DNA of 64,000 bases. Source: Methanospirillum hungatei JF-1 (GTDB lineage Archaea > Halobacteriota > Methanomicrobia > Methanomicrobiales > Methanospirillaceae). The notes below the pieces were generated by a model, which did not search any database, was not told where the DNA came from, and saw only the letters and a list, made by a program, of their open reading frames with translations. A program made the position numbers and the translations under genes. Below are positions 1 through 64,000 of this stretch, one piece after another. How positions within the stretch are numbered: the stretch's first letter is position 1; each line of letters begins with the position of its first letter. The DNA is taken from positions 1,090,936 through 1,154,935 of the forward strand of contig NC_007796.1 of assembly GCF_000013445.1 (NCBI RefSeq), in the 5' to 3' direction.

Positions 1-280
1 CGTCTCCCACCTCTTCGTCCTGGGTTCTAGAGACTTCAATGACCATCTTTGCCCCAGGATGCTGGACAGAGATCTCATCAAGAATCGTAATACCATCATT
101 GGTGATGGTGACATCTCCGGTCCCATCAATGAGCATCTTATCCATTCCACGTGGACCTAAGGTGGACCGAACCGCCTCAGCAAGTGCTTTTGCTGCTGCT
201 ATATTGGAGCGCTGGGCTTCATATCCCTGTGTACGCTCGACATTCTGTTTCAGAATGATTACCGGTTGTTGAGCAAGCAT
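1..280 (-). CDS. Thermosome (group II chaperonin) subunit, N-terminal part
   Basis: The minus strand encodes the first 93 residues of a group II chaperonin, an ATP-driven cytosolic protein-folding ring; the rest lies beyond the window edge. Visible family hallmarks are the early [10 protein letters not shown] motif (about residues 42-51) and the nucleotide-binding [16 protein letters not shown] stretch (about 55-70). The ATG start at 278-280 follows a GGAGGAT ribosome-binding site, and a TATA-like tttttatatag lies at about 321-331 just upstream. The gene is monocistronic as far as can be seen. Identification is secure; which thermosome paralogue it is cannot be told from this fragment. Confidence 0.95.
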
Positions 281-359
281 AGAATATCCTCCGTTTCAAT
301 ACAGGTGGATTTAAAGTTCTATATAAAAATTGTGAGTTCGTGTCTCATAATGAAACCGG

Positions 360-956
360 TTAGTCTATTCGGGAGACCTTAAACAGACTGTAAACCGGAA
401 CGCCGTCAATGTCTCGAATGCCGCGCTTATCAAAGAGAACACAACATGCTACAGGAACCGCACCATGCCTTTTGATATAGTTAATTACTTCCTGCAAGGT
501 TTTGCCGGAGGTGATAACATCATCCACCACTACTATTCTCTCTCCGGCATGAATGTCAAAATTACCGCTCATGGATCCGATTGGTTCATCTCCTCCGGCA
601 TGTTTGGCAGGATGATAAATACCAATTCGTACACCCTCTGTTACTGCCATCAGGGTTGCTAGCGGAATTCCGGATATGGCTATTCCCACATACACCTGGG
701 GAACGGGTCCTTCAGGGTTTTTCAGATGAAGCCGTGAGAGGAGCATCTGGGCACTCTCCACCAAAAGCTGAGATTCGCCGGATACGGCAGTCCAATCTAT
801 ATGTACATCTTTCGGGGTAGCCGCTCCTTTCTCCTGAGTCAGAAGCCAGGTCACGGTCTCCATAGAGAGGGACAATTCATCAGCAATCTGCCCGGGGCTG
901 TGACCTTCACTCCGCAGGTGCCGTGCTTTTTGTATCAACTCATCCAGGGTAGACAT
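360..956 (-). CDS. gfcR: GfcR-like HTH/phosphoribosyltransferase transcriptional regulator
   Basis: An N-terminal helix-turn-helix of about 45 residues ([18 protein letters not shown]) is fused to a type I phosphoribosyltransferase domain with the PRPP-binding loop [13 protein letters not shown] near the C-terminal third. This is the layout of archaeal PyrE-like/GfcR proteins, DNA-binding regulators with a retained PRTase fold, and not of catalytic orotate PRTase, which lacks the HTH. The frame is open up to a TTG at 977; ATG codons occur at 968 and 956. The 956 start (MSTLDELI) fits the family N-terminus best, but no strong Shine-Dalgarno decides it. It follows nob1 and prs closely, so PRPP synthesis and a PRPP-fold regulator share one transcript. 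The regulatory role is inferred from the family. Confidence 0.85.
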
Positions 957-978
957 CTGAACAGACATTTTCGTCAAT

Positions 979-1473
979 CTATTTATTTTTTCGTCTTACC
1001 TGCAAACCACATATCGGACAGATAGAGTCAGCAGGCATGACATCATAATACTTCCCACACCCCGAGCACCGAAGTTTCCATATCCGCATTTCTGGCTTCT
1101 TCTGCATCATGGGATGGACATCGATATTCAGATATTGTGCGGTATTCTGGAGAGCAAAATCATCTGTACAAATTACTCCATGGACCTCGAAAGCAAGAGC
1201 AAGAAGATCAGTATCTGTTTCAGATAAGACATATCCATCTCCGGATTTCGTGGCGGCATTCCGAACAGTCATGAGAGATTTCTGATCCGGCTCTGATATG
1301 ATCAGTCCTTGTGAGAGTAATACTTCAAGTCTTGCTTTCCCCTTAAGATCCTTTAGTTCGGCGATAACCCGTGGAACAGTCATTATCTTTCCGGTAACAG
1401 GGATGGAAATAAAAAATGCGGATGTATCCAATATCAATGCCGGAAGAGAATCGTTTGTCATCAGGTAAACCAA
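979..1473 (-). CDS. nob1: NOB1-type rRNA maturation endonuclease (PIN domain + zinc ribbon)
   Basis: A PIN nuclease domain occupies residues 10-125, with acidic catalytic-type residues at D16, E39, D87/D89 and D104/D105. It is followed by a C-terminal zinc ribbon with paired cysteines C136/C139 and C152/C155. This arrangement defines archaeal Nob1, which trims the 3' end of 16S rRNA during small-subunit maturation. The length of 164 residues is normal. Translation may begin at Met5 instead of the first codon. The gene sits 3 nt downstream of prs and just upstream of the GfcR-like regulator, so the three probably form an operon. Confidence 0.9.
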
Positions 1474-1476
1474 AAA

Positions 1477-2316
1477 TCAGAGATATTCTGCCAGTACCTT
1501 TGCTGCTGAATAGGTACTACAGGCTCGTTCAACCGTATCACTGCAGGAGATTGAAGCAATTCCAGCACTGATGAGTCGCGTATAGGCACCAGAAGCCAGA
1601 ACACCGTGAATTCCTACGGTATGAATCGACCGAGCTCCCTGTTCATACAGCATCATTGCAGCGGTTGCCTGAGTTCCTCCGGTCGAGATAATATCATCAA
1701 GAATGACCACATCACGCCCTGCTACCGGCACTGACTTAGGTTCTATCCTGACCTGTTCCCCGGATATACGGGTCTTCTGGAGATAATCACAATCCCAATT
1801 CCCATGAGAAGCAACATCCTGTCCAAGATGAAGCGCTCCCTCATCAGGACTTAAGATGAGTGGATTTTCAAGCGATAACGTATCAATATACGCTGCTGCC
1901 GGAGTGGAAAGAGAGACATCAGTTGCTTCAGTATGGAAATAATTCAATACTGATTTTTCATGGATATTTACCGTATAGACTCGTGATACACCAATTCCAA
2001 GGATGTGAGCTATCGCTCGTGCAGAGAGGGGTTCACCAGAATTGAATTGCTTGTCCTGTCTGGCATATCCCATATAAGGAATGATGAGTGAAATGTCGGA
2101 CCCGGAATAAATATCTTTTAACAGAAGCAGCTCGACCAGATCATCACTAGTAAGAATGCTTCCACATATAATCACTTTCTCTGCGGGCTGCTCTGCACGC
2201 ACATAGATCTCTCCATCAGGAAATTTCTGCCATCTGGTATCAATTACCGGAATATTCAATGCAGTTGCGAGCCGGCCGGCAAGAACCTGAGACCGTTGCG
2301 TACTGACAACCTTCAT
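1477..2316 (-). CDS. prs: Ribose-phosphate pyrophosphokinase
   Basis: This enzyme makes PRPP from ribose-5-phosphate and ATP, feeding nucleotide, histidine and tryptophan synthesis. The sequence shows the ATP-binding YMGYARQDKQF loop (81-91), NIHEKS (117-122) and the PRPP signature DVVILDDIISTGGT (202-215). At 279 residues it has the short archaeal length. It heads a leftward operon with nob1 and gfcR. A TATA-like element (minus-strand TTTAAGTA) at 2341-2348 lies about 25 nt upstream of the start, which suggests a very short leader. Confidence 0.95.
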   Translation of the reverse strand: MKVVSTQRSQVLAGRLATALNIPVIDTRWQKFPDGEIYVRAEQPAEKVIICGSILTSDDLVELLLLKDIYSGSDISLIIPYMGYARQDKQFNSGEPLSARAIAHILGIGVSRVYTVNIHEKSVLNYFHTEATDVSLSTPAAAYIDTLSLENPLILSPDEGALHLGQDVASHGNWDCDYLQKTRISGEQVRIEPKSVPVAGRDVVILDDIISTGGTQATAAMMLYEQGARSIHTVGIHGVLASGAYTRLISAGIASISCSDTVERACSTYSAAKVLAEYL

Positions 2317-2340
2317 AATCTCATTAAGATTTGCTGAAAG

Positions 2341-2348
2341 TACTTAAA
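2341..2348 (-). promoter_or_regulatory. TATA-like promoter element for prs operon
   Basis: The minus-strand octamer TTTAAGTA lies 25-32 nt before the prs start codon. That position suits an archaeal TATA box driving a nearly leaderless transcript. It sits in the 85-bp divergent spacer shared with lonB. The call rests on motif and spacing only. Confidence 0.35.
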
Positions 2349-2401
2349 CAATTGTCCATGAAATTATTACCACGAACGGTTTTGCAGGTGTCGATATTAT
2401 A

Positions 2402-4444
2402 ATGAATCGGGTGAACGAACCATCGGAGCGAGAAATTCAACCAGATACTCCGGAAACTACCAAAGTATGGGATGTTCCGGGTATAGAACCAGTGGATACA
2501 CTGGATGATGAAACAGATGCGCCTGTTGTAAAGACTGATACTTCAGCTGCATCTGAAGAGAAAGAACCCCAGATACCAGTAGATGATGGCTCGTCACGGT
2601 CGGTTACTGTCCCTGAAAAACTCATTGATCAGGTAATCGGACAGGAACATGCGGTAGAGGTAATCAGAAAAGCAGCAATCCAGCGCAGACATGTCATGAT
2701 GATCGGGACTCCGGGTACAGGTAAGTCCATGCTGGCAAAGGCAATGGCTGAGCTGCTTCCAAAGGAAGAGATGCAGGATATTCTTGCATATCCAAACTCT
2801 GACGATCAAAATGAACCTATCATCAGAACTGTGAAATCCGGCCGTGGCAAAGAGATTGTCACTGCTCATAAAGCAGAAGCGAAAAAGAAGATACAGTTCA
2901 GAAATACCCTCATCATGATCCTGATGATCGGTATCATCGGGTATGCTTTTATCACCTACCAGTGGCTGATGGGTATTATTGCTGCAGCATTTATCTTCAT
3001 GGCTCTGCGGTATGCCACTCCCAGGGAAGAACAGATGGTCCCTAAACTTCTGGTCTCCAATGATAAGACAACAACAGCACCTTTTGTCGATGCGACCGGA
3101 TCACATGCCGGTGCTCTTCTCGGAGATGTCCGCCATGATCCCTTCCAGTCTGGAGGACTTGAGACTCCTGCACATGACCGGGTTGAGGCAGGGGCCATTC
3201 ATCGTGCACATAAGGGAGTTCTCTTTATTGATGAAATTAATACCCTGGGTCTTCCTTCACAACAGAGTCTCCTGACCGCAATGCAGGAAGGACAGTTCGC
3301 AATCACCGGTCAGAGTGAACGTTCATCAGGAGCAATGGTCAGGACTGAACCAGTCCCATGTGATTTTGTCATGGTCGCAGCAGGTAATCTTGACGCTATT
3401 GAAGGGATGCATCCGGCCCTGAGATCCCGTATCAGAGGAAACGGTTATGAGATCTATATGGAAGATACCATGCCCGATACTCCTGAAAACCGGGAAAAAT
3501 TTATCAGATTTATCGCGCAGGAGATCAAAAATGATGGTATGATCCCTCACTTTGACCGGACTGCCATTGATGAAGTCATCCATGAAGCCAAACGACGTTC
3601 AAACCGGAAAGGCTACCTGACCCTGAAACTTCGGGACATGGGGGGTCTTATCAGGGTTGCCGGTGATCTTGCACGACAGGAGGGTGCAGAGCTTACAACC
3701 AGACGCCATGTTCTTGAAGCCAAGAAAACTGCCCGTTCCATTGAAGATCAGATATCCGGTCAGATGATACGAAGAACACGTGAATATGAACTTGCTGTCG
3801 TTGAAGGGACTGAGATCGGACGGGTGAACGGTCTTGCAGTCATGGGGAGTGATGCTGGATCCGTCCTCCCGATTATGGCTGCAATTACTCCGGCACAAGG
3901 TGATGGTGGTAACATCATCGCAACAGGACTTCTTAAAGAAATTGCACAGGAGTCAATCAAGAACGTAGGAGCCATCCTGAAGAGATTTACAGGAAAAGAT
4001 ATTAGAAATATTGATATTCATATCCAGTTTATCGGAACATACCAGGGGGTGGAGGGTGATTCTGCTTCAATTACGGTTGCCACAGCAGCTATCAGTGCGC
4101 TAGAATCAATCCCGGTCAGACAAGACATCGCAATGACCGGGTCCCTCTCAGTCAGAGGAGATGTCCTTCCGGTCGGAGGCGTCACCTACAAGATTGAAGC
4201 AGCAGCACGGGCAGGTATCAGGACAGTCCTCATACCAAAGGCAAATCTTGGTGATGTTCTCATTGAGGATGAATTTTTATCAACCATTGAGATCATTCCG
4301 GTAGAAAAGATAGATGAGGTACTCAAGATTGCCCTGGTTCCTGACAACCGTGAGATGTTCCTTGATAAGCTGAAAACAATCGCATGGTCCACAACCCGTT
4401 CGATTCTGGGAACTGATATTTCTGCACCCCGGACGGTAGTCTGA
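2402..4444 (+). CDS. lonB: Archaeal membrane-anchored Lon protease (LonB)
   Basis: This is an ATP-dependent protease of the archaeal LonB type: an AAA+ module interrupted by two transmembrane helices, then a Ser-Lys protease domain facing the cytosol. Walker A GTPGTGKS is at 102-109, two hydrophobic helices at about 168-204, Walker B GVLFIDEI at 272-279, the catalytic Ser in EGDSAS at S554 and the partner Lys in VTYKIEA at K597. Residues 1-70 form an acidic, low-complexity tail. LonB normally degrades damaged or regulatory membrane and soluble proteins. Its stop overlaps the ATG of tldD by one base, so the two are probably co-transcribed. Confidence 0.96.
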
Positions 4445-5778
4445 TGTCTCTCCCGTACCGTTACTACGATGTCCGCAGGGTTACCGGAGAGGTTACCCAG
4501 ATTGACGTGGACAATGGAAGAGTGGAACAAGCAGGCTCCTCATTTTTTGATAAAGCAGTCATCAGGGTTCTTGGAGAAAAGGGATGGGGAATACTCTCCG
4601 TATCTGGCGAAGAGGCTGAGTTTGAAACCCTTCCGGAGTCCTTCATTCAGGAAGCATATGCTGCATCACAGGTTACGAACATACATATCCCGATTCAGGA
4701 GACACCATCTCACCTCCATGTTGTACCTGCGATGAAAGAAAATCCGGCAGACGTAAGTCTTGATGAGAAAGTTACTATCCTGCTTGATATGTATAAGGCA
4801 ACGAACGGGCAGGATATTGTCAGCCGTCGGATTAACTATATCGAAAAAGATGAAACGGTTTCATTCTCCGATTGTCTTGGTCATGCATACACCTATCACC
4901 TGTGCAGATGCGGTTTTTCAGTCCTTGCTGTCGCATCACGTGCAGGCATTGTCCAGATGGGATACGAACGGGATCATACCATATCCGGCCTGAACATACG
5001 GCATCGACAGGATCTTGCCAGAGAAGCAACAGAACGCGCCCAAAAACTCCTTGATGCAAAACCGGCGAAAGGAGGAGTGATGAGGGTAGTTCTGGATCCA
5101 GAACTTGCCGGGGTTTTTGCTCATGAAGCAGTCGGTCATGCCTCAGAAGGAGACCTGGTGAAAGAGGGAAGCTCCATTTTGAAAGGAAAGATCAACGAAC
5201 AGATTGGATCAACACTCCTCACGATAGTTGATGATCCATCACTCCCGCAATTTGGTTTTTGTCCGGTGGATGACGAAGGAACAGAGACAAAACGGACAGA
5301 GATAATCAAAAATGGGATATTGTCTGCATATCTTCATTCCAAAGAGACACTTGCATCCGTAGGTGACGGGGTTGCAGGTCATTGCCGGGGGATGCCGGGT
5401 GTTGAGCCGATTGTCAGGATGAGTAATACCTTTATTGAAAACGGTGATTCTACCTATGATGAGATCATCTCCGAATGCAGATCAGGAATCCTACTCAAGG
5501 GATCACGGGGAGGTCAGGTAGACCCCGGACGGGGGATGTTCCAGTTTAATGCTGAGTATGGATTTCTGATTGAAAACGGAGAATGCACCACTATGGTTCG
5601 TGATGTTTCCCTGTCCGGAGAGATATTACAGACCCTGCATACCATCTCCCTTATCGGTAATGATCTGGCGCTGCATCCGGGATATTGTGGTAAAGGTGGA
5701 CAGACAGTTCCGGTTACCGATGGGGCGCCACATCTTCTGCTTGACAATGCAGTAGTAGGAGGGTGTGAAATTGATTGA
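4444..5778 (+). CDS. tldD: TldD-like metalloprotease subunit
   Basis: A TldD/PmbA-family protein carrying the zinc-binding HExxxH motif (HEAVGH, 227-232), which marks the catalytic TldD subunit. TldD and TldE (PmbA) form a heterodimeric protease that degrades unfolded or linear peptides. The glycine-rich GGQVDPGRGMFQFNAEYG segment in the last quarter is typical of the family. The gene overlaps lonB upstream by 1 nt and pmbA downstream by 14 nt, forming a protein-turnover operon. Length (444 residues) is normal. Confidence 0.94.
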   Translation: MSLPYRYYDVRRVTGEVTQIDVDNGRVEQAGSSFFDKAVIRVLGEKGWGILSVSGEEAEFETLPESFIQEAYAASQVTNIHIPIQETPSHLHVVPAMKENPADVSLDEKVTILLDMYKATNGQDIVSRRINYIEKDETVSFSDCLGHAYTYHLCRCGFSVLAVASRAGIVQMGYERDHTISGLNIRHRQDLAREATERAQKLLDAKPAKGGVMRVVLDPELAGVFAHEAVGHASEGDLVKEGSSILKGKINEQIGSTLLTIVDDPSLPQFGFCPVDDEGTETKRTEIIKNGILSAYLHSKETLASVGDGVAGHCRGMPGVEPIVRMSNTFIENGDSTYDEIISECRSGILLKGSRGGQVDPGRGMFQFNAEYGFLIENGECTTMVRDVSLSGEILQTLHTISLIGNDLALHPGYCGKGGQTVPVTDGAPHLLLDNAVVGGCEID

Positions 5779-7054
5779 AGATATTCTCCGGGCTGCAAAA
5801 CAGGTTGCTGATGAGGCTGAGGTTTTCTATGCTCATAGTGAATCAATTGCTGCAGATCTGAAACGGGATAGTATTGCCATCGGAAGTAAATCCAAAGGAT
5901 CCGGCATTATCATCCGGATTATTAAAGATGGAAAGATTGGAGTATCCTGTACAGATAATCCAAAGACATGGAAGAACTGTCTTGAAGCAGCATGTGCCAG
6001 TGCCAGGTTTTCTGATCCTCTTCCCTGGAAAGGGCTTCCAGGGCCTGAAGAAGTAAACCAGAAACCCCTCGCCCTTGACAAACGGATAACTACCGATCCG
6101 GCCCTCGTTATTGATCTTATCAACCGGCTGAAGACAGGTGCTGAGGCATATACTGCAGATATCACCTCAGGATCAGCATCGGTCGCTATATCAGAACATA
6201 CCATTGCAAATAGTAATGGTTTATTTTATAGTACTACCGGAACACAGGTTCATGTCAGTCTGGAGATGATTGCCGGTCAGTCCACAGGCTATGAATCTGA
6301 TACGGCATGGAACCTTGACATAATAGATCCTGAAAAAACCGGGAAAGAAGCCGCCTTTTTTGCAGCCCGTGGTCAGGGAGGAGAAGAGATAGAAACAGGG
6401 ATTTACGACGTGGTTCTCTCACCAATGGCAATTTCCCAGCTCCTTGATGCTGCAGTCATCCCTGCACTTTCAGGAAGAAATGTTCATACCGGACGTTCGG
6501 TTTTTGCCGGAAAAATGGGAGAGCATGTTGCAGGGGATACGATTTCTCTGATTGATGATCCAATGGACTCACGAGGGGTTGCCAACTGTGCATGGGATGG
6601 TGAAGGAATGCCTGTCCGGAAGATTCCATTCATAGAGAACGGTATTCTTCGATCATTTGCCTATGACTTGAGAACAGCATACCGGTACGGGGAAAATCCT
6701 ACAGCCAGTGCTGTTCGGACCGGTCAATCCGGTGCTCCGGCTATCGGAAACCATAATCTCATACTGAAAGGACCCGAATATGATATTCTTTCTGATAAAT
6801 CTGTATATGTACATGACCTTATCGGTGCACATACTGCAAACCCCATGTCAGGCGATTTCTCAGTAGAACTCTCATCACCTTTCTTTGCATATGATGGAGA
6901 ACTTCAGGAGCCAATTAGGACCGGGATGATCTCCGGAAATATCTTTGATATCCTCCATAAAATTCAGGGGTGTAGCACGGATACCCGAACACTTGGTTCA
7001 ACTATTGTGCCTTCTGTCAGATTATCAGGCATTTCTGTCATCGGGAGAGGATAA
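5765..7054 (+). CDS. pmbA: TldE/PmbA-like subunit
   Basis: The second subunit of the TldD/TldE protease. It has the PmbA fold and length (429 residues) but no HExxxH, as expected of the non-catalytic partner. The C-terminal region has the family pattern GNHNLILKGP...ANPMSGDFSVELSSPFF. It overlaps tldD by 14 nt, implying coupled translation, and its stop abuts the aroD start. Function is inferred from the partner and family. Confidence 0.93.
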   Translation: MKLIEDILRAAKQVADEAEVFYAHSESIAADLKRDSIAIGSKSKGSGIIIRIIKDGKIGVSCTDNPKTWKNCLEAACASARFSDPLPWKGLPGPEEVNQKPLALDKRITTDPALVIDLINRLKTGAEAYTADITSGSASVAISEHTIANSNGLFYSTTGTQVHVSLEMIAGQSTGYESDTAWNLDIIDPEKTGKEAAFFAARGQGGEEIETGIYDVVLSPMAISQLLDAAVIPALSGRNVHTGRSVFAGKMGEHVAGDTISLIDDPMDSRGVANCAWDGEGMPVRKIPFIENGILRSFAYDLRTAYRYGENPTASAVRTGQSGAPAIGNHNLILKGPEYDILSDKSVYVHDLIGAHTANPMSGDFSVELSSPFFAYDGELQEPIRTGMISGNIFDILHKIQGCSTDTRTLGSTIVPSVRLSGISVIGRG

Positions 7055-7825
7055 ATGACATCCGATGCACTAAAGGCAGATCCCAACCGGCTTATAAAAA
7101 TTATCGCATCTTTATCAAGTACCCGTGAATTACTCTCACCAGAGGTTACCAAGGCCGATGCATTGGAAATCAGACTGGATTTAATTACCGAGCCGATCGA
7201 TGATGCATTACACTCACTTCGGACCTCCTTTCAGGGCCCGATGGTACTCACTGTCCGGAGTAGTGATGAAGGAGGGGCATATGCAGGAGGGTCGGCAGGG
7301 CTGTGGAAGAAATTAGAACCTTATATCGGACTTGTAGATATTATTGATCTGGAAATCAGATTTAAGGACCATGCCCCACAGGTGAAAGAGCACAATAAAG
7401 CCATAATAGCGTCCTGCCACCAGAACCGGATGCCTGATGATGATGAAATGCAAGCTCTTATAGAAGAGCTTCATTCTTTTGGCGATATTGTAAAAATTGC
7501 TGTACAGCCTCAGACAAAAGAAGATGTCATCAGACTTCTGAAAATTACTGCTGCTTGTCCCTACCCTATTATTATGAGTGTAACCGGAACTGTATATCGA
7601 TATGCCAGGCCTCTGCTCTGTCTTTTTGGCTCTCTATATACCTATTGTTACATCCATAGCGAGACTTCACCCGGCCAATATAGTCTTCGTGAAATGCAAC
7701 TTCTTGCCCATCTGCTCAGCCCTGGATTTGTCGATCCCTGGTTTGAAGGAAGACCGGTCAGGTCAGGAGATGCATCTGGCTATTATGAACGGGCTGAACA
7801 GTATAGGAAACATCTCGAATTTTAA
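7055..7825 (+). CDS. aroD: 3-dehydroquinate dehydratase, type I
   Basis: Converts 3-dehydroquinate to 3-dehydroshikimate by the type I Schiff-base mechanism in aromatic amino-acid synthesis. Recognisable active-site segments are ADALEIRLDL (Glu and Arg), the histidine in IIASCHQN, the Schiff-base lysine in DIVKIAV, and the C-terminal FGSLYT...SPGQYSLREM loop. The 256-residue length is a little above the family core. It starts directly after the pmbA stop (taAATG arrangement), so it rides on the protease operon although the functions are unrelated. Confidence 0.9.
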   Translation: MTSDALKADPNRLIKIIASLSSTRELLSPEVTKADALEIRLDLITEPIDDALHSLRTSFQGPMVLTVRSSDEGGAYAGGSAGLWKKLEPYIGLVDIIDLEIRFKDHAPQVKEHNKAIIASCHQNRMPDDDEMQALIEELHSFGDIVKIAVQPQTKEDVIRLLKITAACPYPIIMSVTGTVYRYARPLLCLFGSLYTYCYIHSETSPGQYSLREMQLLAHLLSPGFVDPWFEGRPVRSGDASGYYERAEQYRKHLEF

Positions 7826-7840
7826 TGAATTCACTTTTTC

Positions 7841-8101
7841 ATGAGGACGACACACCGGATACTACTTCGTATCTGGTATGACCCGGCATGCGATTTCTCA
7901 AAAGTAGTCATTGGATATCTGAACCGGGGGGCCAGTGGAAATTGTTCTACAATACATGGCTCTGAAGTTACAAGACTTGAAAACCGGTATATTGTTATAA
8001 ACCATCATTTTGCATATGAGGAAGAGGTGTACATCCCGTACCACCGGATCTGGTGGATAACCTATGATAGCCGGATGATCTGGTCTCGTACTCATAGATA
8101 G
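7841..8101 (+). CDS. DUF504 / UPF0248 protein (MJ1316-like)
   Basis: An 86-residue basic protein matching the DUF504 family pattern: RILLRIWYDP near the N-terminus, a central HGSEVTRL segment and the C-terminal IPYHRIWWITYDSRMIW. Members occur widely in archaea and are described as MJ1316-type domains with a proposed RNA-end-related role; the cellular function is not established. It lies 15 nt after aroD on the same strand and is probably the last gene of that transcript. Confidence 0.8.
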   Translation: MRTTHRILLRIWYDPACDFSKVVIGYLNRGASGNCSTIHGSEVTRLENRYIVINHHFAYEEEVYIPYHRIWWITYDSRMIWSRTHR

Positions 8102-8231
8102 ATATACAGACTCTGATTGAATAACTTGCAATATCCTTTTTCAGACCCTCCAGTTAAATCTGAATCTTCCTCAAACCTGATAAGGCCGCACACAAATATA
8201 GTACATATACGGGATGCGATAGGGATCTGAA

Positions 8232-8975
8232 ATGCAAATAACTTCTTTCCTGTTCATCCTGGTATGTGCATGTATTATTCTTATCTCTCACACGTGTGCA
8301 TATCAGGATGAGAACATGGAAAATACTCATCCATCTGACCTCATCCAATTAAAAGAACTTCAGGATGAGGTCATTATTGGTGATAAAATCACACTTACGG
8401 GCCAGATTGACCGGTCATTATTCGGAACACAACCATCTGATGTAATAATCCTCATTACTGCGCCTTCTGGTTCACATGCCGACACCTTCATGCTGGCAAA
8501 ACCTACATCAAACGGGACTTTCAGATATAACCAGATAGCTGATGTTGGCGGGGACTGGGGTTTTGAAGCATTGTATACCGGAATATACAGTGAAAAAGTT
8601 TCGGTTCTTGCAGTTCCGGGTAATGAACCTAAAAAGACTGCATTAACATTAAGCGGCTGGCCTACGTTTCCGAAAACCGGTGATTATGTCACTTTTAAAG
8701 GTCGGTTAACAGACAGTGAAGGGAAAGGCATTCCACATAAAGAGATCTTGTACAGGCTTGCTTCAAGCCCGGTCGGATGTCTTGGTGGATGCGCATTTGG
8801 TGGAATGCTTGAATGGAGGGAAGCAGGATCTGTTACAACAGACCTCAGCGGAGAATATTCATTCAGTCTTCCGGTTGTTGAGAGTGGAACTGTGCAGATT
8901 GAAGCGGTATTTTCCGGTGATGAAGGATATAGTGCAACCTCCTCAAGAGTACTGAAAATTACGGTATACGAATAA
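8232..8975 (+). CDS. Exported Ig-like/carboxypeptidase-regulatory-like domain protein
   Basis: I cannot name this protein. It starts with a signal peptide (MQITSFLFILVCACIILI), and the mature part is built from two beta-rich modules that read like Ig-like or carboxypeptidase-regulatory domains. These are ITLTGQI...SNGTFRYNQIAD...GDWGFEALYTG and VTFKGRLTDSEGKGIPHKEI...LSGEYSFSLPVVESGTVQIEAVFSG. A CLGGC pair lies in the second module. It probably sits on the cell surface. The 259-residue protein at 12449-13228 has the same build, so the two flank copA as related surface proteins. Confidence 0.7.
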   Translation: MQITSFLFILVCACIILISHTCAYQDENMENTHPSDLIQLKELQDEVIIGDKITLTGQIDRSLFGTQPSDVIILITAPSGSHADTFMLAKPTSNGTFRYNQIADVGGDWGFEALYTGIYSEKVSVLAVPGNEPKKTALTLSGWPTFPKTGDYVTFKGRLTDSEGKGIPHKEILYRLASSPVGCLGGCAFGGMLEWREAGSVTTDLSGEYSFSLPVVESGTVQIEAVFSGDEGYSATSSRVLKITVYE

Positions 8976-8976
8976 A

Positions 8977-11586
8977 TTATTTTTTATATTGTTCAGGATT
9001 CTTATCAAAAGTATCCTTACATCCTTTATTACAGAAATAATAGGTTTTTCCTTCATAGGTAGATTTGAATTGGGCAGTATTCGGATCCACTGACATGCCA
9101 CATATCGGATCAATTTCTTTATTCATGTACATACCTGATTTCATTTCCTGCATAAGAGCCGGGGGTGTATACTGTTTTAAAAGAAGAGAAAGACTGATGA
9201 CCGTAACCGATGAGAATGCCATGGCAAGAGCCCCATATTCAGGTCTGAACGTGATTACAGGATAAAGAATTCCGGCCGCAAGTGGGATGAGAACAATATT
9301 ATACGCAAAAGCCCAGAATAAATTCAACCTGATTCTTCCCATTACTTTCCTAGCTAACTGGAGAGCTGCTGGTATATGAATGAGTGAATCCCTAACCAGA
9401 ACCACATCAGCACTTTCAATAGCGATATCTGTGCCAGAACCGATTGCAATTCCGGTATCCGCCCGTGCAAGAGCAGGTGCATCATTGATTCCATCCCCGA
9501 TAAATGCCACCACATTTCCATTGTTTTGAATCTGAATTACCTGATCTTCCTTCCCTTCAGGTAATACCCGGGCAAATATATCGGTAATTCCCACCATAGA
9601 CGCGACTGCATCGGCTGTAATCTGATTATCACCGGTAACCATACCGGACCGGATACCCATCTCTTTCAGGAGCCTGACAGCCCGTTCAGCTTCTGGCTTT
9701 ACCTGATCCGCAATAGAGATAAGACCCAGAATTTGGTCGTCACGTGAGATGAGAATTGTTGTTTTCCCTTCTCTTTCCCGCCGGGTTACCAACTCTTCTT
9801 CGTTAGATACAAATGAGATCCCTTCGGATACGATGAAATCACGGGTTCCCAGTCGGACCACCCCTCCGGATATTGTTCCTGAAAGGCCGCTCCCGGAAAT
9901 ATTCTGAAATGATGTGACCTCTGCAGGTTCAATCCCCTCGTGGTGTGCTTTTGCGAGGATGGCAGAACTTATCGGATGGTCGGAGAGAATTTCAAGAGAT
10001 GCAGCCATGGACAAGAGGAGTCTGGGATTACCGATGAATGAATCCACATCGGTGACAACTGGTTTTCCCTTGGTGATGGTTCCCGTCTTATCAAAAAGAG
10101 CCACGGTAATTTTATCAGCTATTTCTAAAACCGACCCATTCCTGATAAGTATACCAAGTTCGGCCCCACGCCCGATTCCAACCGTTACCGCAGTCGGTGT
10201 TGCAAGACCGAGAGCACACGGGCACGCTACAACAAGAACTGCAATCAGGGTCTGAAGGGAGAACCGAAGATCCATTCCTCTAATACCATACCAATAGAGA
10301 AATGCAAGAAAAGCAATAAGAAGAACAACAGGAATAAACCAGGTAACAGCATAATCAGCAAGTCTCTGGACAGGAGGGCGGGACCCCTGGGCCTCTTCAA
10401 CCAGTCTGATAATCCGGGCAAGCATCGTGTCAGAGCCAACTCTCGTAGCTTTATAAATAAATGCCCCGTTTGTTACCAGAGTGCCTCCGATGACCTCCTG
10501 CCCTGGTTCGCGCAAAACAGCCAGAGGTTCTCCGGTTACCATAGACTCATCAACATAACTTGAACCTGATACCACGATCCCATCTACAGGAATCCTTCCT
10601 CCCGGTCTCATACGAATGATATCTCCAGGGATTACCTCCTGAACAGGAATGTCTATCTCAACCCCATCACGAATAACCGACGCAGAGTCAGCCTGCAATC
10701 CAATCAATGAGGTTATTGCTGATGATGTCCGCCCTTTTGCCCGCGCTTCAAGATACCGGCCAAGAGATAAAAACGCGGTAAGCATAAGTGCAGTCTCATA
10801 GAACAACATATTCATATCAAGAATAATGGAAAATGTTCCGAGAACACTTGCAAGATATGCAACCGATATTCCCATCGCATACATGACATCCATATTCAGG
10901 GTTTTATTCCGAAGAGCACCAAAAGCAGCACGAAAGATAGGAGTACCAAGCCAGAACAGAACCGGAGTTGTAATAAGGAACTGAACATATGACATCAGAT
11001 GCATATCATGATCCGGAATATACATCATGCCCATAAGAACCAGAGAGAGACTAAAACCAATGATGATTTTAAAAAACTGCTTTTTTAACTGTATTTCCAG
11101 TAATTTTTCACTCTCATCTATCTCATCACGGTCAGTTCCGAGAAACTGATATCCGGCATTATCAATGACATCCCTGATTTTTTTTATATCTACAAGAGAA
11201 GGATTATAAGTGATATATGCCCGCTCATTCGACAGATTCACATCGGCTGATATCACACCATCTAAGGTCTGCAGGGCTTTCTGAACTGTCTGAACGCAGG
11301 AGGCACAGGTCATTCCTCCAACCTTTATAACCGCTTTTTCAAATTTGACCGAAAACCCACTCTTTTCCACAGCCCCGGTCAGATCTGAAACGGATACCTG
11401 TGAAGGATCATACAATACCCGTGCCTTCCCTGTTGCAAGGTTTACTTTTGACTCCATCACACCCGGTGTTGATGAAAGACTCTTTTCAACCGTAACTGCA
11501 CAGGTGGCACAATGCATTCCGGATATCTCCAATTCAATCTCTTTTTTATTCTCCTCTGCCATACAGGAACCTCTTTTTAGAACCAT
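8977..11586 (-). CDS. copA: Copper-translocating P1B-type ATPase with C-terminal YHS domain
   Basis: A heavy-metal P-type ATPase that exports Cu(I) across the membrane. Numbered from the first Met: two N-terminal HMA domains (GMHCATC, C26/C29; GMTCASC, C94/C97), eight predicted membrane helices, TGEP (351-354), the CPC ion-binding motif at 455-457, the phosphorylation site DKTG at 499-502 and GDGINDAP in the hinge. The last ~45 residues are an extra YHS domain (DPICGM...YYFCNKGCKDTF), a metal-binding module usually separate or N-terminal. Translation probably begins at Met9 (11562). It is convergent with the Ig-like gene, with 1 nt between. Confidence 0.95.
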   Translation of the reverse strand: MVLKRGSCMAEENKKEIELEISGMHCATCAVTVEKSLSSTPGVMESKVNLATGKARVLYDPSQVSVSDLTGAVEKSGFSVKFEKAVIKVGGMTCASCVQTVQKALQTLDGVISADVNLSNERAYITYNPSLVDIKKIRDVIDNAGYQFLGTDRDEIDESEKLLEIQLKKQFFKIIIGFSLSLVLMGMMYIPDHDMHLMSYVQFLITTPVLFWLGTPIFRAAFGALRNKTLNMDVMYAMGISVAYLASVLGTFSIILDMNMLFYETALMLTAFLSLGRYLEARAKGRTSSAITSLIGLQADSASVIRDGVEIDIPVQEVIPGDIIRMRPGGRIPVDGIVVSGSSYVDESMVTGEPLAVLREPGQEVIGGTLVTNGAFIYKATRVGSDTMLARIIRLVEEAQGSRPPVQRLADYAVTWFIPVVLLIAFLAFLYWYGIRGMDLRFSLQTLIAVLVVACPCALGLATPTAVTVGIGRGAELGILIRNGSVLEIADKITVALFDKTGTITKGKPVVTDVDSFIGNPRLLLSMAASLEILSDHPISSAILAKAHHEGIEPAEVTSFQNISGSGLSGTISGGVVRLGTRDFIVSEGISFVSNEEELVTRREREGKTTILISRDDQILGLISIADQVKPEAERAVRLLKEMGIRSGMVTGDNQITADAVASMVGITDIFARVLPEGKEDQVIQIQNNGNVVAFIGDGINDAPALARADTGIAIGSGTDIAIESADVVLVRDSLIHIPAALQLARKVMGRIRLNLFWAFAYNIVLIPLAAGILYPVITFRPEYGALAMAFSSVTVISLSLLLKQYTPPALMQEMKSGMYMNKEIDPICGMSVDPNTAQFKSTYEGKTYYFCNKGCKDTFDKNPEQYKK

Positions 11587-11651
11587 CTTTTTCTATGGAG
11601 ATAAATGAAACTCAAAAACTCATTTTGGATAATAAAACCAGATGATAATAT

Positions 11652-12440
11652 ATGATCCTTTGTGCAGCACAGATATCACCCTGTTGGAATGATCCGGAAT
11701 CCGGATTAAAAAAGATGAGACAATATGCTGCTGAGGCAGTAGAAGGAGATGCTGAGTTGATTGCATTTCCAGAGCAGATACTAACCGGTTGGGATCCCCA
11801 TGATACATCATATACAACAGAAGAAACAGGAGCACTCGTAGATCAGATGCGTGAGATTGCACAAGAGGTGAGTATCGGATTAATTGGATCATATCGGGAA
11901 AAAGGTGAAGAAAACCCTTTAAACACCTGTATTGCTATCGGACCTGATGGGCGGACACTTGCGAAATATTCCAAGATTCATCTTTTTTCTCCAGCTGGAG
12001 AAGATCTTCATTACTCAGCCGGCAGGACACTGGGATCATGTACCGTGAACTCCTGCACAATTGGTCTTGCCATATGCTATGATCTCAGATTTTCACAACT
12101 CTTTCAAGCGTACCGGAATAAAGGGGTCCTCCTTATGATTGTCCCTTCAGCCTGGCCATCCTCCCGGATGAAACATTTTAATCTTTTCACAACAAGTAGA
12201 GCGGCGGAATTTCAGACCTTTGTGGCTTCTGTGAATACCGTCGGTATCACTCCTGTCGATACCTATACAGGAGGGACATGTATTGCCGGACCGGATGGAA
12301 CTATCAGGGCACGGGGAAGTGATCTGGAAGAATTAATTTTTTATGATATTCACGAAGAAGAAGCACTCACTATGAGAAAAAAATTCCCGGTTCATCAGGA
12401 TTATGAGAAGGTTGACTATACTGAATTACTTGCCAGATAA
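11652..12440 (+). CDS. Carbon-nitrogen hydrolase (nitrilase superfamily)
   Basis: A cytosolic amidohydrolase with the complete Glu-Lys-Cys triad: E41 (FPEQ), K108 (KYSKIHLF) and C142 (GLAICYDLRF). The 262-residue length and the CYDLRFSQLF signature are closest to the omega-amidase/Nit branch, which hydrolyses alpha-ketoglutaramate-type or small amide substrates. The substrate cannot be fixed from sequence alone. It is divergent from copA with a 65-bp spacer and convergent with the next gene. Family assignment is secure. Confidence 0.88.
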   Translation: MILCAAQISPCWNDPESGLKKMRQYAAEAVEGDAELIAFPEQILTGWDPHDTSYTTEETGALVDQMREIAQEVSIGLIGSYREKGEENPLNTCIAIGPDGRTLAKYSKIHLFSPAGEDLHYSAGRTLGSCTVNSCTIGLAICYDLRFSQLFQAYRNKGVLLMIVPSAWPSSRMKHFNLFTTSRAAEFQTFVASVNTVGITPVDTYTGGTCIAGPDGTIRARGSDLEELIFYDIHEEEALTMRKKFPVHQDYEKVDYTELLAR

Positions 12441-12448
12441 AAAAGGGT

Positions 12449-13228
12449 TTACAATATTAAAATCAGTTCACTCACTGATTCATCATATTCATCATCGCCT
12501 GGGAACCTGACCTGAATAAAGGTGGTCGTCGATCCTCCACTGGCGGTAAATTTAAAAAAGCCTTTCTCATCTGTGGTCGAGATACCAAGAATAGAAAAGT
12601 CGCTTCTTGTTCCCACCCGGTCGGATGCTTCACAAATTACCTTTTTCCCTGACAGTGGGGCTCCGTTCTCACCCATCAGTTGTCCGCCGATGGAGACCGC
12701 CTGACCAGGGAATGGATTGGAAGGGGATGCCTTTGCGGTAATTTTTGTCTTTGATTTGGCTACCTGTGGGATAATTCCGGTCTTTACCTTTGGCTCTTTT
12801 GAGATATGACCTGATACAATCTCACTTACTGTTCCTTCAAACTGGGAATTTCCATTATATCTGACTCTGAGATATTCAGGCGGTGATGCTGCCGGTCGGA
12901 AAAATGAATATGCCCCTTCAATATCAGTAGTTGCCACTGCCAGAAATTCATATTCACTTTCCGGATCATTTTCTTCCAATCGTTCAAGGGATACTTTCTT
13001 ATTACCCATAACCGTACCTTCTGCATCAGTCAGGATCCCTTTCACGGTGAATGGGAGATTTTCACCCGGATCAGCAGGATCGGTCCCAATTGAAAGATGG
13101 GTCACTACCTTATCAGCAAAAACACCAGTCCCCCACCCACAAAAAACAAGTGCGATAAGGGTTGTCAGGACCACCAGAGAGAAACTGAGTGCACGTTGTG
13201 ACTGCACTGGTGAACACGTCATACCCAA
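12449..13228 (-). CDS. Exported Ig-like repeat surface protein
   Basis: I do not recognise a specific family. A hydrophobic N-terminal segment (LSFSLVVLTTLIALVFCGWG, about residues 15-34) serves as signal peptide or membrane anchor. Two similar ~90-residue modules follow: 'GTDPADPGENLPFTVKGIL...KKVSLERL...GAYSFFRP...VRYNGNSQFEGTVSEIVSG' and 'KASPSNPFPGQAVSIGGQL...KKVICEAS...GFFKFTAS...VRFPGDDEYDESVSELILIL'. The internal duplication and Gly/Thr-rich strands indicate Ig-like surface domains. It resembles the exported protein at 8232-8975. Function unknown. Confidence 0.7.
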   Translation of the reverse strand: MGMTCSPVQSQRALSFSLVVLTTLIALVFCGWGTGVFADKVVTHLSIGTDPADPGENLPFTVKGILTDAEGTVMGNKKVSLERLEENDPESEYEFLAVATTDIEGAYSFFRPAASPPEYLRVRYNGNSQFEGTVSEIVSGHISKEPKVKTGIIPQVAKSKTKITAKASPSNPFPGQAVSIGGQLMGENGAPLSGKKVICEASDRVGTRSDFSILGISTTDEKGFFKFTASGGSTTTFIQVRFPGDDEYDESVSELILIL

Positions 13229-13271
13229 TATCTGGTACCGCTTCCATTAACAGGATTCCCATCAAAAGGGA

Positions 13272-15392
13272 TTATATAAGTTTAACCACATCGTGTTTTG
13301 GCTCCATTGCTTCACCGGAACGAAGCATCGCAGTAAGCTGGCGTTCCACCTCATCACGGTCAAATCCCTGCTGACGGACGATTTCTATCACATCAGGTTT
13401 ATGAGCTCTGCCATTCTCATCTGCAATATCCCGTATTGCCTGCTTAATATTTCTGATAAGATCACGTTTACTCTTAGAAACACCGGTTGCGAGCATATCA
13501 ATATCAAACGAACCGCTTGATGGATCATATGCTACCTGCCTCAGACAAGTATCGATAATGGTAATGACCCGATCTGCATCACTCTTTTCTATGACAGAAG
13601 AGAGTCTGATTCTGGCTGATGCCTCTGCCAGCCGGACAATTGCCTCAAGCTGCCGGGCAGTAACCGGGACCGGTTTGTTCGCATCCGCAAGGTCACGGAG
13701 TTTCATGTAGTATGCAATCAATGTTTCGCGTGCTTCGTCTGAGAGCCGGGGGAAGCAGCTTCGTTTCGCATAAGCCACATACTTTCTGAACATTGCCGGA
13801 TCGATCTCCGGAGTGACCGGTTTTAGCTGTTCGGTGATATACTCTTCATCCACACCGGGGATTGGTTCACGGTTGTGTTGTGCGATAAGTTCTCCAACAC
13901 TATGAGCCTTGATGATATGCTCCGCTATTGCCAGATCACGCTCATGTTCAGGTTTGTCTGTTAGGACAAAGAGGAGATCAAATCGAGACAGCAGAGAAGG
14001 GGGCATATTGATCTGATCCCCTATCGGAACAAAATCATCAAACCTTCCATACTTGGGGTTTGCTGCACCGAGAAGAGCGCATCGGGATTTTAACGTTGCC
14101 GTAATACCAGCCTTTGCAACAGAAATAGACTGCTGTTCCATAGCTTCATGAAGAGCGCTCCGGTCATGCTTATCCATCTTGTCCATCTCATCAACGCAGG
14201 CCACACCCATATCTGCCAGGACCAGAGCACCTGCTTCAAGGGTCCATCGACCGTCTCCAAACTCATCTTTAACTGCAGTGGCAGTAAGACCGGCTGATGT
14301 TGTTGACTGTCCGGAGGTGTATATTGCCCGGGGAGAGAGACGGACAACATACCTGAGCATCTGGGACTTTGCAATTCCAGGATCACCAATTAAGAGGACG
14401 TGAATATCACCGCGAAGCCTGCTCCCATCCGGCATCTCCTTTGCAATTCCTCCAAAGAGCTGAAGAGCAATTGCATCCTTGACATCATCCACTCCATAGA
14501 TTGTAGGAGCAATGGAGTGTGCAATCTTCCGATAGATATTTGGATCTTTGGAAAGGGCGAGGATCTCTTTTTCATCCTCCTCACTGATGTTCACCTCTTC
14601 AAACTCTTTTTCAGCTACTTCAATAGAGTTACATTCCACATAGATATCAAATATCGTGGACTTTGTTCCGTACGAATTTCGTTGAATCGAGCGGAGGATT
14701 CCATTGACAACTATCCGGTCACCAGGTGCAGAAGTACCACAGATATCATCAATCACATCAAGATCTATGGTCTGCGGTTGTTCACCGCCACGAAGTCCCT
14801 CAGGGGACTCCTGAATTCGAAGTTTTTGAGAGTCTACAAATCGTGAAAACCGGGGAATGAGCTCAAGCTTCTTCTGAGTACATCCATCTGCCTGACACCC
14901 GTCCGGCTCTACAAAGGGACCATATGACTGAGCTTTGACGGTACGATGACCGGCAGGACATCGGAATACAGCCAGAGTGATTCGAGGTCTTACTTCGGTC
15001 GTTTTCCGGAGAATTCCCTCAACACTAATGAACTTGCCGATATGATCAGAACGGATTTCCCTGATTGCAATCTTCCTGGGGAGATTGATAAATCTGACAT
15101 TAATATCTGGCTGCTCATCTTTCTTTCTGGTTTTTACAAGCCGATGGGTTCGGATAGCATCTTTGACATCTCCTATTACTTTCCCAGGGTTTTCCAAAAG
15201 TTCATCAGCAAGTTCAGTCCCGGTCTTACCAAAACTCTCAATATCGCGATAATTTATATAGAGCGAGCGTTTGTAAGGATATTCACGGGATAATTCATCG
15301 AGTTCTTTTTTATATCGTGTCTTGAGAAACCGGTGCCAGTCTGCATCACGGTCTGTAATCTCAACCGATTCTACATCTTTTCCTGGTACCAT
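13272..15392 (-). CDS. mcm: Replicative helicase MCM
   Basis: The archaeal minichromosome maintenance helicase, a hexameric 3'-5' helicase that unwinds the replication fork. The N-terminal domain has the OB fold and a zinc site (C145, H149, C166, C171). The AAA+ core has Walker A GDPGIAKS (336-343), Walker B GVACVDEMDKM (396-406), the ANPKYGR sensor and the arginine-finger motif SLLSRFD. A C-terminal winged helix covers roughly the last 80 residues. At 706 residues it is a normal single-copy type MCM. It is transcribed alone. Confidence 0.97.
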   Translation of the reverse strand: MVPGKDVESVEITDRDADWHRFLKTRYKKELDELSREYPYKRSLYINYRDIESFGKTGTELADELLENPGKVIGDVKDAIRTHRLVKTRKKDEQPDINVRFINLPRKIAIREIRSDHIGKFISVEGILRKTTEVRPRITLAVFRCPAGHRTVKAQSYGPFVEPDGCQADGCTQKKLELIPRFSRFVDSQKLRIQESPEGLRGGEQPQTIDLDVIDDICGTSAPGDRIVVNGILRSIQRNSYGTKSTIFDIYVECNSIEVAEKEFEEVNISEEDEKEILALSKDPNIYRKIAHSIAPTIYGVDDVKDAIALQLFGGIAKEMPDGSRLRGDIHVLLIGDPGIAKSQMLRYVVRLSPRAIYTSGQSTTSAGLTATAVKDEFGDGRWTLEAGALVLADMGVACVDEMDKMDKHDRSALHEAMEQQSISVAKAGITATLKSRCALLGAANPKYGRFDDFVPIGDQINMPPSLLSRFDLLFVLTDKPEHERDLAIAEHIIKAHSVGELIAQHNREPIPGVDEEYITEQLKPVTPEIDPAMFRKYVAYAKRSCFPRLSDEARETLIAYYMKLRDLADANKPVPVTARQLEAIVRLAEASARIRLSSVIEKSDADRVITIIDTCLRQVAYDPSSGSFDIDMLATGVSKSKRDLIRNIKQAIRDIADENGRAHKPDVIEIVRQQGFDRDEVERQLTAMLRSGEAMEPKHDVVKLI

Positions 15393-15453
15393 GAAGATCA
15401 GAATTACAATGCATTTTGTTCATGAAATGAGGATATGTATTTGATCCACAAGA

Positions 15454-16755
15454 TTAAGAGAGTTTTCGAAAATGAACATGAGGAACGCTCAGAACAAAAC
15501 AGGCCCCTTCTCCCTGTTTTCCATTTTCAATGATTGAAATATCGGTAATTGACAGGATTTCCCGAACGAGGAATAGTCCAAGCCCGGTATTTTTTCCATA
15601 ACCGCGCCCGAAAATCTGTTCTTTATCCCCATCAGCAACGCCCGCTCCATCATCAGCAATTTTTAGTTCCAAAATACCCTCTTTCTCACATGCACTCATA
15701 TGAATAGTGGTAACGTGTTCACCATGCCGAAGTGCATTATCAAATAGATTATAGAAAACCTTTTCAATGAGGGGGTCAACAAAAATTTCGTACTGATTCA
15801 CATCCGGATCAACGATTACTGCGATCTGGGTAAATGTTGAACTCATTTTATGAATCAAATCTTCAAGCCGAATCCAGACCGCACCTTTTACCCCCAGTTC
15901 TTCATACAGTCTGGTAAACTCGATCTGGGCAGATAATCTGGAGAGCAGCTGACCTTCACGTTCCAGATATTCCTGAAATTGAGGATCCGGACTGTCCATT
16001 TTCGCAAGTTCATTATATGAAAGAAGAGCCATCATGGTATTTTTCATATCGTGACGGGTGATGGATGAGAGAAGCCCGAGTTTTTTATTTGCCTGTGAGA
16101 GCGATAACTCAACACGTTTACGCTCTGATATCTCATTTTTCAAATCTTCATTGATCCTGAGAAGTTCATTATTCGCATCGCTCAGCTGATCATTTACAGA
16201 AGCAAGTCTGTCTTTCGCCTCATTCAACTCATTATTTTTAGAAATTGCAATCTCATATGTAGAAAGAAGGATATTCAGAATCTTCTGACGGTTCGAAGTA
16301 ATAACATGAGTACTTCCTGAAAAAAATACCGATACTCCAGGTTCAACAGATTCATCTTGATGGATGGTCCTATTTGCCAGAATGACCTTAATACGGTCAA
16401 GAAGATATGCGGCTTCATATGGCTTAATAATAAAATTATCTGCTCCACATTCAAGTCCGGAAAGCACATCCCTGGGATCAAAGAGCTGGGTTACCAAAAT
16501 TACCGGGATGTTCCTGGTCTCTGGATCAGCCTTTAATGTCTTACATAATTCATACCCATTCATTTCAGGCATCATGACATCAGTCAGGACCAGAGTCGGG
16601 AGTTCCTTTTGTATCTCCTCCAGCGCTTGTCGGCCGTTATATGCCACTCTGACTTTATATCCTGCTTTATCAAGCAGATGACGTAATATTTCAGCCTGAG
16701 TCTTACTATCCTCAGCAATGAGAATTGAAACCGTTTCATTTTGAATATCAGCCAT
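15454..16755 (-). CDS. Response regulator-histidine kinase hybrid (REC-coiled coil-HisKA-HATPase)
   Basis: The start at 16755 (MADIQNE) is preceded by a strong AGGAGGT site; the frame stays open to 16833 inside the upstream gene. The protein opens with a receiver domain whose phospho-accepting Asp is in LVLTDVMMPEMNG. A conserved linker and a coiled coil (about residues 180-240) follow, then an H-box RHDMKN and a HATPase_c domain with an N-box (NLFDNALRHG) and GTGLGLFLV-type G box. It has no membrane segment, so it is a cytosolic kinase switched by its own receiver. It overlaps the preceding kinase gene by 8 nt and closes the chemosensory operon. Confidence 0.9.
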   Translation of the reverse strand: MADIQNETVSILIAEDSKTQAEILRHLLDKAGYKVRVAYNGRQALEEIQKELPTLVLTDVMMPEMNGYELCKTLKADPETRNIPVILVTQLFDPRDVLSGLECGADNFIIKPYEAAYLLDRIKVILANRTIHQDESVEPGVSVFFSGSTHVITSNRQKILNILLSTYEIAISKNNELNEAKDRLASVNDQLSDANNELLRINEDLKNEISERKRVELSLSQANKKLGLLSSITRHDMKNTMMALLSYNELAKMDSPDPQFQEYLEREGQLLSRLSAQIEFTRLYEELGVKGAVWIRLEDLIHKMSSTFTQIAVIVDPDVNQYEIFVDPLIEKVFYNLFDNALRHGEHVTTIHMSACEKEGILELKIADDGAGVADGDKEQIFGRGYGKNTGLGLFLVREILSITDISIIENGKQGEGACFVLSVPHVHFRKLS

Positions 16756-18103
16756 GAAGACCTCCTTTTTGGACAGGCGGAGATTCTGATATGGAATCAG
16801 TATCAGGCAGGAAGACCTGAAATGTTGAGCCATCCCCAGGTCCAGGGCTCTTTACTGATACTGTTCCTCCGTATAATGCAATGATACGCTTCACTATTGC
16901 AAGACCAAGACCATGAACTGAATGGTCATGTCGTGATTCATCGGCTTTATAAAAATCATCAAAAACCCTGCCAATCTGATCATGTGTAAGTCCTATTCCG
17001 GTATCCTGAATACTGAGTACCTGCTTTTTTGCCTCATGTTCGCAGGTAAGGGTAATACTTCCCATATCTTTATTATACATGATTGCATTCGAGACCAGGT
17101 TTTCCATAACTGTCATTGCATGAAAATGAGACATCCGGATACAAGTCCTGGGACGGATAAAATTTTTTACCGTTATCCCTTTTTGTTCCAGCAGATATGA
17201 GTGATTTCCTAATACTTCAAGTGAGATCAAATGAATATCTGCACTGGTTTTCATGTCAGAGAATGAATCAAGGGTGATGTGTGACAGTTTGAGAATCCGG
17301 TCAACCAGATGCTTCAAAACGGTAACATCTTTCACCAGGAGAGAAAGAATCTCTTTTTTTTCTTCATCTGATTCTTTCTGATATAAATACGGTAAAAATG
17401 CGTACAACGGAGTCAGGGGGGTTTTTAAATCATGACCAATCCGGGTTATGAGGTCTGTTCTCTGCATTAGAAGATGTTCAACAATCTCGTTGGTCACTGA
17501 TAATGCCTGTGTTCTTTCTTCTACCAGCTCTTCGAGATGTGAGGTGAAATCATTCAGTTCCCTGGTCGTTTGTTCCAGTTCTGAATTTTTTAATGCTGCA
17601 GTCTGATAAATTGACATGAGGATGCAGAGCAGATCCTCCCGTGATGAACTTATGAGATACTCATGCCCTTCATAAACAAATGGTATCCTATCAGAATCGG
17701 ACCTGTTTGAAGCGGGATGATTCGGTCTATCTGCAACAAGAGATATTTCCCTGATCAACTGCTCCCTTCTGACCGGTTTTATAATGAAATTATTAGCACC
17801 ACAACAAAGACCTCTGATAATATCAGTCGGATCGGATAACTGAGTGACAAAAATAATAGGGATATGAGAGAATCGGGCATCTTTTCTGAGCAGATGACAG
17901 AAGGTATATCCATCCATCCCCGGCATGACAATATCGGTAAGTATCAGATCAAAGGGCGTATGATCAAGAACCAGAAATGCAGATGCAGGGGATTCAACCC
18001 ATTCCGCCTCATACCCTTCCTGGGTAAGATAGTGTCTGATTATGTCAGCCTGAGTCTTACTGTCTTCCACGACAAGTATCCGGAACTTGTGTGATGCTGT
18101 CAC
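16748..18103 (-). CDS. Response regulator-histidine kinase hybrid (REC-HisKA-HATPase)
   Basis: A 451-residue soluble kinase paralogous to the next gene. The N-terminal receiver has DLILTDIVMPGMDG; a segment after it (YLISSSREDLLCILMSIYQTAALKNSELEQ) matches the linker of the downstream kinase. The H-box is IGHDLKTPLTPLY and the ATPase domain has the N-box ENLVSNAIMYN and the DTGIGL and GLGLAIVKR motifs. It overlaps cheB by 4 nt and the second kinase by 8 nt. An attached REC at the N-terminus suggests it receives phosphate from the CheA of this cluster; that link is inference. Confidence 0.9.
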   Translation of the reverse strand: MTASHKFRILVVEDSKTQADIIRHYLTQEGYEAEWVESPASAFLVLDHTPFDLILTDIVMPGMDGYTFCHLLRKDARFSHIPIIFVTQLSDPTDIIRGLCCGANNFIIKPVRREQLIREISLVADRPNHPASNRSDSDRIPFVYEGHEYLISSSREDLLCILMSIYQTAALKNSELEQTTRELNDFTSHLEELVEERTQALSVTNEIVEHLLMQRTDLITRIGHDLKTPLTPLYAFLPYLYQKESDEEKKEILSLLVKDVTVLKHLVDRILKLSHITLDSFSDMKTSADIHLISLEVLGNHSYLLEQKGITVKNFIRPRTCIRMSHFHAMTVMENLVSNAIMYNKDMGSITLTCEHEAKKQVLSIQDTGIGLTHDQIGRVFDDFYKADESRHDHSVHGLGLAIVKRIIALYGGTVSVKSPGPGDGSTFQVFLPDTDSISESPPVQKGGLHG

Positions 18104-19152
18104 AATTGCCTCCGTTCAGATAGTGATCGTAAAAACCTGGCAATTTCGACAGGAGGAAGAGAGAACATGCCAGCGTTCAGCATCTCTGCCGCACCAGGCA
18201 TCCCGTATACAAATGAACTATCCCGGTCCTGGATGATAGTACACCCGCCATTTTGCCTGATCTGGAGAAGTTCTTCTGCTCCGTCTGACCCCATTCCAGA
18301 AAGAAGAATGCCTAATACATGTGATCCAAGATTTTTTGCAGCAGACCTGAATAAATAAGAAACTGATGGTCGCAAATTATGCTCAGGTGGGCTTATTGAG
18401 AATGAAAACCTAAGATCTGATGTTACTCCGGTATGTATCCCGTCAGGTGCGACATATAGTTTTCCTGGTTGTAACACCTCTCCTTCCCTTGCAATACTGA
18501 CAGGAAAACCGGTTGATTCAGTCAACCACAATGCCAGGCCTTCTATAAAGCCGGGGGACATATGCTGGACCAGAACTAATGGCAGAGGGAATCCAAGAGG
18601 GAGATTACTTATAATCTCCTGGATGACCTGTGGCCCGCCAGTCGAAGCACCAATCACAATGACCCGAATATCCTGGTGAATCTGAAATGGAATCTGAATA
18701 GTACTGGCTTCTGGCTTTGGAACTTTCAGATGATTAGATCGCCTTCGAATAACTTTCACTTCAGAATACGTACGAATAGCATTCACAAATTCAGAAACTG
18801 CCTCTTCATAGTCAGGATCTCCATATGCAGGAGGTTTTCGGAAGACAGCCAGGGCTCCTGCTTCAACTGCTCTGAATGAAGCCCGAATCTCTTCAAGATT
18901 GTCAATACCGCTGACGATGATGATAGGGACGGGTGTCCGCTCCATTATCTGTCTGGTAGTTGCGAACCCATCAAGGTCCGGCATATTGATATCCATAGTG
19001 ATAATATCAGGAGCAAGACGGGAAGCAAGAATGATCGCCTCCTTTCCATTCTTTGCTTGACCTATAACAGAAATATCCGGTTCCTTCTCCAATATACTCT
19101 GAAGTACCATAAGAGTTACCGGTGAATCATCCACCAGCAGTACCCGAATCAT
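18100..19152 (-). CDS. cheB: Chemotaxis protein-glutamate methylesterase CheB
   Basis: Removes methyl groups from chemoreceptor glutamates (and deamidates glutamines) when phosphorylated by CheA. Receiver domain with D54 in ITMDINMPDLDG, then a linker and the methylesterase domain with catalytic S170 (IGASTGGP), H197 (LVQHMSPGF) and the Asp in LLSGMGSDGAEEL. Full length at 350 residues. It overlaps cheA and the kinase gene downstream by 4 nt each, so expression is coupled. Confidence 0.95.
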   Translation of the reverse strand: MIRVLLVDDSPVTLMVLQSILEKEPDISVIGQAKNGKEAIILASRLAPDIITMDINMPDLDGFATTRQIMERTPVPIIIVSGIDNLEEIRASFRAVEAGALAVFRKPPAYGDPDYEEAVSEFVNAIRTYSEVKVIRRRSNHLKVPKPEASTIQIPFQIHQDIRVIVIGASTGGPQVIQEIISNLPLGFPLPLVLVQHMSPGFIEGLALWLTESTGFPVSIAREGEVLQPGKLYVAPDGIHTGVTSDLRFSFSISPPEHNLRPSVSYLFRSAAKNLGSHVLGILLSGMGSDGAEELLQIRQNGGCTIIQDRDSSFVYGMPGAAEMLNAGMFSLPPVEIARFLRSLSERRQL

Positions 19153-21443
19153 CTGCCTGCCCCTATAAGTCTAGTAATCACTTCGAGAAGATTCCCCTGG
19201 TCAAAACTGGATTTTATGATATACGCATTTGCACCGACGGTAATACCATGTTCCCGATCTTCCCTGGAGTCAAGAGAGGTAACCAGTATTACAGGAAGAT
19301 CAGATAATTTCTTTTCAGAACGTATCTTTTCGGTAAGAGCAAACCCATTCATTCGTGGCATGTCTACATCTGATACCACAATATCAACCGGGAGGGTCTT
19401 GAGTCTGGTGAACGCATCAAGTCCATCAACTGCAGTTTCAACATCATACCCGGCCCCTTCAAGAATATTTTTCAGAAGCATCCGCGAAGTGATTGAATCC
19501 TCCACTACCATGATCTTTCGCCGGCCTGATAATGAAGATGGCAATTCTTGTTCAGACACTCCGATTCGGGTCTTCCCCTGCATCTCTTCTGCAATATCTT
19601 CTACCTGCAAAACCGGCACTATCAGGGCATTACTCAGAATGGCAACACCACTTACAAACCTGATATCCTTTAATTGCGGACCAAGATCCCTGACAACTAT
19701 CTCCTGAGCTCCGCCAATCTGGTTTACTATAAGACCAAAACGCCTGTTTGGAGTCCTGAGAAGTACCAAAGAACGGGCATCTTCAGACTGGGGTGAGCCG
19801 GATGATAATCCAAGTACTGAGCTCAGCAAGGCAACTGGAATTGCCTGATTCTCCAGATATAAAACCGTTCTTCCCTCTATTGTGGTGATATCTGATGCAT
19901 CGGGAATCATCACCCGTTCCACCTCATTAAGTGGTAAAAAGAACGGGCGGTTTTCAGCATATACTAAAATTCCTCTGAATGTCGCAAGAGTAATTGGAAC
20001 GGTCAGGAGAAACCGGGTTAATTTACCAGGAATACTTTCTACATCTACAATACCCCCCACCTGGTTAATCTTCTCCTGTGCAATAGCAAGACCTAGACCT
20101 CTGCCAGATACTGTGGAAACATGTGATGATGTGGTAAATCCTGACTGGAATATCAACCGCACTTTCTCTCTATCGGTCAGGGCTTGTGCTTCATCCTCAT
20201 CCAGCAATCCTTTACTGATTGCAACTGCTACTGCGGTCTGTGGATCAATCCCTTTTCCGTCATCAGAAATGGTAATGGAGATCTGATTGGCCCGGTTATG
20301 AACAATTTCAATTGACAAATTTCCTTCTGCGGGTTTTCCATCCCGTAATCTGACTTCTTCAGGTTCAATCCCATGGTCTACGGCGTTTCTGATGAGATGT
20401 ATCATGGGATCTCTGATACCGTCCAAAATTCGTCTGTCTATTTCAATATCTGATCCGGTTATCCTAAGAGAGACTTTCTTCCCCTGTTCACGGGCGATAT
20501 CACGGACCATTCTCGGATATGCATCAGTCAGCGATGAAAACGGAACCAGTACAACTTCCCTGATACTTTCGATAAGCTGGGTGATGGCAGAATCCATCTC
20601 ACTGTGATCCTGGGTCATCGCCCTTATGGTTGAATCAAGCTTTGTCTCACAACTTCCGATGATGTCACGGGTGGTATCAATAAAGTGAAGCAGCCGGTCT
20701 AAAAAATCATTTGTTCCCTGGAACTGTCGTTTCAGATTTGCAATATCCCCTTCAACCCGGCTCAGGCTCCACCTCCATGTCTGCACACTCCGCGAGATTG
20801 ATTTTAATTCAGAGAGGTGTGATCCCGCAGACATACGATAAGAAAGCAGGTCATCAGCGCTTTCATACAAAGAAGTAAGACGTTCTTCAGAGATCCGAAT
20901 CTTCGGTCCAGCAATCCCTTTTCCCGTTGAAGATACTGAGAGTAGTTCAGGAGTAACCGGTTCACTTTGACTCGTATCTGGTGGAGTTGCAGGTTTCCGG
21001 ATAATTGGTTTTTGAGGGGGATCTTGTGAAACTTCACGAATAGGAGGAGTTTGCGAGGAATGTACAGCTGTTTTCAACTTTTGAATAATTGGGGTGATTT
21101 TTACCTTTTTATCTCCGGCAAGAAGTAATTCAAGGGTTGTGATCACGTCATGAATCAGATCAAACTCAACCTGTCTAAGAATCATCTCACCTTTCCGGAC
21201 AGAAGAGAAGACCGATTCAAGATGCTGGCATATCGTCTCAATATCCTTCAGACCGACAGCACGGGCTGCTCCTTTCAGACTATGAGTTGCACGATAGACA
21301 GGTTCTATCTCTGATTGTTGAGACCTGGAAGGGTCTTGCTCGATCACCAGTATTCCGGCAATAATCGCCTGAAGATGATCTGCTGCTTCCTCACCAAATG
21401 TAGCAAGCAATTTCGCAAGAAACTCCTCATCCTGTAGATCCAT
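19149..21443 (-). CDS. cheA: Hybrid chemotaxis histidine kinase CheA-REC
   Basis: A CheA kinase fused to a C-terminal receiver. Order: Hpt domain with H54 (ATHSLKGAARAVG), a Pro/Thr-rich linker with no obvious CheY-binding P2, dimerisation segment, HATPase (IRNAVDHGIEPEE...SDDGKGID...GRGLGLAIA), CheW-like regulatory domain and a REC domain in the last ~120 residues (DIVVSDVDMPRMNG). This CheA-REC build is found in Wsp (WspE) and Frz (FrzE) pathways, not in the classical archaellum-steering CheA. It is 10 nt after mcp and overlaps cheB by 4 nt. The attached REC may be output or a phosphate sink. Confidence 0.95.
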   Translation of the reverse strand: MDLQDEEFLAKLLATFGEEAADHLQAIIAGILVIEQDPSRSQQSEIEPVYRATHSLKGAARAVGLKDIETICQHLESVFSSVRKGEMILRQVEFDLIHDVITTLELLLAGDKKVKITPIIQKLKTAVHSSQTPPIREVSQDPPQKPIIRKPATPPDTSQSEPVTPELLSVSSTGKGIAGPKIRISEERLTSLYESADDLLSYRMSAGSHLSELKSISRSVQTWRWSLSRVEGDIANLKRQFQGTNDFLDRLLHFIDTTRDIIGSCETKLDSTIRAMTQDHSEMDSAITQLIESIREVVLVPFSSLTDAYPRMVRDIAREQGKKVSLRITGSDIEIDRRILDGIRDPMIHLIRNAVDHGIEPEEVRLRDGKPAEGNLSIEIVHNRANQISITISDDGKGIDPQTAVAVAISKGLLDEDEAQALTDREKVRLIFQSGFTTSSHVSTVSGRGLGLAIAQEKINQVGGIVDVESIPGKLTRFLLTVPITLATFRGILVYAENRPFFLPLNEVERVMIPDASDITTIEGRTVLYLENQAIPVALLSSVLGLSSGSPQSEDARSLVLLRTPNRRFGLIVNQIGGAQEIVVRDLGPQLKDIRFVSGVAILSNALIVPVLQVEDIAEEMQGKTRIGVSEQELPSSLSGRRKIMVVEDSITSRMLLKNILEGAGYDVETAVDGLDAFTRLKTLPVDIVVSDVDMPRMNGFALTEKIRSEKKLSDLPVILVTSLDSREDREHGITVGANAYIIKSSFDQGNLLEVITRLIGAGR

Positions 21444-21453
21444 GACTCTTTTC

Positions 21454-23928
21454 TCAGACTCTGAACCGTTCAGTAATCTCTTTCAGACTATTCCCAAGGT
21501 CATGGAGATCGCGAGCGGTCTTTTCCACCTGCCTGCTTACTTCAAGATTATTTTGTGCAGCCGTTCTGATATTTTCCATGGCTATGGAGATCTGATCCAT
21601 TCCCACAACCTGCTCCTGACTTGAAGCAGTAATCTGAATTCCGGCACGTGCAGCATCAGATATCCCCTGATTCAGAATTAAAATCGCTTCTTGTGCCTCC
21701 TTTGTCAGTTTCATACCCGTTGCAACGGTCTTGGTACCCTGCTCAGTAGAAATTACCGTCGAACTGATGCCCCGTTGAATATCAGTCAGAATGTTTCTGA
21801 TATTTGTTGTTGCCTGCTTTGACTGCTCAGCAAGGGTTTTGATCTCCTGTGCAACAACACCAAATCCTTTTCCAAATTCTCCTGCCTTAGCTGCCTCAAT
21901 CGAGGCATTCACCGCAAGCAGATTTGATTGTTCTGCAATATCAGTAACGCTCGCAATTATCTCACCGATTGCCTGACTCTGTTCAGACAGGCGAATGACA
22001 TTTGAAGCGATAGATTCCATCTGCTGGTTGATATGATTCATACCGGTAATGATCTCTTCAACCGATGCCTGTCCGTTCTTCACAACCTGGTTAACCGCTT
22101 GTGACTTTTCTGCAACTGCCTTTGCTTTCTGATTGGTAACCTCACTTGTTTTCCGTACCTCTTCCACAGTTGCCGAAGTTTCATTCACTGCAGACGCAGT
22201 CTCTGCGGTACTGGAAGACAGCTGAGCAGTGACTGATAAAATCTCTGTGGATGCAGCAGATAGAACATTTACACCCCGGTACAATTCATCATTTATGATC
22301 GTCATCATTCTGGATAGTTCAATACCAATCCTGTTCAGGGCTTCTTTAAAGGTTACATATTCACCTTTGACATGGAGTTTCTCATCAACACGGGCAGTAA
22401 AATTCCCTGCTGCATATTCACCAGATACACGCATTGCCTCATGGACCGGTTCAATGACGGCATCAAGGGTTTTGTTCACTCCTTCCACAATCCTTCTAAA
22501 GTCTCCCTGATGGCGTGACGTATCAGCCCTTATATCAAGCCGACCTTCCACCGCTGCTTCTGAAAGCATACGGACATCGTTTATCATAAGATTGACAGCT
22601 TCAATACACTGATTCAGATTGTTCTTAATAAGAGAGAAGTCCCCCCTTGCTTCCTCAGTGATCTTATCAGGAATATCTCCATATGAAATCCGTTCAACAT
22701 ATTCAGCAGCAATATTCAGCGGTCCGATGATCGCATCCAGCATCTGATTAATTCCCCCAAACATATCTCTGCTGTATCCGGAATATTTGGTGATATCAAC
22801 GCGGTAATCAAGATTACCTGCAATACCATTAGAAATAAGCAATTCAATGTCACGATTCCTTTCGTTAAGAATGTTAACAAGATTGTTCAGGTTGATTTTT
22901 ATTTCTTCAAAAGATCCCGCAAACGGCTCAGTAATGGGCGGGGGGATAGTTCCATGGGCCATTTCATTAATATACTCAGCAGTGATCCCCATTGGTCTGA
23001 CATATGCATCAAGCGTTGAATTCATTCCGGCGATGATCTTCTGAAAGTCTCCTTCATGTTTATCAGCGTCGACGCGGTATGCCAGCTCACCCTTAACTGC
23101 AGCTTCAGAAAGCGAGTGTGCATCCTCTACCATAGTAGCGATGTGAGTTCCCATGTCATTAACCGTCTTACCTAATACTCCGATCTCATCATTCCGAACC
23201 AGATCCACACGTGCAGTACTATCTCCCCGCCCAATCCTTACTGCCACATCCATAAGTTCAGTTAAGGGACTGGTAATATTCCTGGTAAGAATATACGCAA
23301 CCAACAAGGAAATAATTCCAAAACCGGTTCCGACAACAAGTATAATAAGAATGAGGGTATTCTTTTCTGCTTCAGCAGCCTCTATGGTTTTTTGTGCACC
23401 ATGCAGGAGTGAATCTTTAAGAGCGGAGAACGTAGCTTCAGTTGCACGTCTGGCCTCTGCATGTTCTCCCCCATTCATGATGGAAATTTTTGCTTCCCGT
23501 TCTTTCCCACTTTTTTCCAGTTCAAATACCTGGAGAGCAGCTTTTTTATATCGATCCCACTGATTCGTGAATGTGAGGAAATACTGATATTGTTCTTCAT
23601 TCATACCGGCCTTTTTCATCTCTTCGATGATAGGCTCTATTTTATCTATTTCTGCTAATAATCTCTCATGATCCTGTTCCCGTTCTTCAGGGAGGGCTAG
23701 GGAACGAAATACAAGAGATCGGATCGAATGAAGCCCGACCTCGATATTTCCTACATTCATCAGAGGTACTGTCTGTTCAGAATAGAGTTGATCAACATCA
23801 TCGGTCAGTTTATTTACACTCATAAGACATGTCACAATAATGAGCGACATAAGAAGAATGACGAGGATAAAGCCTCCGAAAAGTTTTTTCCCGATGTTAA
23901 TGTTATTTAAGAATGAATTGATGCTCAT
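21454..23928 (-). CDS. Membrane methyl-accepting chemotaxis protein with tandem HAMP-type repeats
   Basis: An 824-residue chemoreceptor. Membrane helix 1 is at about 17-37 and helix 2 at about 190-212, enclosing an all-alpha extracellular sensor of four-helix-bundle type. A canonical HAMP follows. Then come about three ~90-residue repeats of HAMP-like type: [19 protein letters not shown], then [15 protein letters not shown], then [19 protein letters not shown], each ending in a GD(F/I) segment. The signalling domain has the conserved hairpin tip [19 protein letters not shown]. No C-terminal CheR-tethering pentapeptide is present (ends ITERFRV). It lies between cheW and cheA and is the likely dedicated receptor of this cluster. 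Confidence 0.95.
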
Positions 23929-24030
23929 GATTTACCACATAAATTGTTGAGATTTCTGTAACCGACAGCAATAATGATTTCTCGAGATGTCCGAATTTGG
24001 TAATGGGACAGGTATACCTTTCATCCATAT

Positions 24031-24582
24031 TTAACGCTCCTTATCTCGTGAACGATCAACGATAAGCTTGGGATGAGTAAGAATTACCCGGCTGTTTATC
24101 AGGATGAGAGGACCAGGAAACACACCGATCAGAAATTCCTTTCCAATACCCCGGATTGTGTCAGGAGGAGGAGTCAGATGAGAAAGGTTTTGCCATGAAA
24201 CACCGTCCACTTGATCTGCAAGGACTGCAAATTCCATCCCCTCTCCCGAAAGAACGATAATTTTATTGTAATCAGAGAGTCCCTTTCTTGGGAGGTCAAA
24301 AAAAACTCGTAAATCAGTAACTGAAATGACACGGCCTCTGATACTGATAATCCCTAAAATAAAATCAGGAGTACCTGGAAGAGAAGTTAAATGACGAAGT
24401 TGGGTTACTTCTCTCACATACTCCATGGATACACAATACCGTTCACCATTGAGCATAAAAGAAAGAACTTCAACTCCTTCTCCCATCTTCTCTTCTTTTT
24501 CCAGAGGCTTTGCCAGTATACGGGCACGCTCCAGTAAAATTTCAGACTCGTCGCGGTTATCCTGGTTTAACATCTGTTCCAT
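24031..24582 (-). CDS. cheW: CheW coupling protein
   Basis: A 183-residue CheW that links the receptor to CheA. The CheW fold runs from about residue 40 (EVLSFMLNGERYCVSMEYVREV) through RGRVISVTDLRVFF to the C-terminal strands. About 35 N-terminal residues (LLERARILAKPLEKEE) resemble the helical lead seen in Frz/Wsp-type CheW proteins. It starts 9 nt after cheR and is followed by a 102-nt gap before mcp, the largest gap in the cluster. Confidence 0.92.
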   Translation of the reverse strand: MEQMLNQDNRDESEILLERARILAKPLEKEEKMGEGVEVLSFMLNGERYCVSMEYVREVTQLRHLTSLPGTPDFILGIISIRGRVISVTDLRVFFDLPRKGLSDYNKIIVLSGEGMEFAVLADQVDGVSWQNLSHLTPPPDTIRGIGKEFLIGVFPGPLILINSRVILTHPKLIVDRSRDKER

Positions 24583-24591
24583 AATGAAAAA

Positions 24592-26133
24592 TCATCCCCC
24601 GAGAAGCATCTGAATCATATCTTTCATCTTCCGAGCAGGTATTCCCTCTGTCTCTTCAAGGATCGTATCTTCATCCTTTGAATCCAGAATATGAATCGCC
24701 AGTTCATAATGATGCCTGGCGAGATCAGGCCTGCCTGTTTTTTTATAAATCCCTGCTATAGCAAGATGGGCGGGAAGATAATCAGGAAATGCATATAACG
24801 ATTGTCGAAGTGACTGAAGAGAGTGATTGTACAGCCCCTGTTCATCAAGAACTGCTGCCTTTAACAGATATGGCCGGGGATTTAAAACATCTGCAGCAAT
24901 AAGCCGGTCACTCCAGCCAAGTGCCTTATCATATTCTCCATTTCCTGCGTACGCCCTGATTAATATCTCCATCTGCCTGATCCAGTGAGGAGAAGACTGA
25001 GGTGCGGATTGGGAGATCATCTTACCGGCCTCTTCAAGACGGTTCTCGGAAATAAGACGATCGAATCCCTCATCATCAGGTTCGAGAAGATAGACCACCC
25101 CAGAAGAATCACCAGGTTTATTCTCTTCATCCAGAAATATGTCACCAGGAAAGTCGGGTATATCATGAATATCCGGTTCATGAAAAAGATCTCCTTCGAT
25201 CACCCTTGTTACCGGTACGGATTCATCACTATAGAATGTGGTAGATAAGGATGGAGAAATTTTTTCAGCAGCGACTAGGTTGTTCTGATCAACCTTTTCA
25301 TGAAGAAAAACTGAGCCATGGTGATGCATCCTGATAAACTGACCCTGGACTATCCCTATTTCCTGGGGAGAAACAATGAGGAAACCTCCGGTCCGAAGGG
25401 AGGTTACCAGATGACTGACGACTTCACCTGATTGTTCTGGTGAAAAATACATGAGGACATTTCTGCACAGAATGAGATCCAGGGATGACGGTCCCAGAGC
25501 ATTATAAAAGGAAGAGTCATGAATTAAATTCATCCGTTCAAAACGAACCATGGTTCTGACAGAATCATCAATTTTCATCCGGTTGTCTGGAGTCGGAGAA
25601 AAATATGACCCAATCGGAATAAGTGGATCATCCCTGAAAGACCATCGGGAATAAAGGCCTTCCTGGGCACGATTGAGCATATGCTGGTTAATATCAGTCG
25701 CAAGTAAGTAAATATCCCAGTCATCTACGTCTACAAGCAGATACCGGAGCAGGATTGCAAGGGAATAGGGCTCTTCCCCGCTACTGCATGCAGCACTCCA
25801 GATCCGAAGATATAATTTGTGTTCCTGTCTTCGTGACCGGATGAGATCAGGAAGCAATGAATCGCGGAGGAAAAGAAAGAGGTTCTTATCCCTGAAAAAG
25901 TAGGTCTCTCCAATGGTAATGTAATTAACCAGGATTTCAAGGAAACGAACCTGAAATGATGAATCATTCACCTGCTGAACACAGGTTTCGAGGGGAATTT
26001 TCAGATCAGTGCAGGCAGAAGCGATGTGTCGACACAGATCATGGGTATGCCGATCATCAAACAAAATCCCGGTGTTAGCTAGGATAAAATCCCTGATTGT
26101 CCCGATAGCTGCTTCATCCAGAACATCGCTCAT
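24592..26133 (-). CDS. cheR: Chemotaxis methyltransferase CheR with C-terminal TPR repeats
   Basis: Methylates receptor glutamates using S-adenosylmethionine. N-terminal CheR helical domain, the ITIGETYFFRD motif (about 72-82), the SAM-binding WSAACSSGEEPYSLA stretch (about 110-124) and the LDLILCRNVLMYF segment are all present. From about residue 350 to the end are TPR-like helical repeats, as in WspC and FrzF. At 513 residues it is nearly twice the length of a plain CheR. It overlaps the upstream cheW by 4 nt. Confidence 0.93.
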   Translation of the reverse strand: MSDVLDEAAIGTIRDFILANTGILFDDRHTHDLCRHIASACTDLKIPLETCVQQVNDSSFQVRFLEILVNYITIGETYFFRDKNLFLFLRDSLLPDLIRSRRQEHKLYLRIWSAACSSGEEPYSLAILLRYLLVDVDDWDIYLLATDINQHMLNRAQEGLYSRWSFRDDPLIPIGSYFSPTPDNRMKIDDSVRTMVRFERMNLIHDSSFYNALGPSSLDLILCRNVLMYFSPEQSGEVVSHLVTSLRTGGFLIVSPQEIGIVQGQFIRMHHHGSVFLHEKVDQNNLVAAEKISPSLSTTFYSDESVPVTRVIEGDLFHEPDIHDIPDFPGDIFLDEENKPGDSSGVVYLLEPDDEGFDRLISENRLEEAGKMISQSAPQSSPHWIRQMEILIRAYAGNGEYDKALGWSDRLIAADVLNPRPYLLKAAVLDEQGLYNHSLQSLRQSLYAFPDYLPAHLAIAGIYKKTGRPDLARHHYELAIHILDSKDEDTILEETEGIPARKMKDMIQMLLGG

Positions 26134-26633
26134 AAATCAAGATATTCCCTTATGGCACTGATTTTCTCCTGATCTTCAATACCCAGCAGATCTTTCGGAT
26201 GCGAAATAATCAAAAGACCATCATCACACCGGTATATGCCGGTGATGCCCTTCATGCCAGCACAGAGCTGTTCAGGAGAGATGACCTCATCCTCAATATG
26301 ATATACCCCGGAGATGGTTTCTGCAATAATCGCCATATGTCGCTCCTCCTTGACGATGATTAAAAAATCCTGAATGGCAGGTGACTTCTCATCAAGTGAG
26401 AGATATCTTCTGAAGGAGAAGACCGGAAGGACATCACCATGATAATTGATAATCCCGACAATGCCACGGGGAGGATCATCCACCGGTGTTATGGCAACCA
26501 TACGGATGACATGATCCAGAAGGACAGCAGGAATACCAAACCGTACATTCCGGACAGTAAAAACAAGGATATCTTTAGAATCTTCACAGACTGAAGATTG
26601 AGAAAAACTGGGATTACCGACTGTTCCTACCAC
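26130..26633 (-). CDS. cheW: CheW-like coupling protein, second copy
   Basis: A second CheW-domain protein of 167 residues ([22 protein letters not shown]...[23 protein letters not shown]). It begins with a GTG inside the last codons of rfcS, overlapping that gene by 20 nt; no in-frame ATG occurs before Met45, so the GTG is preferred. It heads the chemosensory run and overlaps cheR by 4 nt. Two CheW proteins of different length in one cluster fit the Wsp/Frz layout. Confidence 0.88.
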
Positions 26634-27585
26634 CGTACATCACAAATTTTGCAATAAGGGATTGCATCTGGATATCACTTCCGGCTCCTTCTGATAACCG
26701 GAAATCCGTCTCTCCGAGTGAATCAATAAGCCGGACCTTCACCGCCTCGGGGAGATCCCGTTTGACCACCGCACGGTATAACTGACTAATGAGCTCCTGA
26801 GGGGCAATGCCACGGTCATGAAGTAAGGCCTGAAGAGAACTCCCCGCTCCCAGAAAATTACCGGCAAGACTGAGGTCAATAAGGTCATCAATCTCTTCCG
26901 GACGTGCCGTTGCTGTTATTGCAAAGATCATATCCGGACTGATATCCCTGCCAAGAATCGCTGCACCCTGCAATGCATTAATAGCTTTCCTCATATCTCC
27001 CTGAGCGACGTAAAATATTGCATCAATGACTTCTTCTGTCACCGTGAGGTTTTGATCAGCACTTATCCGTTTCACCATTTCAGAAACAGCCTGTCGCCCG
27101 AGCGGTCTGAAGCGGTAAATTGCACATCTGCTCTGAATGGGATCAATAATTTTCGCCGAATAGTTACAGGAGAGAATAAACCGGCACGTTTGTGCATAGG
27201 TCTCCATTGTCCGGCGAAGAGCAGACTGTGCATCAGTTGTCAGGGCATCAGCCTCATCAAGGAAGAGAATTTTAAATGTTGATCCGCCAAAAGGCGAAGT
27301 CCGGGCAAACTGCTTGATCTGATTTCTAACGACATCGATACCCCGTTCATCAGATGCGTTCAGTTCGCGGAAATTCATCTGCCAGTCTTCACCAAAAAAT
27401 TCACGTGCCAGAGCAACTGCAGCGGTTGTCTTCCCGGTTCCTGCATTTCCGGTAAAGAGCAGATGCGGCATCTCACGCTTCGCTACATATGAACGAAGCC
27501 TTTCAATTATCTCCTGTTGTCCGATGATATCTTCCAAAACCCGTGGCCTGTATTTCTCTATCCAAATGGCGTGTGTCTCTTCCAT
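26614..27585 (-). CDS. rfcS: Replication factor C small subunit
   Basis: The clamp-loader small subunit that, with RFC large subunit, loads PCNA onto primed DNA. AAA+ features are visible: Walker A GNAGTGKT (46-53), Walker B ILFLDEAD (106-113) and the SRC motif (152-154). The C-terminal collar domain is complete. 323 residues is normal for archaea, with no intein. The 3' end overlaps cheW by 20 nt, so a replication gene leads into the chemosensory run. Confidence 0.97.
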
Positions 27586-27673
27586 CTTCCTAATATCCTC
27601 CGGACGTAAACCAGATTATTTGTATAGGCATCCCTCCATTGATCTGGAATGATGCCCATTCTTACTCTATATA

Positions 27674-29518
27674 TTACTGATGTTCATCCGATATAGGTTC
27701 TTCAGATTGATCTGAAGAAGACCTGCCGATGAGAATATCTGTGCATACTTTATACCCATCCTGTGCTCTGAGATCTTCCGGATCTAGGGTAAGTGTCCGT
27801 TCATAGCAGATACGTGCTGCTGCCTCTTCACCCGCCAGAAGCAGGACATCCCCTAAATTTCTCCAGCCATCCGGATTTTCAGGGTCCAGAGTGGTGACAC
27901 AGGTCAGACTTATCCGGGCTTTATCATACTCTTCCGCATGGATCTCTGACATCCCCTTTAGAAGAAATGCATCAGACCAGTCAGGATTCAAAGAGGCTGC
28001 CTGTGCAGCATTTACTGCAGATTCAGCAAATTGCCCGAGTTCAAATAATACCCGTGCACGGGAAAGCCAGATCTCAGCACTATCAGGTATACTGGTAACC
28101 GCCCGGGTGAAAAATTCGAGCGCCCGGTCTGGATCCCCTGACTGTTCACAGGCCTGACCTGCAAGGTATGCCAGATGCCCGTCAGCAGGTCTTTGATGTA
28201 AGAGCAGTTCAAACTGCTCCGCAGCCTTTTCAAATTCCTTAATCTGGGCAAGTAATGAGGCATACCGAAACAAAATCTGATAATCTTCTGGTTTATTTTC
28301 AAGTAGAGCAGACAATAAAGTTCTGGCCTCTTCAAACTGTTCTGAATGCACCAGCAGATCGGCAAGTACGAGTGAGATCTGAGTTCCATTATACTGATCC
28401 AGCCATTTATACAGAATTGTAACAGCCTTATCAACCTCTGAAAGATGCCAGCCCCATACGCGGGCAAGGGTTGTTATCCAGAAGGAATTATCCGGATCTT
28501 CTCCTCTCTCTTTTTCACAGAATGACACCAGATCATCCCATCGTTGTAGATGGTATAAAGATCGTGCATATCCTTCGGCAGCGTTTGGATCGCCGGGACG
28601 CTGCATCAGAACTGAATCAAAAACATCCAAAGCATCCTCGTACCGGTTACATGCCCCAAGGACCCGGCCATACTGGAGCAGAATATCTGGTTCATCCGAC
28701 AATAATACTGCTTTCTCAAGGGATGCAATTGCTTCTTCATGGCGGTCCAGAGTACTGTATACAAGACCGAGGAGCAGATGAGGGAGGTGGCTGTCTGCAT
28801 CAAGCCGGGAAGCCATCCGGAAAAATGATACTGCCATGGAAAGATCATCCCGTGAAAGATAAAGCATCCCTTTTTTTAGCCAGGGGATGACCTGTTCAGG
28901 GTCAATTTCTATGAGCCGGTTATAACACCAGAGTTCATCCTCCCATCGACCCATCTCCTCATAGAGCCTGGCACAATAAAACAAAGTTTCTGTATTATCA
29001 GGATCATAGTCGAGGGATTCGCGAAACCATCGTTCGGCCTCTTCAGGTTTATCAAGTTTATGAGATATCAAACCCAGATAGGTCCGGATTTCCGGGTTAT
29101 CAGGATCAAAAACCAGTGCCTCAGTAAATGAATCTGCAGATTTATGATAATACCCCGAGTCATACCACATCTTTCCAAGTTCAATTCTGGGTTCCGGTCG
29201 GAGAGGTTCTAATGCAATGCACTTGGTAAAGTATTCTTCTGCTTCACTGAGATCTCCTCTCTTGAGTGCAATTCGTCCAATCTCAAAGCAGACATCAGCT
29301 TTCTCCGGGAACCGGGAATGGAGATTTAAAAACAGGTCTCTGGCTTCATCAAATTTTCCAGACAGATGGAGAGTGTACCCTTTATTATACCACGCAACAG
29401 AGTCCTCGGGATCTTCATCGATAATCATCTGAATGCATGAGAGAGCCATATCAAATTCTTCACATTTTGCATGATAAGCGGCTCTCTGCATTATCAGTTC
29501 TTTTTCATTCGTGTGCAT
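27674..29518 (-). CDS. Large cytosolic TPR-repeat protein
   Basis: A 614-residue protein made almost wholly of tetratricopeptide repeats, about 17 of them, each with the pattern W/Y-x-x-L/I-G-x-x-x-x..A...P. Examples are DSVAWYNKGYTLHLSGKFDEA near the N-terminus and AEIWLSRARVLFELGQFAES near the C-terminus. It has no signal peptide or membrane helix, so it is probably a cytosolic protein-protein interaction scaffold. The acidic tail (SSSDQSEEPISDE) is low complexity. The partner is unknown. It lies alone between rfcS and a second, exported TPR gene. Confidence 0.9.
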   Translation of the reverse strand: MHTNEKELIMQRAAYHAKCEEFDMALSCIQMIIDEDPEDSVAWYNKGYTLHLSGKFDEARDLFLNLHSRFPEKADVCFEIGRIALKRGDLSEAEEYFTKCIALEPLRPEPRIELGKMWYDSGYYHKSADSFTEALVFDPDNPEIRTYLGLISHKLDKPEEAERWFRESLDYDPDNTETLFYCARLYEEMGRWEDELWCYNRLIEIDPEQVIPWLKKGMLYLSRDDLSMAVSFFRMASRLDADSHLPHLLLGLVYSTLDRHEEAIASLEKAVLLSDEPDILLQYGRVLGACNRYEDALDVFDSVLMQRPGDPNAAEGYARSLYHLQRWDDLVSFCEKERGEDPDNSFWITTLARVWGWHLSEVDKAVTILYKWLDQYNGTQISLVLADLLVHSEQFEEARTLLSALLENKPEDYQILFRYASLLAQIKEFEKAAEQFELLLHQRPADGHLAYLAGQACEQSGDPDRALEFFTRAVTSIPDSAEIWLSRARVLFELGQFAESAVNAAQAASLNPDWSDAFLLKGMSEIHAEEYDKARISLTCVTTLDPENPDGWRNLGDVLLLAGEEAAARICYERTLTLDPEDLRAQDGYKVCTDILIGRSSSDQSEEPISDEHQ

Positions 29519-29601
29519 ACAGGACCTGACATGCAGGATATGTCCTGCAGATGATTGTACCTATCAGCACCAGAATAATTGAACTTTCGGAAAAAAAAGA
29601 A

Positions 29602-31506
29602 TTAGCTGGAGGATGCAGGGGTTCCTTCCCCAACCTCTTCAGTTACATTTGTTTCTCCATCAGACTGTGACGGAGTGACATTTCCGCCTTCAGGATTCTC
29701 AATAAGCTCCTTGAGGTCAAGGGCATATTTGAATTCCTGATCATAGGAGAGGGCCTTATCGACTGCGGCCCGTGCCTCATCCATCTTGTTCAGTTTGTAG
29801 AGAGCAAATGCCTTCTGTGCCCACAGGTCAGCTTTGGTATCATCAAGTGCTATTGCTGATTCAAATGCCTTCAGAGCTTCTTCGAAGTTCTCCTGGGTGA
29901 TTAATGCCAATCCCTTTGCAAGATATGCACGTGGACTTGGTTCAATCGCGACTGCCTTATCAAATGCTGCGATCGCCTCATCGAGCTTGTCCAGTTTTAC
30001 AAGAGTGGTTCCCTGGTTATAGTAGTATTCTGCTTCAGAGTCAGAGATCTTTATCGCTTCATTAAAGGCTTTCAGTGCTTCCTCATAGTTTTCAAGCTCA
30101 TTCAGGACAACACCATAATCATTCCATGCGACCGCATTGGTTGCATTGAGTTCAACAGCCTTTGCAAAGGCTTCTGAGGCCCCCTGATTATCTTCATTCT
30201 GAACACGTGCCAGTCCAAGCGTATAGTATGCCTTAGAGCGATCATCTTCAGTCATCTGAGATGCATTGAGTGCAGTTGCCTGTTCAAGTGAGTCAGCAGC
30301 ATCCTGGTAGTTTTCAAGTTGATATTGAGTCAGACCTTTCAGGTAATATGGATCAGCAAGATCAGGTCTCAGTTCAATCATCTTGTCAAGTGCTGTTGTT
30401 GCTTCATCATACGAGCCTTCGTCACTTAACAGACCACCAAGATAGTACCATGCATCAGCAAGATTCGGATTTAACTCAGTTGCAGTTCTGAATTCTGCAA
30501 TCGCTCCTGATCTGTCGCTCTGGTCAATGTATACCTGTCCCTTCCAGTAATGTGCAACACCCATCTGGGGATCTGCTTCTGATGCTGCAGTAAATGCTTC
30601 CATTGCTCCGGTTAGATCTCCCTGGTCATAGAGAACCCGACCCTTGTAATAGAGCGCGTTTGCATTGTAGGGGTTCAGTTCAACTGCCTTGTTAAAGGCG
30701 GTAAGTGCTTCATCAGGATTGTTCCGGACTTCAAAGAGGATACGTCCCTTCCGGTCCCAGACATCAGAATCGCTTCCGACGGTCAGGAATGGTTCAGAGT
30801 AATCTCCCTCTATGGTGAGTACCTGGTTAAAGGTTGCTTCTGCTTCATCAAATTTACCCAGTGCACTTTCTGCAATACCTTTTGCATACAGGGCATCTTT
30901 AAATTCAGGATTCAATTCGATTGCCTTCTCATATGCAGTCAGGGCTTCCTCTGGCTGACCAAGATCAGAGAGTGTAATTCCTTTCCAGTAATATGCACGG
31001 GAACCATCAGGCATAAGTTCAATAGCTTTATTGAATGATTCAAGTGCAGATTCTGAGTCGGTATTGAGAAGCTGCGCAATACCATAGTTCGTCCAGATTC
31101 CTGGATCATCGGTTTTAACCTCCACAGCCTTCGTCAGGGCTTCAAGTGCCGGGACCGGGTCGGGTTTTTCCTTTCCAACGAGGTATAGGTATCCGATATT
31201 GCCCCATGCAACTCCGTTTTCAGGATTTAAATTGGTTACATTCTGAAATGCGTAAATTGCAGATTCAACATCACCGGTCATCAGGTAAGATCCACCAAGT
31301 TTGGAGTATGCCTGTTCATTCTGTGGATCTTCTTCGACTGCTTTTAAAAAGTTGGAGATAGCTTCTTCGTAGTTTTCATTCTCAAGAGCGGTGAGCCCCT
31401 GATCATACCACCCGGATCCCGTTGCATTCTCTTCTGCTACAACTCCTGCAGTCAGCACTGACAGGAAAAGTAACGCAAGAACCGGGAGTATTGCTCCGAT
31501 CTTCAT
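29602..31506 (-). CDS. Exported TPR-repeat protein
   Basis: The start chosen at 31506 (MKIGAILPVLALLFLSVLTAGVVA) gives a textbook signal peptide; the frame is open to 31569 but those residues would bury it. After the signal the protein is a continuous array of about 16 TPRs (for example SRAYYWKGITLSDLGQPEEAL and AWNDYGVVLNELENYEEALKA). It ends in a Thr/Ser/Gln/Glu-rich tail that could be glycosylated or wall-associated. It is therefore an extracellular or surface scaffold. Exported TPR arrays of this length are unusual outside a few methanogens. Function unknown. Confidence 0.88.
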   Translation of the reverse strand: MKIGAILPVLALLFLSVLTAGVVAEENATGSGWYDQGLTALENENYEEAISNFLKAVEEDPQNEQAYSKLGGSYLMTGDVESAIYAFQNVTNLNPENGVAWGNIGYLYLVGKEKPDPVPALEALTKAVEVKTDDPGIWTNYGIAQLLNTDSESALESFNKAIELMPDGSRAYYWKGITLSDLGQPEEALTAYEKAIELNPEFKDALYAKGIAESALGKFDEAEATFNQVLTIEGDYSEPFLTVGSDSDVWDRKGRILFEVRNNPDEALTAFNKAVELNPYNANALYYKGRVLYDQGDLTGAMEAFTAASEADPQMGVAHYWKGQVYIDQSDRSGAIAEFRTATELNPNLADAWYYLGGLLSDEGSYDEATTALDKMIELRPDLADPYYLKGLTQYQLENYQDAADSLEQATALNASQMTEDDRSKAYYTLGLARVQNEDNQGASEAFAKAVELNATNAVAWNDYGVVLNELENYEEALKAFNEAIKISDSEAEYYYNQGTTLVKLDKLDEAIAAFDKAVAIEPSPRAYLAKGLALITQENFEEALKAFESAIALDDTKADLWAQKAFALYKLNKMDEARAAVDKALSYDQEFKYALDLKELIENPEGGNVTPSQSDGETNVTEEVGEGTPASSS

Positions 31507-31732
31507 GCCATATATATCACATAGGAGGGAGAGAAATAGTTTCTTCTTTATTATTTTTATAGAGACCAATCAACAATATACCGGCTTATTTATTGTATGA
31601 AAGATATATTTTTAAATGAACTTTCATTGAGAAAAATATACGTGATATTGGTCTGAAATTTTATCCTTCATCGAAAAGATTGACAGGATGATTGTTGATT
31701 ATCGCGAAAATCCAGACCTTCGATTTGGGATA

Positions 31733-31745
31733 TTTTTTAATATAC
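31733..31745 (+). promoter_or_regulatory. TATA-like promoter of tRNA-Thr
   Basis: A T-rich tract running into 'tttttaatatac' lies about 24-36 nt upstream of the tRNA, the usual archaeal TATA distance. The assignment is by position and composition. Confidence 0.4.
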
Positions 31746-31768
31746 ATCATGCGTATAGTACGGGGCAC

Positions 31769-31840
31769 GCCGTTGTGGCTTAGCGGTATAGCGGCTGATT
31801 CGTAATCAGCAGGTCGGGGGTTCAAGTCCCCCCAGCGGCT
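31769..31840 (+). tRNA. tRNA-Thr (anticodon CGT)
   Basis: A complete 72-nt cloverleaf. The acceptor GCCGTTG pairs with CAGCGGC (one G-T pair); the anticodon stem GCTGA/TCAGC closes a TTCGTAA loop with anticodon CGT; the T stem GGGGG/CCCCC encloses TTCAAGT. The discriminator base is T and CCA is not encoded. Its last 14 bases are repeated at 38878-38891, showing that this tRNA is the integration target of the adjoining element and stays intact after integration. Confidence 0.96.
31827..31840 (+). repeat. attL: 14-bp direct repeat in tRNA-Thr 3' end
   Basis: The sequence TCCCCCCAGCGGCT, covering the 3' part of the T stem and the acceptor stem, recurs exactly at 38878-38891 in the same orientation. 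The bases on either side differ between copies (G versus A before, C versus T after), so 14 bp is the full identity. A tRNA 3' end repeated next to a tyrosine integrase gene is the signature of site-specific integration. Confidence 0.88.
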
Positions 31841-31979
31841 CTAATACCGAAGTATAATGCCCTAAACATATATTGTCTCGTTCTCTCAAAAGATAAACCC
31901 ATATCTTCACGATATCAGAAAGTTACTATCAAACCATATCAACTATAGGCTAAAAAAAGATAGGCACTTCTAGGGTGCT

Positions 31980-32543
31980 CTATGACAACCTTAAGATTGC
32001 ACGATACCACGAAGGCCGGATGTTCACCAATGGGTGTTTCTCATTTCCTATCTTATTGAATGAACCTATAGGCATACCGATCTTCTGTGCTGCTTCCTTC
32101 TGCATGTGACCATGGGAAACAAATCTCTCGATACATTTGATCATCTCTGCCCGCATACTCGGAGTTATGGGTATAGGCTCATCATCTCCCGGTATGGTTG
32201 TCTCCACTGTTGGTATAACCTCTTCCACTGTTGGTATAACTTCGGGTATGACTTCCTCAACTATTGGAGCGCTCTCTTCTACTGTTGGTATAACTTCGGG
32301 TATAACGTAGGTATGACTTTCCAATACTTCTTCACGCCATGCCTCCAATGTGGAAATGCGTTCCTTAATCTCTTCCAACTCACCGGGAGATATGGAAGGT
32401 ATAACTGCGGTATGATTCGGTATAACCTCGCCATAGAGAGCCTTCCTGATTAATTCACATATGGTTGTGCTGAAAGGTTTGTCTCCTGTATACTCCTTGA
32501 CAGCATTATACAGTTCATCTGGCATACTGATTGCGGTCTTCAT
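31980..32543 (-). CDS. RHH DNA-binding protein with VIP-repeat linker and C-terminal HTH-like domain
   Basis: Start 32543 is chosen because GAGGTGA precedes it by about 5 nt and MKTAISMPDELYNAV is a typical ribbon-helix-helix N-terminus; the frame is open to 32597. Residues 1-38 are the RHH domain and 52-75 a short coiled coil. Residues 76-127 are a Pro/Glu/Val linker of VIPEVIPTVEE units. Residues 130-187 are helical with an HTH-like stretch (MQKEAAQKIGMPIGSFNKIG). The linker is encoded by repeated GTTATACC/GTCATACC octamers that also fill the promoter, so the gene carries DNA repeats as well as a repeated peptide. Likely an autoregulator or partition protein of the element; this is inference. 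Confidence 0.72.
   Translation of the reverse strand: MKTAISMPDELYNAVKEYTGDKPFSTTICELIRKALYGEVIPNHTAVIPSISPGELEEIKERISTLEAWREEVLESHTYVIPEVIPTVEESAPIVEEVIPEVIPTVEEVIPTVETTIPGDDEPIPITPSMRAEMIKCIERFVSHGHMQKEAAQKIGMPIGSFNKIGNEKHPLVNIRPSWYRAILRLS
32212..32426 (-). repeat. Intragenic GTYATACC octamer repeats (nine copies)
   Basis: On the minus strand the octamer GTTATACC or GTCATACC (one copy ATCATACC) occurs at 32212-19, 32233-40, 32245-52, 32287-94, 32299-306, 32310-17, 32398-405, 32409-16 and 32419-26. Neighbouring copies start 10-12 or 21 nt apart. Most encode Val-Ile-Pro, but the copies at 32310 and 32409 are in another reading frame, encoding Ser-His-Thr and Asn-His-Thr. The conserved unit is therefore the DNA word, not only the peptide. 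Confidence 0.8.
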
Positions 32544-32555
32544 CTCTTCACCTCT

Positions 32556-32622
32556 GGTATAACCATAGTATGACTCGGTCATACTTAAGGCTTTCATACC
32601 GTCAGTTATACCAAGTTATACC
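32556..32622. promoter_or_regulatory. Putative operator cluster upstream of RHH gene
   Basis: The leader of the RHH gene carries the same octamer outside coding sequence. GTTATACC (minus strand) is at 32556-63 and GTTATACC (plus strand) at 32605-12 and 32615-22, 10 bp apart. A near copy is at 32593-600. There is also a perfect inverted repeat AGTATGAC-TCG-GTCATACT at 32567-32585. An RHH dimer usually binds such half-sites as tandem dimers, so this is a plausible autoregulatory operator or centromere-like site. Confidence 0.65.
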
Positions 32623-32637
32623 CAAACAAAAAAAGAA

Positions 32638-32781
32638 TTATAATTCGTGCTCTCCCATTTCACCAGGTATGGGTGCATCTCTAGCAATTCCCAGCCGTTC
32701 TATCCGGGGGATTTCTGACCGGAAGAATAGGTGTCTGCTTGCCCACTCTCTAGTGTGCTCATCAGATTGCAACGTAACCAC
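32638..32781 (-). CDS. Possible 47-residue protein, GTG start
   Basis: A short frame not covered by longer genes, from GTG at 32781 to TAA at 32638. It encodes a charged peptide with EWASRHLFFRSEIPRIERLG in the middle and ends GEMGEHEL. It overlaps the 54-residue gene upstream by 20 nt, in keeping with the 4-14 nt overlaps through this operon, and fills an otherwise empty gap. No family is recognised. Support is limited to composition, position and overlap. Confidence 0.4.
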   Translation of the reverse strand: MVTLQSDEHTREWASRHLFFRSEIPRIERLGIARDAPIPGEMGEHEL

Positions 32782-32926
32782 CTGTCCCCGGCTTTACAAG
32801 TATCGTTCCTACAACGCGGGCCGATCCTTTCCTAAAAACTGCACGCTCAAGAACCACAGAGAAGGCGGCCTCATTATATGCCTCCTCAAGGTCTGATAAC
32901 CGCCTCTGGATGGATTCAAATCTCAT
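32762..32926 (-). CDS. Hypothetical 54-residue protein
   Basis: The frame is open to 33064, but the start at 32926 (MRFESIQRRLSDLEEAYNEA) is preferred because it lies inside the last codons of the upstream gene (11-nt overlap), like the other junctions here. The first 25 residues form an amphipathic helix; the rest is basic with a hydrophobic end (VVGTILVKPGTGGYVAI). I recognise no family. It belongs to the leftward small-gene operon of the element. Confidence 0.5.
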   Translation of the reverse strand: MRFESIQRRLSDLEEAYNEAAFSVVLERAVFRKGSARVVGTILVKPGTGGYVAI

Positions 32927-33173
32927 TGAACAGCCCCGAATGTTTTTGTAATTTATCCTGAAGACTGGTATGACTCCACTCTTCAAGCAGTTCAAGGTTT
33001 TTGTGATAGCGTTCCTCACGTGTTTGTAAGGTTGCATCACTTGACCACACAGAGGGATATACATCTGTCAGCAAGGTTACCACTTCCTCATGGCTCCTGC
33101 CCTTCCTACCAGGAGACACAGTCTTTCGGATGTTCTCAAGTGCTATCAATCGTTTAAGTGTATTTGGGTTCAT
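32916..33173 (-). CDS. Hypothetical 85-residue protein
   Basis: A small mostly helical, charged protein (MNPNTLKRLIALENIRKTV...). A Ser/Arg/Lys-rich patch (SPGRKGRSHEE) follows the first helix and could contact nucleic acid. Its ATG overlaps the stop of the cysteine-rich gene upstream by 4 nt (ATGA), and its own 3' end overlaps the next gene by 11 nt. No family is recognised; it is likely a DNA-linked accessory protein of the element, but that is a guess from context. Confidence 0.6.
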   Translation of the reverse strand: MNPNTLKRLIALENIRKTVSPGRKGRSHEEVVTLLTDVYPSVWSSDATLQTREERYHKNLELLEEWSHTSLQDKLQKHSGLFNEI

Positions 33174-33385
33174 ACTCGTTCAAATCTCCCGGTTTTTGCG
33201 TTAAATGAACCAATCGTGAGTTTTTCAGCCGGACTTGAATTTTGAATTGCAACAGCACTTCGGACCATCAGAGCACTATAACAGGCCATACATCTCGATA
33301 AACAGATATTCGTGCCCGATGCTTGACAGAAATTCTTATCCAGTAATGGAACTTTGAATCCACAATATTTTTTATATTGAGTCAT
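33170..33385 (-). CDS. Small cysteine-rich protein (71 residues)
   Basis: Five cysteines cluster in the first half: C8, C20, C28, C32 and C35 (YCGFKV, NFCQ, NICLSRCMACYS). The CxxxCxxC grouping suggests a zinc-binding fold or possibly an Fe-S site. The C-terminal half is polar. It overlaps the upstream 97-residue gene by 14 nt and the downstream gene by 4 nt. No named family is recognised. Confidence 0.6.
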   Translation of the reverse strand: MTQYKKYCGFKVPLLDKNFCQASGTNICLSRCMACYSALMVRSAVAIQNSSPAEKLTIGSFNAKTGRFERV

Positions 33386-33665
33386 GATTTCCTTCCTCCA
33401 ATTTTGATAATCTCGTTTCTATTTCGTCCAATTGAAGATCCTTCAGTCCTGCAAGCGCTGTTGATGCTGCCATAATTGCAGTCCGGAGATACTGAATCCG
33501 AATCTTATCTGCTTCTGGATCTCGAATCCGGCCTTCTCCTGAAGTTTTCTTGCAGCACAGTCTGATGATTTCACTCAAAACTTTTAGGATTTCTGACCGT
33601 GACATACTGTGACACGGGGGGATCACATCTGTTTTTTGGAAGTTATAGACAACTTTTTCAGACAT
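33372..33665 (-). CDS. Hypothetical 97-residue helical protein, first gene of small-gene operon
   Basis: A short protein with two predicted helices (SRSEILKVLSEIIRLCCKK and KIRIQYLRTAIMAASTALAGL) and a C-terminal coiled-coil-like LQLDEIETRLSKLEEG. The start follows GAGGCG by about 6 nt, and a TATA-like ttaaaata lies about 25-30 nt upstream. It leads the compact leftward operon 33665-32638 and faces the divergent 147-residue gene. No family is recognised. Confidence 0.6.
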   Translation of the reverse strand: MSEKVVYNFQKTDVIPPCHSMSRSEILKVLSEIIRLCCKKTSGEGRIRDPEADKIRIQYLRTAIMAASTALAGLKDLQLDEIETRLSKLEEGNHDSI

Positions 33666-33693
33666 ATAAACGCCTCTTTAAGTTTATGTTATT

Positions 33694-33816
33694 TTAAGCG
33701 CGCGATACATGCGCGTTAACCGCTGTTTATAAATACGCGCGCATCTAATATTAATGTAGCGCGTGGAGACCGTGCCTGTGGTCCCTTCATCCCCACAGGC
33801 GCGCCCGCGCGCTTAC
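33694..33816. promoter_or_regulatory. GCGC-rich divergent promoter/repeat region
   Basis: Within 123 bp of otherwise AT-rich DNA there are five GCGC clusters: 33694-33718 (TTAAGCGCGCG, then six bases, then GCGCGTTAA, an imperfect palindrome), 33734-33744, 33758-33765, 33798-33805 and 33806-33816. The outermost blocks TAAGCGCGCG (33695-704) and CGCGCGCTTA (33805-814) are inverted copies about 100 bp apart. A TATA-like TTTATAAATA (33726-33735), nearly symmetric, lies inside. It may be a divergent promoter with operators, or a replication or partition site. Confidence 0.55.
33774..33800. repeat. 8-bp perfect stem-loop GCCTGTGG/CCACAGGC
   Basis: GCCTGTGG at 33774-33781 and its exact complement CCACAGGC at 33793-33800 enclose an 11-base pyrimidine-rich loop. 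It lies 33 bp before the start of the 147-residue gene, in the probable leader of its transcript, so it could be a cruciform at DNA level or an RNA hairpin near the translation start. Confidence 0.5.
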
Positions 33817-33833
33817 TTCTAGAAGGAATTTCT

Positions 33834-34277
33834 ATGTCTGAACTTAATATAAAATCTCAAGAAATATACGGCCAAATCGTTAAAGCCGCTGATGCTGCGT
33901 GTAAAACGTTTGTTGACGCAGCCGAATTAGTTAGAAATGAAACCAAGGCTGAAACACGCATTGAATGCCATGAGGCCTTCTTAAAAGCCTGTGATTCATT
34001 CCGGGCAGGCTGGGGGCTTCCGGGGGGGCAGCCCGATATTGACGGTATACCAAAACTCACTGAAAGGAAAAGAACAGCATACAAACGTCTGTTAGACTAT
34101 ACGAGTTGTATACAGTGGTTTTCAGCAAATCGTAAAGCAAAATTCGATGAATTCAAAACCATTTGTGAAAAGAACAATATTAAAGACCCGGAACAGCAAA
34201 AGGTCTTATTTGCGGTTTGTATCTTCGATGTAAGAACATTAATCAAATTAGTCGATGAAAACCAAGATTTACGCTGA
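33834..34277 (+). CDS. Hypothetical 147-residue element protein
   Basis: The only rightward gene of the element. The ATG follows AGAAGGAA by about 7 nt. The protein is highly charged and mainly helical (EIYGQIVKAADAACKTFVDAAELV; RKRTAYKRLLDYTSCIQWFS), with a central Gly/Pro segment (GWGLPGGQPDIDG) and no membrane segment. I recognise no family. It sits between the GCGC-rich divergent promoter and the iteron field, so a replication, copy-control or immunity role is conceivable but unproven. Confidence 0.6.
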   Translation: MSELNIKSQEIYGQIVKAADAACKTFVDAAELVRNETKAETRIECHEAFLKACDSFRAGWGLPGGQPDIDGIPKLTERKRTAYKRLLDYTSCIQWFSANRKAKFDEFKTICEKNNIKDPEQQKVLFAVCIFDVRTLIKLVDENQDLR

Positions 34278-34341
34278 TATCTTGATTTGAGGCTCGTTCT
34301 ACCATATTTATCTATCTCCAAAAACCACCATCTTTTTTTAT

Positions 34342-34361
34342 CTCCCTCGAAAGTGAGGGAG
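34342..34361. other. Stem-loop CTCCCTC/GAGGGAG
   Basis: A perfect 7-bp inverted repeat with a 6-base loop, 65 bp after the stop of the 147-residue gene and directly after a seven-T run. It could mark the 3' end of that transcript, although no T tract follows the hairpin on the plus strand. Confidence 0.4.
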
Positions 34362-34458
34362 TTAGAATACCCGACTTTTCGGGGATTATGGATCTTCAAA
34401 TCAAAAAACCAGCAGTGTGGGGAGATATAACCATTTTGTGTGTGTGTGTTCGTTTTTC

Positions 34459-34806
34459 AGGGCACATAGATCACAAGTGCCCCAAGTGCCCTGCTTTTTT
34501 TTCGATAAGTGCCCTAATTTTTTATGACCATATAAGGTTTTTTATTTGCTTTTATTGCCAATATTTTTTTTATTTTATTTCTTTAATATTATTATAGGGC
34601 ACATAGGGCACTTGTACTAAGTTAAAGTTGTATGTAAAAAAATGTTATATAGGGTTAACTTAGGGTATGTGCCCTATGTGCCCTGATCCGGGTTACTGGA
34701 TAGAAATTCCCTGCAAATATCTAACTCCGTTTGACTTTACGCCATCTTTAACCCCGTGTTTTTTTAGCAGGGCACTTGTGAATTTTCGGGGCACTTCAGG
34801 GCACAT
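34459..34806. repeat. AGGGCAC iteron field, putative element replication origin
   Basis: Eleven copies of the heptamer AGGGCAC or its complement GTGCCCT (two with one mismatch) lie at about 34459, 34477, 34486, 34509, 34596, 34605, 34669, 34678, 34769, 34788 and 34798. Three pairs are direct repeats with a 9-bp period, and copies occur in both orientations on the two sides of an AT-rich core. The field spans the 415-bp spacer upstream of the unknown gene's end and runs into the 3' end of the primase-helicase gene. This is the classical layout of iterons bound by a replication initiator. Origin function is inference. Confidence 0.72.
34515..34595. other. AT-rich tract inside iteron field (possible unwinding element)
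   Basis: About 80 bp almost devoid of G and C, with long T runs and 'tttaatattattat', flanked on both sides by AGGGCAC heptamers. Such low-melting tracts beside iterons are typical duplex-unwinding elements. A 69-residue frame crossing it (34388-34597, plus strand) is not credible as a gene. Confidence 0.55.
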
Positions 34807-36873
34807 GTCGACACCACCACACCACACAGCATAATGGTTATACAGGTCTTTTCTTGAAATTTTACCGCTTAAGGTGCAACAATCTTCAATAAAACACGAT
34901 ATACTGTCGTTTTCCTTCCGGACTGATTCACAAGCCGTTTCGATTGCAGCAGCCCGGGTGAGCCGACCAAGCGCCTGATAGCGCTTCAGGCCTTCCATGC
35001 ACCAGCAGAAGATACCTGCCGATTCAGCCTTGAATTTGTCAAGTATATCCGGATCGCGGTCTTTTGGTTCGAAATAATGATTGAATGGCACCAGCCAAAG
35101 CCTATTCTCAATGGCTTTATCCCAATCGTTAAAGCGTGGTATGGGGTTCATTTGCAAAAATATTACAAATTCGGGTGTATACTCAAATATTTCCTGTCGA
35201 AGAAACCTTGCCGATATGGTATCATTGCCAGAAAGGCGTTTTATAATCGATTCATCAAGAACGGAGCCATTACCGGTTTCAGATGCGATAACCAGACGTG
35301 AACGATACAGCCGAGCCAGATCAGGGCTGGGATTTGATCCTGAATTGGTGTAACTCGGAGTGAGGAACGTCTTAAAATCAGCAGTTTTAGCATAATCGCC
35401 GTGTAAATGCTTCAGAAGGTCAAGGGTTTTGCCTTTGCCATTTCTCCCCGAACCATGACAAATAACGAAGATTTCATCAGGATTACCTGAAAGGAACGAG
35501 TATCCACATAATTCCTGAAATGAACCAATCAAACTCTGGTCATTCAAAAATATGGTCTGTATGTGCTTTTCCCAAACAGGACAAGAAGCATTAGGCTCAT
35601 ATGAGAAATTGCCACATTTTGTGAGCATATCCGCCTGGAGATGGTCCCTGAATTCATGACTGTGAAGGTTATATGTTCCATTTTTTAAGTTGAACAAGTC
35701 TGGCTTATTATCAAACGATTCAGGAACATCAGCGACCAGTGCAGCAGCAGAAGTTAAAAGCGCCTGTATTTTAGATGCGCTTTCGGATGCCCGAGCCCAA
35801 GAAACCAATTTCTTTCGTAAGTCGTCCTCTTCGATTTTTGAGGCTTCAACATACAGCGATCGAACGGTCTTATTGGCAAGTTTGCGGATCTCTTGCTTCC
35901 GGTCTTCCCGCCATAAATGACCATCCCAGATAAACCATTTTTGCCATGCTGGTATGAATTTGGTGGTTTCACCATGCATATCGAAGAAGCGCTCACCATT
36001 CCCTAAATCGGTTAATGGGCGCCGCTGGTTGGGTTCATATCGAAGGGCACTTCGGGCTATGCGTTGGACATCCGCCTCATCCAATGTTGGTATACACCGA
36101 TTATTATTCGCGTCTGAAAGCATCCGAAACAGTTCTGATTCATCTGTGATCCCCGTGCCCACTAAACGGCCGGCCAAAGAAATTAAGGCGTTGTTTCGTT
36201 CACCGTCTTGATATACTTCGTTTTTATAGAGTTTTGGGATTGAATCCCTTTCTTTTTGGTTTTGTTTGTGACTGCCATCGTCGTATTTTATGTCATCCCG
36301 AAATGGTCTGATTATACGCTTAAAATCTCCCGGATCTGGCAGTCTCCGAGGTGCTGATGCGTTTACAACACGATAAACCCCTTTGTCAGTTCGGCTTCCT
36401 GCGCCAACCACGAAGCCACGACAACCAGCCATATATATCTCGGCAAGATGAAGACCTTTTTTTCTTTTCCCGTCGTGATTTTCTTCAAATTCATAGAGGA
36501 TTATCTTTTTAGTGCCCAATTCGGCGCAATAAAAATAAATGTGGTATCCCCCGGAAGGCGTCCGAACAGTGAGGCTATCGCCGATGTAATCAATGACCTC
36601 TCCGAGCTTTTCCGGTTCATCAGCGTCTAAAATAACGAGATCGCCCTGCGGTATAATTCCGTAATTGTTGCCGTTTTTAAACCAATAGTGGATACCACGA
36701 TAATCGAGCGGATGATTGTTTTCGTTTTGCCATTTGTCCCCGATAGGTTTCTTTATACCCGGTTTAACAGGAATGACACGAATATTATCACCAAGAGCCA
36801 TGATTTCAGGAGGGATGCATGTTTCCTCTTCAGAATGGTTCTGAACGCTTACCGCTTCAGTCATGGCGATCAA
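34693..36873 (-). CDS. Prim-pol/D5-N/SF3 helicase replication protein (P4-type primase)
   Basis: A 726-residue replication initiator. Residues 20-190 form a bifunctional primase-polymerase domain with the metal-binding pair in VILDADE (D83, D85) and PSGGYHIYF (106-114). Residues ~300-440 match the D5_N region. The SF3 helicase follows with Walker A GRNGKGKT (476-483), Walker B-type RLVIASE (526-532), sensor MNPIPRF (575-581) and ENRLWLVPF. Such proteins start replication of plasmids, satellites and viruses. Its 3' end contains three copies of the AGGGCAC repeat. It overlaps the upstream 126-residue gene by 17 nt. Confidence 0.9.
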   Translation of the reverse strand: MIAMTEAVSVQNHSEEETCIPPEIMALGDNIRVIPVKPGIKKPIGDKWQNENNHPLDYRGIHYWFKNGNNYGIIPQGDLVILDADEPEKLGEVIDYIGDSLTVRTPSGGYHIYFYCAELGTKKIILYEFEENHDGKRKKGLHLAEIYMAGCRGFVVGAGSRTDKGVYRVVNASAPRRLPDPGDFKRIIRPFRDDIKYDDGSHKQNQKERDSIPKLYKNEVYQDGERNNALISLAGRLVGTGITDESELFRMLSDANNNRCIPTLDEADVQRIARSALRYEPNQRRPLTDLGNGERFFDMHGETTKFIPAWQKWFIWDGHLWREDRKQEIRKLANKTVRSLYVEASKIEEDDLRKKLVSWARASESASKIQALLTSAAALVADVPESFDNKPDLFNLKNGTYNLHSHEFRDHLQADMLTKCGNFSYEPNASCPVWEKHIQTIFLNDQSLIGSFQELCGYSFLSGNPDEIFVICHGSGRNGKGKTLDLLKHLHGDYAKTADFKTFLTPSYTNSGSNPSPDLARLYRSRLVIASETGNGSVLDESIIKRLSGNDTISARFLRQEIFEYTPEFVIFLQMNPIPRFNDWDKAIENRLWLVPFNHYFEPKDRDPDILDKFKAESAGIFCWCMEGLKRYQALGRLTRAAAIETACESVRKENDSISCFIEDCCTLSGKISRKDLYNHYAVWCGGVDMCPEVPRKFTSALLKKHGVKDGVKSNGVRYLQGISIQ

Positions 36874-37237
36874 CCTTCCTGATCAGGGCAAGAACTTTCA
36901 GCATGACTGGAAGCGCTTCATTCCATTGTCCGATAGGAAAATAAACATCATTTCTTCCTATTTTGTGATGCGAGCAAAGATCGCCACAAATTACAGGAAG
37001 CATTAAGGGTTTCTTTCTGCTAGCGAAATGAAGATTTATGGCATTTGCAAAAGCCATTGCTGCTTTTCGCTCTTCCTGCGATGGAAAGTCATATTTTCCT
37101 CGCATCAAGCGAGCCCAAATCGCTGAAGCATTTTGAGCGAAACGCTTATTGGCTGAAACGTGTAATATATGATTACAGCGTGAGTGTTTGTTTGTCTTCT
37201 TTTGTGGTGAAAGAAGGCACTTTTTTTTCTCGATCAT
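36857..37237 (-). CDS. Hypothetical 126-residue protein upstream of primase-helicase
   Basis: A basic protein (MIEKKKCLLSPQKKTNKHSRC...) with a His/Cys scatter (CNHILH, CGDLCSHHKIG) that could bind metal, but no convincing zinc-finger spacing. The ATG overlaps the stop of the 40-residue gene by 4 nt (ATGA) and its end overlaps the primase start by 17 nt, so it is translated with the replication protein. No family recognised; an accessory replication role is a guess from the operon. Confidence 0.6.
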   Translation of the reverse strand: MIEKKKCLLSPQKKTNKHSRCNHILHVSANKRFAQNASAIWARLMRGKYDFPSQEERKAAMAFANAINLHFASRKKPLMLPVICGDLCSHHKIGRNDVYFPIGQWNEALPVMLKVLALIRKVDRHD

Positions 37238-37356
37238 ATAAGTTCAATTAACCCCCGCCGTTCGGCTATTTCTGCAATTTTCTGATACAGTTCAGGTAGT
37301 GCTCGAAGGCATTCACGAGATATACGTTTTGGCTGTTCAGGCTGATTGTTTTCCAT
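37234..37356 (-). CDS. Small 40-residue protein
   Basis: ATG at 37356 follows GGAGG by 6 nt; stop TGA at 37234 overlaps the next ATG by 4 nt. The protein is charged and mostly helical (ECLRALPELYQKIAEIAERRG). Good ribosome site, start/stop coupling and codon-like sequence support it as real despite its length. It also overlaps the RHH gene upstream by 20 nt. Function unknown. Confidence 0.6.
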   Translation of the reverse strand: MENNQPEQPKRISRECLRALPELYQKIAEIAERRGLIELI

Positions 37357-37507
37357 TGGTGGCCTCCATACCCGTTTTTAGAAGTTCTTCGACATAGCGT
37401 GATCGGTTAATTAACCCGCGCTTGCTGTCAATGCGTTCAATTATAGCGCCATCGAGTGAAACAGTTACTCTTTCGCGTTTTCGAGTTTCTGAAGTGTGAT
37501 ACTTCAT
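37337..37507 (-). CDS. Small ribbon-helix-helix (CopG/Arc-like) regulator
   Basis: A 56-residue protein whose core RVTVSLDGAIIERID...NRSRYVEELLKTG is a textbook ribbon-helix-helix: a beta strand with alternating polar residues, helix A, turn, helix B. RHH proteins of this size are dimeric repressors, often copy-number or integrase regulators on plasmids. It heads the leftward replication operon (56 aa, 40 aa, 126 aa, primase). A TATA-like TTTATA at about 37546-37551 (minus strand) and the palindrome ATAGTAATACTAT (37552-37564) lie just upstream, so autoregulation is likely. Confidence 0.75.
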   Translation of the reverse strand: MKYHTSETRKRERVTVSLDGAIIERIDSKRGLINRSRYVEELLKTGMEATNGKQSA

Positions 37508-37551
37508 ATAATATTGTTTGACTTGAAAATATAAAAAACCGATACCTATAA

Positions 37552-37564
37552 ATAGTAATACTAT
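37552..37564. promoter_or_regulatory. 13-bp palindrome beside TATA box, putative RHH operator
   Basis: ATAGTA-A-TACTAT is a perfect palindrome 45-57 bp upstream of the 56-residue RHH gene, next to its TATA-like element. Half-site TAGTA is typical of CopG/Arc-type operators. It also lies 41 bp past the stop of the integrase gene. Confidence 0.45.
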
Positions 37565-37604
37565 ATTAGACAGTGAAAGTATAAAAAAGTATTGTATGAT
37601 CTAT

Positions 37605-38831
37605 TCATTCTGAAGTTATTTTCTTCTTTTGCAGAAGAATTAACTCCCGAAGGATGTCTTCACCTTTTTCCCCGGTCAATAAGTCACTTAAGATCGATGT
37701 CGCTGCTTCAGCGGTCTGAATTGCATCCTTGTTAAGCGGTGCTCCACATGATGAACAAAACGAATGAGTAAACGGATTGACAACGCCACATTTGTGACAT
37801 TGGATAGGTTCAAGCCGCTTCGACTCAATTGTTGGTCTTCCACGCCGTTTAATGCCTAATGATCCCGCTGCTTCATTTTCGATATCTTCATCGCAGAGAT
37901 GTAAATAAACTTTGAACATATCAGTCTCGACGCTGCCCCAACACATTTTTTTGATTATTGATTCTTTCCAACCTTCTTTTATCAAATGCGTGATTCTACT
38001 ATGTCTGAACACGTGGGGGGTTATCGTATGTTCAATGCCTGCATTGGTTGCAGCCTTCCGAATCATTTTTACTAGTCCGGCATAGGAATATGGACTTCCA
38101 TCACTTTTTACAAATACAAAAGCCCCCGGTTTATCTGCATTTCCTGAATATTCATTTTTCCATTGTGCCAGATATCCACGGCTGTTAAATAGAGGAATTG
38201 TCCTCGCTTTGCCAGTCTTAAATGTGGTGCTGATAGACACGTGCTCTTCATGGAACTTTACCTGATTCCATTGTAAGTTACCTATCTCACCAATTCTCAT
38301 TCCGCCTTCGTATAACGTGCTAATAATAGCCTGATTCTTTATGCTGCCAGCGTGACTAATCATACTCATCACTTGATCGGGAGTCAATAGATCTGATATG
38401 TCTTTAGTCGCCGAATCATAACCAGGCGGATGTATCTTTCGAATCTTCAAAGCATCAAGCCCAGGTGCAGCCATATTATTTTCACATAGGTATAGTGCGA
38501 TCCTTCGCATCCCTCGAATGAGATCAGCCATTGTGTTCTGTTTGAAACCATGATGCTGAATCTGATCAATTGCATGATAAATATCCGATGTGACCATTTG
38601 ATCAAATGGTGGCAACCATCGGCGAAGTCCGGATATATTGCTAACAAGTTTCGAGGCTCTGGTATCGCTGATACCATTTACCGCCCGGAGTTCAGCAATA
38701 AACGCCCGTATGATCTTCTCATCAGACTCTGTAATTTCGGACGCTTCCTTTTTGCGGGTTAGTGTCCGGTCAATTTGTTCACGATATTGATCATCAGATC
38801 TGTAAAAATGTTGATTCGGATTGTTTGGCAT
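37605..38831 (-). CDS. int: Tyrosine recombinase/integrase with C-terminal zinc ribbon
   Basis: A 408-residue site-specific recombinase, the integrase of this element. N-terminal SAM-like core-binding domain (about 35-125). The catalytic domain has R179 (EGGMRIGEIGNLQW), a probable K in TFKTGKAR (206-208), H273/R276 (TPHVFRHSRITHL), W298 and nucleophile Y309 (FKVYLHL). A C-terminal zinc ribbon follows (C345, C348, C359, C362), an addition seen in some archaeal XerC/D-like enzymes. All catalytic residues are present, so it may be active. The gene starts 47 bp from the distal att site. Confidence 0.93.
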   Translation of the reverse strand: MPNNPNQHFYRSDDQYREQIDRTLTRKKEASEITESDEKIIRAFIAELRAVNGISDTRASKLVSNISGLRRWLPPFDQMVTSDIYHAIDQIQHHGFKQNTMADLIRGMRRIALYLCENNMAAPGLDALKIRKIHPPGYDSATKDISDLLTPDQVMSMISHAGSIKNQAIISTLYEGGMRIGEIGNLQWNQVKFHEEHVSISTTFKTGKARTIPLFNSRGYLAQWKNEYSGNADKPGAFVFVKSDGSPYSYAGLVKMIRKAATNAGIEHTITPHVFRHSRITHLIKEGWKESIIKKMCWGSVETDMFKVYLHLCDEDIENEAAGSLGIKRRGRPTIESKRLEPIQCHKCGVVNPFTHSFCSSCGAPLNKDAIQTAEAATSILSDLLTGEKGEDILRELILLQKKKITSE

Positions 38832-38877
38832 ATAGTATATTAATTAATTCCTTGAGGCATTAAACTTATGTTAACAA

Positions 38878-38891
38878 TCCCCCCAGCGGCT
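38878..38891 (+). repeat. attR: 14-bp copy of tRNA-Thr 3' end
   Basis: Exact copy of 31827-31840 in the same orientation, 46 bp beyond the integrase start codon. It marks the distal boundary of the element; the upstream half of the tRNA is absent here. Confidence 0.88.
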
Positions 38892-38939
38892 TAACATTAA
38901 GAGTTCAACTTTCTGGATCTAAAAATCTTTTTTTTTAAA

Positions 38940-39134
38940 TTAATCGCCAGATCGAGCGATCTCAACAACAATCATATGGATACAGAGGTCTTCATTCTGC
39001 TCATAGTCCGGACAGGTGCATCCATCTTCAATGACTATATACTCTTTTGATCTCTCATGAACAAAATAGGCATTCAGATCTTTTCGAACTATTGCCCCTT
39101 CGTTTACGAGCCATATGGCATGCTTTCCTCTTCC
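38940..39134 (-). pseudogene. SWIM zinc-finger protein fragment, 5'-truncated
   Basis: A 64-codon open stretch without a usable start: an in-frame TGA lies at 39135-39137 and the only Met is near the end. It reads HAIWLVNEGAIVRKDLNAYF, then IVIEDGCTCPDYEQNEDLCIHM, with the SWIM signature C-x-C...C-x-H. It begins 48 bp outside attR, so it is chromosomal and probably the remnant of a SWIM-domain protein gene. Confidence 0.55.
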
Positions 39135-39739
39135 TCAATATTTCTGGATTATTCGATTCTTCATCTTTCTATCATAAGGGTATCATAGATCAAGATTAGC
39201 AAGAGGGTCACTCATATATGCCCTATCACTAACCCGGTTCTTACTCCGTCACTTCCAAAACCTGAAAAACCAGGTTTCTATACAATATATCACAAACAAC
39301 CGAACATTTGCTTCGGGAAACTCTTGCTTAAGTCCTTCTCCAAACCTGTGAATCTGGATGGCATCTTCTTCCCGAATAGTGAACTCTTCCAAGGATATTT
39401 TCATTCCCGCCCACTCATTATGAGAGATGATTTTAATTCAATGACCCATCGAAGCCGGTCAAACTTCTCATGAAATTTACCGACGAACAAGATATTTAGA
39501 AACCATGATCGAAATCTTCAAATACCCTTCTATTCACCACAGTAATCGACACGTGTCTCATGAATAAGCAGCAGTCTATTGTAAGATTATCAGAGATATG
39601 AAAGAAACATACCGGTTAACAAGCCTACAGATTGTCGCATAAGAAGAAGGATAGAAATGAGTTTGCCAATGTGTTTCATGAATATCGGTAAATATTCATA
39701 AGATTTTTCCTGATACCTCTTGATTAACAGGTAATAGAT
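39135..39739. other. Gene-poor region with decayed coding fragments
   Basis: About 600 bp without a convincing gene. On the minus strand 39249-39404 encodes 51 residues starting MKISLEEFTIREEDAI and containing FGEGLKQEFPEANVRLF, which faintly recalls the N-terminus of small nucleotidyltransferases but breaks off before any catalytic motif. A second fragment just upstream (FVGKFHEKFDRLRWVIELKSS, about 39410-39500) is also isolated. With the SWIM fragment, this looks like a graveyard of genes next to the integration hot spot. Confidence 0.4.
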
Positions 39740-41146
39740 TTAATACACAACCACCTCCTCCCGGTCCCATTTCCTCATCCCTAATCGTACCAGCACAAAA
39801 GCTGGGATAAACAGCCCAACTCCAGCCAGACCAAACCAGGGATTCATCACAGTCAATGAACCAAATATCGATAACGCAATGCCGATAAGCAGAAAATACT
39901 GAACCATCACCCGGCCATTATACACCAGAACATTGGGAGATAATCCAGTCAGCCAGATAGATACCGCTAGGACATAATACGACACCGATAAGGTCAATAC
40001 CAGAACCGGGAGCAGGAATTCTCCCTGACCGGAAAGAAAAGTAATCACTGCCATAAAGAAGATCGGGATCACCTGAAGGAGTGTAAAGGAGGTAATTTTA
40101 CTGGTAATAACATCTCTGACATGAAGCGGAAGAAGAGCGTAGATACTGAATGAATCAAACATACACAGCCAGGTGTACATGGTTGACGCGATAATTCCGG
40201 TAATCATCGCAAAGGTGAGAAGAAGATGAATAGTAGAAACATACTCATCAAGCAGGGAGAGAAAGAACCAGATGGTGATAAGCGGTACCAGAAATGAAAA
40301 GATAGTCTGACCAACAATACTCCCGGACCGCCAGAGATCTATTACATCTTTTGCAGCAAGGGGCGGATTTGGAAATCGGTTGAGATGACGAATGAGGGGT
40401 TTCATCCGGTTCGGGTAATTTTTTGTACCGGATTGAATATCAGGTGAAAACAGGAGAAGAGCAATACAACAGGGAACCAGAACCAACATAACGCTTCCAA
40501 GAAGAAGATGCCAGGAAAATTGGTAAAAGAGTATAAGCGGTGGAAAAAGTGTTGTCGGGTTTGTTCCGGTGAACATGAACCATCCAAGAAATACAAAACC
40601 TGCTAAAATCAGAAAGAGAAAGAGGGCCCTTACTGATCGCCCGTACAGTGATGACAGGAAAAAAACAACAGACATACCGGTGAGAAATGAGAGAGTCAGC
40701 GTTAGAAGGATATTCAACGGATAAAAAACCGGAATTCCGGTGAAGAGTGATCCCGCAAGAAAACCGGCACCCAGGGGAAAGATCCAGAGGAAAAAATAAT
40801 ACAAGGTATCCTTAAGCACAAAAATAGTGAAGATATACCGGGGGCTGAGAGGCAGGGTCCGGGCAGAGAATGCAAGAAGGCTGGCCTGACCAAACCGGCG
40901 GTTCATTACTTCATTCCCAAGAAGGCCGAATGCTCCAACCATGAATCCCAGCATCAGATATTGTGCATGTATCAGGATGACAAGATCGCCAATCGGCATT
41001 GTCGTTTGGATCAGGGGAAAAAGAAATGTACCCATGAACGCAATGGCACATATCATAACTGGAAAGAGGGCAAAATTAAGACTCCCGAACATAGTCGAAT
41101 GAATCCGCCATTCTTCCTTTAACATATTGTAAAAAAGCCCTGCCAT
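39740..41146 (-). CDS. ABC transporter permease
   Basis: A 468-residue polytopic membrane protein with about twelve hydrophobic helices (for example SLNFALFPVMICAIAFMGTFLF and VLTLSVSYYVLAVSIWLTGL). It has the general look of ABC-2-type or related export permeases, with an N-terminal cytosolic MLKEEWRIH segment. The ATPase gene lies 2 nt upstream in the same orientation. The substrate cannot be told; export of a lipid, peptide or surface component is possible. Confidence 0.8.
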   Translation of the reverse strand: MAGLFYNMLKEEWRIHSTMFGSLNFALFPVMICAIAFMGTFLFPLIQTTMPIGDLVILIHAQYLMLGFMVGAFGLLGNEVMNRRFGQASLLAFSARTLPLSPRYIFTIFVLKDTLYYFFLWIFPLGAGFLAGSLFTGIPVFYPLNILLTLTLSFLTGMSVVFFLSSLYGRSVRALFLFLILAGFVFLGWFMFTGTNPTTLFPPLILFYQFSWHLLLGSVMLVLVPCCIALLLFSPDIQSGTKNYPNRMKPLIRHLNRFPNPPLAAKDVIDLWRSGSIVGQTIFSFLVPLITIWFFLSLLDEYVSTIHLLLTFAMITGIIASTMYTWLCMFDSFSIYALLPLHVRDVITSKITSFTLLQVIPIFFMAVITFLSGQGEFLLPVLVLTLSVSYYVLAVSIWLTGLSPNVLVYNGRVMVQYFLLIGIALSIFGSLTVMNPWFGLAGVGLFIPAFVLVRLGMRKWDREEVVVY

Positions 41147-41148
41147 GG

Positions 41149-41883
41149 TTATGTCCTGACAAGTGATAGGAACAAATCTGACAGATGACGATTGCCCTCT
41201 CTGACTGACTCCATGGTTCCGGTGTAGAGCAGATTTCCCACATGGAGAATTGCAACTTCAGAACAGATCTCTTCAGCCGTTTCCAGTAGATGAGTGGAGA
41301 TGAAGAGCGTATTCCCCTGCTTCGTATATGAAACAAAGAATGCCTTGACCTTGTCCTGCATGATTGGATCAAAGTTGATAAGCGGTTCATCAATGAGGGC
41401 AAGTTCAGGGTTATGAATAAATGCCTGAGTGAGCATCAGTTTCTGCCTGGTTCCACGGGAGAGATCCTTGCAGAGCACATTTCTTTTATCCTCATACTCA
41501 AGAAAATCAAACCACCAGTCTGCTTTTTGTTCCAGATCAGGGATCTTCCTTATATCACCGATAAATTCCAGGTATTCCATGGCAGTCAGGAAACTTGGCG
41601 GAGATTCCTGTTCTGGAATGATTCCAACCAAAGTTCTGATACCTACCGGATCAGTTGCCACATCAAGACCAAAAACATGGGCATTCCCGGATGAAGGGAC
41701 TATCTGACCGGTCAACATCTTTATCATCGTTGTCTTTCCAGATCCGTTCGGACCTAACAGACCGAACAGAGATCCCTTCCTGACGTTCAGGGTTACTGCA
41801 TTGACTGCGATCAGATCACCAAATTTTTTGGTCAGTGATTCGGTTTTAATAATATTTTCCATGGTACCGCGACTATTATTCAT
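41149..41883 (-). CDS. ABC transporter ATP-binding protein
   Basis: The ATPase partner of the adjacent permease. Walker A GPNGSGKTT is at about 44-52, the signature motif is the variant LSRGTRQKL, Walker B is LALIDEPL and the H-loop is in STHLLETAEEI, typical of drug/export-type (CcmA-like) ATPases. A TATA-like tttttttataatta about 30-45 nt upstream of 41883 supports the first ATG with a short leader; an ATG at 41862 is the alternative. Confidence 0.92.
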   Translation of the reverse strand: MNNSRGTMENIIKTESLTKKFGDLIAVNAVTLNVRKGSLFGLLGPNGSGKTTMIKMLTGQIVPSSGNAHVFGLDVATDPVGIRTLVGIIPEQESPPSFLTAMEYLEFIGDIRKIPDLEQKADWWFDFLEYEDKRNVLCKDLSRGTRQKLMLTQAFIHNPELALIDEPLINFDPIMQDKVKAFFVSYTKQGNTLFISTHLLETAEEICSEVAILHVGNLLYTGTMESVREGNRHLSDLFLSLVRT

Positions 41884-42039
41884 TTTCGTATAGTGAGAGA
41901 TAGGTTTGGTTAATTATAAAAAAATACTATTAGCCTTTCCCAGAATTTTGGAGAAGATTGTATTTCATCGATTATTTTTCGGGACAGATAGTGAGCAAAT
42001 TTATCCGGACTGATAAAAATCAATGTCACTATTCAGAAC

Positions 42040-43809
42040 TCACATATTTTTTTCAAGTAACTCTTTGTACCGGGCAATTCCTCTCCGGATAACCTCTTCA
42101 TTAATTTCTCCCCTGCCGGATGGGAGCTCAAGAATTCTTTTTGGTATAGGTATGGATTCTGGCTCTAATGAAAAACCCTCACGGACTTTAAAACGGTATT
42201 TTTCAGCAAGGATCGATCTTCCAAGGATATCAAGTTCTTCCACCGTAATGGGTATCCCACAGACGGACAAGACTTCCTGAATTATTTCACGGGTATACAG
42301 GCCACGGGCAAAGAAACACACCACCAGGCCTGATAGGATCTGACGATACGCTTCTTCTTCATACAATTCTTCAGCAATTTTTTCCGGTGTTTCAGGGAAT
42401 TTTTCTTCAGGCTTCTGATCAACACTATACCCTGCATTGTCAAGATGGCTGTGGCGAGCTCCACAGATATATCCGATATATGCCGCAGGACCGGTGTGAT
42501 ACCCGGGCATTTCATTTTTCCCAAAGGCAAGAGCATACTCTTCGCCACCATAGACTGAGGCTGCAAACGACACTCCTTTCCCCAGGATCTGGTAAAACTC
42601 ACCCTTTTGTCGTGCCAGAGACTCGAAAAATGCAAGATAATGCTTGGCATCACCAAACGAGAGCCTGATACCTCCGGTCATTTCTTCATCAATTAGTCCA
42701 TTATTCATCGCTTCAGTTGCCCATGCGGCGCAGACACCGGCTGACATGGCATCAACTCCGATCTGTTCAATGATGTCAATCAGATACAGAACATCAGTGG
42801 GATCAGAGACACCGAGCATGAATCCAAGAGCATAGATCAGTTCATAGTCATAACTCACCGGGATGGTTTTGTAAAAGTACGGATCATTCGGATAGGGAAT
42901 CCGGATCTGACCGATATGAATACAACTGACCGGACAATGGGAACAGGCAACACGACGGGAGAGAAAGAGCCTGGCAAACTCTTCTCCAGATAACTGATCA
43001 GAGCCCCCCAGTCTCTGTTCAGTGAGATTTTTCACCGGAAGAGATCCCATTGCAGAGAGTGATTTCACATTTACCGGTGTTCCTATCTCATGATACTTCT
43101 GCATAAGGGGAGATCTGGTTACCTGGTCGTAAAGCCGGTCATAAAGTTCCCGGTATCTCTTCCGGTCAGATAACTCGATGAGATTATCCCCTGAAATCAG
43201 AACTGCCTTAAGTTTTTTAGATCCAAATACTGCCCCAAGCCCCATTCTGCCAAAATGCCGGTAGGTTTCTGAAGTCACACTTGCATATCTGATCAGATTC
43301 TCTCCGGCTCTTCCAATCCGTAATATCGTCCTGGTTCCTGGTGTTCCATCTTTTGACCGGATGATACGTGCTGCAGTATCACTCCGGCCAGTCCCCCACA
43401 ATGCCCGGGCATCACGAAATGCAACACCATCTTTTGTAATAGACAGATACACCGGATGTGAGGCTTTCCCGGTGATAACTATGGCGCCATATCCAGCCGA
43501 CCTGATTGCAACTGCTGTCCGGCCCCCTGCATGACTCTCACCAAGATTTCCGGTCAGAGGGGATTTAAACATTGCAACACATTTCGAAGCGAGAGGGAAG
43601 AGTGCTGTAGCAACTCCGACGGAAAATATAATCGGATTTTCCGGACCTAATGGATCAGCCCCTTGTGGACAGAATTCCTCCAGCAGCCTGATAGCTGCTC
43701 CGGCACCACCAAGTCGTTCCTGAAACAGATCGGACCTTTCTTCTGTATGGAATGACCACGAAGAAAGATCAATAAACAGAACCCGTGATAACAGTGCTTC
43801 AGGACTCAT
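42040..43809 (-). CDS. aor: Tungsten-dependent aldehyde ferredoxin oxidoreductase
   Basis: An AOR-family enzyme binding a tungsten-bis-pterin cofactor and one [4Fe-4S] cluster, oxidising aldehydes (or a related carbonyl substrate) with ferredoxin. Visible are the N-terminal RVLFIDLSSWSF...GGAGAAIRLL, the pterin-loop FKSPLTGNLGESHAGG, the cluster cysteines in CSHCPVSC with a distal C in YICGARHSH, and DAMSAGVCAAWATE. Length 589 is close to the family norm. It overlaps the upstream ferredoxin gene by 11 nt. Substrate unknown. Confidence 0.92.
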   Translation of the reverse strand: MSPEALLSRVLFIDLSSWSFHTEERSDLFQERLGGAGAAIRLLEEFCPQGADPLGPENPIIFSVGVATALFPLASKCVAMFKSPLTGNLGESHAGGRTAVAIRSAGYGAIVITGKASHPVYLSITKDGVAFRDARALWGTGRSDTAARIIRSKDGTPGTRTILRIGRAGENLIRYASVTSETYRHFGRMGLGAVFGSKKLKAVLISGDNLIELSDRKRYRELYDRLYDQVTRSPLMQKYHEIGTPVNVKSLSAMGSLPVKNLTEQRLGGSDQLSGEEFARLFLSRRVACSHCPVSCIHIGQIRIPYPNDPYFYKTIPVSYDYELIYALGFMLGVSDPTDVLYLIDIIEQIGVDAMSAGVCAAWATEAMNNGLIDEEMTGGIRLSFGDAKHYLAFFESLARQKGEFYQILGKGVSFAASVYGGEEYALAFGKNEMPGYHTGPAAYIGYICGARHSHLDNAGYSVDQKPEEKFPETPEKIAEELYEEEAYRQILSGLVVCFFARGLYTREIIQEVLSVCGIPITVEELDILGRSILAEKYRFKVREGFSLEPESIPIPKRILELPSGRGEINEEVIRRGIARYKELLEKNM

Positions 43810-44218
43810 CAGCCATCAACTCCTGCAGTTCAATAACTTCGTACGGGCAGTACTGTGCGCAATACCCACAATAAATACAGATAATGGGACGGTTCTCTTC
43901 ATGATCCCAGGATATTGCCCCAAGGATACACCCTTCCAGGCATTTTTTACACCCGGTGCATTTATCTTTATTGAGGGTAACTCCTCCACCCGGACGGGGC
44001 AGGAGAGCTTCTTCAGGACAGAGATGAACACAAGGGGGATCCTGGCATGCCCGACACACCCTCACCGAAAAACCTCGTTCAATCCCCCCGACTGAACTTA
44101 CATGAATAGCAGATTTGGATACTCCGCCAAATCCAAGCCTTCGGGTACAGGCAAACATACAGGACTGACACCCGACGCACCTGTCAGCGTCGATGACAGA
44201 GAGCCGCTTTTTTGGCAT
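43799..44218 (-). CDS. Four-cluster ferredoxin, electron partner of AOR
   Basis: A 139-residue protein with 16 cysteines in four groups: CVGCQSCMFAC, CRACQDPPCVHLC, CTGCKKCLEGC and CIYCGYCAQYC. This is enough for four [4Fe-4S] clusters, like the HycB/AOR-accessory type of polyferredoxin. It overlaps the AOR gene by 11 nt, so it is probably the dedicated electron acceptor. No transmembrane segment or Tat signal is present, so it is cytosolic. Confidence 0.92.
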   Translation of the reverse strand: MPKKRLSVIDADRCVGCQSCMFACTRRLGFGGVSKSAIHVSSVGGIERGFSVRVCRACQDPPCVHLCPEEALLPRPGGGVTLNKDKCTGCKKCLEGCILGAISWDHEENRPIICIYCGYCAQYCPYEVIELQELMADES

Positions 44219-44290
44219 ATGATGAAATGGGAATGAAAGATAATCAATATTCGTAAAATTAGTAAGAAGAGAATAACAGAAAAACAGGTT

Positions 44291-46123
44291 TTAGATATAT
44301 CTCGGTTTGAGAGATAACATCCGGGGAGTGTATAAAGGTCTGAATGGTTTTCCGGAAGTCTCTTTCCCGATCATCTCAATCAGCTTCTCTGCAGTGCAGG
44401 TAATCTTCTGTGGTTTATTGGGTTCAGATTCAGAACGGACAGTAACAGTAAGGTTTCCGGAGTTCATCTCTGAATCTCCAACCACGATCACATATGATAC
44501 CCAGTCCATTCCTGCTGCACGGATCTTTTTATTTAAGGAATCATCTCGATCATCAATATCGGCCCGGATCCGTGCCTTTGTAAGTTTTTCTGCAATGTCT
44601 TTTGCATATCCAAGATGATTATCGGTGACCGGAATTATTCGAACTTGGGTTGGGGTCAGCCAGGTGGGCAGATGTGCAACCTTCTGATTCACAGTATTTT
44701 CAAGAATTGCACAAAATACACGCTCAACTGAACCGGTTGGAGAACAGTGAAGAATTGGTGGATAAACTTCTGTTCCATCAGCAAGATGATATTTTATCCC
44801 AAACCGTTTGCTGCTTTCAACGTCAATCTGGACGGTCGGGTTTTCAATCGGCCGATTCTGCCCGTCGATTGCAGCAAGGTCAATCTTTGCTATCCAGTAA
44901 TGTACACGGTCTGAAAGAGTTTCAATCAGAATTGGAACACCGGAGTCTTTTACAATCTTTTTGATCCAGCCTTCATACTCTGAATAGAATTCCTCAGTGC
45001 AGCGGAATACTGCAACCAGCTGGGTCCCGAAGTCACGCCCGGTCTTCCACCCTATGGCAAGCTGTTCTTCAAAACAGGTCAGGGCATTCTCAAGATCCTT
45101 GCACAGAGAATGCATATCAGGCATGGTAAAAGCACGAAGTCTTTTCAGACCAATAACCTCACCCTTCTGTTCATGACGGAATGAATAGGTCGAAAGCTCG
45201 TACATCTTCATCGGCAGATGGTTTGGTGAGATATGCATACTCCGCATGGTGGTAAACATACCAAAACAGGCTGCAAATCGGAGCATCATGTTGCGGTTAC
45301 CTGATTTGAACCGGTACTGCCGCTCACCAAACTTGTCTGCGTGTTCAAAGATGGCTTTATCAGCAAGATCATACATGACCGGAGTCTCAACCGGACTTGC
45401 ACCATAGTCAAGAACAAGGGATAGGGCATAGTCTGCTAAGAGATCACGGACCAGCTTTCCACGGGGGAGCCAGCGGAGATGACCGACATCTGATACCGGT
45501 TCATAATCCACAAACTCCTTGGAACGCATCAGATCAACATGGACCGGTTCGCCACCTACCGGCACAGCGGTCCCGATCTCCTTTTTTATAAGAGCGGCAA
45601 ACGGAGAGTCATCCATGTACTCCTGAACATCATGAATAGTGCCTTCGGGTGTAAGAACAAAGAATTTATGTTCAATATGTTTCTTCTCAGGTTTTACCGC
45701 ATCTTCAGATGGGGTGATTGACCGGGAGAGTTCTGAAAGCGGGTGCCCTTTACAGGAGAGGGAGAACGATTTATACCATCCAAAAGGAGCTCGTTTAACT
45801 TCGTATCCTGCTTTTTCCAGGGATTCTTCGATAGCCTTCAGGGCTGCAACTGCAAGATCCGGTGCTGCAAGATCAGAGGAGAGGTGTGCATACGGGTATA
45901 CCATTACCCGGTTACATTCTACCTTACCGGCCATCTCACCTATTGCGGTGACCGTCTGACATATGACATCATCAATATCATCAGCATCCGGTGACTCAAC
46001 CGCACAAAATGCTACCAGGGCATCATCGAGGCGATCGGCCGGATTACAGGGATCCTCTGCAAATTTTGTTTTCTTCTTCGCTTCATATTCAATGAAATCA
46101 GAATGTATTAAAAGAAGGCGCAT
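44291..46123 (-). CDS. thrS: Threonyl-tRNA synthetase, archaeal type
   Basis: Charges tRNA-Thr. Residues 1-145 are the archaeal N-terminal editing domain ([19 protein letters not shown]...), related to D-aminoacyl-tRNA deacylase, in place of the bacterial N2 editing domain. The class II core has [35 protein letters not shown] (motif 2) and [16 protein letters not shown] (motif 3), then an anticodon-binding domain over the last ~110 residues. Full length at 610 residues. Confidence 0.95.
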
Positions 46124-46242
46124 GAATCAGATCTCTCCGTACAATATCCATATATGTTGATGTTTATCGGGTATAAAACCCGGGTAGGTTCCATCAATGT
46201 GAACAAACGTTTCTTAAAAAAAGTATTGAAGATATGAGCGTA

Positions 46243-46800
46243 TCATGCTCGTTTTTTATTCTCGTAGTATCGTGAAAGCGTGGCTTGTCGCTGGTTTAAG
46301 TATTTTGCATCCTTTTTAGCATTGTACGGACAAAGTGCCCGCTCAGTCGTGTAAAAGACCAGTTGACCAATTGGCATTCCGGCATGCATCCTGACCGGGC
46401 GCTGATTTACATTACACATCTCTAGGGTGATAGAGCCGGCAAATCCGGCATCAATCCATCCTCCGGTCTGATGAAGCTCAATACCAAGTCGTGCAATGCT
46501 GCTCTTTCCCTCAATACTGGCTACTATGTTATCAGGCAGGCGGATGGCTTCCATAGTTTCTGCCAGAACAAACTGGCCGGGATGGAGGACAATACTTTCG
46601 GCAGTCATCTCCTCAGTGCCGCCGGTCACAGTATCACGGATATATGGATCAATAATCTCATCACCTGGTGTATACCAGACAAAATGATTTCCAAGCCTGA
46701 TATCAATTGAATTTGGTTGTATTAACTCAGGATTATACGGGTCAATACCTATATATCCACGCTCGATGCGATCCGTTATCTGCCAGTCAACAAGGATCAT
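46243..46800 (-). CDS. dcd: dCTP deaminase
   Basis: Deaminates dCTP to dUTP (or, in a bifunctional variant, to dUMP). The trimeric dUTPase-like fold shows [11 protein letters not shown] near residue 32, the GKSSIARLG motif and [16 protein letters not shown] with the catalytic-type Glu. 185 residues is the usual Dcd length. Whether it also hydrolyses the triphosphate cannot be seen. It lies 21 nt downstream of the methyltransferase gene. Confidence 0.92.
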
Positions 46801-46821
46801 GTACCGATCTGTTGTTTCCGA

Positions 46822-47577
46822 TTACTGTTTATCATTATGATCAGGATCAGTACGATCCGGATGTGAAGAGCTTTCCTCTCCCTGTGGTGGTGCAAAATGC
46901 CACTCAGAACGCCTGAGAAGACCATGAATGGTACTGCACTCGCGCCAGGTCAGATTACACCGCCCAAGTACCCGTCGAATCAGGGTCATAGTCGATTCTC
47001 GTTTGAACCCTGGATGATCCACCAGGTCCAGGTACTGATCAATATGCTCATAGAGATGATTCATCTCATCTACTGTCGCCAGAGGTATGACTCCTTTTGG
47101 GAGATTTGCGAGTTCATAACAGATAACTCCGACAGCATGGGAGAGGTTGATGATAGGATAGAGAGGTGATGTCGGAATGGTGCAGATAATATCTGCCCGT
47201 CTCACCTCTTCATTTGAAAGCCCCCAGTTTTCACGCCCGAAGAGGATTGATATCGTTCCATCTAGATCTCTAATAAGATCCCGGATTTCCTTAGGAGAAT
47301 AAAAGGGCATTCGGGTCGGATGACAGGCAGAATAAGAGAGTGATCCGGTTGTGGCAATCACCCGGTGTGATGTTCTAAATACCTCATCTAGTGTCATCAC
47401 AGTTGCATGTTCGAGCACATCATCCGCGTGTGAAGCCCGGATTTTGGCTTCGTTTCCGATGGTACAGGGATTGATGAGGATGAGATCGGTAAATCCGAAA
47501 TTTTTCATCACCCTGGCGGCAAATCCTACATTTCCCTCATATAGCGGTTCAACAAGGACAATCCGTATATGGGGCAT
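46822..47577 (-). CDS. trmJ: TrmJ-like SPOUT RNA methyltransferase
   Basis: A SpoU/TrmH-type methyltransferase with the knotted AdoMet site: N-terminal RIVLVEPLYEGNVGFAARVMKNFG, central ISILFGRENWGLSNEEV and C-terminal IPTSPLYPIINLSHAVGVICYEL. In archaea TrmJ 2'-O-methylates position 32 of several tRNAs. The C-terminal ~90 residues form a helical extension usual for the group. 3 nt downstream of the GGGP synthase. Confidence 0.88.
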   Translation of the reverse strand: MPHIRIVLVEPLYEGNVGFAARVMKNFGFTDLILINPCTIGNEAKIRASHADDVLEHATVMTLDEVFRTSHRVIATTGSLSYSACHPTRMPFYSPKEIRDLIRDLDGTISILFGRENWGLSNEEVRRADIICTIPTSPLYPIINLSHAVGVICYELANLPKGVIPLATVDEMNHLYEHIDQYLDLVDHPGFKRESTMTLIRRVLGRCNLTWRECSTIHGLLRRSEWHFAPPQGEESSSHPDRTDPDHNDKQ

Positions 47578-47580
47578 TTA

Positions 47581-48267
47581 TCACTGAACTGCCTGGACGG
47601 TCTCAAGAAGGGTCTTAACACCCTTTTCATAGACTGCATTTCCAACAACTATCGTATCAGCATATTTTGCCATCTCTGCAGCCTTTTCTGCGGAGTCGAT
47701 GCCACCGCCATAGTAAAGAACCGCATGATCGATAGCCTCGCCGGCCCGTTTTACAATGTCAGGATTTCCGTACATACCGCTGTATTCAATATATACTATC
47801 GGAAATTTGAAGTAATGATCAGCGATGGAAGCATATGCGGCCACTTCTTCAGCAGAAATCCCGCAGTCAGCCCCCGTAACACGGCCCACTGCTGAGTTTG
47901 GATTTAATACAATGTAAGCTTCGGGAATGACCTTTTCCCATACGATATCAGGATTCATTGCCCAGTCACGGTGTTTGCCAACTATCCACCGGGCATCGGA
48001 GGTGTTCATAACGCTTGCAACATACAACAGATCGATGCCGTGAAAAATTACTGATTCAGGTCCGGCTGGTTCAACAACAAGTGGGAGCCCGTATTCCTTC
48101 ACCTGGTCACGGAGCTGTGACATGTTGTCTTTGGTAATATTGAGCGTGCCTGAAAGAATGAGGGCATCTGTTCCACTTGTTGCAATTTCTGCGATTTCAT
48201 CTTCGGTGAGATGTTTGTCCGGGTCAAGCTTGGTAACGTGAGCCCAGGTCTTCCATTTTGTATGCAT
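47581..48267 (-). CDS. Geranylgeranylglyceryl phosphate synthase
   Basis: Joins geranylgeranyl diphosphate to sn-glycerol-1-phosphate, the first committed step of archaeal ether-lipid synthesis. The TIM barrel shows KLDPDKHLTEDEIAE near residue 14, VEPAGPESV, YIEYSGMYGNPDIV and the phosphate-binding LYYGGGIDSAEKA and ADTIVVGNAVYE. Length 228 is normal. The gene is firm evidence that the host is an archaeon. Confidence 0.94.
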   Translation of the reverse strand: MHTKWKTWAHVTKLDPDKHLTEDEIAEIATSGTDALILSGTLNITKDNMSQLRDQVKEYGLPLVVEPAGPESVIFHGIDLLYVASVMNTSDARWIVGKHRDWAMNPDIVWEKVIPEAYIVLNPNSAVGRVTGADCGISAEEVAAYASIADHYFKFPIVYIEYSGMYGNPDIVKRAGEAIDHAVLYYGGGIDSAEKAAEMAKYADTIVVGNAVYEKGVKTLLETVQAVQ

Positions 48268-48339
48268 ATATGCCTGTCCTCAAAAGTGCTGTACAGCTTC
48301 ATTACTTCTGACTGAAAAACATTCGGGAGATCCGGGGGA

Positions 48340-51135
48340 TCATACCACTGCTGCAGCCTGCAGTTTTTTCAGATGATCTTTTGACAGGCCACCTGATTTT
48401 GCAACCTTAGCCGGATCTGCAGAAATAAGGGATTTTTTATCAAAGATTCCAGCTCGATACAGGTGCTCAAGGGTAGACTCCCCGACCCCGGGAAGGGAGG
48501 TAAGTTCAATTTTCCCTGATTCAAATGCTTTTTTGGATATCTTTACCGGATCCGGCTTTCCTAATGACTGCGTAATCAGGGTTGCGTGCTTTCCAACCGT
48601 CTCAATGGAGATGCCGGTCTTGAATGCAAGGTATGCCGGATGAGCAGAGGCGATATCTTCTGGTGTTAAAAAACCGGCTTCCTGATACCGCTTTAGTGAT
48701 ACGGCAGGAATGCCGATATCTTTAAGCTGGTTTTTCGCAATCAGGGAGATGGCTTCACTTTTTAATGTCTTTGCTTCTTCTTCGGAGAGTCCGGTCTTTT
48801 TTAGTGATTCAATGGTAGCCGATGCAATGTCTCCGATGCAGTTTATCCCCGACTCGGTAAAACCGTTCATGACCTTTGTATGACTCCGGCCCCGTTTTGG
48901 GGGTACAAACTGCTTCATGAACTTTTTACATTCCGATCTTCTCCGGATGAGATCAAGAACGTCATTTGCTTCATGAATTAACGTTTCAGCCTGCTTTTTG
49001 GTGATTCCTAGCTTTTTCGCCAGAACTGCAGGCTCCAGTTTCGAGAGTTCATACAATGAAAATATCTTTGCATCAAGAAGTTTCTGCTGAAGAGCCTCGG
49101 TCATTGCGGGCATCTTTGCATAGTGCTCTTTCTGCTGCTCGATGAGCTGACAGAGCGGACATCCCATCTCCCACGGTCGGGCACCTTTTGCGATAAGACT
49201 GACGTGGAAGAGATTATGAACCTCACAGACCTTCTTTGTCCTGACCGCTGATCCCCACATCGTCCCTGGAAGAGATATGTTACAAGTACAGTCCGGATAC
49301 CCGTTACACCCGATAAATTGAGAACCACCCTTCCGACGAATACGAAGATCCTTTCCGCACACCGGGCATGGTCCGATGGTCAGCTCTTCATCTGTCTGAC
49401 CCATAATCTCCTGGCCGATGACTGCCTCATTTGGTTCCAATTCATCAAATACCTGATGAAGCATCTTTCGGGAATCATCAACCACCCCATCACGGGACTT
49501 ATTTCTGACCTTGATAGCTTCCATCGCCTGTTCAAGCTTCTGGGTCATATCAGGTCTGGTGATGGTTGAAGCATGCGCTTCCAGTGATTCAGTTACAGCT
49601 TTCCCGACAAGAGTTGGCCGGAGTGGATTTCCTTCGATATATTTACGGGAGATGAGCTTTTGGATCACTTCATGTCTGGTGGATTTTGTCCCAAGACCCA
49701 GCTCTTCCATCACCTGGATAAGTTTACTCTGTGAATACCGCGGTGGTGGCTGCGTCTGCTTCTCTTCAAGGTTCAGATCCTGTATCTTCAGTTTTTCTCC
49801 CTTTTTGACTACAGGGAGGATGGAATCTTTCGCCTCTGAGTATGGGTATACCGTCCTCCATCCGGCCTCGGTCAGACGGGATCCGGTTGCAACATAATTT
49901 TGTCCGGTTGCATCCATCCCGATCCGCATGGTTGCCCACTCGGCATCTGGTGACAGGGTTGCAAGGAATCTGCGTACTACCAGTTCATACAATTTCCAGT
50001 TCTCACCAAGCTGCTCTTCGGTCGCAACACCTGTCGGATGGATTGGAGGGTGATCGGTTGAGGATTTCTTTCCTTCGGTCGGTTTTGTCCGCCTGTTTTT
50101 CCTGACCCAAGCAACATCCCGGGCAAATTTTGTCTTTTCTAGCGTGGTCAGAATATTGTCAAGGTTCAGGGATGGAGGATAGATGGTATTGTCTGTACGC
50201 GGATATGAGATAAATCCGTTCATATAGAGTTCTTCTGCAACTCGCATTGCATTTGCTGCAGAATAACCAATCCGTGCTGCGGCAACGATAAACTGGGTTG
50301 TGTCAAATGGAGTCGGCGCCCGGTCTACCCGTTTTCCTTCCTTGACTTCGGTAACAACAAGCGGATCCTTTGTCCCGGCATATGCCGCATCGGCGAGTTT
50401 CTTATCAGTAAAACGGCCTTCTGCATGACGTGCAATAATAGACTGACCATCTTTCTCAGTTGTCAGGGAGATCTCCCAGTAGGGTTCGGGAATAAAAGAC
50501 TCAATCTCTTTCTCGCGATCAACTATCATCGCAAGTGTTGGTGACTGGACACGTCCCACGGAAAGTATGTTTCCTCCACCCCGTTTTGCAGCCAGACTGA
50601 TAAACCTGGTAAGTGATGCTCCCCAGATGAGATCAACTACCTGCCTGGCTTCCCCTGCCGCTGCAAGATCAAAATCCAGATCACTGGGTTCTGAAAAGGC
50701 CCGGTTGATCTCTTCCTTGGTAATAGCTGAAAACCGTGCACGATCAATGGGCACTTTCGGATTGACTGCCCGGACCAGCTCATATGCCTCCTTCCCGATA
50801 AGTTCCCCTTCGGTATCAAAATCAGTTGCTATGGTAACACGGTTTGCCTTTTTGGCTATTTTATGGATCAATTTTACTATTGCAGGTTCTGTAGGACGTT
50901 TAATGGTCTCTGCATCGATTAATGACCGGGGAGGTCGTTCCTGTGACCGCCAGTTGGTATACCCTTCAACGAAATCGACCTCAACCACATGGCCACGAAG
51001 TCCGATTGATATCTTGTCGCCAAAGGTGTATACATTCACCCCACCCTCCTTTTTTGCCGAAACTTTATCCTTTCCGGAAAGGATCTGTGCTATCCGGTTT
51101 GCTGCAATGTTTTTTTCGGCAATAATCAGATGCAT
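48340..51135 (-). CDS. topA: DNA topoisomerase I (type IA) with long helix-hairpin-helix C-terminal tail
   Basis: Relaxes negative supercoils through a 5'-phosphotyrosine bond. Toprim domain with ATDFDTEGELIG, active-site Tyr in NGFISYPRTDNT, and a zinc finger CPVCGKDLRI...FIGCNGYPDC. The last ~250 residues are repeated helix-hairpin-helix modules (ELSKLEPAVLAKKLGITKKQAETL; LTSLPGVGESTLEHLYRAGI), probably extra DNA-binding repeats. At 931 residues it is longer than most archaeal TopA. 4 nt after gatB's start side of the operon, downstream gene of the gat run. Confidence 0.93.
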   Translation of the reverse strand: MHLIIAEKNIAANRIAQILSGKDKVSAKKEGGVNVYTFGDKISIGLRGHVVEVDFVEGYTNWRSQERPPRSLIDAETIKRPTEPAIVKLIHKIAKKANRVTIATDFDTEGELIGKEAYELVRAVNPKVPIDRARFSAITKEEINRAFSEPSDLDFDLAAAGEARQVVDLIWGASLTRFISLAAKRGGGNILSVGRVQSPTLAMIVDREKEIESFIPEPYWEISLTTEKDGQSIIARHAEGRFTDKKLADAAYAGTKDPLVVTEVKEGKRVDRAPTPFDTTQFIVAAARIGYSAANAMRVAEELYMNGFISYPRTDNTIYPPSLNLDNILTTLEKTKFARDVAWVRKNRRTKPTEGKKSSTDHPPIHPTGVATEEQLGENWKLYELVVRRFLATLSPDAEWATMRIGMDATGQNYVATGSRLTEAGWRTVYPYSEAKDSILPVVKKGEKLKIQDLNLEEKQTQPPPRYSQSKLIQVMEELGLGTKSTRHEVIQKLISRKYIEGNPLRPTLVGKAVTESLEAHASTITRPDMTQKLEQAMEAIKVRNKSRDGVVDDSRKMLHQVFDELEPNEAVIGQEIMGQTDEELTIGPCPVCGKDLRIRRKGGSQFIGCNGYPDCTCNISLPGTMWGSAVRTKKVCEVHNLFHVSLIAKGARPWEMGCPLCQLIEQQKEHYAKMPAMTEALQQKLLDAKIFSLYELSKLEPAVLAKKLGITKKQAETLIHEANDVLDLIRRRSECKKFMKQFVPPKRGRSHTKVMNGFTESGINCIGDIASATIESLKKTGLSEEEAKTLKSEAISLIAKNQLKDIGIPAVSLKRYQEAGFLTPEDIASAHPAYLAFKTGISIETVGKHATLITQSLGKPDPVKISKKAFESGKIELTSLPGVGESTLEHLYRAGIFDKKSLISADPAKVAKSGGLSKDHLKKLQAAAVV

Positions 51136-51139
51136 GATA

Positions 51140-52564
51140 TCAGACCTTCTTATCCAGAATCTCTTTGAGAAGCGTATTCAGATGTCCGGGATCTGCACGT
51201 CCCCGGCATTTTTTCATGACCTGCCCGACGAGGAAATTGAGCGCCTGCATCTTTCCAGCATAATAATCATCTATGGCTGCCTGCTGCTCGGCGATTACTT
51301 CCTGTATCATTGCAGTGACCTGATCACCACTGGTCTTTGCAAGTCCGAGCCGGCTCACTATCTCCTGAGGGCGCTCTGGTTTTTTCCCATCTTTGACAGC
51401 ATCAAGAATCAGCCGGAGTATCTCCACCGCAGACTTGTCGGTAATAGTGTCGGATTTTATAAGTGTGAGGAGTTCGCGGAAGAGGTCTGAAGGCATTGCA
51501 TCGATGGAAAAGTCACGGTAATTGAGCTCACCAAGCAGGTAGTCTGCGGTCCACGTGGCAGCAAGGGCAGGATCTTCTGATGCAACCGTCTCATAAAACT
51601 CTGCAAGTTTGAGACCGCCGGTCAGGGTTTTTGCATGCTCTGGTGAGACTCCGTACTGTGAAATAAACCGTTCCCTTCGTGCATCGGGAAGCTCAGGAAG
51701 TTCTATGGCATCAACCCAGGATGCAACCCGGAGGGGGAGAAGATCTGGTTCAGGGAAGTACCGGTAATCATTCTCCTCTTCTTTTGAACGGGATGACGTG
51801 GTCACCCCCCGTGCCTCAACAAAATGTCTGGTCTCCCGTGTAACGATCTGGCCACGCCGGAGCAGATTTCGCTGCCTGGTTACTTCAAAGGTGAGTGCCT
51901 TTTCCACACCTTTATAGGAGGAGATATTCTTAACCTCAACCCGTTCTGATCCCTTCAGTGATATGTTTGCATCAACACGAAGAGAACCTTCTTTTTCCGA
52001 GTCAAATACATTGAGATATTCAAGAGTTGCCCGCAGTTTGTTCAAAAATTTCCGAGCTTCCTTTGGAGACCGGAGATCAGGTTCGGTAACTATCTCAATA
52101 AGCGGGATACCCGCACGGTTGTAATCAACAAGAGTATATTTTCCCCGATCAGTGGTCCCCATGTGGACAGAACGTCCGGGATCTTCCTCAAGATGTATTC
52201 TGGTAATCCTGACCTCTTTCTCACCATTATCACCGTCAATCAGAAGTTTTCCCCATTCTGCAAGAGGTTTGTCATACTGGGTGATCTGGTATGCTTTATT
52301 CAGATCAGGATAAAAATAGTTCTTTCTTGAGAACTCTGATTCATCCCTTATGGTACAGTTGAGCGCCTTTCCAACCTTCAGTGCAAACTCTATGGCCCGC
52401 TTGTTTACCATCGGCATACTACCCGGAAGACCAAGACAGACCGGGCAGGTGTGAGTGTTCGGTTCGTTGTCACGAAAATCCGTTGAGCAGCTACAGAACA
52501 TCTTAGACTTCGTGTTCAGCTGACAATGGATCTCAAGGCCGATGATTGTCTCCAGGTCTTCCAT
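51140..52564 (-). CDS. gatB: Aspartyl/glutamyl-tRNA amidotransferase subunit B
   Basis: The tRNA-binding and kinase subunit of GatCAB, which converts misacylated Asp-tRNA-Asn (and/or Glu-tRNA-Gln) to the amide form. Hallmarks: EIHCQLNTKSKMFCSC, NTHTCPVCLGLPGSMP (zinc-type Cys pairs), YFYPDLNKAYQITQY, and the C-terminal YqeY-like tail domain (about 350-474). Full length. Its ATG overlaps the gatA stop. Confidence 0.95.
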   Translation of the reverse strand: MEDLETIIGLEIHCQLNTKSKMFCSCSTDFRDNEPNTHTCPVCLGLPGSMPMVNKRAIEFALKVGKALNCTIRDESEFSRKNYFYPDLNKAYQITQYDKPLAEWGKLLIDGDNGEKEVRITRIHLEEDPGRSVHMGTTDRGKYTLVDYNRAGIPLIEIVTEPDLRSPKEARKFLNKLRATLEYLNVFDSEKEGSLRVDANISLKGSERVEVKNISSYKGVEKALTFEVTRQRNLLRRGQIVTRETRHFVEARGVTTSSRSKEEENDYRYFPEPDLLPLRVASWVDAIELPELPDARRERFISQYGVSPEHAKTLTGGLKLAEFYETVASEDPALAATWTADYLLGELNYRDFSIDAMPSDLFRELLTLIKSDTITDKSAVEILRLILDAVKDGKKPERPQEIVSRLGLAKTSGDQVTAMIQEVIAEQQAAIDDYYAGKMQALNFLVGQVMKKCRGRADPGHLNTLLKEILDKKV

Positions 52565-53859
52565 TATGCTCTCCCCTGTTCATAGGCATATGCAGTGTCA
52601 ATAATCCGCTCATCTTCAAAATATCGTCCGATAAGCTGTAATCCGACCGGCATGCTGTTTATTTTTCCACATGGCACAGACAAGGCAGGAACTCCTGCCA
52701 GGTTTGCCGGGACGGTCAGGATATCAGAGAGGTACATCTGCAAAGGGTCACTCTTCTCCCCAAGTTTAAAAGCAATATCTGGCATAGTAGGGCCGGCAAT
52801 TACATCTACATCCCTGAATATTCGTTCAAAGTCATCCCTGACCATCTGTCGTGCAGTCTGGGCTTTCTGGTAGTACCTGCCATAGTACCCGGCTGCAAGT
52901 GAGAATGTCCCCAGAATGATCCGACGGCGAACTTCTTTTCCAAACCCGGCTTTTCTCTGCTCGGAGTAGGCATCATGCCAGCTCTTCAGCGTCCCGACAG
53001 CAGGACCATACCTTACGCCATCAAACCGGGCCAGATTACTGGATGCTTCACTGGTACAGGTGACATAGTATGCTGATAAGGCATATTTCATTGAGGGTAT
53101 AGTGCATGGTACTGCCGTTGCGCCCATTGACTCAAGTGTATCAATTGCCTGCCTGACTACTTCAGCAACGTTTGGATTTACACCCTCGCCAAAGAACTCA
53201 TCAGGCACTCCAATCTTCAGGCCCGTAATGTCAGATACCGGATTATGTTTGTAGGGTTTGTCAACCGAGGTGGCATCACGGGAATCATGGCCGGCAATAA
53301 CCGAATAAAGGTTTGAAAGCGTTTGTACATCCCGTGCCATCGGTCCAATCTGCTCAAGAGAGTTTGCATACGCAATAAGACCAAAACGGGAGACTCTCCC
53401 ATATGTCGGTTTTAATCCGACAATACCACAAAAAGCTGCAGGACACCTGATTGAACCACCGGTATCTGAACCAATGGCACAATCAACAAGGCCGGCTGCA
53501 ACTGCTGCAGCAGATCCTCCTGATGAACCACCAGGAACCCGCTGGTGATCAAGTGGATTTAATGTCGGGCCATAGGCACTGTTCTCAGTGGTCGTGCCCA
53601 TACCAAACTCATCCATATTGGTCTTCCCGACAATCGCTGCTCCGGCATTTTTAAGCAGCGTGACCACATGGGCATCATAGGGAGGGATATATCCTTTCAA
53701 TATTTTGGAAGCGCAGGTGGTTTCAATTCCTTTTGTTGATATATTGTCCTTCACCGCAACGGTGACCCCGGAGAGCGGCCCGTCACCATAGGTAACTTCA
53801 GGAATGGTGGTAATAAACGCATGAACAGAATCATCCGGATGAAATGTCAGCTTTTTCAC
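52564..53859 (-). CDS. gatA: Aspartyl/glutamyl-tRNA amidotransferase subunit A
   Basis: The amidase subunit that releases ammonia from glutamine. The amidase-signature Ser-cisSer-Lys triad is visible: Lys in VAVKDNIS, and the serines in PGGSSGGSAAAVAAG and GSDTGGSIRCPAAFCG. Full length (431 residues). The gene lies between gatC and gatB in the standard operon with gaps of 1 nt or less. Confidence 0.96.
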   Translation of the reverse strand: MKKLTFHPDDSVHAFITTIPEVTYGDGPLSGVTVAVKDNISTKGIETTCASKILKGYIPPYDAHVVTLLKNAGAAIVGKTNMDEFGMGTTTENSAYGPTLNPLDHQRVPGGSSGGSAAAVAAGLVDCAIGSDTGGSIRCPAAFCGIVGLKPTYGRVSRFGLIAYANSLEQIGPMARDVQTLSNLYSVIAGHDSRDATSVDKPYKHNPVSDITGLKIGVPDEFFGEGVNPNVAEVVRQAIDTLESMGATAVPCTIPSMKYALSAYYVTCTSEASSNLARFDGVRYGPAVGTLKSWHDAYSEQRKAGFGKEVRRRIILGTFSLAAGYYGRYYQKAQTARQMVRDDFERIFRDVDVIAGPTMPDIAFKLGEKSDPLQMYLSDILTVPANLAGVPALSVPCGKINSMPVGLQLIGRYFEDERIIDTAYAYEQGRA

Positions 53860-53860
53860 G

Positions 53861-54130
53861 TCACATCACCCGTGGTGCTTTAAAGTACCCTTTTTCTGTC
53901 TGGCCTGCATTCTGCAGGGCTTCCTCCTGAGACAAGGAGGGAAGAACTTCATCGTCACGAAGAATATTATATCGTTCACGGATAAGCGGCTGATTCTGAT
54001 CCAGGGTATCAAGAACGGCAAAATATTCAAGAATACCTGAACACTGGTTCGTAAATTCATTTATTTCGGAATCATCAATGCCGACATCAGCGAGTTTTGC
54101 TATTTTTCTGACGTCTTCAGCGGTAACCAT
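53861..54130 (-). CDS. gatC: Aspartyl/glutamyl-tRNA amidotransferase subunit C
   Basis: The small stabilising subunit that wraps the GatA-GatB interface. MVTAEDVRKIAKLADVGIDDSEI at the N-terminus and KGYFKAPRVM at the C-terminus are the family signatures; 89 residues is typical. It starts the gatCAB run, 7 nt after the asparagine-synthetase-like gene. Confidence 0.93.
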   Translation of the reverse strand: MVTAEDVRKIAKLADVGIDDSEINEFTNQCSGILEYFAVLDTLDQNQPLIRERYNILRDDEVLPSLSQEEALQNAGQTEKGYFKAPRVM

Positions 54131-54137
54131 TGTACGT

Positions 54138-55127
54138 TTACGTCCTCCTTAAATGTGTAATGAAATCTGAAACAGAACTGTGATAACCATTCTGCCGGGC
54201 AATCCGTTTTATCTCTTTCCAGATCCCGGTCCCGTACTGCATTGCCTTTTTATCATAATATGCGAATGATTCAGGCAGATACAGTCTGGCAACTTCCCGA
54301 AGTGGTTTTTTTCGGACCCCACCCGTAACCCGATCACGAGGGGGTATTGCCTGTGCAGCGCATACAACCCTGATATCAAGATATGGCATTGACAGGTAGG
54401 CACCCATGGATCCTGCAATACTCTGATCCCGGCATCCCTGACGGGGAAGAGAAGCAAAGTCACGGGCAAAGACCTCTTCCAGGAGATGTTCCGGAGTCTC
54501 CAGGTACCTGGAATATCCTCCAAAGACCTCATCTGCTCCCTGACCAGTCAGAATTCGCTCATACCCAAGACTTTGGGCTGTTTCTGCAACAAAAAACAGA
54601 GTTGTTCCAATGGCCACATCAACCGGGTTTGGATCATCAATGAGGGAGATAACAACCGGTAGAGCTGCTGCGACATCCTCCGGTGTTATAGTCCTTACGT
54701 GTAAGGGAAGATCCAGAACTTGTGCAACTGCAGTAGCCTGCCTGATATCATGGCATCCTTCCATGCCTACCACTAGACAGGGACGTTTTGCGATTGCTGC
54801 TACCAGAGCTGAATCCACACCACCGGATAGAGCAGTAATACCGGAATCTGATCTCAGTTCAATGGCAGTCCTGATTGCATCAGCAAGGGGAAGACACGGG
54901 CAGGACGGCTTTACCGAACCAGTAACAGAACCATTGCAGATGATTGTCCCGGCCGGACATGGACCCTGAATAATGCCAAAATGATCCCGTGCAACACATG
55001 AATCATATTCTAGATAGAATTCTCCGCCAAAGTGTGTGACAATTTGAGGATCCTCGGATAATTTTTGAATAATTTCTTCATGAGATAACGGTATTCCATC
55101 CAGCTCGATCCAACCGGTCAGATGCAT
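54138..55127 (-). CDS. Asparagine synthetase-like PP-loop protein without functional glutaminase domain
   Basis: The C-terminal ~240 residues match the synthetase domain of AsnB: PP-loop ALSGGVDSALV (about 98-108), GQGADEVFGGYSRYL, LSMPYLDIRVV and KKPLREVARLYLP. The N-terminal ~85 residues look like a shrunken class II glutaminase domain (FGGEFYLEYDSCVARDHFGI) lacking the N-terminal nucleophile Cys2. The enzyme can therefore probably not use glutamine; it may use free ammonia or a different substrate. It heads the gatCAB operon, so a link to asparagine or amide supply is suggested. Confidence 0.75.
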   Translation of the reverse strand: MHLTGWIELDGIPLSHEEIIQKLSEDPQIVTHFGGEFYLEYDSCVARDHFGIIQGPCPAGTIICNGSVTGSVKPSCPCLPLADAIRTAIELRSDSGITALSGGVDSALVAAIAKRPCLVVGMEGCHDIRQATAVAQVLDLPLHVRTITPEDVAAALPVVISLIDDPNPVDVAIGTTLFFVAETAQSLGYERILTGQGADEVFGGYSRYLETPEHLLEEVFARDFASLPRQGCRDQSIAGSMGAYLSMPYLDIRVVCAAQAIPPRDRVTGGVRKKPLREVARLYLPESFAYYDKKAMQYGTGIWKEIKRIARQNGYHSSVSDFITHLRRT

Positions 55128-55215
55128 ATATCTCAGGAGGTGAGCTACACGAATTATAAATGTGATCTGAATACCTCTTCCACCACCTGATCACGTTGAG
55201 ACAGACTTTTACCAT

Positions 55216-55226
55216 ACAAATATATA
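55216..55226 (+). promoter_or_regulatory. TATA-like element for GH26-like gene
   Basis: aaatatatata, 41-51 bp upstream of the chosen start at 55267, in the divergent spacer with the AsnB-like gene. Confidence 0.4.
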
Positions 55227-55266
55227 TACCTCCAATAGGTTTGTGGCTATGAAGGGGGGAGTAATT

Positions 55267-56304
55267 ATGAATCGAGGACTCGGACTGATAATAATCCTTA
55301 CTTTGTTCTGTTCATTTGCGTCAGCTCTGCCCCCAGGTTTTTGCCTGGGAGAGGAGGGGGGCCTTGCGCTTGGGGTATTTGCTCCAGAAAAAACTCCATC
55401 CGGAGAAGAACATATCCTTCTGGATGAGATTCAGGCGTTCAGGGAAAAAATCGGAAGACCTATAGCAATTGGAGTGTTTTCAGATGAATGGATGAATGAC
55501 CGGAAATTTCCTGCAGAAAATGCAAAAACCCTGCGCAATGAAGGAATGGTTCCCTATATCAGGTTCATGATGCGAAGCTCTGATACACCATATCAGAAAG
55601 AACCGTTCTATACTCTTAGCAACATTGCATTGGGTAAATTTGATGGAGAACTCATATCCTGGGCCAGGGAAGCCAGATCTTTTGGTTCACCGATCCTCAT
55701 TGAATATGGTACTGAAATAAACCAGTGGAACTATCCCTGGAACGGATACTGGAATGGTAACCAGAAGGGTCAGGATTTATTCAAAGATGCATACCGCCAT
55801 ATTATTCGTATTATGCGAGAAGAGGGTGCCTCAAATCTTATCTGGATTTATCATGTAAATGCAGAGAGTCAGCCAGCAGATGAATGGAATAATATGACCG
55901 GGTATTATCCAGGAGATGAATATTGTGACCTAGTGGCAGTATCGCTGTTTGGAACCAAAAAACCCTTTGAGACCGGAACAAAAAAATTCAGCGATGCCAT
56001 TTATAGTACTTTGTCCACCCTGCAGGCAGGGGGAATCCAAAAACCCATCCTGCTTATCACCGGGACAGATGTGCAGAGCAGATTTGAGGATCCTGCTACG
56101 TTTGTATCAAATGTTCTCTCATCACTTTCCGGACAGACCTGGCCTGATATCAAGGGTCTTATCTGGCTCAATGCTGCCTGGAAGAATGATAATAATCCAC
56201 TTCATGATACATCAATGAGACTGCAGGATAATGCAACGGTGGCAGCTGCATTCAAATCGGGTCTGCAGACCATACAGATCCAGGGGCTTCTGACCTGTTC
56301 ATAA
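55267..56304 (+). CDS. Exported glycoside hydrolase family 26-like protein
   Basis: Start 55267 (MNRGLGLIIILTLFCSFASA) is preferred: a GGGGGGAG site lies 7 nt upstream and a clear signal peptide results. The mature part has a TIM-barrel pattern resembling GH26 beta-mannanases: LIEYGTEINQWNYPWNGYWNG contains the acid/base-type Glu, and SNLIWIYHVNAES the next strand. At the expected nucleophile strand the sequence is KPILLITGTDVQS, with no Glu. It may be a non-catalytic glycan-binding relative or use another residue. Divergent from the AsnB-like gene. Confidence 0.65.
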   Translation: MNRGLGLIIILTLFCSFASALPPGFCLGEEGGLALGVFAPEKTPSGEEHILLDEIQAFREKIGRPIAIGVFSDEWMNDRKFPAENAKTLRNEGMVPYIRFMMRSSDTPYQKEPFYTLSNIALGKFDGELISWAREARSFGSPILIEYGTEINQWNYPWNGYWNGNQKGQDLFKDAYRHIIRIMREEGASNLIWIYHVNAESQPADEWNNMTGYYPGDEYCDLVAVSLFGTKKPFETGTKKFSDAIYSTLSTLQAGGIQKPILLITGTDVQSRFEDPATFVSNVLSSLSGQTWPDIKGLIWLNAAWKNDNNPLHDTSMRLQDNATVAAAFKSGLQTIQIQGLLTCS

Positions 56305-56320
56305 TTTTTTAATAAATCCC

Positions 56321-56800
56321 ATGCACAAATGCGGACTATCTCCTCTGCTTTCTTCTGATTGCAGAGTTCTGATCCTTGGAAGTTACCCCTCAGTCTTATC
56401 CATAAAAGCCGGGGAATATTATGCTCATCCCCGGAACATGTTCTGGAAGATCATGGAAATAATTCTCAATATCCCGCATAATCAGACATATACTACCCGT
56501 ATCTCACTTCTATTAAATCATGGAATAGGATTATGGGACGTGTATGCAGCATGTTCAAGAGAGAAAAGTGCAGATGCCCATATCAAGGACCCGGTTCCAA
56601 ACGAATTGAAAACTCTCATCCTGAATCATCAGGATATCAGGATCATTTTTTTAAATGGCCGGGCAGCTGAAAAAGGCTTCAGAAAATTTTTTCCGGATAT
56701 ATCTTTACAAACTATCTATCTGCCATCATCCAGCCCTGCTCATGCAGTACATCTAGAGGAAAAAATCAAACGGTGGAGAGAAATAACCAAGTTTCTATAG
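56321..56800 (+). CDS. HDG-type (UDG family 6) DNA-hypoxanthine glycosylase
   Basis: A 159-residue uracil-DNA-glycosylase-fold protein with the family 6 pattern [20 protein letters not shown] followed by [10 protein letters not shown], and the C-terminal [10 protein letters not shown] loop. HDG enzymes remove hypoxanthine (deaminated adenine) from DNA and have little uracil activity. The gene lies 16 nt after the GH26-like gene and overlaps the convergent enolase gene by 6 nt. Assignment rests on the motifs. Confidence 0.8.
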
Positions 56801-58075
56801 GTGCCTGATCTCCCTTTTCTTTCCTGCGTAAGTTGCACGGGAGCCGAGTTCTTCATGAATTCTCATAAGCTGGTTATATTTTTCTACCCGTTCTCCCCTG
56901 CAGGGTGCCCCGGTTTTAATCTGGCCGGTGCCGAGACTTACCGTAAGATCCGCAATAAAGGAATCCACAGTCTCACCACTCCGATGTGATATCATTGAAC
57001 TCCACCCGGCATTTCGCGCCATAGTAACGGCAGATATTGTCTCAGTGACTGTCCCTATCTGGTTCAGTTTGATGAGGACTGCATTTGCTGCCTTTTCTGA
57101 AATACCTCGTGAAATGCGTTTCGTATTCGTCACAAAAATATCATCTCCGACCAGCTGGACCTTCTTTCCGATGGCTTTTGTCATCGCAATCCACCCATTC
57201 CAGTCATCTTCAGAGAGCCCGTCTTCAATGGAGATGATCGGATATACTGCGACCATATCCTCATAATATCCTGTCATTTCTTCGGATGAGAGTTTCTTCC
57301 CTTCACTCTTCAATTCATATACACCATCTGAATAAAACTCACTCGATGCAGGATCAAGTGCAAGTGAGATATCTTTCCCGGGTTTATATCCGGCCATCTC
57401 AATTGCTTCGGTTATAAAATCCAGAGGAGCCCGGTTTGATGAGACTTTGGGAGCAAAACCCCCCTCATCCCCGACACCAGTTGAGAGACCTCGTTTTTTC
57501 AGGATTGCTTTTAAAGTGTGATAGACCTCACATCCCCATCTGACAGCTTCAGGAAAATCAGGAGCTCCGACCGGAGCTATCATATACTCCTGGAAATCCG
57601 CTCCCTGCCAGTTTGCATGGGCACCTCCATTTAAAATATTCATATACGGAACCGGGAGAAGATATGTCCGGTCTGCAAGGTGTTCATATAATGGAACCTG
57701 TAATGCCTGGGAAGCTGCACGAGCTACTGCCATGGAAACCGGGAGGATCGCATTTGCTCCAAGATGGCCTTTGTTATCCGTTCCATCCAATGAAATCAAC
57801 TGGTTGTCTACAGCAGGCTGATCAGTACTGTCCATTCCCAACAGGGATTTGCGAATATCGGTATTGATAGCCTCTACCGCTTTTTTAACACCTTTACCAA
57901 AAAAACGAAAATCACCATCACGCTTTTCTATTGCTTCATGTGTTCCGGTCGATGCTCCGGAGGGGCATGCTGCCCGTCCAAAATACCCGCCGACCAGAGT
58001 TATATCTACTTCAACAGCGGGATTACCACGTGAATCAATGATCTCTCTTCCAAAAACCTTCTCTATCTGAACCAT
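56795..58075 (-). CDS. eno: Enolase
   Basis: Interconverts 2-phosphoglycerate and phosphoenolpyruvate. Motifs: [11 protein letters not shown] near the N-terminus, [17 protein letters not shown], the magnesium ligands in [11 protein letters not shown] and VGDDIFVTN, catalytic Lys in [12 protein letters not shown] and the signature [18 protein letters not shown]. Full length (426 residues). It converges with the HDG gene, overlapping it by 6 nt. Confidence 0.97.
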
Positions 58076-58086
58076 AGGATTTCCTT

Positions 58087-58743
58087 TTATGCTCCAATGC
58101 TTGCAAGGCTGCAGGATTCTGTCACATATACCCAGTATGAACGGGTGGGCTCCAACATCCTTGAATCAGCCTGCTCATTTGATCCACCATTGACGATGGT
58201 TACCTCAAACTGCTGGATAGCAGGGTCCCACCCGATAACCTCAGTCCAGGTATTCCTGATAGAAAGCAATGAATCACGGGCTGATGCCGGAGTATTTCCA
58301 GTAAATCCAAACATGTTCCATCCGGCAGTCATATCCTTTACCGGGGGGACCTGGAGGGGGTCATCTGAAAAACGAAGGTGAACGCGAAATGGAGTGGTGG
58401 AGTAAACCCAGTATCCCTCAAGCGGGAGAATTTTATCATCAGCCGTCAGATCATTCCATCCTCCATCCTTCTGATTATAGGTCCAGATACTGTGACCGGC
58501 AGAGTCAAGACCGTTAAAAATAGAGGCTGTATTTGCATCATTTGCCAGACGTCGGGGGACAGATACAAAATTCCAACCCGCAACCAGGTTTATAGACCCA
58601 TTTAGATAGTCGGATACTTCCTGATCACCTGGCCCTGATAGAACAGGTGTCTGTTCACCTGTAACAGATTCTTCCCCTGATACTAAAAAACTGCATACAA
58701 ATAAAAAAATGCAGAGTACACCGAATAGTGATAATCTGGTCAT
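58087..58743 (-). CDS. Small exported protein of unknown function
   Basis: Start 58743 ([23 protein letters not shown]) is chosen because AAGGACG lies just upstream and a signal peptide results; the frame runs open to 58863. The mature ~195 residues contain two similar segments ([16 protein letters not shown] and [14 protein letters not shown]) and YWVY twice ([11 protein letters not shown] and [12 protein letters not shown]). This 'AGWN...F...YWVY' repeat is seen in archaeal and bacterial surface proteins. No enzyme motif is present. It lies 11 nt upstream of enolase. Confidence 0.7.
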
Positions 58744-58847
58744 AACGTCCTTACCTGCTTTTCCAATTAAAAGCATTTCTGTGTAACTATATTTCACTTT
58801 GTCGTCATGAGATATTCTCTTTACATCAGGCAGACATATGCTCTTTT

Positions 58848-59747
58848 GTGAAATCCTTTTCACTCACAGAGTCACAACTTCCTTTCGATCTCGATCTCTC
58901 ACTCTCATGCGGGCAGATATTTGGATGGAAGAAAACAAGGGATACATGGAAAGGGGTACATAATGGGAGTATTGTAACAATCAGACAGAAGGGCATTCTC
59001 ATCGAATATGATGGATTATCACAGCAGGATGTCATCCGGTTTTTAGGGTTATCTGATCCCATCTCTGATATTATCGAATCCATAAGAGAACATATCATCG
59101 CATACAAAGGTTCACCAGATCGATTTTTTGAAACCAGGTACAGCCAGTCACGGGGACTCCGGATACTCAGGCAACATCCCTGGGAATGCCTGGTGAGTTT
59201 CATCTGTTCGGCAAACTCGAATGTCAGCACTATCGGGAAACGAATCAACCTCATTCTTGGGCGATATGGCACCTCATGCACACTATTCGAGAACACGTTC
59301 CCGGATCCAGCAGTACTCTCTCAATGCCAGGAACCAGAACTTCGGGAATGCCTGACAGGATACCGGGCTCCCTACCTGATAAAAACCGCTCAGTATATTC
59401 ATGAGCATCCTGACTTCTTTCATCAGGTCAGAAAAATGGAATACCATCAGGCAAAAGACACGTTGATGAATTTACCCGGAGTCGGACCAAAAGTTGCAGA
59501 CTGCGTTTTACTCTTTGCATTTGAACATCTCAATGCAGTCCCGGTGGACATCCGGATACGGAAGATAATTGAAGATAAATACGCCAGTCTTATCCACACC
59601 GATAAGAGTGGAAAACTCCCCTATGATACTATTGGCGGATTCTGCAGGGAGTACTTTGGTCCTTATGCCGGATATGCCCAACAATATCTCTTTGCTACCC
59701 GCGATTTGGAAAAAGGAGAGGTTACCAGATCTGCTGAATTACCATGA
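58848..59747 (+). CDS. 8-oxoguanine DNA glycosylase (OGG1-type)
   Basis: A bifunctional DNA glycosylase/AP lyase removing 8-oxoguanine. GTG start at 58848; the ATG ten bases earlier is out of frame. N-terminal LDLSLSCGQIFGWKKT matches the OGG N-domain, and the helix-hairpin-helix LPGVGPKVADCVLLFA carries the Schiff-base K215, followed by the catalytic D234 (VPVDIRI). At 299 residues it resembles archaeal OGG1-like enzymes. It overlaps the convergent PiT gene by 26 nt and is divergent from the exported protein. Confidence 0.88.
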   Translation: MKSFSLTESQLPFDLDLSLSCGQIFGWKKTRDTWKGVHNGSIVTIRQKGILIEYDGLSQQDVIRFLGLSDPISDIIESIREHIIAYKGSPDRFFETRYSQSRGLRILRQHPWECLVSFICSANSNVSTIGKRINLILGRYGTSCTLFENTFPDPAVLSQCQEPELRECLTGYRAPYLIKTAQYIHEHPDFFHQVRKMEYHQAKDTLMNLPGVGPKVADCVLLFAFEHLNAVPVDIRIRKIIEDKYASLIHTDKSGKLPYDTIGGFCREYFGPYAGYAQQYLFATRDLEKGEVTRSAELP

Positions 59748-60906
59748 ATACACAATAAGCACACGTTGCGGTCAGCGGAATCGTAATGATCCATGCCGTG
59801 ACAATCTGCCTCACAATAGACCACTGAACTGCTGAACTTCCCTGCGTTGCACCAACCCCCATGATACATCCACTGATTGCATGAGTGCTGGATACCGGAA
59901 CACCAAAAAGTGTTACAAATAAAAGAACAAAACCGCCGCCTGCTTCAGCACAAAAGCCCTGATACGGACGCAGGTGAGTAATCCGCTTCGCCATTGTCCT
60001 GACGATCTTCCATCCTCCGGTCAGGGTTCCCAGTGATATTGCCGCACTAGACATGAGGATTACCCAGAGAGGGACATGGAAGTCATTCAATACCCCTGCT
60101 GTAACCAGCATAGCAGTAATTATACCCATTGCATGCTGTGCATCATTACTCCCATGACCGATACTGTAAAACGAAGCCGATACGATCTGCAGTTTATTAA
60201 ATATTTTATTCATTACCTGCTGGTCTGCATTCCGGCATAACCTGATAACCAGACATCCGAAGATGAACGCTCCTGCAAATCCCAGTGATGGTGAGATGAC
60301 AATGAAGAGAATGATTCCTAATAGGCCGCTGATAGGAAGAATATGGAACATAATACAAAGGGGAATTGAGAACACAAATCCAAAAAATCCTCCTATCTTC
60401 AGATAATGATTAAGATCGGGCTCATGTTTTCGCTTGGCAATCCCTGCCAGAAAGACTGCACCGATAAGTGCCCCGATAAGCCCGAAAAGAATCACCCCTC
60501 CGATCAACGGCAATGAAGGAAGGATGACAACACTCATCCCCCCATAGGCAACCGCAGTTCCAATCAGACCCCCAACCATCGCATGGGTGGATGATATCGG
60601 AATCCCGATATATGCAGTCGCATAAATCCAGAAAGATGCGACGAGAATACCAACGATAATAACCTCAAGCGTAAGCCATTCAGGTGCCACAATCCCTTTC
60701 CCAATCGTCTTTGCAATAGCCGTGGTAAAGAACAACGGGCCAATAAGGTTAAAAAATGCTGCCAGACAAACTGCCTGCAGGGGTGTCAGGACACGGGTTG
60801 CAACAATGGTAGAAATGGAATTTGCCGCATCATGAAGACCATTTAAAAAATTAAAAAGGAGAGCGATAGCAATGCCAATGATGAGGATGCTTTCCATACT
60901 GATCAC
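59722..60906 (-). CDS. PiT-family inorganic phosphate transporter, copy 1
   Basis: A membrane symporter of the PiT type with about ten helices and the duplicated family signature: FLNGLHDAANSISTIVATRVL near the N-terminus and SIGHGSNDAQHAMG in the middle, with GVPVSSTHAISG late in the sequence. The DUF47 gene before it overlaps its start by 4 nt. With the next cassette it forms a tandem duplicate. The exact ion (phosphate, possibly sulfate) is not proven. Confidence 0.92.
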   Translation of the reverse strand: MISMESILIIGIAIALLFNFLNGLHDAANSISTIVATRVLTPLQAVCLAAFFNLIGPLFFTTAIAKTIGKGIVAPEWLTLEVIIVGILVASFWIYATAYIGIPISSTHAMVGGLIGTAVAYGGMSVVILPSLPLIGGVILFGLIGALIGAVFLAGIAKRKHEPDLNHYLKIGGFFGFVFSIPLCIMFHILPISGLLGIILFIVISPSLGFAGAFIFGCLVIRLCRNADQQVMNKIFNKLQIVSASFYSIGHGSNDAQHAMGIITAMLVTAGVLNDFHVPLWVILMSSAAISLGTLTGGWKIVRTMAKRITHLRPYQGFCAEAGGGFVLLFVTLFGVPVSSTHAISGCIMGVGATQGSSAVQWSIVRQIVTAWIITIPLTATCAYCVFMVIQQIW

Positions 60907-61532
60907 GAATGCCTGATACTGATATCCGAAAGGACGTTCGCAACATCTTCACATTTGTCAGTAGCAGTCTCCAGACACTCGTAAATATCCTTTAATTTTA
61001 TCGTCGTCATGGGATCTTCCAAGGCAAACAGCCGCTGGATTGCATGAGATAACAGATCATCTGCCATGTTCTCAAGCCTGTTAATTTCTATGCCACAACT
61101 TTCCAGTGGATTACTGTTCCTGAAAGAACGAATTCCCTTCACCCCGCATTGCAGCTGGACTGTTGACAACCTGATAAGCTGGGCAAAGTTCTGCATCGTC
61201 TTGTCATAGTCCTTTATTCCATAAATGAAAAGTTTCTCAGCCGAATCATCAATGTAGTCCAAAACATCATCAAGTGCTGATGCGAGTCTTGATATCTCCA
61301 GCGGATCAAGCGGAGTGATAAATGTGCGATTTAAATGTTCGTATATTTCATGGGTGATTAAATCGCCCCTGTGTTCCAGTTCTTTAATCTCTTTATAGGT
61401 TGATTCAGGCTCAGTCTTTTTTGTAACCATCTGCTCCAGTTTGTCGGCCGCCTGAACTACAATACCGGCCATTTGCTCAAAAAGGTCAAAAAATACTTTG
61501 TCCTGTGGAATCAGCCATTCCTTAATCCCCAC
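60903..61532 (-). CDS. DUF47/PhoU-like transport regulator, copy 1
   Basis: A 209-residue all-helical protein of the PhoU-like DUF47 family, with the repeated E/D-rich metal-binding signature ELEHRGDLITHEIYEHLN and LASALDDVLDYIDDSAEKL. In many genomes this protein partners a PiT transporter. It is directly coupled to the PiT gene downstream (4-nt overlap). A regulatory or accessory role is inferred from context. Confidence 0.9.
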   Translation of the reverse strand: MGIKEWLIPQDKVFFDLFEQMAGIVVQAADKLEQMVTKKTEPESTYKEIKELEHRGDLITHEIYEHLNRTFITPLDPLEISRLASALDDVLDYIDDSAEKLFIYGIKDYDKTMQNFAQLIRLSTVQLQCGVKGIRSFRNSNPLESCGIEINRLENMADDLLSHAIQRLFALEDPMTTIKLKDIYECLETATDKCEDVANVLSDISIRHS

Positions 61533-61580
61533 AGTAATCTGAACAAATACCCCTTACATACGTAAAAAGACACCGGTCTG

Positions 61581-62786
61581 TCACCATACCATATCAAGGA
61601 TGATAAGACCTGCCTGCAGAAAAAATGAATACCCAATATAACATGCCGCAGATGTCGTAACCGCAAGCGGGAACGTAACTATCCATGTCGTTACAATATC
61701 TCTCACAACATTCCAGTCAACAGCATTTTTTCCCCTGGTAGCACCGACCCCGACGATAGAGCCACTGATGATATGAGTGGAGGAGGTAGGAATACCGGAT
61801 ATTGTCAGGGCAGATATGACAAGCCCTCCTGCAGTAGATGCACAAAATCCCTGGTATGGCCGAATCCGGGTTATCCCTTTTGCCATCCTGGTAATGACAT
61901 TCCACCCTCCGAAGACCGTCCCGGCGCCGATGGCAAGGGCTGATGCTGCCATCACCCAGAATGGAGCCGAGAAATCTTCAGCCAGACCTCCGGCAATAAA
62001 AAGGGCGGCGATAATACCCACTGCATGCAGGCCATCGTTGGCCCCATGTCCTATCGCCTGAATTCCACCGGCGACGACCTGAAGGGGGAAGAAAATTTTA
62101 TTTCTTGTACTTTGCCGGGAAAATCTGAAGATATAAGAGACCAGGATATCGAGAAAAAACCCTCCAAGAAAACCGATAGTCGGGGATATCACGATAAAAA
62201 TAAAAATCGCCAGAAGGCCGCTTACTTCGAGAGCACCAACGCCCATAAGAGAAACAATCATAAGGGAAAACCCCCCGACAGCTCCTGCTACAACTCCCAG
62301 CTTTACTGGTCCTTTGAGTATCCAGAAGATGATAGAAAGACAAACTCCTCCGCAGAGTGCTCCCACAAAACCAGACATGGCAACAGACTGGAGCATCAGA
62401 AGAGACGGCCATATTACCGTGGAAAGGCCAAATGCTGCGATTGATGATCCAACCATACATCCGATAAGGGCATGACTTGCTGATATCGGAAATCCTTTCG
62501 CCGTTAAAATACTAAGGAGCAGGACCCCGCAAAAAAGTGCAATTACCAAAGTTACAGGAGTCAGGGCACCCGCTTGTACAACACCGGTTCCAATGGTCTT
62601 TGCAATAGCAGTCGTCAATAAAAATGGTCCTGCAATATTGCAGACTGCCGCCAGAATGAGGGCATATAGTGGTCTCACTGCCCGTGTGGCTACTATCGTG
62701 GCAATCGAATTCCCGGCATCATTCAGACCATTGACAAAATTAAATAATAGTGCCAGGAAAATCCCAAAGATGATGATAAATTCCAT
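61581..62786 (-). CDS. PiT-family inorganic phosphate transporter, copy 2
   Basis: A 401-residue paralogue of the PiT at 59722-60906, with NFVNGLNDAGNSIATIVATRAV, AIGHGANDGLHAVG and GIPTSSTHIISGSIVGVGATRG. It is about ten helices long and complete. It starts 3 nt after its own DUF47 gene, the same order as in copy 1, so the two cassettes are a tandem duplication that has since diverged. Confidence 0.92.
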   Translation of the reverse strand: MEFIIIFGIFLALLFNFVNGLNDAGNSIATIVATRAVRPLYALILAAVCNIAGPFLLTTAIAKTIGTGVVQAGALTPVTLVIALFCGVLLLSILTAKGFPISASHALIGCMVGSSIAAFGLSTVIWPSLLMLQSVAMSGFVGALCGGVCLSIIFWILKGPVKLGVVAGAVGGFSLMIVSLMGVGALEVSGLLAIFIFIVISPTIGFLGGFFLDILVSYIFRFSRQSTRNKIFFPLQVVAGGIQAIGHGANDGLHAVGIIAALFIAGGLAEDFSAPFWVMAASALAIGAGTVFGGWNVITRMAKGITRIRPYQGFCASTAGGLVISALTISGIPTSSTHIISGSIVGVGATRGKNAVDWNVVRDIVTTWIVTFPLAVTTSAACYIGYSFFLQAGLIILDMVW

Positions 62787-62789
62787 GGC

Positions 62790-63422
62790 TTACGTATGAC
62801 GAATGATAATCTCATTGAGGACATGTCCCACATCATTACATTCCTGCAAAACCTCTTCGAGATTTTCATAGATATCCTTGAGTTTTATAAGAAGTATCGG
62901 ATCCTGCATAGAGAATAGTTCAGTTACAGCAGAAGAGAGGAGATCACTGGACCGGTTATATACATGATTGATATTCTGACAGGAGTTTTTTATCTCATGA
63001 ATCTCATTCCAGGACCCGAGCAGTCCAACACCTTCCCGAATTTCTGCGACTGATATAGATATAAATTCGGCAAAGGTATTCAAATGGGGGTAGGTCCCGA
63101 TCAACTGATAATTGCATATCTGATGTGCAACCCAGTCGATGATATCAATGACATCATCAAGAGCTTTTGCAAGACGGTGAATTTCATCTGGTTCAAGAGG
63201 AGTGATAAGTGACTCCTCCAATCTTGCAAAAATTTTTCTTAACAGTTCGTCAGATTCATGCTCAAGCTGATGTATCTTCTGGCAGGTAATGCCCCTGTGT
63301 TGATTCATATCAGATATCAGTTCGGTCAGATGCGATGAGGCTTGAACTATCTTTTCAGATATTTCACGAAAAATTTCCAGAAAATATTGATCTTCCGGGA
63401 GAATAATATTCCGTATCCGCAT
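62790..63422 (-). CDS. DUF47/PhoU-like transport regulator, copy 2
   Basis: A 210-residue helical protein paralogous to 60903-61532: KIHQLEHESDELLRKIFARLEESLITPLEPDEIHRLAKALDDVID holds the same paired metal-binding signature (given here only as the family region, about residues 50-95). It leads the four-gene phosphate cassette run, so transcription probably starts in the 70-bp spacer upstream of it. Confidence 0.9.
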   Translation of the reverse strand: MRIRNIILPEDQYFLEIFREISEKIVQASSHLTELISDMNQHRGITCQKIHQLEHESDELLRKIFARLEESLITPLEPDEIHRLAKALDDVIDIIDWVAHQICNYQLIGTYPHLNTFAEFISISVAEIREGVGLLGSWNEIHEIKNSCQNINHVYNRSSDLLSSAVTELFSMQDPILLIKLKDIYENLEEVLQECNDVGHVLNEIIIRHT

Positions 63423-63495
63423 ATCTTCTGGTGATACCTGATATATTATATGAGTATGTGTTCCGGCTCCAAATTACACAAAAGGACCTGAAATT

Positions 63496-64000
63496 TCAGG
63501 TCATATTGCTCATTATTGCAAAAAATTCGTCTGCCGGAACGGTTGCAAGTGCTGGAAAGGTTCTGTTCTGCACCGAATACCGCTGCATTACCTGATATTC
63601 AAGCCATGCACCATACAATGAAAGGCGGGCAGTAATCCCGGAGATCTGTGCAGGGTACTGAGGATCTGATCTGTTTAATCCAGGAATCCGGTTCAGACTG
63701 GTCAGTTCTGACTGGACTGTCCGGTTATATGCCTGCCTCAAATAAGACAAATCCTGTGACACATTATACGAGTACGTTTCATTCAAATTCTTCTTCAGGC
63801 GAATATTTGCATATTCTACAGAGAGATTCAGCACATCAGGGATGTCATAGGTGACAGAGCCATCAACCCGTCCTTTGATCTCATATAAATCAGGAATCCA
63901 GTACTGGTTCATCATAAACAGAAATTCGGTGTCATTACTGGTATGATTCCCCGATATACCGACATCCTCCCCTATACAGGGATAAATACACATGAGAAAA
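63496..64000 (-). CDS. Exported protein of unknown function, 5' end beyond window
   Basis: The frame stays open from the stop at 63496 to the window end. An in-frame ATG lies at 63991-63993, but the residues around it (FLMCIYPCIG) look like the tail of a signal peptide, so the true start is probably outside. The mature part is Asn/Tyr/Ser-rich with several N-glycosylation-type NxT/NxS sites (NHTSND, NLSVEY, NETYSYN, NRTVQ) and mostly helical. No family recognised. Confidence 0.6.
   Translation of the reverse strand, partial: FLMCIYPCIGEDVGISGNHTSNDTEFLFMMNQYWIPDLYEIKGRVDGSVTYDIPDVLNLSVEYANIRLKKNLNETYSYNVSQDLSYLRQAYNRTVQSELTSLNRIPGLNRSDPQYPAQISGITARLSLYGAWLEYQVMQRYSVQNRTFPALATVPADEFFAIMSNMT

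Follow-up and report, generated by a model that had tools for sequence, protein, structure and literature searches.

An RHH gene of an integrated Methanospirillum element whose leader and linker codons carry one repeated DNA word, a probable binding array for its own product

The window analyzed is a 64,000-nt stretch of the Methanospirillum hungatei JF-1 genome, and it contains an integrated element of ~7.07 kb (31827–38891) bounded by 14-bp direct repeats. Besides several small ORFs, the element and its integration site hold the following features:

31769–31841, plus strand: tRNA-Thr(CGT) (ARAGORN), the integration target, whose own 3' end is the att core
31827–31840: attL core TCCCCCCAGCGGCT, a 14-bp direct repeat with 38878–38891
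31980–32543, minus strand: RHH-coil-HTH gene, 187 aa (ORF list; start conserved in homologues)
31983–32189, minus strand: predicted C-terminal Cro/C1-like four-helix HTH domain, residues 119–187
32212–32317, minus strand: word cluster 2, six exact GTYATACC at spacings of 11, 12, 42, 12, and 21, encoding hinge 2
32398–32426, minus strand: word cluster 1 (GTTATACC, ATCATACC, GTTATACC, 10–11 bp apart), encoding VIPNHTAVIP in hinge 1
32433–32543, minus strand: predicted N-terminal RHH domain, residues 1–37
32556–32622: leader array of three GTTATACC, two GTCATACT, and a degenerate TTCATACC at 32593
32567–32585: perfect 8-3-8 inverted repeat AGTATGAC-TCG-GTCATACT inside the leader array
34459–34806: origin-like AGGGCACWT array flanking an AT-rich tract, nine AGGGCAC within 340 bp
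34693–36873, minus strand: primase-polymerase/D5-like helicase (Pfam Prim-Pol, PriCT_1, D5_N)
37605–38831, minus strand: tyrosine integrase with a C-terminal zinc ribbon (Pfam Phage_integrase, 5e-28)
38878–38891: attR core, the second copy of the 14-bp repeat, matching the 3' end of tRNA-Thr

Counting from attL, the RHH gene comes first, and it is directed outward. The ORF at 31980–32597 (minus strand) is real, and its likely start lies at 32543 (MKTAISMPD...). Use of the alternative start at 32597 would give a protein of 205 aa and place the words at 32556, 32567, and 32578, together with the degenerate copy at 32593, in or overlapping the coding sequence. Among those of the element's ORFs that were scanned, Pfam matched only the primase-helicase and the integrase, and no ParA- or ParM-type motor gene was found.

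A first-pass annotation of this DNA had described an RHH gene with one repeated word, GTYATACC, in its promoter and in two reading frames of its coding sequence. Word counts and a genome-wide search for word pairs confirmed this arrangement. The window holds 17 copies of GTYATACC where chance predicts 2.2, a count that no shuffle out of 100 reached; 32212–32622 contributes 11 of them. Pairs of the form GTYATACC-N(1-14)-GTYATACC occur at six places in the 3.54-Mb genome, all in the RHH gene or its leader, and a reversed control pattern gave no matches genome-wide. When words are tallied per element, the RHH gene accounts for 13 of 14 here and 14 of 15 in M. stamsii. The nine coding octamers of the annotation proved to be eight exact copies in the 187-aa coding sequence, seven in frame (Val-Ile-Pro) and one shifted (Ser-His-Thr), and a ninth at 32409 (ATCATACC) with one mismatch to GTYATACC. 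This near-match encodes Asn-His-Thr, so that one of the two frame-shifted copies claimed is exact and the other is not. The leader was said to hold at least five copies, a perfect inverted repeat included, and it does, with GTTATACC at 32556, 32605, and 32615 and GTCATACT at 32567 and 32578. Spacings between words cluster at 10–13, 21–24, and 42 bp; a phasing test was weak, with R approximately equal for periods of 10–11, because codon triplets constrain the spacing.

The gene product is predicted to be a modular DNA-binder composed of an RHH domain, a hinge, a coiled coil, a second hinge, and an HTH domain. An AF2 model built with five homologues contains helices at residues 9–19 and 24–36 and a long helix at 53–76. 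The monomer model left the RHH strand unresolved, and assignment of the RHH fold is based on the helices and the sequence pattern. The long segments with pLDDT below 50, residues 40–48 and 77–118, are predicted to be disordered and coincide exactly with the residues that the two word clusters encode. The word arrays thus sit in both hinges, places where almost any peptide would be tolerated. The HTH-like C-terminus noted previously corresponds to a confidently predicted four-helix domain (pLDDT ~90 in the full model and 93 when modeled alone), for which Foldseek reported a weak likeness to C-protein/XRE HTH domains (E ~0.3, probability 0.9). Pfam gave no significant match for the protein, and neither Pfam nor PHROG linked it to an initiator such as RepA_N, O, or Rep_3.

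A homologue search in 232 genomes of the order Methanomicrobiales returned matches in Methanospirillum only, and about five members are known, all from this one genus. A phylum-wide search yielded just weak partial matches outside Methanospirillum, and no relatives were detected in protein scans of viral contigs or in phage and plasmid collections. A whole-protein search of genome contigs gave no match; an alignment query recovered the M. stamsii homologue. The type I homologues are L011 (M. stamsii Pt1) and L012 (G207 element A). In both leaders the word takes the form GTTATACT; these leaders run right up to the ATG and surround what reads as a TATA-like box (around −36 in L011). The L011 coding sequence contains six exact GTYATACC against 1.4 expected, located in the linker and partly in other frames. 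L012 retains its leader words, and its coding sequence has one exact GTYATACY (0.4 expected) and several degenerate copies. In M. stamsii the leader words end in CT and most coding words in CC, a difference that counts against the main reading; the CC ending of the coding words arises because Pro requires it.

A profile search identified a second type of homologue (L023 and L024) with a different RHH domain, which matches Pfam DUF7557 (2.9e-7). In a profile comparison (hhalign, 97.8%), types I and II aligned over the coil and the C-terminal domain, which they have in common, but not over the RHH. The L024 leader has six GTTAAC at 10–21-bp steps and its linker five more, four read as Val-Asn and one out of frame (Ser-Leu-Thr). 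Measured from the start codon, the leader words extend from −79 to −13 in M. hungatei, −66 to −1 in L011, −31 to −1 in L012, and −71 to −1 in L024. In L023, a search for GTTAAC or another shared word found only GGTAACgcccGTTACC in the leader and no intragenic array. Because the array of G207 element A is weak and L023 is without one, the intragenic part is dispensable in some relatives, a point against the main reading. The annotation had suggested that the gene forms a presumed binding array for the protein it encodes, and the strongest evidence for this is the type II homologue L024, in which a diverged RHH domain is accompanied by a different word, GTTAAC, in both leader and linker. In G207 element B, three GTTAAC at 11-bp steps (L024:8926–8953) also stand directly before a 99-aa ORF (8609–8908), which suggests that the type II RHH protein may control this second gene as well; among 108 family genomes, no GTTAAC triple was found besides those at the L024 locus.

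To distinguish a selected DNA word from a selected peptide, synonymous codons were permuted 5,000 times with the protein held fixed, and in a second version the protein was recoded with the codon usage of neighboring genes. For the M. hungatei coding sequence, permutation gave a mean of 2.99 copies and recoding a mean of 1.08, and no run of either reached the eight observed. Permutations matched the observed count in 0 of 5,000 runs for L024 and 1 of 5,000 for L011. Third bases were then tallied in 12 Val-Ile-Pro copies, seven from the M. hungatei gene and five from the M. stamsii homologue. Val was GTY and Ile was ATA in all 12, and local usage of ATA (64 of 274 Ile codons) gives p ~3e-8 for the latter; the third base of Pro, which lies immediately beyond the word, was random (A4 C3 G2 T3). 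The homologue comparison proposed earlier thus did not find Val-Ile-Pro kept with free codons, in agreement with the suggestion that it is the DNA word that is under selection. Copies in shifted frames occur in three genes (SHT in M. hungatei, ELYQ in L011, and SLT in L024). L011 additionally carries the run AGTACAAC-AGTATAAT-AGTATGAA, one-mismatch forms of the inverted word that are spaced exactly 11 bp apart, each in a frame of its own. As a control, the most enriched 6–7-mer common to leader and coding sequence was scored for 175 ORFs from 11 loci; L011 (8.8), L024 (6.1), and the M. hungatei gene (4.1) ranked first to third, and the next ORF scored 2.9.

A cause at the protein level would be a repetitive VIP(E/T) linker grown by recent codon duplication, its codons shared by copying. 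Partial 21-nt and 54-nt duplications are seen in the linker, and tandem duplication of this kind could mimic the excess found in the shuffle tests. However, simple duplication is argued against by a Pro third base that varies at random while the Val and Ile third bases within the word are fixed. It also leaves unexplained the shifted-frame copies, the identical word in the non-coding leaders, and the different word and different peptide (Val-Asn) of another homologue, and we regard it as very improbable. Selection at the DNA level for self-binding is, from these sequence comparisons, strongly favored.

The RHH domain would most likely recognize the half-site GTYATACY, with the gene itself as the main array of the element. 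We infer binding of the word by the RHH domain from three points: the change of RHH type is matched by a change of word, the spacing is 10–13 bp, and words occupy the leader. The array is probably the autoregulatory operator of its own protein: in each of the four genes with an array, operator-like words cover promoter and start codon, and leader copies that abut the start codon of a seemingly leaderless mRNA in the homologues would make the protein an autorepressor. The copies in the hinge codons would prolong the helically spaced array to ~410 bp, and RHH dimers could coat promoter and gene together. Such an extended complex would most likely serve the stable upkeep of the excised or episomal element together with tight dosage control. 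The array may also, less certainly and by analogy, act as a ParA-less centromere or tether. For the combined reading, in which the protein is an autoregulator and the gene a maintenance array, we estimate a probability of roughly 0.5.

The same words could instead act in transcription control only, the leader copies being the operator and the intragenic copies tightening autorepression as further operators downstream or as stoperator-like roadblocks to elongation; in the excised circle, they would also govern read-through over attP into int. All four array-bearing genes belong to integrated elements adjoining tRNA genes (tRNA-Thr three times and tRNA-Phe once). In each, the RHH gene is directed toward att at one end of the element and the start of int lies just within the other, which gives the excised circle the order RHH, attP, int in one direction (31842–31980 and 38831–38891 in the window), a layout that could tie int expression to excision. 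This order in four of four elements fits transcription control, as do the promoter and start-codon words of all four genes and the additional three-site operator before the second gene of G207 element B. Up to eight intragenic sites reaching 330 bp into the gene are nevertheless more than autorepression usually needs, and in G207 element A a convergent ORF sits between the RHH gene and att. Transcription control as the sole function seems rather unlikely.

The annotation had considered a repeat array inside the gene of its presumed binder unusual, and this must be qualified: in lambda O and pSK41 rep, too, the sites of an initiator lie inside its own gene. In lambda O, the iterons lie inside the gene of their binder and the origin maps within it (PMC5043065). 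The presumed sites of the RHH protein are likewise within the binder's gene, but lambda O has another fold, 19-bp iterons, and no leader array, and a replication role is unsupported for the RHH gene. The sites of pSK41 Rep (RepA_N) are in its own gene, in linker-coding DNA between the N-terminal DNA-binding and C-terminal domains, and in a pPR9 hybrid compared with pSK41 the binding domain and ori are exchanged together as one cassette and the C-terminal domain is retained (PMC5703833). The RHH genes resemble pSK41 rep in having sites in linker codons and in the joint swap of binding domain and site. They differ in using an RHH rather than a winged-HTH domain, in sites that also fill the promoter, and in the other origin-like arrays of the window and M. 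stamsii elements.

These precedents raise the possibility of an intragenic origin, with the protein as initiator and the linker codons as iterons. The layout is alike (an N-terminal DNA-binding domain, a linker encoded by sites, and a conserved C-terminus), the pPR9/pSK41 cassette swap parallels types I and II, and the lambda origin offers a mapped example within a gene. Iteron-like repeats are indeed present in the linker-coding part, but homology to a known initiator is lacking and better origin candidates exist. A more origin-like AGGGCAC array adjoins the primase-helicase gene in the window element, a CCCGGG array lies in the replication-gene half of the M. stamsii element, and the RHH gene is at the att end, apart from the replication genes. 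An intragenic origin was at one stage the leading reading and was demoted once these two arrays had been found, since separate origin-like arrays in both elements make another role for the RHH-gene array more likely; we now judge it improbable. GC skew of the window element gave no clear origin signal. The AGGGCACWT words form inverted and direct pairs around the AT-rich tract, and three of these words, one of them mismatched, reach into the 3'-terminal codons of the primase-helicase gene, a second array entering a coding sequence in the same element. The dense CCCGGG array of M. stamsii (L026:1387–1840) has eight ACCCGGG in 440 bp near replication genes.

For the maintenance part of the combined reading, the best functional analogue is StbA of R388, with lambda O and pSK41 Rep the best structural precedents for an origin. 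StbA stabilizes its plasmid without a ParA-like partner, and the stbDRs of R388 are a 9-bp word at 11-bp steps in the promoter of stbA itself and a few others (PMC3098194). The RHH gene could be a ParA-less operator-centromere of this kind, its second HTH domain serving to tether or oligomerize. The R388 array differs in being confined to the promoter region, and the source does not describe StbA as an RHH protein. As in partition systems, a repeat array lies near the promoter of an RHH protein, but no motor gene was found in the Pfam scan of the element's ORFs; furthermore, an integrated element segregates with the chromosome, which counts against a partition role. Taken by itself, a maintenance function falls somewhat short of even odds.

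RHH operator-centromere proteins such as omega of pSM19035, ParR, and archaeal SegB bind as dimers to promoter-near repeats for autoregulation and formation of a partition complex. The M. hungatei protein differs from them in its long linkers, its second HTH domain, the sites inside its coding sequence, and the lack of a recognizable ParA-type partner. Archaeal CopG/VapB-type RHH regulators (DUF7557, VAPB_antitox) are short proteins. The type II RHH domain is like them in matching DUF7557, whereas the protein here is long and no toxin partner was recognized.

Should self-binding hold, the gene would be an archaeal, RHH-based example of a coding sequence that is at the same time the predicted binding array of its product, realized with two different words, and its disordered linkers would provide room for DNA signals. 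Two RHH types with two words would offer a clean system for following the co-evolution of binder and site in one reading frame. A true maintenance role would add a module for segregation or tethering without ParA to the very little that is known of methanogen plasmids and viruses. More speculatively, and with considerable doubt, the gene might be a portable single-gene maintenance module for mobile elements of archaea, its centromere and centromere-binding protein being the same DNA, in which RHH and word change together while coil and C-terminus stay; a new incompatibility specificity could then be gained as one cassette.

Att repeats were identified for three of the four array-bearing elements and none was found for that of M. 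stamsii. One of the four carries a tape-measure-like gene and two a terminase, and some are on this ground likely to be proviruses or satellites. Degenerate copies of the C-terminal HTH domain, with stops in them, were seen at L022 (G208:C11:90004–90204) and L031 (G199:C216:10797–10901), one of them just past the M. stamsii integrase; these remnants suggest that such elements have integrated at one site more than once. Matches to the GTYATACC and GTTAAC patterns in viral contigs fell on unrelated genes. Dense GTTAAC arrays around small ORFs in unrelated IMG/VR contigs (L089:2282–2573, L087:1084–1355, L115:9971–10451, and L117:9874–10165) are probably other operator or origin arrays.
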